This document shows positions 1 through 25,950 of a stretch of DNA of 25,950 nt, piece by piece; position 1 is the stretch's first letter; the number at the start of each line of letters is the position of its first letter. This stretch comes from Candidatus Tectomicrobia bacterium. Lineage in GTDB: Bacteria > UBA8248. The position numbers and the translations under genes are program-made. The stretch spans positions 1 to 25,950 of the forward strand of contig JACPUR010000022.1 in assembly GCA_016192135.1 (NCBI GenBank), in the 5' to 3' direction. Below the pieces are notes generated by a model that saw only the letters and a list, made by a program, of their open reading frames with translations, searched no databases and had not been told where the DNA came from.

Positions 1-2640
1 GAGGGTCTCGACCATGAAAGCGAACTTGTTCCCCACTCCCGTGATGGAAAGCACCTGCACCACGATCTCGATGGTGGCCAGGGTGACGGCGAACTCGGCG
101 CCCTGGCGCCCGCCCGCCTCGAGCGCCCGGCGGATGTCGTCGAGCCACCCGGCCGCCCCGCGGGCGGCCTCGACGTCGGGGCCGCGCCGGCCCTGCCGGC
201 CCGCCCGCCGGAGGTAGAGCAGCGGGTTACACGAGATGGCCGCCACCTCCCAAACGCCGGGCCTGTCCGCGCCCTCGGGGGAGCGCGGAGGGGCCGCCGC
301 CAGGATGGCGCGCTGGATGAGGGCCGCGAACGCGAAGAGGATGGCCGAGTGGTAGAGGAAGCCGAAGGGCCGCAGGTACTCCGCGACCTCGTACAGCGCC
401 GGGAACGATTGGTAGAGGCCGTACTGGAGCCCGAAGGCCGCGGCCCAGATGGCGGCGAAGATCCACGGGATGACGGAGATGGGGCGCAGGCCGTATCCCC
501 GGCGAACCGCCCAAAGGCCAAGCGCGGCCAGGAGGATGCAGAGGCCGGCCGTGCCGGCGTTCCATCCGAAAATCCAGAGCATGATGGCCGCTCCGGCCGG
601 ATAGATCACCAGCCAGCCGCGCTCCACCTCCCCCAGCATGGGCCGGCCGCCCGCCAGCCGGATGAAGGGATAGCCGAGCGCGGCCCCCACGGCGCCGAGC
701 GCGAGGGCAGAGACCAGGGCGGCCCCGGCCGCGGCCGGAGCCTCCAGCGGCACCGGCAGCCCCGCCCAGTCCTCCAGGGCCAGGACCAGCGAATAGACGA
801 TGACGAGGTACAGCCAGAAGCTGATGGGCACGAAGACCCAGAGGTCGTCCGGGAGGATGCGGTCGCCCACCCGCAGCCGGGCCAGGAACTCGGCGGCCCG
901 GCGGTAGAGCCAGATCGCCACCATGATGAAGATGGCCATGACGCCCGCGAAGACGGGGGTCCGCCCCTCGACGAGGAAATAGACCAGGAAGGCCAGCGGC
1001 ACCAGGTAGAACCACCCGCCGCGCAGCTCGACCTTCCAGTCGGGCACCTCGTCCCGGGGAAGCGGCTTGAGGTCCAGTATGCCCGCCGCGAGCTGGATGT
1101 TGATGCCCACCGTGAGGAAGTAGAGGACGGCCGGGATGGCGGCGTAGGCGATGAGCTTGATGTAGGGCACCTCGATCAGCTCGCTCATGATGAAGGCGCC
1201 CGCGCCCATGACGGGGGGCATGATCTGCCCGCCGCTGCTCGCCGCGGCCTCGGCCGCGGCCGCGATGTGGGGGCTGATGCCGATCCGCTTCATCAGGGGG
1301 ATGGTGAAGGTGCCCGTGGTGATGACGTTGCCGGCCGCGCTGCCCGAGACCGTGCCCATGAGGGCGCTCGCGCCCACGGCCGAGAGGGCCGCCCCCGCCC
1401 GCAGCCGGCCGAACAGGCCCAGGGCGAACTGGACGAAGAACTTTCCCGCCCCCGATTCCTGGAGGAAGGTGCCCAGGATGAGGAACATGATGATGAAGGT
1501 GGCCGAGATGACCACCAGAAAGCCCAGGACGCCGCCGATGAAGTCGGTCGAGAGCTTGGCGACGAGCTCGATCCAGCCCGATCCGCCGTGGTCGAAGGGG
1601 TCCGGCAGCAGGTTGCCCCACAGGCCGTACAGAATGGCGATGACAGCCAGGACGGGCAGCGGCGGCCCGAAGGAGCGGCGGCACAGCTCCGAAACGAGGA
1701 AGATCAGCATGAAGCCCGCCCGGGTGTCCGTGAAGTTGGGCGTGCCCACGCGCTCGGACATGGTATCGTGGGAATAGAACAGGTAGATGCAGGCGCCCAC
1801 GCCGAGGGCGAGGAGCCCGGCGTTCACCCCCAGGTCCATGCTGGCCGGCAGGCGGTGGCGGGGGAAGCCGGCCCAGCGCCGGTGCATCTCGCGCTTGGAC
1901 CAGAAGATCAGGGCGGCGAGCGGCAGGAGCGGCCAGAGGTACCCGATGAGGCGCGTGCCGTCCGCCTGGTTGGCCCACAAGAGGATGCGCCAGGCCGCGA
2001 GGCCGAGGGAGGCGAACAGGGCCGCCAGCGGCACGGCCGCCCGCCGGAGCCCCTCCCCCGGCCGGTAGAACACCTCGAAGAGGACCCACCCGACGGGCAC
2101 CGAGACCGCAAGGAGCAGCCACCAGCTTTGCGGAGCCTGGACGTTGTACGGCAGCGAGCCCCAGAAGACAAAAAGGAAGAGGGAGGGGACCATGCTCAGC
2201 AGCCACAAGCCCAGGGCGCCCCATTGGCGCTCCTGGATCATCATGAGGGCCCAGACGGCAAAGGGGATGGCGTAGACCCAGCGGACGGAGCGGTCCCGCC
2301 ATTCCTCCCCGAGCACGGTGATGAAATAGAAAAAGAAGACCGCCGCCACCAGGGAAAGGAAATAGAGGATCGGGAGTGCGCGCAGGCGCTCCACCGCGGC
2401 GCCGATCTCGTCGGGTCGCGAGGCGAAACCTCCCAGCAAAATGATGACGAAAGCCAGCAGAAGATGCATGTTCGGATGCTGCTCGGCCGGGAGCGGCAGG
2501 AGATAAACGGCCGTGATGTGGTACAGGGCGGAGAGGACTGCCACGCATATCGTCAGGATCCCGAGTCTGCGCAGGTAGGGATGACCGCTGGAAATCAGGG
2601 AGGGCGTGTCTTCGCCAAGGTCCGCCGCGCGCTCGTTCAT
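1..2640 (-). CDS. TRAP transporter fused permease (4TM/12TM, TAXI type), C-terminus cut by window edge
   Basis: Inner-membrane permease of a TRAP transporter, which imports organic acids using an ion gradient and a periplasmic receptor. Reading leftward from ATG 2640-2638, the frame stays open for 880 codons to the edge. GGAGG lies four bases upstream of the start. Nearly the whole protein is hydrophobic. The DctM core is clear: SGSAAGNVITTGTFTIP near residue 431 and SSGGQIMPPVMGAG near 468, both typical of fused TAXI-type permeases. The last visible part (about 832-880, ending VLSITGVGNKFAF) matches the start of the second DctM half. The protein is oversized: about nine hydrophobic segments precede the core where four are usual, and about 250 extra residues (580-830), again hydrophobic, lie between the two halves. 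A TAXI receptor at 5073 is the likely partner. Family assignment is firm; the substrate is unknown. Confidence 0.9.
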   Translation of the reverse strand, partial: MNERAADLGEDTPSLISSGHPYLRRLGILTICVAVLSALYHITAVYLLPLPAEQHPNMHLLLAFVIILLGGFASRPDEIGAAVERLRALPILYFLSLVAAVFFFYFITVLGEEWRDRSVRWVYAIPFAVWALMMIQERQWGALGLWLLSMVPSLFLFVFWGSLPYNVQAPQSWWLLLAVSVPVGWVLFEVFYRPGEGLRRAAVPLAALFASLGLAAWRILLWANQADGTRLIGYLWPLLPLAALIFWSKREMHRRWAGFPRHRLPASMDLGVNAGLLALGVGACIYLFYSHDTMSERVGTPNFTDTRAGFMLIFLVSELCRRSFGPPLPVLAVIAILYGLWGNLLPDPFDHGGSGWIELVAKLSTDFIGGVLGFLVVISATFIIMFLILGTFLQESGAGKFFVQFALGLFGRLRAGAALSAVGASALMGTVSGSAAGNVITTGTFTIPLMKRIGISPHIAAAAEAAASSGGQIMPPVMGAGAFIMSELIEVPYIKLIAYAAIPAVLYFLTVGINIQLAAGILDLKPLPRDEVPDWKVELRGGWFYLVPLAFLVYFLVEGRTPVFAGVMAIFIMVAIWLYRRAAEFLARLRVGDRILPDDLWVFVPISFWLYLVIVYSLVLALEDWAGLPVPLEAPAAAGAALVSALALGAVGAALGYPFIRLAGGRPMLGEVERGWLVIYPAGAAIMLWIFGWNAGTAGLCILLAALGLWAVRRGYGLRPISVIPWIFAAIWAAAFGLQYGLYQSFPALYEVAEYLRPFGFLYHSAILFAFAALIQRAILAAAPPRSPEGADRPGVWEVAAISCNPLLYLRRAGRQGRRGPDVEAARGAAGWLDDIRRALEAGGRQGAEFAVTLATIEIVVQVLSITGVGNKFAFMVETL

Positions 2641-2716
2641 TCATCCTCCGGCAGGGCCGAGATGGCCGCTCAAAAACCCGATGGCGCTTCCAGGCTGAGG
2701 ATTCAGGCCGATAGAG

Positions 2717-2745
2717 TGTCTAGTCGAGTTCTCATTCTGCGTCAA
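2717..2745 (-). promoter_or_regulatory. Candidate sigma70-type promoter for the TRAP permease
   Basis: On the minus strand TTGACG (2745-2740) is followed after 17 bases by TAGACA (2722-2717). The -35 is good and the -10 is weak. It lies about 75 bases upstream of the permease start. Confidence 0.35.
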
Positions 2746-2790
2746 CCAAAAGCCCTCAAAAAACAAATATCCACCGGAAGGCATCCCGCC

Positions 2791-2820
2791 TTGACCCGCT
2801 TCCTCGGTTGGGGGTATGAG
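2791..2820 (+). promoter_or_regulatory. Candidate sigma70-type promoter for the FAH-enolase-receptor genes
   Basis: TTGACC (2791-2796), an 18-base spacer, then TATGAG (2815-2820), about 95 bases before the FAH-family start at 2916. With the leftward candidate it makes 2641-2915 a divergent promoter region. No clear operator was recognised. Confidence 0.35.
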
Positions 2821-2915
2821 GATGCGTCATCTCATTCCCTATGCCAGGAGGAACCGCCGGCCCGGCTCACGCGACCCGCCGGCCTCCTGTCTTCACCGCC
2901 CGAGGAAACCGGAAT

Positions 2916-3812
2916 ATGAAATTGGTCACCATGGAGATCACCGAAGGCGGAAAAGGGCGGGAGAGCATCGGGGCGGTCCTGCCGGGGGAGCGGGTGCTGG
3001 ACCTGGCCGCCGCCTCCGCCGCCATCCCCCCCGACATGGTGATGTTCCTCGAGACGGGCCGCCCGGGCCTGGACGCGGCCCGCAAGCTCGCCGAGGAGGC
3101 CGGGAAGGGCCGCCACGCCTCCAGCGTCCGGCCCCTCGCGGGGGTGAAGCTCAAGGCGCCGGTGCCGCGCCCCCGGAAGTTCATCCACGCCGGGCGCAAC
3201 TTCCACGCCCACCTCGCCGAGTCGGGCAGCAAGATGCCCAAGCAGATCCCCCTCGCGGCCCGCTTTTCCTCCACCATCATCGGGCCGGACGAGCCCATCC
3301 TCTACCCCAAGATCACGACCCAGTGGGACTCGGAGGCCGAGATCGTCATGGTCATCGGCCAGCGGTGCAAGTACGTCCCGCGCGAGAAGGCCTTCGACGT
3401 CATCATGGGCTACACCCTCTACAACGACGTCACCGCCCGCGACATCCAGAACGACGAGGCGCGGGGCGGGCTCTTCCTCTGCAAGACCCTCGACACCTCG
3501 AACCCCCTCGGCCCCTGGATCGTGACCTCGGACGAGATCCCCGACCCTCAGGGCATGGAGATCATCGGGAAGGTCAACGGCTTCGAGCTCCAGCGCCAGA
3601 GCCTGCGGACCATGATCTTCGACATCCCCCACATCATCTCCCACCTCTCCAACATGACGCTGGAGCCGGGCGACCTCGTCTCGACCGGCACCCCCGAGGG
3701 CTGCGCCATCTTCCGGCCCGACGGCGAGCCCCATCTTCTCCGGCCCGGGAGCGTGGCCGAGGTCTCCTCGCCCCAGATCGGGGTGCTGCGCAACCCCGTC
3801 GTGGCGGAGTGA
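2916..3812 (+). CDS. Fumarylacetoacetate hydrolase (FAH) family protein
   Basis: 298-residue cytoplasmic enzyme of the FAH superfamily, whose metal-dependent members hydrolyse, hydrate, isomerise or decarboxylate 2-oxo acids. ATG 2916 was chosen because GAGGAA (2902-2907) lies eight bases upstream and the family fold begins soon after; an upstream in-frame ATG at 2841 would add 25 unlikely residues. Seen motifs: RKFIHAGRNFHAH, then SEAEIVMVIG with E140 and E142, and LYNDVTARD with D171. These are the usual three carboxylate metal ligands. STGTPEG near the C-terminus is also typical. The next gene starts four bases after the stop, so the two are co-transcribed. The pairing with an enolase-superfamily enzyme suggests action on a 2-oxo-3-deoxy acid, but this is inference; isomerase or lyase activity is equally possible. 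Confidence 0.9.
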   Translation: MKLVTMEITEGGKGRESIGAVLPGERVLDLAAASAAIPPDMVMFLETGRPGLDAARKLAEEAGKGRHASSVRPLAGVKLKAPVPRPRKFIHAGRNFHAHLAESGSKMPKQIPLAARFSSTIIGPDEPILYPKITTQWDSEAEIVMVIGQRCKYVPREKAFDVIMGYTLYNDVTARDIQNDEARGGLFLCKTLDTSNPLGPWIVTSDEIPDPQGMEIIGKVNGFELQRQSLRTMIFDIPHIISHLSNMTLEPGDLVSTGTPEGCAIFRPDGEPHLLRPGSVAEVSSPQIGVLRNPVVAE

Positions 3813-3816
3813 GCGC

Positions 3817-4950
3817 ATGAAGATCACGCGCGTCGAGGCCTTCGTCCTCTCCGCCCCCCAGCCCGAGCGGGAGTTCTGGGTGAGCCTCCGGCCCGTGCTC
3901 TCGGTGAACGAGCTGGTCGTGAAGGTCCACACCGACGAGGGCGTCTCCGGCGTGGGCCTGGGCACGGCGGTCGCCTCGGTGAAGGAGGCGGCGCAGGTGT
4001 TCCGCAGGGGCTTTGGCGACCTCATCCTCGGCGAGGACCCCCTCCGCCCCGAGCGGGTCCAGGAGAAGCTCCTGAACGTCACCTTCTCGCGGGCCATGCA
4101 CGAGAAGGGCTGGCCGCGCCCCCACCTGGTGACGGCCATCGCCGCCATCGACAACGCCCTGTGGGACATCCTGGGCAAGGCGGCGGGGCTGCCCGTCTAC
4201 AAGCTCCTCGGCGGCTTCTCCAGCCGCGCCCGCACCTACGCCGGCGGCGGCTACTACCGGACGGGCAAGGACGTGAAGGAGCTCGTCCGGGAGATGGAGA
4301 CCTACCTCGGCATGGGCCACCGCGGCTTCAAGATGAAGATCGGGGCCATGCCCCTCAAGGAGGACCTCGAGCGCGTCCGCGCCGTGCGGGAGGCCATCGG
4401 CCCGGACTGCCTCCTGGCCGTGGACGTGAACGGCGCCTGGAGCTACGCCCAGGCCCGGGAGAACGTGCCGCGCCTGGCCGAGTTCGGCCTCGCCTGGATC
4501 GAGGAGCCCGTCTGCTGGCGGGAGGCGAAGCACACCCTTCCCCTCCTGCGGCGGGGCTGCCCCGTCCCCATCGCCGACGGCCACGGCGAGATGGCGATCT
4601 ACGAGTGCCTCCGCCTGATCGGGGACGGCTCGGTGGACTACATCCAGTTCGACGCCACCAAGTTCGAGGGGGTCACCGGGAGCCGCAAGATCATGGCGGC
4701 GGCCGAGCAGGCCCACCTGAAGTTCGTGCCCCACCACGATCCGCAGGTGCACGCGCACTGCGTGGCCGCGAGCCCGGCGGGCTTCATCTGCGAGAGCCAC
4801 GCCGACCCGGAACGCGACCCGGTCTGGTTCGAGCTCTTCGAGGGGGCGCCCGAGCTCCGGGAGGGCTGGCTCGAGCTGCCCGACCGCCCGGGCTTCGGGG
4901 TGGAACTGAACGGCAAGGCCATGGCAAAATGGGGGGAACGGGTCTGCTGA
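3817..4950 (+). CDS. Mandelate racemase/muconate lactonizing enzyme family protein (enolase superfamily)
   Basis: 377-residue enzyme of the enolase superfamily, which abstracts the proton alpha to a carboxylate using a divalent metal. Visible features: an N-terminal capping domain (about 1-125), then the barrel with a KxK pair (K172, K174), metal ligands D203 (in AVDVNGAW) and E229 or E230 (in WIEEPV), and a third acidic position at E258 (in ADGHGE). A His-rich PHHDPQVHAH follows and may supply the second catalytic base. Length is normal. GGAG (3806-3809), inside the end of the FAH gene, is the ribosome site. Most bacterial members beside transporters are acid-sugar dehydratases, so the likely role is dehydration of a sugar acid or similar hydroxy acid taken up by the TRAP system. 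The exact substrate cannot be read from the sequence. Confidence 0.9.
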   Translation: MKITRVEAFVLSAPQPEREFWVSLRPVLSVNELVVKVHTDEGVSGVGLGTAVASVKEAAQVFRRGFGDLILGEDPLRPERVQEKLLNVTFSRAMHEKGWPRPHLVTAIAAIDNALWDILGKAAGLPVYKLLGGFSSRARTYAGGGYYRTGKDVKELVREMETYLGMGHRGFKMKIGAMPLKEDLERVRAVREAIGPDCLLAVDVNGAWSYAQARENVPRLAEFGLAWIEEPVCWREAKHTLPLLRRGCPVPIADGHGEMAIYECLRLIGDGSVDYIQFDATKFEGVTGSRKIMAAAEQAHLKFVPHHDPQVHAHCVAASPAGFICESHADPERDPVWFELFEGAPELREGWLELPDRPGFGVELNGKAMAKWGERVC

Positions 4951-4976
4951 TGGGCCTGATTCAAGGCACCGGAACC

Positions 4977-4990
4977 GGCCGGCGCCGGCC
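4977..4990. repeat. Perfect 14-bp palindrome between enolase-family and TAXI genes
   Basis: GGCCGGCGCCGGCC reads the same on both strands and is followed by CCGGGTTTC. It lies in the 122-base gap before the receptor gene. It could be a weak terminator or an mRNA-processing hairpin that sets the receptor level apart from the enzymes; in such GC-rich DNA it may also be chance. Confidence 0.4.
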
Positions 4991-5072
4991 CCGGGTTTCT
5001 GAAAGCGAGGGACCCACTGCAATCCTCCGGCGACATTCCCGCACATCTCATCTTTTCAAAGAGGAGAAATCC

Positions 5073-6056
5073 ATGCTGCACGGAAAATTCTGGCGTTCCC
5101 TGGGCGCGGCGGCGGCCGCGCTGGCCTTTGCGGCGTTCGCGGCCGAGGCGGCCCCCACCAAGCTCTCCCTGGCCACCTCCCAGCCGGGCGGCGGCACCTT
5201 CGAGATCGGGACCGCCTTCGGCAAGGTGATCAGCGACAACTCGGGCGGCAAGATCGATATCTCCACCTCCATCACCGGCGGCTCCACCGCCAACATCCGC
5301 GTGCTGGACAAGAAAGACCCCCAGCAGTCCTTCCGGATGGCCATGGCCACCTCCCCGGCCATTTACTGGGCCCAGAACGCCCAGGACGTGTTCAAGGAGA
5401 AATCGGGCGTCCTCGTCCTCTCCGCCCTCTACCCGCAGCAGATCGTGTACGCCACCTACAAGGACAGCGGCATCAAGCAGTGGAAGGACCTGGCGGGCAA
5501 GCGCTTCGCCGTGGGCGGGCGCGGCGGCTCCATCTACATCGTGACCCAGAACGCCCTCAAGTACACCGGAATCTACGACAAGGTGAAGCGCGAAACCTTC
5601 ACCAACCCGCAGATCGTCGCGGGCCTTCAGGACAAGCGCATCGACGCCGGCATGAACTTCCTGAACGCCTACGTCCCGGCGCCGGTCTACATGGAGCTCG
5701 CCCGGACCCAGGAAGGGAAGCTCCACTATTTCGGGCCGGACGAGGCGACCCTCAAGCAGATGGAGGAGAAGGACCCGGGCGTGGTGCGCGACGTCATCCC
5801 CGCCGGCTCCCTCCCCGGCATCAACTACGACATCGTGAGCTGGGCGCAGATGTGGGCCCTGCTGGCCCACCGGTCGATGTCCAACGACATCGCCTACATG
5901 GTCGTCAAGAACATGCTCGACAACTGGCAGCAGATCGAGAAGTACCACCCCACGGGCAAGCACATCAATCCGAAGAACGCGCTGCGCGGCATGAACCGCC
6001 TCACCCTGCACCCGGGCGCGGCCCGCTATTACAAGGAAAAGGGAATGCTGAAGTAG
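5073..6056 (+). CDS. TAXI family TRAP transporter solute-binding protein
   Basis: 327-residue periplasmic receptor of the TAXI type. The N-terminus (MLHGKFWR, a run of Ala/Leu, then AEAAP) is a signal peptide probably cut near residues 25-28. The mature part opens with KLSLATSQPGGGTFEIGTAF, has SITGGSTANIRVL and later the GGRGGSIYIVTQNAL segment. This order is typical of TAXI receptors, which bind glutamate-like or other carboxylates. Start ATG 5073 follows GAGGAG (5061-5066) by six bases. The gene ends just before a strong terminator. Its likely partner is the leftward permease at 1-2640, from which it is separated by the two enzyme genes. Family is certain; ligand unknown. Confidence 0.93.
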   Translation: MLHGKFWRSLGAAAAALAFAAFAAEAAPTKLSLATSQPGGGTFEIGTAFGKVISDNSGGKIDISTSITGGSTANIRVLDKKDPQQSFRMAMATSPAIYWAQNAQDVFKEKSGVLVLSALYPQQIVYATYKDSGIKQWKDLAGKRFAVGGRGGSIYIVTQNALKYTGIYDKVKRETFTNPQIVAGLQDKRIDAGMNFLNAYVPAPVYMELARTQEGKLHYFGPDEATLKQMEEKDPGVVRDVIPAGSLPGINYDIVSWAQMWALLAHRSMSNDIAYMVVKNMLDNWQQIEKYHPTGKHINPKNALRGMNRLTLHPGAARYYKEKGMLK

Positions 6057-6071
6057 CCTCACCGGATCGAG

Positions 6072-6104
6072 GAGGCCCCCCGCCCGGCGGGGGGCCTCTT
6101 TTTT
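6072..6104 (+). terminator. Strong intrinsic terminator after the TAXI receptor gene
   Basis: Perfect 13-bp stem (GAGGCCCCCCGCC, 6072-6084, with its complement 6086-6098) followed by six T. The single central base means the top pairs must open to form the loop. It closes the FAH-enolase-TAXI transcript 15 bases after the stop. Confidence 0.93.
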
Positions 6105-6177
6105 GACGAACCCGCGCCGCCGCCGGACGCTCCCGGCCCGAAAACCAGGAAAAAACCGGTAGAATCCGGCTTCCGCC

Positions 6178-6184
6178 GAGAGGA
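6178..6184 (+). promoter_or_regulatory. Ribosome binding site that points to an ATC start
   Basis: GAGAGGA ends seven bases before ATC 6192-6194. No ATG, GTG or TTG occurs in this frame between the upstream terminator and 6366, so this site fixes the start of the MFS gene. Confidence 0.6.
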
Positions 6185-6191
6185 ACCCGCC

Positions 6192-7553
6192 ATCGCCCCC
6201 CGCACGCCAACCCCCAGGCGCTTCTACTATGGCTGGGTCATCCTCGCGCTGAGCACGCTCTGCATCTTCCTCGCGGCGGGGACCCGGAGCCTCTACGCCG
6301 TCTTCTACGTCGCCCAGGTCCAGGAGTTCGGATGGAGCCGGGGCGGGGGCTCGGCCGCCTACGCCGTGAACCTCATCTTCCTGATCGTCGGGACCCCCCT
6401 CCTCGGAGCCCTCCTCGACCGCTGGGGGCCAAGGTGGCTGTTCGGCGGCTCCCTCCTCATGACGGCCGCGGGCCTCGCCCTGAGCATCTGGGTGCGGACG
6501 CCCTGGCACCTCGCCCTCACCTTCGGCGTGGTCGCCGCCGTCGGCTTCACCGCCAACGCGACGCCTCTCCACGGATCTGTCCTCGCCCGCTGGTTCGCCC
6601 GCAACCGCGGCTTCGCCGTGGGCCTCGCGTCGGCCGGGCTGGGGGCGGCCCAGGCCATCCTGAGCCCCCTCGTGCAGCTCGCCATCTCCCTGTGGGGATG
6701 GCGCGCGGCCTACCTCATCCTCGCGGCCGCCATCTCGCTGCTGGCGCCGCTGGTCATGCTGCTCTTCCACCCGAGCCCCGCCTCGGTGGGCCAGAAGCTC
6801 GACGGCCTGGCCTCCTTCCCCTCGCGCGTGATCAGCGCCCGCCGCCGGCCGCGGCGCCGCGTGCGGGTCATGAAGATCATGGATCCCCAATGGGCCGCCG
6901 CCGACTGGACGCTCTCCCGGGCCGTCCGGACGCGCGCGTTCTGGGGCGTGATGGGCGTCTCCCTGTTCCAGTCCTACACGCTTCACGTGGTCGGGGTGCA
7001 CGCCGTGGCCCTGCTGGTGGATTCGGGCTTCTCAGCCTCCACCTCGGCCAATCTCTATGGCGCGATGGGCTTCGGGATGACGGCGGGGCTCTTCCTGTGG
7101 GGGAGCATCTCCGACCGCATGGGCCGGGAGACGGCGTACGCGCTGGGGACCCTCTTCTGCCTCGCCGGGGTCGCCGGCCTGGGCCTCCTTCACCCGCGGA
7201 TGGAATGGGGAATCCCCTGGCTCGTCTCGCTCGTCCTGGGCCTGGGCATCGGAAGCCGGCCCACCCTATTCAGCCTCATCGCGGTGGACATCTTCCAGGG
7301 GAGGGAAGCGGGCCGGATCCTCGGCCTCGCGGCGGCGGGCGTCGGGATCGGCGGGAGCCTCGGCTCCGTCTCCGCCGGCTTGATACACGATTGGACGGGG
7401 AGCTACGCCGGAGCGCTCTGGACGTGCGGCGTCACCCTCGTCCTCTCGGCCGCGTGCGCCCTCGTCGCCGCTCCGAGCCGGGTTCGCCGCCCCATCCTCC
7501 GTCCGCCGGAGGATTCGCGCGGCCGTTTCATCTCGCCGGAGCTGAATCCATAG
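6192..7553 (+). CDS. MFS transporter, probable ATC start codon
   Basis: Major facilitator superfamily permease, about 453 residues and 12 membrane segments. From ATC 6192 the protein begins with a short basic stretch and FYYGWVILALSTLCIF, the normal first helix of this oxalate/monocarboxylate-like MFS group, followed by VQEFGWSR. Motif A is present in both halves (GALLDRWGPRW and WGSISDRMGRE), separated by a basic central loop with ARRRPRRR. The first canonical start, GTG 6366, lies 58 codons later, inside helix 2 territory, and would delete helix 1. The gene follows a terminator, so it is probably a separate unit, though no promoter was recognised. Substrate unknown; a small carboxylate is likely by family and location. 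A sequencing error of ATG to ATC is the main alternative. Confidence 0.88.
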   Translation: MAPRTPTPRRFYYGWVILALSTLCIFLAAGTRSLYAVFYVAQVQEFGWSRGGGSAAYAVNLIFLIVGTPLLGALLDRWGPRWLFGGSLLMTAAGLALSIWVRTPWHLALTFGVVAAVGFTANATPLHGSVLARWFARNRGFAVGLASAGLGAAQAILSPLVQLAISLWGWRAAYLILAAAISLLAPLVMLLFHPSPASVGQKLDGLASFPSRVISARRRPRRRVRVMKIMDPQWAAADWTLSRAVRTRAFWGVMGVSLFQSYTLHVVGVHAVALLVDSGFSASTSANLYGAMGFGMTAGLFLWGSISDRMGRETAYALGTLFCLAGVAGLGLLHPRMEWGIPWLVSLVLGLGIGSRPTLFSLIAVDIFQGREAGRILGLAAAGVGIGGSLGSVSAGLIHDWTGSYAGALWTCGVTLVLSAACALVAAPSRVRRPILRPPEDSRGRFISPELNP

Positions 7554-7944
7554 CGCCGGCGAAGCCGGCCCGCCCGCGCCTCGATCGCCGATATCGCAGC
7601 ATTCGCGGCGGCTTTTCCTTCCTATCATCCTTCCAGCATCGCCGGCGGCGCACGGAGAAAACGCGCCGCCGCGCGCGTGTGGATGCGGCCGTTGATCCAT
7701 CGCGAGAGACTCCGCGGCGCCGCTCGCGCGCGATCGCCGCTTCGACCAGATGAAGAAAAATGCGAAAAACTTCAAAAAAAATGTTGACGATCCAATTTAC
7801 TTTGGCATAGATTTTCCAAGGTAAATGAATCACTCCACCGGATGAGGGATCTGATCATCCCCTCCGTTCGAGTGGCGGTTGGTAGTCGCTTGCTTCGCAG
7901 AGCTGTCTGGTTCACGCACGACCGCCCGAGCAAGGGAGATTGTG
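7554..7944. other. Intergenic stretch: GC-rich half, then AT-rich promoter half and leader
   Basis: No convincing gene before 7945. A GCCGGC-GAA-GCCGGC hairpin (7555-7569) directly follows the MFS stop but lacks a T run. Base composition then swings from very GC-rich (to about 7740) to A/T-rich (7745-7830), where a promoter candidate lies. Positions 7820-7944 would be a leader of about 125 bases for the small lysine-rich gene. Confidence 0.6.
7784..7813 (+). promoter_or_regulatory. Candidate sigma70-type promoter for the lysine-rich peptide gene
   Basis: TTGACG (7784-7789), 18-base spacer, TAGATT (7808-7813), preceded by A-tracts at 7754-7781 that resemble an UP element. Its AT-rich setting stands out from the rest of the window. 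Confidence 0.5.
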
Positions 7945-8028
7945 ATGGCCGCAAAGAAAGCCGCGAAGAAGAAGACCGCGAAGAAGAAGGCTTCGAAGAA
8001 GAAGGCTTCGAAGAAGAAGAAAAGATAG
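7945..8028 (+). CDS. 27-residue lysine/alanine-rich, histone H1-tail-like peptide
   Basis: Tiny gene reading MAAKKAAKKKTAKKK, then two ASKKK units and a basic end (KR), stop TAG. About 60% of residues are lysine. The start ATG 7945 follows GGGAG (7934-7938) by six bases. A 15-base unit, GCTTCGAAGAAGAAG, occurs twice in tandem (7990-8019), with a variant just before. Such KAAKKK tails occur in bacterial H1-like DNA-binding proteins, so nucleoid or RNA binding is plausible but not shown. It is flanked by its own promoter candidate and a strong terminator 135 bases downstream, which supports a real transcript. The same frame is open upstream to 7855, so a longer form from TTG 7879 cannot be excluded. 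It could also be a short non-coding RNA that happens to be open. Confidence 0.6.
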   Translation: MAAKKAAKKKTAKKKASKKKASKKKKR

Positions 8029-8111
8029 CGGAGATTCGATCGGCAGGTAGCCGGAGGGCATCCCGGCGAGGCAGTGGCAGCAGGAGCAGCACGAAAGCTT
8101 GAGGCAGCGAA

Positions 8112-8127
8112 CCGGCGCGCGCGCCGG
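8112..8127. repeat. 16-bp perfect palindrome
   Basis: CCGGCGCGCGCGCCGG is its own complement. It lies 84 bases after the lysine-rich gene and 37 bases before the terminator stem, and may form an extra 3' hairpin in that transcript or be an alternating-purine/pyrimidine tract of no function. Confidence 0.5.
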
Positions 8128-8163
8128 CTCCACCGCAACACCGGAAGCAAGCGACAGAAGAAG

Positions 8164-8194
8164 GAGGCCCCGCCGAAAGGCGGGGCCTCTTTTT
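8164..8194 (+). terminator. Intrinsic terminator with GAAA loop
   Basis: Perfect 11-bp stem GAGGCCCCGCC (8164-8174), GAAA tetraloop, complement 8179-8189, then five T. It ends the transcript carrying the lysine-rich peptide gene. Confidence 0.95.
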
Positions 8195-8324
8195 CTGCCC
8201 GGAGGCGCCGTCCTCGCGCCGGCGGGCGGCGGCCGGGCTCCGGGAATCCGATTCTTGGCTTTTCCCGGACGGCCGAGTGGGTTATAACCGCAAGACCCTG
8301 GCGATGGGGCATCCTGCCTCAGCG

Positions 8325-8352
8325 AAAAAAAGCCCGCCGGGCGGGGTTTTTT
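8325..8352. terminator. Possible bidirectional terminator or attenuator upstream of hyuA
   Basis: Seven A (8325-8331), CCCGCC (8333-8338), GGCGGG (8340-8345), six T (8347-8352). The symmetric A and T tracts would let the hairpin terminate in either direction. It sits 108 bases before the hyuA start, where nothing on the minus strand needs it, so attenuation of hyuA or the end of a short RNA are options. Confidence 0.6.
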
Positions 8353-8460
8353 CGGGCCAGATCGCTCTCCGGGCGGGGCGGCCGGGCGGGGCGTACCTCT
8401 TATAAAGGGGGCCGGGCATCCGGGGCCTTCCGCCGGGGGACGGGCAGCGCGGAGAGACGC

Positions 8461-10620
8461 ATGGCGCCGCAGCGAGGCTTCCGCATCGGCATCGACACCG
8501 GTGGCACCTTCACCGATATCGTCGGCGTGCGCTCCGACACCGGGCAGGTCTTCACCACCAAGACGCCCACCACGCCCTCCGACTTCAGCGTCGGGCTCCT
8601 CCAGGGCATCCGCAAGATCCTCCAGGAGACCAAGATTCGCCCGAGCGAGGTGACCGGCGTCTTCCACGGCACGACCGTGGCCACGAACGCCATCCTCGAG
8701 CGCCGCTTCGAGAACCTGGGCCTCATCGTGACGGGAGGTTTCCGCCACCTGCTCGAGCTGGGACGCGCGCAGAACGCGGGCGCCGGCCGGCGGGGTTCTC
8801 ATTTCGCGACACCCCTCCTGTGCGCCCCGCCCGAGGCGCTCGTCCCCCCGGAGCGCGTCCGGGAGGTGCGGGAGCGCGTCGCCGCCTCGGGCGAGGTCCT
8901 GGCGCCCCTTTCGGCCGAGGAGGCCGCCGGGGCGGTGCGCTGGTTCCGGGAGCGGAACATCGGCTCGGTCGGCATCTGCCTCCTCCACGCCTACGCCAAT
9001 CCCACGCATGAGCTCCTCCTGCGCGCCACCTTCGCGCGCGAGTTCCCGGAGTGCTTCGTGAGCATCTCGCACGAGGTCATCCCCGAGCCGGGGGAGTACG
9101 AGCGCGCGGTCACCACCCTCCTGGACGCCTGCATCAAGCCCCGCATCAAGGCCTACCTCGACCGCAGCGCGGGCCGCATCGAGGAGGCGCTGGGCGAGGT
9201 GCCCTTCCTCGTCATGAAGAGCAACGGCGGCGTCTCGACGGCGCGCGAGGTGGCGAAAAAGCCAATCGGGACGGTGCTTTCCGGCCCGGCGGCGGGCGCC
9301 CTCTCGGCCGCCTGGCTGGGCCGCCTCTCGGGCCACGGCCGCCTCATCACCCTGGACGGCGGCGGCACCTCGACCGACATCGCCGTCATCGAGGACGGGG
9401 AGACCAAGCGGGCCACCCGGCACCGGCTGGATGAGTTCGTCCTCCGCCTCCCCATGGTCGACGTGGTGACCATCGGGACGGGCGGGGGCTCCATCGCCTG
9501 GCGGAGCCCCGAGGGTCGCCTGCGCGTCGGCCCCCGCAGCGCCGGGGCGGACCCCGGCCCCATCTGCTACGGCAAGGGGGGCGAGGAGCCCACCCTGACC
9601 GACGCCAACCTCGTCCTCGCCCGGAGCCCCCTCCACCTGGCGGGGGGCGAGGTGAAGCTCAACAAGGCCCTCGCCATGCGGGCCATGCGCCAGCTCGCCC
9701 AGGGCTTCGGGATGGACCCGCTGGAGATGGCCGCGGGCGTGGTCGAGATCGCCGCCTGGAACCAGGCCCACGCCGTGCGCCGCGCCACCGTGCAGCGGGG
9801 CATCTCGCCCCGCGACTTCGCGCTCATGGCCTTCGGCGGCTCGGGCCCCCTCACGGCGGGCCTGGTGGCGGAGTTCCTGGAGATCGGCACCGTCATCGTG
9901 CCCCCCTTCGAGGGCATGACGAGCGCCTTCGGCCTCGAGGTCGTGGACCTCATGAACGACCACGCCCTCCCCCACCTCCAGAGCGAGGAGAGCCTCAACC
10001 TCGAGGAGCTCGCGCGCGCCTTCGAGCGCCTGGAGCGCGAGGCGGACGCGGGCCTGGCCTTGGAAGGCGTGCCGCCCCACCGGCGGGTATTCCGCCGCGC
10101 GGCCGACATGCGCTACCAGGGGGAGGCGCACGAGATCGAGGTGGACTTCCCCTCGGGCTACCTCTCGCCCCCGGCCGCCGCCTCCGCCCTGGAGCGGTTC
10201 CACCTCCTCTACCAGAGCCGCTACACGTACAATTACAAGGGCCGGCGGCCGGTCGAGATCGTCCAGCTCCGGGTGAACGGGGTCGGCCTGACCGAGCCCC
10301 CGACCCTGCCCCTCATCCCCGCCGGGGGGGAGAGCCCGGAGGAGGCCTACAAGGGGGCGCGCCTGGTGTGGTTCCGGGAGCTGGGGGGCTTCGTGGACAC
10401 CCCCGTCTATTACCGGGAGCGGCTCAAGGAGGGGAACTTCATCCCGGGGCCCTCGGTCATCGAGAGCTTCGGGAGCACCACCGCCGTCTTTCCCCGCCAA
10501 GAGGCGCGGGTGGATCGCTACGGGAACCTCGTCATCCGCTTCCGGGCGGACGTCCGGGAGAAGAGGGAGCGCGCCGGCCGGCCCACGGGCCTGCACGGCG
10601 TGGGAGCGGCCTGGGAATGA
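8461..10620 (+). CDS. hyuA: Hydantoinase/oxoprolinase family protein, HyuA-type subunit
   Basis: 719 residues, the normal length for the ATP-binding HyuA-type subunit of N-methylhydantoinase, 5-oxoprolinase and acetone-carboxylase-like enzymes. The N-terminal phosphate loop IGIDTGGTFTDIV (residues 9-21), FHGTTVATNAILERR (about 59-73), the second ASKHA-type loop LDGGGTSTDIAVI (from about 298) and IGTGGGSIAW are all intact. It should phosphorylate an amide, lactam or ketone substrate for the partner subunit. GGAG (8451-8454) precedes ATG 8461 by six bases. Its stop overlaps the start of hyuB in an ATGA, so the two subunits are translated together. True substrate cannot be told: hydantoins, oxoproline-like lactams and ketones are all seen in this family. 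Confidence 0.92.
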   Translation: MAPQRGFRIGIDTGGTFTDIVGVRSDTGQVFTTKTPTTPSDFSVGLLQGIRKILQETKIRPSEVTGVFHGTTVATNAILERRFENLGLIVTGGFRHLLELGRAQNAGAGRRGSHFATPLLCAPPEALVPPERVREVRERVAASGEVLAPLSAEEAAGAVRWFRERNIGSVGICLLHAYANPTHELLLRATFAREFPECFVSISHEVIPEPGEYERAVTTLLDACIKPRIKAYLDRSAGRIEEALGEVPFLVMKSNGGVSTAREVAKKPIGTVLSGPAAGALSAAWLGRLSGHGRLITLDGGGTSTDIAVIEDGETKRATRHRLDEFVLRLPMVDVVTIGTGGGSIAWRSPEGRLRVGPRSAGADPGPICYGKGGEEPTLTDANLVLARSPLHLAGGEVKLNKALAMRAMRQLAQGFGMDPLEMAAGVVEIAAWNQAHAVRRATVQRGISPRDFALMAFGGSGPLTAGLVAEFLEIGTVIVPPFEGMTSAFGLEVVDLMNDHALPHLQSEESLNLEELARAFERLEREADAGLALEGVPPHRRVFRRAADMRYQGEAHEIEVDFPSGYLSPPAAASALERFHLLYQSRYTYNYKGRRPVEIVQLRVNGVGLTEPPTLPLIPAGGESPEEAYKGARLVWFRELGGFVDTPVYYRERLKEGNFIPGPSVIESFGSTTAVFPRQEARVDRYGNLVIRFRADVREKRERAGRPTGLHGVGAAWE

Positions 10621-12344
10621 ACGTCGACCCCGTCGTCAGCGAAATCGTCGCGGGCGCCCTCCGGGCCATCGAGGAGGAGGTCGAAGAGCTCCTCGGGCGC
10701 GTCTGGCGCAGCCCCTCCCTGCGCGACGCGGGGGATTTCTCCGCCGCGCTCTACGACCGCTTCGGCCGCGCCCTGACCGGCCGCGTCCTGGGCGCGAGCC
10801 CGCTGCCCATCCTCTCGTCCTGTCCCATCGGGGACATCCGTCCGGGGGACGTCTTCCTCCACAACGATCCCTATCTCCCCCCCGCCGGGCTGGGCGAGGC
10901 GCCCGACCTGAGGCTCACCCGGCCCCTCTTCGACGGGGACCGCCTCATCGCGTTCCTCCAGGTGAGGGGCCGCCACGACGACCTGGGCGGGACGCACCCG
11001 GGCGGGGCGCCGGCCGGAAGCTCCGAGATCTACCACGAGGGGCTGCTCCTCCCGCCCGTGCGGATCGCGCGGGAGGAAGAGCCGGTGGCCGACGTGCGCG
11101 CCATCCTCCTGCGGAACAGCCGCCGGGCGGACGTGCTGGCCGACGACATGGAGGCCCAGCTCGGCGCCCTGCGGGTGGGGGCGCTCCGGCTGCGCGACCT
11201 CGTGCGGCGCTACGGAGCGGACCATCTCACCGCCTGCTTCGCCGATCTCCTCCGGGAGTGCGAGCTGGCCTTCCGGCGCGAGCTCCTCCCGAGGCTGCCC
11301 GAGGGGCGGTGGGAGGCGGAGGCGGTGGTCGAGACGGACGGCTTCACCGGGCCCCACCTCCTCCGCCTGGCGCTCGAGCGCCAGGGAGAGACCCTCACTG
11401 TGGACCTGGACGGCACGGGCCCCCAGGCGCGGGGCCCCATCAACTGCCCGCTGGAGGGGGAGGGCCGCCTCTTCCTGGCCCGGCTCCTCGCCCCCCTCCT
11501 CCTGCACCTGGCCGGGGACCCGGCCCGGATGGAGGGGATCTCCTTCAACGACGGCGCCTGCCGGGCGCTGGACGTGCGCCTGCCGGGGCCGGGTTCTTTG
11601 GTGACGCCGCGCTTCCCGGCGCCGGCGGGCCTCCGCGTCCTCACCCTGGGGCGCCTCCTCTCGGCCTTCGGGGAGGCGCTCTTCCGGGCGTCGGACGGCG
11701 CGGCCCCGGCCGGCTTCGACAACCTCCGCCTGTGGAGCCTGAGCGGGCGGGACGCGGGGGGGGCATTCCACCTCTTCCGCGAGGCCCTGGGGGCGGGGAT
11801 GGGGGCTTCTTCCCGCGGGGACGGCGCCTCGGCCGTCTTCCCGATCAACGGGAGCGTGAACCTGCCCGTCGAATGGATCGAGGCCCGCTACCCCCTCCGG
11901 GTGGAGTCCGCCGGGCTGGTGCGGGACTCGGGCGGGGCGGGAACGCACCGGGGGGGCCTGGGGGTGTACCGCGAGTACCGCCTCCTCCTGGAAGGCAGCC
12001 TGTCGAGCGGGGTTTCCTGCCATGAGGGCGGCCCGGCCGGAGGCTGCGGCGGCGGGCCCGGCGGCCCCTGCCGGCTGACGCTCGCCGAGGGAAAGAAGAG
12101 GCCCCAGCTGCTCCCCCCGCTGGCCTCCGCCCATCCCTTCGCGCCGGGGAACCTCCTCCGCGTGGAGACGCCGGGCGGCGGCGGGTGGGGCGACCCCCGG
12201 AAGCGCGATCCGGAGGCCGTCCGGCTGGACGTGCTGCGCGGATTCGTCTCCCCCGAGGCGGCGCGGGAGGTGTACGGTTTGGATGCGGATTCCCCGCGCA
12301 AACCGGAGCAAACCCGCAAGGCGGCGGCCTCGAAGGGGCGCTAG
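10617..12344 (+). CDS. hyuB: Hydantoinase B/oxoprolinase family protein, HyuB-type subunit (divergent)
   Basis: 575 residues, the catalytic partner of HyuA. ATG 10617 overlaps the hyuA stop by four bases. Family hallmarks are present: LHNDPY (81-86), DLGGTHPGG with STEIYxEG-like SSEIYHEGLLLPPVRI, FPINGSVNLPVEWIEARYPL, a Gly-rich end RVETPGGGGWGDP and DVLRGFVSPEAAREVYG. Two usually conserved spots differ: the family's NDPYxGGTHLPD becomes NDPYLPPAGLGEAPD, losing the His, and the usual HHADIGG becomes RHDDLGG (R119-H120-D121). These positions are near the metal site in related carboxylases, so the enzyme may have an altered metal site or substrate. The tail (about 555-575) is Lys/Arg-rich. Family is certain; activity is not. 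Confidence 0.9.
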   Translation: MNVDPVVSEIVAGALRAIEEEVEELLGRVWRSPSLRDAGDFSAALYDRFGRALTGRVLGASPLPILSSCPIGDIRPGDVFLHNDPYLPPAGLGEAPDLRLTRPLFDGDRLIAFLQVRGRHDDLGGTHPGGAPAGSSEIYHEGLLLPPVRIAREEEPVADVRAILLRNSRRADVLADDMEAQLGALRVGALRLRDLVRRYGADHLTACFADLLRECELAFRRELLPRLPEGRWEAEAVVETDGFTGPHLLRLALERQGETLTVDLDGTGPQARGPINCPLEGEGRLFLARLLAPLLLHLAGDPARMEGISFNDGACRALDVRLPGPGSLVTPRFPAPAGLRVLTLGRLLSAFGEALFRASDGAAPAGFDNLRLWSLSGRDAGGAFHLFREALGAGMGASSRGDGASAVFPINGSVNLPVEWIEARYPLRVESAGLVRDSGGAGTHRGGLGVYREYRLLLEGSLSSGVSCHEGGPAGGCGGGPGGPCRLTLAEGKKRPQLLPPLASAHPFAPGNLLRVETPGGGGWGDPRKRDPEAVRLDVLRGFVSPEAAREVYGLDADSPRKPEQTRKAAASKGR

Positions 12345-12361
12345 CACCGCCCTTCGCCGCC

Positions 12362-12390
12362 TTGACGTTTCCACGCACGGCCCTAATACT
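12362..12390 (+). promoter_or_regulatory. Candidate promoter for the lipoprotein gene
   Basis: TTGACG (12362-12367), 17-base spacer, AATACT (12385-12390), followed 41 bases later by ATG 12432. The -35 is close to consensus, the -10 moderate. Confidence 0.45.
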
Positions 12391-12431
12391 CCATCCGGCT
12401 GTCCGGCCCATGCCATTCCCAGGAGCGCGTC

Positions 12432-13076
12432 ATGCGGGCTGTCCGGGTCCATGCCTCGATCCTTACTCTTCTGTCTTTCCTGGCCGTTCTCGCGGCCGGC
12501 TGCGCCGGCCCCATGGTCCGGGACGTCCCCGTCAGCCTCCGCTATACCCCGGTTATCAAGGAGCTTCCGCCCCCGGCCGCCCGCGTGGTGAGCATCGGCA
12601 TCTTCCGCGACGCCCGGCAGGGCCGGCCGGAGGGAATCGTGGGCGAGCGGGTGCGCTTCACCCAGGAGACCGACCGCTTCAAGGCCCAGGACGGCGCGGC
12701 GGGGGCGCTCGTCGGGGTGCTGCGGGGGTATTTCGCCAAGCGCGGCGCCCGGACCGAGCGCTCGCGGTGGGACGGCACCCCGGCCGACCTCTGGAACCAG
12801 GGCGGCGACCTGGCCCTCTCGGGCCGGATCACCCACCTGTGGCTCTCGGCGACGGATCACGCCACCCGGGGGGAGGCCTCCAGCGTCATCCGGCTGGAGA
12901 TCGTCGCCGGCTCGCCCAAGAGCGGCGCCATCATCACCAAGAGCATCCAGATCGAGCCCTCGAAGAAGAGCAACCTCTTCTTCGAGACCCGCCAGATCGA
13001 GGAGTGGCTGAGCGAATCCCTCTCGGAAGCCGTCGAGCGGGTCCTGCCCGAGCTGGAGCGCCGGCTGGTGCTTTGA
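12432..13076 (+). CDS. Putative outer-membrane lipoprotein
   Basis: 214 residues. The N-terminus (MRAVRVHASI then a Leu/Ala-rich stretch) ends in LAAGC, a lipobox with C24 as the lipidated residue; the following Ala rather than Asp suggests the outer membrane. The mature part has alternating strand-like segments (VVSIGIFRDAR, LALSGRITHLWL, SSVIRLEIVAG, IITKSIQIEPS) and an amphipathic C-terminal helix (IEEWLSESLSEAVERVLPELERRL). This layout recalls YajG-like lipoproteins, but I cannot confirm that family. AGGAG (12421-12425) lies six bases before the ATG. It stands alone between hyuB and the glycolysis operon, with its own promoter candidate. Function unknown. Confidence 0.85.
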   Translation: MRAVRVHASILTLLSFLAVLAAGCAGPMVRDVPVSLRYTPVIKELPPPAARVVSIGIFRDARQGRPEGIVGERVRFTQETDRFKAQDGAAGALVGVLRGYFAKRGARTERSRWDGTPADLWNQGGDLALSGRITHLWLSATDHATRGEASSVIRLEIVAGSPKSGAIITKSIQIEPSKKSNLFFETRQIEEWLSESLSEAVERVLPELERRLVL

Positions 13077-14225
<1,149 letters not shown>

Positions 14226-14257
14226 GCGGCGCGGAGAGGACGGTGGAGAGGGATGCC

Positions 14258-15481
14258 ATGGGCAACATCACCAGCGCGATCGAGAACGGCGCCTCGAAGC
14301 TAACGGTCGAGGACGTGGAGGTGGCCGGCAAGCGCGTCCTCCTGCGGGTGGACTTCAACGTGCCCCTGGACGACCAGGGCAACATCACCGACGACACCCG
14401 CATCCGCGCCGTCCTCCCCACGATCAACTACCTGCTGGACGAGGGGGCGAAGGTGCTCATCGCCTCCCACCTGGGGCGGCCCAAGAGCAAGCCCGACCCG
14501 AGGTATTCCCTCGCGCCGGCCGCCAAGCGCCTCAGCCGCCTGCTGGAGAAGGACTGCCCACTGGCGCCGGACTGCGTCGGCCCCGAGACGCGGGCCTCCG
14601 TGGACCAGATGAAGCCGGGGAGCGTCCTCGTCCTCGAGAACCTGCGCTTCCACGAGGGCGAGGAGCGGAACGCCGACGACTTCGCCCGGGAGCTCGCCTC
14701 CCTCGCCGAGGTGTACATCAGCGACGCCTTCGGCAACGCCCACCGCAACCATGCCTCCATGTCGGCCGTCACCAAGTTCCTCCAGCCCGCCGCCGCCGGC
14801 TACCTGATGATGAAGGAGGTCAACTACCTCAGCCGGGCGGTGAACAACCCCATGCGGCCGGTGGTGGCCATCCTGGGCGGCGCGAAGGCCAGCTCCAAGC
14901 TCACCATCATCGAGCGCCTCCTCACGAAGATGGACAAGATCATCATCGGCGGCGGCATGGCCGGCACCTTCCAGAAGGCCATGGGCTACGAGATGGGCAA
15001 CAGCCTCGTCGAGGACAACCTCCTCGACACCGCCCGGGCCGTGATGCAGAAGGCCCGGGAGCTGGGGGTGCGCTTCTACCTCCCCTGCGACTACGTGGTG
15101 GCGGACAAGTTCGAGGCCTCGGCCGAGACCAAGGTGGTCCCGGCCCAGGAGGTCCCCAAGGACTGGTACGCCCTGGACATCGGCCCGGCGAGCACCACCC
15201 TCTTCGCCGAGGCCCTCCAGGGCGCCAAGACCATCATCTGGAACGGCCCGATGGGCGTCTTCGAGGTGGACGCCTTCAGCCGCGGCACCTACGCCCTGGT
15301 GAGCCACGTGGCGAACTCCTACGCCCTCACCATCGTGGGCGGCGGGGACACGGACGTGGCCGTGCACGCGGCGGGCGAGTCGCGGCGCATCTCCTACATC
15401 AGCACGGGGGGCGGCGCCTTCCTCGAGCTCCTCGAGGGCAAGGAACTGCCGGGCCTCGCCTCGCTCACGGACAAGCACTAG
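14258..15481 (+). CDS. pgk: Phosphoglycerate kinase
   Basis: 407 residues; transfers phosphate from 1,3-bisphosphoglycerate to ADP. Motifs in order: LLRVDFNVPLDDQG, SHLGRPK, ENLRFHEGEE, SDAFGNAHRNHASM, AILGGAKASSKL, WNGPMGVFE and the nucleotide loop GGGDTDVAV. ATG 14258 follows GAGGG by five bases. It gives about 14 residues more than usual before KLTVEDVEVAGKRVLLR, a small N-terminal extension with no other good start. The usual GGAKVSDK and NDAFGTAHR are slightly changed (ASSK, SDAFGNAHR), within family range. Second gene of the glycolysis operon, 30 bases before tpiA. Confidence 0.97.
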   Translation: MGNITSAIENGASKLTVEDVEVAGKRVLLRVDFNVPLDDQGNITDDTRIRAVLPTINYLLDEGAKVLIASHLGRPKSKPDPRYSLAPAAKRLSRLLEKDCPLAPDCVGPETRASVDQMKPGSVLVLENLRFHEGEERNADDFARELASLAEVYISDAFGNAHRNHASMSAVTKFLQPAAAGYLMMKEVNYLSRAVNNPMRPVVAILGGAKASSKLTIIERLLTKMDKIIIGGGMAGTFQKAMGYEMGNSLVEDNLLDTARAVMQKARELGVRFYLPCDYVVADKFEASAETKVVPAQEVPKDWYALDIGPASTTLFAEALQGAKTIIWNGPMGVFEVDAFSRGTYALVSHVANSYALTIVGGGDTDVAVHAAGESRRISYISTGGGAFLELLEGKELPGLASLTDKH

Positions 15482-15511
15482 ACCCTCCCGCGGGAGGAGC
15501 CGGAGGTGCGG

Positions 15512-16294
15512 ATGCGCACGCCCCTAGTGGCCGGGAACTGGAAGATGAACAAGACCATCGCCGAGGGCCACGCCCTCGCCCAGGCCGTGGCCCAGGGCCG
15601 CGCCGGCATGGCGGGCGCGAAGGGGGGCGCCGAGGTGGTGCTGGCCCCGCCCTTCCTGGCCCTCCCGGCCGTGGCCGGGGCGGTGAAGGGGACGGGGGTC
15701 GGGGTGGCCGGCCAGAACTGCTCCGCCGAGAAGGACGGCGCCTTCACCGGCGAGGTGAGCGTCTCCATGCTCAAGGACGCCGGGGCCACCCACGTCATCC
15801 TGGGGCACAGCGAGCGCCGGGAGCTCATGGGCGAGACGGACGCCCAGGTGGCCCGGAAGGCCGCCGCGGCGCTGGCCGGAGGCCTCGTCCCCATCGTCTG
15901 CCTGGGGGAGGCTCTTCCCGTCCGGGAGGCGGGCAAGACCCTGGAGCACGTGGGGCGGCAGGTGCAGGAGTCCATCCTGAGCGCCTTCCCCTCCCCGCCG
16001 CAGGGGCTCATCGTGGCCTACGAGCCCGTCTGGGCCATCGGGACGGGCCGGACCGCCACCCCGGCGCAGGCCCAGGAAGTCCACGCCTTCATCCGGGAGA
16101 GGCTCCAGAAAACCTACGGGGTGGACTGGGCCGCGAAAACGCGTATCCTGTACGGAGGAAGCGTGAAGCCCGACAACGCCGCTGAACTGTTCGCCCAGCC
16201 GGACATCGACGGAGGCCTGATCGGAGGCGCCAGCCTGAAGAGCGGGGACTTCCTCGCCATCGTGGGCGCCGCCTCCTCCGTCCGAAAGGCATAA
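15512..16294 (+). CDS. tpiA: Triosephosphate isomerase
   Basis: 260 residues; interconverts dihydroxyacetone phosphate and glyceraldehyde-3-phosphate. Catalytic set complete: N9 and K11 in AGNWKMN, H99 in ILGHSERR, E171 in AYEPVWAIGTG; phosphate loop YGGSVKPDN and IGGASL near the end. ATG 15512 gives the standard start MRTPLVAGNWKMN with GGAGG (15502-15506) five bases upstream; GTG 15506 with GGAGGAG (15493-15499) could add two residues. Lies between pgk and secG. Confidence 0.97.
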   Translation: MRTPLVAGNWKMNKTIAEGHALAQAVAQGRAGMAGAKGGAEVVLAPPFLALPAVAGAVKGTGVGVAGQNCSAEKDGAFTGEVSVSMLKDAGATHVILGHSERRELMGETDAQVARKAAAALAGGLVPIVCLGEALPVREAGKTLEHVGRQVQESILSAFPSPPQGLIVAYEPVWAIGTGRTATPAQAQEVHAFIRERLQKTYGVDWAAKTRILYGGSVKPDNAAELFAQPDIDGGLIGGASLKSGDFLAIVGAASSVRKA

Positions 16295-16311
16295 AGGAGC
16301 CGAAGCCGCAC

Positions 16312-16665
16312 ATGACCATCCTGCTGACCATCGTCCACGTCGCCGTCGCCCTGTCGCTCGTCCTCATCGTGCTCCTCCAGGCCGGCAAGGGCGCCGGCAT
16401 CGGCGCGGCCTTCGGGGGCTCCAGCCAGACGATCTTCGGCTCCCGGGGGCCCACCAGCTTCCTCGGCAAGCTGACCGCCGGAGCCGCCATCCTCTTCATG
16501 GTGACGTCCCTGCTGCTGACCTACATCGGCTCGCGCTCGACCGGGACCTCCATCGTCCCCGCCGCCCCCGTCCGCCCGGCCGGCCAGGCCCCGTCGCGGC
16601 CGGCGCCGGCCCAGCCGCAGCAGCCGCCTTCCGGGAGCCCGGCGCCCGCCAAGCCGGGGCCGTAG
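16312..16665 (+). CDS. secG: Preprotein translocase subunit SecG
   Basis: 117 residues; small inner-membrane partner of SecYEG that aids protein export. Helix 1 (about 2-22, LTIVHVAVALSLVLIVLLQ), the family loop GKGAGIGAAFGGSSQTIFGSRG (in part) with TSFLGKLT, and helix 2 (about 54-72) are clear. A Pro/Ala/Gln-rich tail (about 80-117) is likely cytoplasmic or periplasmic low-complexity sequence. AGGAG (16295-16299) is 12 bases before ATG, a rather long spacing, and overlaps the tpiA stop region, so expression is linked to tpiA. The tpiA-secG junction is a widely kept arrangement. Confidence 0.95.
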   Translation: MTILLTIVHVAVALSLVLIVLLQAGKGAGIGAAFGGSSQTIFGSRGPTSFLGKLTAGAAILFMVTSLLLTYIGSRSTGTSIVPAAPVRPAGQAPSRPAPAQPQQPPSGSPAPAKPGP

Positions 16666-16696
16666 CCAAGGCCGCCGCCGCTTCGGAGGAAACGGA

Positions 16697-18772
16697 TTGC
16701 TGGTCAAGCGGCTTCTCCTGCTTGTCCCGTTGGCGGTCATCGTCCTCCTGCTCCAGTCCTACTTCTGGGTCCCCACCTTCAGCGACCAGGTGAAGGGCAG
16801 CGACGCCCGCCTGCGCCAGTACATCGAGGGCTCGATCGGGGATGCCCAGATCCTCAACCCCATCCTCTACACGGACGCCTCCAGCGGCCGGATCGTCAGC
16901 CTCGTCCTCGACGGGCTCATCGACCGGGACGAGAACCTGAACTACCGCGGCCGGCTGGCCACCTCCTGGGAGATCTACGAGGAAGCCTACTTCGTCCCGC
17001 GCCCGGGCGGGCCCTCGGCCGGGGACCTCAGGGAGCGGATCGAGCGGGCCCGCGCGGCCGGCCGGCCGGAGTGGGCGCGCAACATCACCCGGGCCGAGGT
17101 GATCCCGCCGGCGGAGGAGAAGAACATCCTGGCCGTCCCCAAGGGCCGCGGCCAGCGGGGCTTCGACCAGGTTCCCGTGGCCGTGGCCTACCCGGAGCGG
17201 GTCAAGCTCACCTTGAAGGAGGTGGACCAGGACCTCTTCGACCGCCTGAAGGCCCTCCTGGGGCCGGACGCCTTCGCCACGGACCCAGCGCCCTACCTCA
17301 AGAGCGAACTGCAGGGCCCCGCCCGGCAGCGGGCGGCGTCGGAGGTCCACCTGACCGAGCACAACCCGGTCATCGTCTTCCGCCTCCGCAAGGGCGTCCT
17401 CTTCCACGACGGCCACGAGTTCGACTCGGGCGACGTCCGTTTCACCTACGAAGCCATCATGAACCCGGCCAATCTCTCCCCCCGCGTGGCGGACTACGAG
17501 CCCGTCAAGCGGGTCGAGACGCCGGACCGCCACACCGTCCGGGTGGTGTACAAGCGCCTCTACTCCCCCGCCTTCGGCACCTGGGGCATGGGCATGCTCC
17601 CCGAGCACCTCCTCAACGCGAAGGCCCTCGCCGAGGAGGCCCGGCGGCGGAACCAGGACCCGGCCAAGTTCACCATGCGCGACAGCGGCTTCAACCGGCA
17701 CCCCGTCGGCACGGGGGCCTTCCGCTTCCTGGAGTGGCGCTCGGACGAGGTCATCCGCCTGGCGCGCTTCGAGAAGTACTGGGAGGGCGCCCCGAACTAC
17801 GAGGAATACATCTACCGGATCATCCCGGACCCCCTCACCCAGGAGCTCGAGTTCTACTCCGGCTCGGTGGACAGCTACTCGGCCGAGCCCCACCAGGTCA
17901 GGCGGCTGCGGCGGGACCCGCGCTTCCAGTCATTCTCGGGCCTCGCCTTCGGCTACACCTACATCGGCTTCAACCTGCGCCGGCCCCCCTTTGGCGACGC
18001 GCGGGTGCGGCGGGCGCTGACGATGGCCGTCAACACCCGCCAGATCCGGGAGTTCCTCCTCTACGGCGAGGGGGAGGACATCACGGGGCCCTTCGTGAAG
18101 CAGAGCGACCACTACAACCACGGCGTGAAGCCCCTGCCCTACGACCCCCGCGCGGCCGAGCGGCTCCTCCACGAGGCGGGCTGGAAGAAGACGAACGGGG
18201 TGATGCGGAAGGACGGCAAGCCCCTCCAGTTCACCCTCGTCACCAACCACGGCAACGAGGTGCGCAAGGCCATCGCCGTGGCGGTGCAGGACGCATGGAA
18301 GCGCGTCGGCGTGCCGGTCCGGGTGGACCTGGTGGAGTGGGCGGTCTTCATCCAGAAGTACATCAACACGCTGAACTTCGACGCCGTGATCCTGGGCTGG
18401 CAGATGGGCCTCGACCCGGACCTCTTCCAGATCTGGCACTCGAGCCAGACCGGCCCCGGCCAGCTCAACTTCGTGGGCTACAGCAACCCCCGGGCGGACG
18501 AGCTGATTATCAAGATCCGCCAGGAGTACGACCTGAAGAAGCAGGTGGGCTACGCCCACGAGCTGCACCGCATCATCTACGAGGACCAGCCCTACAGCTT
18601 CCTCTACGTCTCCAAGTGGACGGCCCTCCTGGACCGCAAGATCGTCATCGCCGAGAAGGGCCCGGACGGGAAGACGCGCTACCGGAAGATCACCCCGACC
18701 AAGACGGGCAGCCACACCTTCCATTTCAACAAGTGGCTCAAGCTGCCCCAGGTCCCCGAGCTCGAGGGCTAG
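16697..18772 (+). CDS. ABC transporter peptide-type substrate-binding protein (SBP family 5) with large insertion
   Basis: 691 residues, TTG start with GGAGGA (16685-16690) six bases upstream. The N-terminus (LVKRLLLLVPLAVIVLLLQ) is a hydrophobic anchor or signal with no lipobox Cys. The family 5 fold is plain: GDAQILNPILYTDASS, VLDGLIDRDENLNYRGRLATSW (in two parts), FRLRKGVLFHDGHEFDSGDV, VGTGAFRFLEW and YIGFNLRRPPFGDARVRRAL. Between ATSWEIYE (about 94) and NPVIVFRL (about 223), where relatives need about ten residues, there is a 125-residue insertion with charged helical sequence. Likely binds peptides, opines or similar in the periplasm. It begins 31 bases after secG, and two permease genes follow at once, so it could be read through from the glycolysis operon. 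Confidence 0.92.
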   Translation: MLVKRLLLLVPLAVIVLLLQSYFWVPTFSDQVKGSDARLRQYIEGSIGDAQILNPILYTDASSGRIVSLVLDGLIDRDENLNYRGRLATSWEIYEEAYFVPRPGGPSAGDLRERIERARAAGRPEWARNITRAEVIPPAEEKNILAVPKGRGQRGFDQVPVAVAYPERVKLTLKEVDQDLFDRLKALLGPDAFATDPAPYLKSELQGPARQRAASEVHLTEHNPVIVFRLRKGVLFHDGHEFDSGDVRFTYEAIMNPANLSPRVADYEPVKRVETPDRHTVRVVYKRLYSPAFGTWGMGMLPEHLLNAKALAEEARRRNQDPAKFTMRDSGFNRHPVGTGAFRFLEWRSDEVIRLARFEKYWEGAPNYEEYIYRIIPDPLTQELEFYSGSVDSYSAEPHQVRRLRRDPRFQSFSGLAFGYTYIGFNLRRPPFGDARVRRALTMAVNTRQIREFLLYGEGEDITGPFVKQSDHYNHGVKPLPYDPRAAERLLHEAGWKKTNGVMRKDGKPLQFTLVTNHGNEVRKAIAVAVQDAWKRVGVPVRVDLVEWAVFIQKYINTLNFDAVILGWQMGLDPDLFQIWHSSQTGPGQLNFVGYSNPRADELIIKIRQEYDLKKQVGYAHELHRIIYEDQPYSFLYVSKWTALLDRKIVIAEKGPDGKTRYRKITPTKTGSHTFHFNKWLKLPQVPELEG

Positions 18773-18775
18773 GCC

Positions 18776-19735
18776 GTGTTCGCCTTCATCGTCCGCTCGG
18801 TGTTCTTCAAGGCGGTCACCCTCCTCATCATCTCGGTGGTGAGCTTCCTCATCGTCCATCTCGCCCCGGGGGAGCCCAGCCAGATCGACCCCCTCAACCC
18901 CCGCTTCCGGAAGGAGGACATCGCCCGCTACCGCGAGGCCTTCGACCTGGACAAGCCCCTCCACCAGCAGTACTTCCTCCTCTACAAGAAGCTCTTCACC
19001 GGCGAGCTCAAGAGCTTCAAGGACAACCAGTCGGTCCTCGGCAAGATCTGGACGCGCTTCCTGAACAGCCTGCCCCTCTTCATCCTGGGCACCATCCTCA
19101 CCTGGTGCCTCGCCTTCCCGATGGGGGTCGGCGCCGCGCTGCGCCGGAGGGGACTGTTCGACCAAAGCACCACCCTGCTGAGCTATCTCCTCATCTCGCT
19201 GCCCGGCTTCTTCCTGGCCTACCTCCTGATCATCGGCACGGTGAACTGGCTGGAGGTGCCGGTGCTCGGCATCCACACCTTCGGTCAGGGCGACGCACCC
19301 CTGATTTACCAGGTGAACGACCGCATGTGGCACCTCATCCTCCCGAGCCTCCTGGGGGCGACGGGAGGCATCGCCGTCCTCTCCCGCTACGTGCGGGGGC
19401 AGATGATCGAGGTCCTCGACTCCGACTACGTCCGCACCGCCCTCGCCAAGGGCCTTCCGACGGACACGGTCTTCTACGTCCACGCCCTCCGGAACGCCGC
19501 CCTGCCCTTCATCACCATGTTCGGCCTCCTGCTCCCGGGCCTCATCGGCGGCTCCGTCATCATCGAGGCCATCTTCGCCTGGCCGGGCATGGGCCGCATG
19601 GGCTACGAGGCCATCCTCTCGCGCGATTTCCCGATCATCATCAGCCTGAACTTCATCTCGGCGGTGCTGGTCGTCATCGGCACCCTCGTCTCCGACATCC
19701 TCTACGTCATCGTCGACCCGAGGATCCGGCTGTGA
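18776..19735 (+). CDS. ABC transporter permease, DppB/OppB type
   Basis: 319 residues, GTG start three bases after the binding-protein stop, with GAGGG (18764-18768) inside that gene as ribosome site. Typical DppB layout: helix 1 (VTLLIISVVSFLIVHLAPGEP), a periplasmic stretch with RYREAFDLDKPLHQQYF, five further helices, and the ATPase-contact EAA region RTALAKGLPTDTVFYVHALR followed by NAALPFITMFG. The C-terminus SDILYVIVDPRIRL is the standard family end. Forms the channel with the next permease. Function as importer is firm by family; substrate unknown. Confidence 0.94.
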   Translation: MFAFIVRSVFFKAVTLLIISVVSFLIVHLAPGEPSQIDPLNPRFRKEDIARYREAFDLDKPLHQQYFLLYKKLFTGELKSFKDNQSVLGKIWTRFLNSLPLFILGTILTWCLAFPMGVGAALRRRGLFDQSTTLLSYLLISLPGFFLAYLLIIGTVNWLEVPVLGIHTFGQGDAPLIYQVNDRMWHLILPSLLGATGGIAVLSRYVRGQMIEVLDSDYVRTALAKGLPTDTVFYVHALRNAALPFITMFGLLLPGLIGGSVIIEAIFAWPGMGRMGYEAILSRDFPIIISLNFISAVLVVIGTLVSDILYVIVDPRIRL

Positions 19736-21219
19736 CCATCGAAGCCGCCCGCCCCGCGCGGGAAGACCTTGAGCTGGGCGAGGAGCTCACGCCCTGGCAG
19801 CGGGTCCGCCGCAGCCTGGCCTCGGACTGGATGGCCGTGGCGGGAGGCGCCTTCCTGCTCCTTTTCCTCGCGATCGCCCTCCTCGGATGGTGGGGGACCT
19901 CGGGCGAAAACCCCCTCTTCGACTCGAGCGTGGTGCGCCTGCCCGACAAGCTGAAGCCTCCCCTGTCCCCTCCGCACCCGGTGGCCGTCCCGCCCGAGGC
20001 CCGGCCCCGCCTGGGCGTCTACCTCTTCGGGACGGATGAGCTGGGCCGCGACGTCTTCGCCCGGATGCTGGAGGGCGCGATGGTCTCCCTCTCGGTGGGC
20101 TTCGTGGCGGTGGGCATCGCCGTGGCCCTGGGGGTGGCGATGGGCGGGATCGCCGGCTTCTATGGGGAGCGGGTGCCGGGGGGGGCGCCTCTTCTCGGAG
20201 CGCTGGCGGCCCCGCTCGCGGGGCTGATCCTCTGGCGGGATTTCGGAGTTCTGGCGCTGGCCGGGACGGCCGCGGGCGGCCTGTGGGACGCTGTCCGGAA
20301 GCAGCGGAGCGGCGCATTCTCGCCCGCGGGGCTGGCGGCGGGCTTCCTCCTGGGGCTCGCCCTCTCCCCCTTCGGCCCCCCCGAGCTGCGGAAGCTCTCC
20401 CCGGGAGGGTTGGCTCTCCCCTGGCCTGGCGCCGTATGGCTCTGGCTCATCCTGCCCGTGATGCTCATGCTCGCGGGCTTCGGAGGGAAGCTGGGCGACC
20501 GCGCGCGGGACGAGCTCTCCGCGACAGCCCTCCTGGGAGGGCTCCTGGGGCTGGCGGCCGGCTACGCGGCGGCCCTCGCCGGAGGCGCCGGCTCGGGCGC
20601 GGCGCGCTGGGGAATTGCGCTGGGGGCGGCCGCCCTGGGCGCCTGGGGAGCTTCCCTTTTCCGGCTGGACCGGCTCATCCGGCGCTGGCGCCTGCCCCGG
20701 GTGGACATCGTTTTCACCATGCTGGTGGACGTGCAGCTCTCCTTCCCCACCTTCTTCCTGATCCTCACCGTCATCGCCCTGCTGCCGCCGAGCATCTGGA
20801 ACATCATGGTCGTGATCGGCCTCACCGGCTGGGTGGGGCCCGCCCGCTTCGTGAGGGCCGAGATTCTCTCCCTTCGCGAGCGGCCGTTCATGGAGGCGGC
20901 CACCGCCCTCGGCGGGAACGACGCGAGGCTCATCTTCCTCCACCTCGTGCCCAATTCGCTGGCCCCGGTGCTGGTTTCGGCCACCATCGGGATCGCCGGC
21001 GCCATCCTGGTCGAGGCGAGCCTGAGTTTCCTCGGGTTCGGCGTCCCGCCCCCCCACGCCACCTGGGGCAACATTCTCTCGGACGGGAAAAAATACCTTT
21101 TCGACGCCCCCTGGCTGACCTACATCCCGGGCCTGGCCATCCTCCTCGTCGTGCTGGCCTTCAACCTCTTTGGCGAAGGGCTGCGCGACGCCCTGAACCC
21201 GCGGGCGAAGCCCTCCTAG
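19732..21219 (+). CDS. ABC transporter permease, DppC/OppC type, with about 175-residue membrane insertion
   Basis: 495 residues against about 300 for the family. GTG 19732 overlaps the previous stop (GTGA), with GAGGA (19720-19724) seven bases upstream. Standard parts: an N-terminal tail, helix 1 near 30-50, FGTDELGRDVFARML, GGIAGFYGERV (to about 148), then after a long break VDIVFTMLVDVQLSFPTFFL (from 324), the EAA region EAATALGGNDARLIFLHLVPN (from 388) and the end FNLFGEGLRDALNPR. Residues 149-323 are extra: Ala/Leu/Gly-rich, with five or six possible membrane helices, inserted in the loop that normally joins GYFGG and VD-IxM-R. There is no frameshift, so it is a real fused domain. No OppD/OppF-type ATPase genes follow; these must lie elsewhere. 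Confidence 0.93.
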   Translation: MTIEAARPAREDLELGEELTPWQRVRRSLASDWMAVAGGAFLLLFLAIALLGWWGTSGENPLFDSSVVRLPDKLKPPLSPPHPVAVPPEARPRLGVYLFGTDELGRDVFARMLEGAMVSLSVGFVAVGIAVALGVAMGGIAGFYGERVPGGAPLLGALAAPLAGLILWRDFGVLALAGTAAGGLWDAVRKQRSGAFSPAGLAAGFLLGLALSPFGPPELRKLSPGGLALPWPGAVWLWLILPVMLMLAGFGGKLGDRARDELSATALLGGLLGLAAGYAAALAGGAGSGAARWGIALGAAALGAWGASLFRLDRLIRRWRLPRVDIVFTMLVDVQLSFPTFFLILTVIALLPPSIWNIMVVIGLTGWVGPARFVRAEILSLRERPFMEAATALGGNDARLIFLHLVPNSLAPVLVSATIGIAGAILVEASLSFLGFGVPPPHATWGNILSDGKKYLFDAPWLTYIPGLAILLVVLAFNLFGEGLRDALNPRAKPS

Positions 21220-21233
21220 AGAGCGATCCAAAG

Positions 21234-21263
21234 TTGACAGCCGGGCCGCCGCCGCCGCAATAT
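21234..21263 (+). promoter_or_regulatory. Candidate promoter of tRNA-Leu
   Basis: Perfect -35 TTGACA (21234-21239). The -10 is either CAATAT (21258-21263, 18-base spacer) or the better-looking TATCTT (21261-21266) at 21 bases. The tRNA begins about 32 bases later. Confidence 0.6.
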
Positions 21264-21295
21264 CTTGCCCCGGCCTGCCAGGCCAGAAGGGCCAA

Positions 21296-21382
21296 GCCCA
21301 AGTGGTGGAATTGGTAGACACGCCAGCTTGAGGGGCTGGTGGGGGCAACCCCGTGTCGGTTCGAGTCCGGCCTTGGGCACCA
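21296..21382 (+). tRNA. tRNA-Leu (anticodon GAG)
   Basis: 87 bases with encoded CCA. Acceptor arm GCCCAAG (21296-21302) pairs with CTTGGGC (21372-21378), discriminator A. The anticodon arm CCAGC-TTGAGGG-GCTGG gives anticodon GAG, reading CTC. The long variable arm (TGGGGGCAACCCCG) is the leucine-type class II feature, and the T loop is TTCGAGT. Confidence 0.97.
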
Positions 21383-21403
21383 AATAATTCTGGGAGTTAA
21401 ACG

Positions 21404-21430
21404 GGGCGGCCCCCAAGTGGGGCCGCCCTT
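21404..21430 (+). terminator. Terminator-like hairpin after tRNA-Leu
   Basis: Perfect 10-bp stem GGGCGGCCCC (21404-21413), loop CAAGT, complement 21419-21428, followed by only two T. Lies 22 bases after the tRNA. Confidence 0.6.
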
Positions 21431-21672
21431 CGGCGTTTGACGCCATTCCGGTATCCGCCGGCCTGCCGTTCCGGCTCCTCCGGAAAAGACCTCCTTCTAT
21501 ACTCCGGTTTTTACCCGGTTTGAAATGATTTTTCTTTTGTGTAACGATTCTCCTTTAAAATACATTTACGGCGGCCGCATTTCGCACTGGCTGGCTTTTC
21601 AATCCGAAACCTATATTGAAGTAGCTCTCGGAAACGAAAGCCGCCGCCTTCATTCTGTGGGGAGAGAGCGTC
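21431..21672. other. AT-rich upstream region of the zinc-ribbon gene
   Basis: No gene seen. From about 21490 to 21620 the composition is markedly AT-rich. -10-like boxes are TATACT (21498-21503), TAAAAT (21556-21561, the best) and TATATT (21612-21617); none has a clear -35, so which one acts cannot be said. Confidence 0.5.
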
Positions 21673-21879
21673 ATGGCCGAGCAATTTGCGATCTGGGTGT
21701 GCCCGAATTGCAACCGCACCTTCCGCGAGCACGTCTTCGGTGAAGGCACCTCGATGAGCGGCCCGACGTGCAATTCTTGTTGCGTGGCCCTGGTTCCGCC
21801 GCACGCGCTGGAAGGCGAGGAAGAGGCATATTCGGAGCAGAAGGAAGAGCGGGCCGGAGTGGTCGCGCGGGAATTCTAG
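21673..21879 (+). CDS. Small zinc-ribbon protein of unknown function
   Basis: 68 residues. CPNC (C10, C13) and CNSC (C33, C36, with C37 next) form a four-cysteine zinc ribbon around a short strand-rich segment (RTFREHVFGEGTSM). The C-terminal third is acidic and charged (EGEEEAYSEQKEERAG), probably unstructured. ATG 21673 follows GGGGAG (21659-21664) by eight bases. It stands alone between a tRNA and a convergent deformylase gene, with an AT-rich promoter region. Such orphan zinc ribbons can bind nucleic acid or protein partners; nothing here tells which. I do not recognise a named family. Confidence 0.8.
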   Translation: MAEQFAIWVCPNCNRTFREHVFGEGTSMSGPTCNSCCVALVPPHALEGEEEAYSEQKEERAGVVAREF

Positions 21880-21898
21880 CTTTAGATCCTGATGAACC

Positions 21899-21922
21899 GT
21901 CCCGGGGCGACGGCCCCGGGAC
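21899..21922. repeat. Hairpin in the convergent intergenic space
   Basis: Perfect 10-bp stem GTCCCGGGGC (21899-21908), loop GACG, complement 21913-21922, between the ends of the zinc-ribbon and deformylase genes. No T run on either side, so it may be a Rho-type or processing hairpin rather than a true intrinsic terminator. Confidence 0.6.
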
Positions 21923-21961
21923 GCAACAATCAGCCAGCGGCAATCCCCTTCGAGCCGAAGC

Positions 21962-22495
21962 TCATTCGCCCTTTCGTTCGGGGGGAACGCTCCAGTAGCG
22001 CCTGTACTCCTCGCCGAACGTCAGTGTGGCGAAATCCTTCATCCGGTCCAGGAACACCACCCCGTCCAGATGGTCGTACTCGTGCTGGCAGACCCGGGCG
22101 GGGAAGCCCTCCAGCTCCTCCTCATATCGCTTGCCGCGGGCGTCCAGCGCCTCGAGGCGCAGCCGGCGGAAGCGGAGCACCCGCCCGTGCAGGTCCGGGA
22201 TGCTCAGGCAGCCCTCCCACTCCTCCTCCGTCTCCTGGCCGAGGGGCGTGATTTTCGGATTCACCGCCACCCGCAGGGTGGACTCCTCCTCCGGGTTCGG
22301 CTGCATGACGAAGAGCCGCAGCGCGAAGTGGACCTGGGGCGCCGCCAGCCCCACCCCGCCGTACTCCCCCATCGTCTCGACCATGCTCTCGATTAGCTGG
22401 AGGAAATCCGGGCTCTTGAGCTCCTCCGCGGTGACCGCCCGCGCCGCCTGGCGCAGCACCGGATGGCCGAGCCGGGACACCTTCAGGATGGCCAT
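21962..22495 (-). CDS. def: Peptide deformylase
   Basis: 177-residue metal enzyme that removes the formyl group from new proteins. All three motifs are present: GVGLAAPQV, EGCLSIPD (Cys ligand) and QHEYDHLDG (two His ligands and catalytic Glu). Start ATG 22495 was chosen because the family begins with MAILKV and AGGAGAGG lies just upstream, overlapping the end of the HAD gene; an in-frame ATG eight codons earlier lacks support. Last gene of a leftward SDR-HAD-def operon, 13 bases after HAD. Unlike the more common def-fmt pairing, no formyltransferase gene is adjacent. Confidence 0.96.
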   Translation of the reverse strand: MAILKVSRLGHPVLRQAARAVTAEELKSPDFLQLIESMVETMGEYGGVGLAAPQVHFALRLFVMQPNPEEESTLRVAVNPKITPLGQETEEEWEGCLSIPDLHGRVLRFRRLRLEALDARGKRYEEELEGFPARVCQHEYDHLDGVVFLDRMKDFATLTFGEEYRRYWSVPPERKGE

Positions 22496-22508
22496 GCCCT
22501 CTCCTCTC

Positions 22509-23219
22509 CTACCGGGCACTGGGGGGCAGGGAGGCGAACCAGGCGGCCAGCGCCTCCGGGTCCGACGCCTCCTCCAGGGAACCCACGACGCGGTCCGCGT
22601 CTCCCAGCCTCTCGCGCTCGAAGCTCGTGGCCACCGCCAGCACGCGCATCCCGGCCGAGCGGGCGGCGGCGATGCCGGCGAGGGAGTCCTCCGCCACCAG
22701 GCAGGCGGCGGGAGCGATCCTCTCTCCGGCCCTCACCCGGTTCAGCTCGTCCAGGGCGGCCACGAAGGCCTCCGGATGGGGCTTGCCCCGGGAAACCAGT
22801 TCCGCCGTCACGATGGCCGAGAAGCAGTTCAGCAGCCCCTCGCGCTCCAGCACCAGGCGCACCTCGTGGTTCAGCGCCCCGCTGGCGATGGCGAGAGGCC
22901 AGCGGGCCGAGGCGTTGCGGATCATTTCCGCCGCCCCCGGCAGGAGCGGGGGCGTGCCGGCCAGCCGCTCGTAGTGGTCCGCCTTCACGTCCACCAGGCG
23001 CTCGAATTCCTCGGGCGGGACGGCTTTTCCCCGGTCGCGCAGGAAGACCTCGAGCATCTGGCGGTCGTCGTAGGCCAGGTAGCGCTCCTTGTACTGGGCT
23101 TCCGTCAGCCCCAGCCCCAGTTCCTCCGAGAGGGTGCGCTGGAAGGCGGCCAGGTGGAGCGGCTCACTGTCCGCGATGGTGCCATCGAAGTCGAAGATGA
23201 TGGCGGCCAGTTCGGCCAT
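22509..23219 (-). CDS. HAD-family phosphatase/phosphomutase-like hydrolase
   Basis: 236 residues. HAD motif I FDFDGTIADS with nucleophile D10 and acid D12; an alpha-helical cap (about 18-85) with EPLHLAAFQRTL; motif II IASGA; motif III Lys in SRGKPHPEAF; motif IV VAEDSLAGIAAARSAGM. This is the beta-phosphoglucomutase/phosphoglycolate phosphatase type. The start ATG 23219 follows GGGGAG by about nine bases. It sits 20 bases after the SDR gene and 13 before def, so all three are one transcript. Substrate is a small phosphorylated metabolite; which one is not evident. Confidence 0.93.
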   Translation of the reverse strand: MAELAAIIFDFDGTIADSEPLHLAAFQRTLSEELGLGLTEAQYKERYLAYDDRQMLEVFLRDRGKAVPPEEFERLVDVKADHYERLAGTPPLLPGAAEMIRNASARWPLAIASGALNHEVRLVLEREGLLNCFSAIVTAELVSRGKPHPEAFVAALDELNRVRAGERIAPAACLVAEDSLAGIAAARSAGMRVLAVATSFERERLGDADRVVGSLEEASDPEALAAWFASLPPSAR

Positions 23220-23239
23220 GCCCCAGCTCCCCGGCGGCC

Positions 23240-24007
23240 CTAGATCCAGCCGCCCCCGTCCTCGTAGATGTTCACGCCCGTCAGATAGGAGGAAGCGTCC
23301 GAGGCCAGGAAGACGCACAGGCCCATGATGTCCTCCGCCTCCCCGACCCGGCCGAGGACCGTCTTCTCCCTGAGCCGCCTCTCCGTCTCGGGGTTCGAAA
23401 GCGCCTGGGCGGACATCGGCGTGCGGTGGGCCCCCGGCGAGATGCAGTTCACCCGCACCCCGTAGGGGCCCCACTCGACCGAGAGCGCACGCGCCAGGCC
23501 CGCCACCCCCGCCTTGCTCGCGTTGTAGGCCGCCCGCGCGGCCCGGTGGCCGCGCTCCCCGAGGAAGGTGGCGACGTGGATGATGCTCCCCCTCCCCCGG
23601 ACCACCATCCCCGCCCCCACGGCCCGCGAGACGATGAAGGCGCCGGTCAGGTTCACGTCGATCACGGCGCGCCAGGCGTCCTCCGAGAGCTCGAGGGTGG
23701 GCTCGAAGTTGATGACGCCCGCCGCGTTCACCAGGACGTCGATCGGCCCGAGCGCCTCCTCCGCCCGCTCCACGGCGGCCTTCACCTCGGCCGCCTTGGA
23801 GACGTCCGCCCCGGCCGCGAGCGCCTTGCGGCCCCGCTTCCGGATTTCCTGGGCCACTTCCTCGACCAGGGCTTTCCTCCGCCCCACGGCCGCCACGTCG
23901 GCCCCCGCCTCGGCCAGCGCGAGCGCCATCGCCCGCCCCAGGCCGCTGCCCGCGCCCGTCACGAGGGCTGTCCTCCCGTCCAGCCGGAACTTGTCGAGGG
24001 TCGCCAT
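23240..24007 (-). CDS. Short-chain dehydrogenase/reductase with missing catalytic serine
   Basis: 255-residue NAD(P)-dependent oxidoreductase of the classical SDR type. Cofactor loop TGAGSGLG (17-24), NAAG (94-97), N119 in DVNLTG, and the YNASK pair Y161 and K165 are present; the end has SSYLTGVNIYEDGGGW, the usual SDR C-terminus. The catalytic Ser normally 13 residues before the Tyr is absent: the segment reads HVATFLGERGHRAARAAY, with T147 the nearest hydroxyl. R43-R44 after the second strand (AVGRR) suggests NADP preference. GGAG lies six bases before ATG 24007. First gene of the leftward operon with HAD and def; divergent from the hydroxyacid dehydrogenase. Confidence 0.94.
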   Translation of the reverse strand: MATLDKFRLDGRTALVTGAGSGLGRAMALALAEAGADVAAVGRRKALVEEVAQEIRKRGRKALAAGADVSKAAEVKAAVERAEEALGPIDVLVNAAGVINFEPTLELSEDAWRAVIDVNLTGAFIVSRAVGAGMVVRGRGSIIHVATFLGERGHRAARAAYNASKAGVAGLARALSVEWGPYGVRVNCISPGAHRTPMSAQALSNPETERRLREKTVLGRVGEAEDIMGLCVFLASDASSYLTGVNIYEDGGGWI

Positions 24008-24066
24008 CGGATTCTCCAGCAGTCGCCGCGGTGGGGGGTGGTCCGGCGCGAACGGCGCTCACGCTA

Positions 24067-24122
24067 GGGGATGGGCCCGGGGGTGTCAACCGCGGGAGAA
24101 GCGGGCGGTTGGCCCATTCCCC
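24067..24122. repeat. Nested inverted repeat between divergent dehydrogenase genes
   Basis: GGGGATGGGCC (24067-24077) pairs with GGCCCATTCCCC (24111-24122) with one bulged base. Inside, AACCGC (24088-24093) pairs with GCGGTT (24105-24110), leaving an 11-base loop. It lies 60 bases from the SDR start and 88 bases from the GTG at 24211. It may be a cruciform operator for both genes or a leader RNA structure. Confidence 0.6.
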
Positions 24123-24210
24123 TGCGTGTGGCATCCTGCCGCCACGGGAAGCGTCCAAGTCCGTCCGCCCCTCTCCGCCTGTGGGGAGGGGCTTGTTCCG
24201 GGAGGAGACG

Positions 24211-25215
24211 GTGGCCAAAGGAATCGCTTGGATCACGACGACGTGGATTCAGGGGCTCGCGGACCCCATGAGCTACCTCCGGCCCCTGGAGGCGGCGGGC
24301 CTGGAGGTCCGCATCGACTCTACGGGACGGGAGCCGACCGAGGAGGAGATGCTCCGGAAGCTCCCCGGCGTGGTCGTCTCCATGCCCAGCAACGATCCCT
24401 TCAACGAGCGCACCCTGGCCGCCGCCGACAGCCTCCGCCTCGTGGCCCGCACGGGGGTGGGCGTGAACAGCATCGACCTCGAAGCCTGCACCCGGCACGG
24501 GGTGGTGGTCACCTACGCCCCCGGCCAGAACGCCGTCTCCGTCTCGGAGCACACCTTCGGCCTCATCCTCTCCGTCGCGCGGCGCATCTGCCTCCTCAAC
24601 GAAAGGGTCCGCCGGGGCGAATGGGGCGCGCTCCGGGTGCCTATCCCCCCCCTGACGGGCAAGACGCTCGGCATCATCGGCCTGGGCAACGTGGGCAAGA
24701 ACGTCGCCCGGCGCGCGGTGGCCTTCGGGATGGAGGTCCTGGCCCACGACCTGGTGCGCGACGAGCGCTTCGCCGCCGAAACCGGGGTTTACTACAAGCC
24801 GCTGGACGAGGTGATCCGGCGCGCGGACTACTTGACCTGCCACGTGCCCCTGACGAACCTCACGCGGGGCATGATCGGCCGCGGCGTGCTCCGGCGCATG
24901 AAACCCACCGCCTTCCTCATCAACACCGCCCGGGGACCCGTCGTGGACCTCGACGCCCTGGCCGAGGAGCTCCCGCGCGGCACCATCCGGGGCGCGGCGC
25001 TGGACGTCTTCCCTCAGGAGCCCCCCAAGCAGCCCCACCCCGTCTTCGGGCTCGACAACGTCGTCGTCACCCCGCATATGGCGGGGCTGGGAGAGGACGC
25101 CTGCGAGAACTCGCTGCGCCACGCCGTCCACTGCACGCTGGAGTTCCTGGCCGGCCGGCGGCCTCCCGACGTTGTGAACCCCGAGGCGCTCGATCAGCCG
25201 GGGGTGAGGCGATAA
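24211..25215 (+). CDS. D-isomer-specific 2-hydroxyacid dehydrogenase family protein (phosphoglycerate dehydrogenase-like)
   Basis: 334 residues, GTG start with GGAGG (24201-24205) five bases upstream. NAD-dependent oxidoreductase for D-2-hydroxy acids or their 2-oxo forms. Visible: RTGVGVNSIDL (80-90), SVSEHTFGLIL, the dinucleotide loop GLGNVG (157-162), and the catalytic triad R241 (NTARGPVVD), E270 (DVFPQEP) and H289 (TPHMAG). It lacks the C-terminal ACT domain of full SerA, so it is more likely a glyoxylate/hydroxypyruvate-type or sugar-acid dehydrogenase than the regulated serine enzyme. It stands alone, divergent from the SDR gene. Confidence 0.93.
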   Translation: MAKGIAWITTTWIQGLADPMSYLRPLEAAGLEVRIDSTGREPTEEEMLRKLPGVVVSMPSNDPFNERTLAAADSLRLVARTGVGVNSIDLEACTRHGVVVTYAPGQNAVSVSEHTFGLILSVARRICLLNERVRRGEWGALRVPIPPLTGKTLGIIGLGNVGKNVARRAVAFGMEVLAHDLVRDERFAAETGVYYKPLDEVIRRADYLTCHVPLTNLTRGMIGRGVLRRMKPTAFLINTARGPVVDLDALAEELPRGTIRGAALDVFPQEPPKQPHPVFGLDNVVVTPHMAGLGEDACENSLRHAVHCTLEFLAGRRPPDVVNPEALDQPGVRR

Positions 25216-25431
25216 TTCAAGACATCCATGTCCGATTCTTTAAAGCCAACCAATGTGAACGCTTGCGGCCGATCCTTCATTTGGCGGGTTCTCGTGCACG
25301 CGCATCGCCCACTTTCCAGATTGTAATATCCATCACACATTTTCGATCTCTTTTTGAAAACTCCCTCACATTTTCAGCATTATTGCCATATATTTTGTTC
25401 AATACCGCTTCTCTCGCATAAGGAGACTGTC
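25216..25431. other. AT-rich region before the cysteine-repeat gene
   Basis: No gene seen in 216 bases. The right half (25315-25415) is far richer in A/T than the rest of the window. It contains the promoter candidate listed separately. No intrinsic terminator for the preceding gene was found. Confidence 0.5.
25354..25383 (+). promoter_or_regulatory. Candidate promoter of the cysteine-repeat gene
   Basis: TTGAAA (25354-25359), 18-base spacer, CATTAT (25378-25383), giving a leader of about 45 bases before GTG 25432. Confidence 0.5.
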
Positions 25432-25950
25432 GTGAAACGATTGCTCGTAGCCCTCGGGGTTGCGGGCGGCCTCTTCTGGATCTCGCAGACCGCCGCCTAC
25501 GCGCAAGCCCCTCACCCCGCCTGTAGCCTGCTTCCCCCGCAAGAGCAAGGTCTTTGCAACCAGACCATCAACAATCGCCGGGCCGCCTGCGACCGCCAGC
25601 CCAACCCCCAGGCCCGCCAGGCCTGCCTCAACGCCTTCGGCCAGCTCAACACCCGGCTGAACTCCTGCCCGCAGGTCCAGCCCGCCGACCGGCGCGACGA
25701 CTGCGTGCGCGCTTCTTTGGGATTGCCCCAGCCTCGTCCGCCCGTTGCGGGACACCCCGCCTGCAACCTCCTGCCTCCGCAGGAGCGGGGCCTCTGCGTC
25801 CAGCGCATCAACGAACGCCGGGCCGCCTGCGACCGCCAGCCCAACCCCCAGGCCCGCCAGGCCTGCCTCAACGCCTTCGGCCAGCTCAACACCCGGCTGA
25901 ACTCCTGCCCGCAGGTCCAGCCCGCCGACCGGCGCGACGACTGCGTGCGC
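25432..25950 (+). CDS. Secreted protein of 80-residue six-cysteine repeats, C-terminus cut by window edge
   Basis: Open to the right edge (173 codons seen). GTG 25432 follows AGGAG (25421-25425) by six bases. Signal peptide: KRLLVALGVAGGLFWISQTA then AYA, with cleavage probably after A24. Two tandem repeats of 80 residues follow. The first has cysteines at 31, 42, 53, 65, 79 and 91 (spacing 10, 10, 11, 13, 11 residues); the second starts at C111. Each unit reads HPAC-x-LLPPQE-x-GLC, then RRAACDRQPNPQARQACLN, FGQLNTRLNSCPQVQP and DRRDDCVR. The even cysteine count and export suggest disulfide-bonded helical units in the periplasm or outside the cell, or, less likely, a metal or heme role (no CxxCH seen). 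I do not recognise the family. More repeats may follow beyond the window. Confidence 0.8.
   Translation, partial: MKRLLVALGVAGGLFWISQTAAYAQAPHPACSLLPPQEQGLCNQTINNRRAACDRQPNPQARQACLNAFGQLNTRLNSCPQVQPADRRDDCVRASLGLPQPRPPVAGHPACNLLPPQERGLCVQRINERRAACDRQPNPQARQACLNAFGQLNTRLNSCPQVQPADRRDDCVR
25576..25710 (+). repeat. Exact tandem repeat, copy 1 (135 bp)
   Basis: Identical base for base to 25816-25950 at a period of 240 bases (80 codons). The flanking parts of the same unit differ, for example at 25573 and 25575, so the identical block is bounded on the left. Confidence 0.95.
25816..25950 (+). repeat. Exact tandem repeat, copy 2 (135 bp, runs to the edge)
   Basis: Second copy of the block at 25576-25710. 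Its right limit is not visible because the window ends, so identity may extend further. Confidence 0.95.

Follow-up and report, generated by a model that had tools for sequence, protein, structure and literature searches.

GLG1-type cysteine-rich repeats (PF00839), which also occur in bacteria, are exported in tandem and carry their cysteines in pairs on helical segments. In repeat region 2 of the H. pylori protein CagY (CagY_M, PF07337), helical cysteine-bearing modules are duplicated and deleted with function kept (PMC2581425), and a further report describes in-frame recombination in CagY that changes secretion function (PMC8534286). The Hcp proteins, with their Sel1-like repeats, consist of disulfide-bridged alpha/alpha repeats of 36 residues (PMC2581425, PMC4792463), in which the cysteines of a pair lie seven residues apart (PMC4792463). 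Here we describe a repeat gene at the right end of a contig from an uncultured groundwater bacterium for which CagY repeat region 2, together with Hcp, offers the closest precedent in logic, by analogy; we file it under neither, because the profiles do not match and the spacings differ. With moderate confidence, we favour the reading that its product is an exported protein in which a signal peptide precedes seven or more six-cysteine units and a two-cysteine cap, and whose stapled beads form a recombining array with a spacer, adhesive or structural role at the envelope or surface.

As with CagY repeat region 2, this would be an exported array of helical modules with regular cysteines and in-frame module gain and loss. 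However, CagY modules measure 38–39 residues and are rich in Lys and Glu, whereas the units here measure 74–80 residues and are rich in Pro, Arg and Gln, and CagY is a VirB10-like component of type IV secretion, whereas the repeat protein shows no VirB10 domain. The CagY_M profile matched nothing in the two halves of the protein (E up to 10) or in three genomes (E 1), and a link to type IV secretion was not found: neither half contains a VirB10 domain, and the neighbouring genes encode a dehydrogenase and M16 peptidases. The likeness to Hcp would lie in secretion and in disulfide-bridged helical repeats, which are predicted in the present case, but the seven-residue cysteine separation of Hcp does not occur in the units, where the gaps are 10, 10, 11, 10–13 and 10–11 residues and paired cysteines stand 10–11 residues apart around a proline turn. 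Neither the Sel1 profile nor the 36–44-residue SLR consensus matched the two halves (E up to 10) or nine units (E 1), and, as regards an alpha/alpha solenoid fold, the models give helical units at moderate confidence, do not define how the units are placed relative to one another and have no significant structural match. GLG1-type repeats are similarly exported in tandem with paired helical cysteines but space them differently, and the PF00839 profile (Cys_rich_FGFR) had no match in the repeat protein at E up to 10. A diverged member of one of these disulfide-bridged helical repeat families would share the logic of exported helical repeats with regular cysteines, and repeat number also varies in CagY (PMC2581425, PMC4792463); given the absent profile matches, the other cysteine spacing and the lack of a significant fold match, we consider such membership very unlikely.

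The window, that is, the whole stretch of DNA analysed (25,950 bp), is one entire contig (G000:C22:1-25950) of a 3.92-Mb genome in 41 contigs. A frame with a GTG start codon begins close to the right end and remains open to the last base (Table 1). The sequence-only reading had described a signal peptide followed by 80-residue units with six cysteines each, and the frame, with its 240-bp period, bears this out. The predicted signal peptide (VKRLLVALGVAGGLFWISQTAAYAQA) is of Sec type, with Lys-Arg, a hydrophobic core and AxA sites, and no lipobox cysteine was seen in it on inspection of the sequence. Within the units shown in Table 1 the cysteine gaps are 10, 10, 11, 13 and 11 residues, and 19 residues separate the last cysteine of one unit from the first of the next. 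The 135 bases said to be identical between units, third codon positions included, are indeed so; the statement that the first ~20 residues of each unit differ stands in that differences exist, but is overstated, with 6 of the first 24 residues differing. The contig itself ends at base 25950, so the duplicate is cut off on its right by the assembly and its identity runs for 135 bp or more. The upstream region contains two overlapping sigma-70-like matches (25354-25383 and 25365-25394; consensus matches only) and CTCGATCTCTTTTTGAAAA, which is largely common to the congeneric genome G001. Elsewhere in the window (about 7945-8028, + strand), a lysine-rich tiny frame resembling a histone H1 tail, MAAKKAAKKKTAKKKASKKKASKKKKR, is encoded by a 15-bp tandem repeat (7964-8019).

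Table 1. Features at the right end of the window (G000, genome of the window; G001, metagenome-assembled genome (MAG) of the same genus)
Feature	Position	Strand	Remarks
D-2-hydroxyacid dehydrogenase gene, left neighbour	24211..25215	+	Pfam 2-Hacid_dh / 2-Hacid_dh_C; synteny
AT-rich 5' region of repeat gene	25216..25431	+	44% GC vs 69% in the window
Shine-Dalgarno AAGGAG	25420..25425	+	present in G001 too
Exported six-cysteine repeat gene, 5' part	25432..25950	+	173 codons, runs off contig; continues at G000:C18:1-1157
Signal peptide (predicted)	25432..25509	+	26 codons, up to AQA, with an AYA site two residues before it; same N-terminus in G001
Unit 1	25510..25749	+	80 codons, six cysteines
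135-bp identical block, copy one	25576..25710	+	sequence comparison
Unit 2	25750..25950	+	six cysteines; cut by contig end
135-bp identical block, copy two	25816..25950	+	stops at contig end

The frame does not close beyond the edge but continues on a second contig, C18, which starts in frame with a partial unit, followed by four complete units, a two-cysteine cap and a stop codon (L006:1155-1157). Two M16 peptidase genes come after the stop (L006:1364-2773 and 2777-4123). No overlap between the two contigs was found, the best comparison giving 91% over 68 bp, and part of the array is therefore missing; joined on the strength of synteny, the gene would have at least seven units. A 32-bp match on a further contig, C24 (E 9e-4), was taken as chance. 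In the same-genus Ca. Tectomicrobia MAG G001, the dehydrogenase and the beginning of the repeat gene stand at the end of contig C443, and the final part of the repeat gene, with the M16 genes behind it, opens C103, so that gene order is identical to that in G000 and contigs are broken inside the repeats in both. The contig break is a tandem repeat that the assembly did not resolve, near-identical tandem units breaking assemblies in this way in both MAGs. An assembler loop, with no such tandem array in the protein, would account for an identity that stops exactly at the contig end and for two contigs that do not overlap; yet C18 carries five more units that are not identical, two distinct units occur in the congeneric MAG in the same gene order, and a complete four-unit paralog is contained within one contig. 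An artefact is thus extremely unlikely, since repeats are present on another contig and in another MAG as well; the number of units is at least seven.

The dehydrogenase gene directly precedes the M16 gene in six other genomes of the phylum (G002, of the same genus, G003, G007, G008, G011 and G013), at a spacing of roughly 10 to 170 bp; in G008 the dehydrogenase portion was read at the contig start. The repeat gene stands between the two only in G000 and G001. This distribution favours a lineage-specific insertion, gained in the lineage rather than lost repeatedly, because the repeat gene is absent at the site in other genera. Between G000 and G001 the flanking genes have 79% protein identity, the cap only 53%. 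Both neighbours predate the insertion, and we therefore rejected the gene neighbourhood as a guide to function. As a separate observation, G001 and G002 both conserve GTGTGGCATTTTGCC ahead of the M16 gene (L060:3355-3372 and L016:445-462), and the similar GTGTGGCATCCTGCC lies upstream of the dehydrogenase gene in the window, near 24127; a promoter or operator common to the genus is one possible reading.

The array carries marks of recent duplication or gene conversion. All 44 synonymous choices in the 135-bp block agree, for which the chance, given the same protein and the codon usage of the other genes of the window, is about 10^-12.4; the synonymous identity is far beyond codon bias. A second, independent perfect duplication, of 80 bp, is present in the gene's other half. 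In G000 the units fall into two blocks, with 81–94% nucleotide identity within u1–u4, 79–89% within u5–u7 and 67–78% between the blocks. The first two units of G000 are 91% identical and, in G001, the first known unit is 90% identical to the last, whereas the first units of the two species are 77% identical, and CARQATPQAQQAC comprises residues common to the G001 units and absent from every G000 unit. Moreover, the last G001 unit, beside the cap, is nearer to the first block of G000 (81–88%) than to u7 (73%), its counterpart by position, so that place along the array is not preserved. This is the pattern of arrays that turn over by local duplication and homogenisation, via unequal crossing-over or gene conversion, which fit the data equally. 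The recent duplication or gene conversion proposed in the sequence-only reading thus gains support from the likeness of units within species, the second perfect duplication and the variable unit number.

The units are built from an elementary hairpin motif, C-x(3-5)-P..[RKQ]-x2-C, found in 46 of 47 proline-containing Cys-Cys segments; R, K or Q stands three residues before the second cysteine in 46 of the 47, and R in 36. Six-cysteine units contain three such motifs, four-cysteine units two and the cap one, and the number of cysteines is even in all complete mature members (6n+2 or 4n+2). The seven complete C-termini (L006, L016, L018, two in L033, L034 and L035) all have the common cap and a terminal P-[STGA]-N. 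This tail is constant though the stretch before it varies in length, and may be a sorting or anchoring signal.

Members of this family were found by profile search in one genus only so far (G000, G001 and G002), all from uncultured groundwater bacteria. One is a complete 173-residue protein with a single six-cysteine unit and cap (G001:C404). Paralogs with four-cysteine units have two and four units in G000:C10, one unit and, across C189 and C60 (exact 76-bp overlap), five units in G002, and about six units in G001:C342, where the frame shifts early. That shift lies inside the first four-cysteine unit (L058:2430-2480) and is probably a mis-assembly between repeat copies, or else a real frameshift. 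Unit number thus differs among members, from one to at least seven. The four-cysteine-unit genes follow ABC transporter genes; in L033 (G000:C10:2000-8500) and L034 (G002:C60) they lie between these and an opposite-strand phage portal gene (PHROG 10963, E 3e-40 in G002); this arrangement is at the same place in two species and is perhaps a remnant of an old prophage or gene-transfer agent. The profile search gave no family match at E 0.001 in the other 15 genomes of the phylum and none in 368 genomes elsewhere in the domain; of the 386 genomes covered, 383 lie outside the genus, and in many of them scoring was confined to the best 11 first-look candidates, so that weak relatives could escape; no match was found in viral contigs, phages or plasmids, nor in the genome contig collection beyond the G001 MAG. 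The failure to recognise the repeat family from sequence was justified: scans of the repeat proteins against Pfam, NCBIfam and PHROGs returned weak, unrelated matches below curated cut-offs, so that no described domain matches the units. The best match in a PDB sequence search, HDAC4 (E 0.2), was taken as chance. By its sequences, the family is a real, unrecorded and so far genus-restricted group of exported repeat proteins.

Cysteine-rich beads, tandem arrays and homogenisation are typical of multi-headed inhibitors, such as plant multi-domain proteinase inhibitors. The repeat protein shows these traits and its gene adjoins those of M16 peptidases, which would suit a secreted protein with several heads that inhibits or binds, for instance, proteases, in which each bead is a binding head and array length sets valency. 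However, no inhibitor family in Pfam or NCBIfam matched, the M16 pair is ancestral here and relatives have it without the repeat gene, so that the neighbourhood is no evidence, and the four-cysteine paralogs lie elsewhere, beside ABC transporter genes. We regard an inhibitor as unlikely.

AlphaFold predicted one unit, from a nine-row alignment, as all-helical with turns at the prolines (pLDDT 76, pTM 0.45). Four units with the cap showed the same three main helices per unit and low-confidence Pro-rich linkers (pTM 0.26), that is, beads without a defined mutual arrangement; these models rest on 6–9 alignment rows. Foldseek returned nothing below E 1 for the unit model, and the best VIA-align match, a designed protein (Z 5.9 over 58 residues), has little meaning for helical bundles. 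In the predicted secondary structure the two cysteines of each motif flank an inter-helix turn, and the model suggests a pairing of 1-2, 3-4 and 5-6 because the motif cysteines sit on either side of that turn. DsbA-family homologs are present in all 3 genomes of the genus. From the even cysteine counts, the export signal and these homologs, we infer that the mature protein would have disulfides inside each motif. Many regularly spaced cysteines on predicted helices, and one low-Z structural match to the copper storage protein 5nqn (Z 2.3), could instead speak for a periplasmic metal-binding or storage protein whose reduced helix cysteines bind copper or another thiophilic metal, with capacity set by the units. 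Yet that Z is at noise level, the cysteines are about 10–13 residues apart without CxxC or CxxxC pairs, conserved His or Met is absent, and the even cysteine counts and DsbA homologs favour disulfides, which leaves metal storage quite unlikely.

We return to a role as spacer, adhesin or structural protein at the envelope or surface, which seems to fit best because it accommodates export, predicted stapled helices, Pro-rich linkers, variable length and no known catalytic or binding domain. After Sec export, DsbA-type oxidases would join the cysteines on either side of each proline turn, and every C-x10/11-C motif would thereby staple a helical hairpin; three such hairpins, making up one unit, would form a small rigid bead, and the beads would be strung on Pro-rich linkers. 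As the units have near-identical DNA, unequal recombination or gene conversion could add units, remove them and make them alike, and frame and fold would be kept because each unit spans a whole number of codons and corresponds to exactly one bead. At the envelope or on the cell surface, the product would serve as a stable spacer, an adhesive or a structural protein, with its reach set by unit number; as to exported location, surface, periplasm and release fit alike.

More tentatively, and well short of probable in our estimation, this may be a genus-restricted orphan family that arose by two-level amplification of a single 12–13-residue disulfide hairpin: two, three or one hairpins would have given the four-cysteine unit, the six-cysteine unit or the cap, and the units would then have been amplified, with array length tuned by ongoing in-frame recombination and the cap and P-x-N serving as a localisation or anchoring signal. 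The repeat proteins make up a protein family that had not been recorded, marked by a cysteine signature of its own and with an origin that can be traced. Because such repeat genes break MAG assemblies, they are probably under-reported. Relatives in the phylum keep an empty site between two conserved genes, and the arrival and expansion of the repeat protein can therefore be traced in uncultured bacteria.
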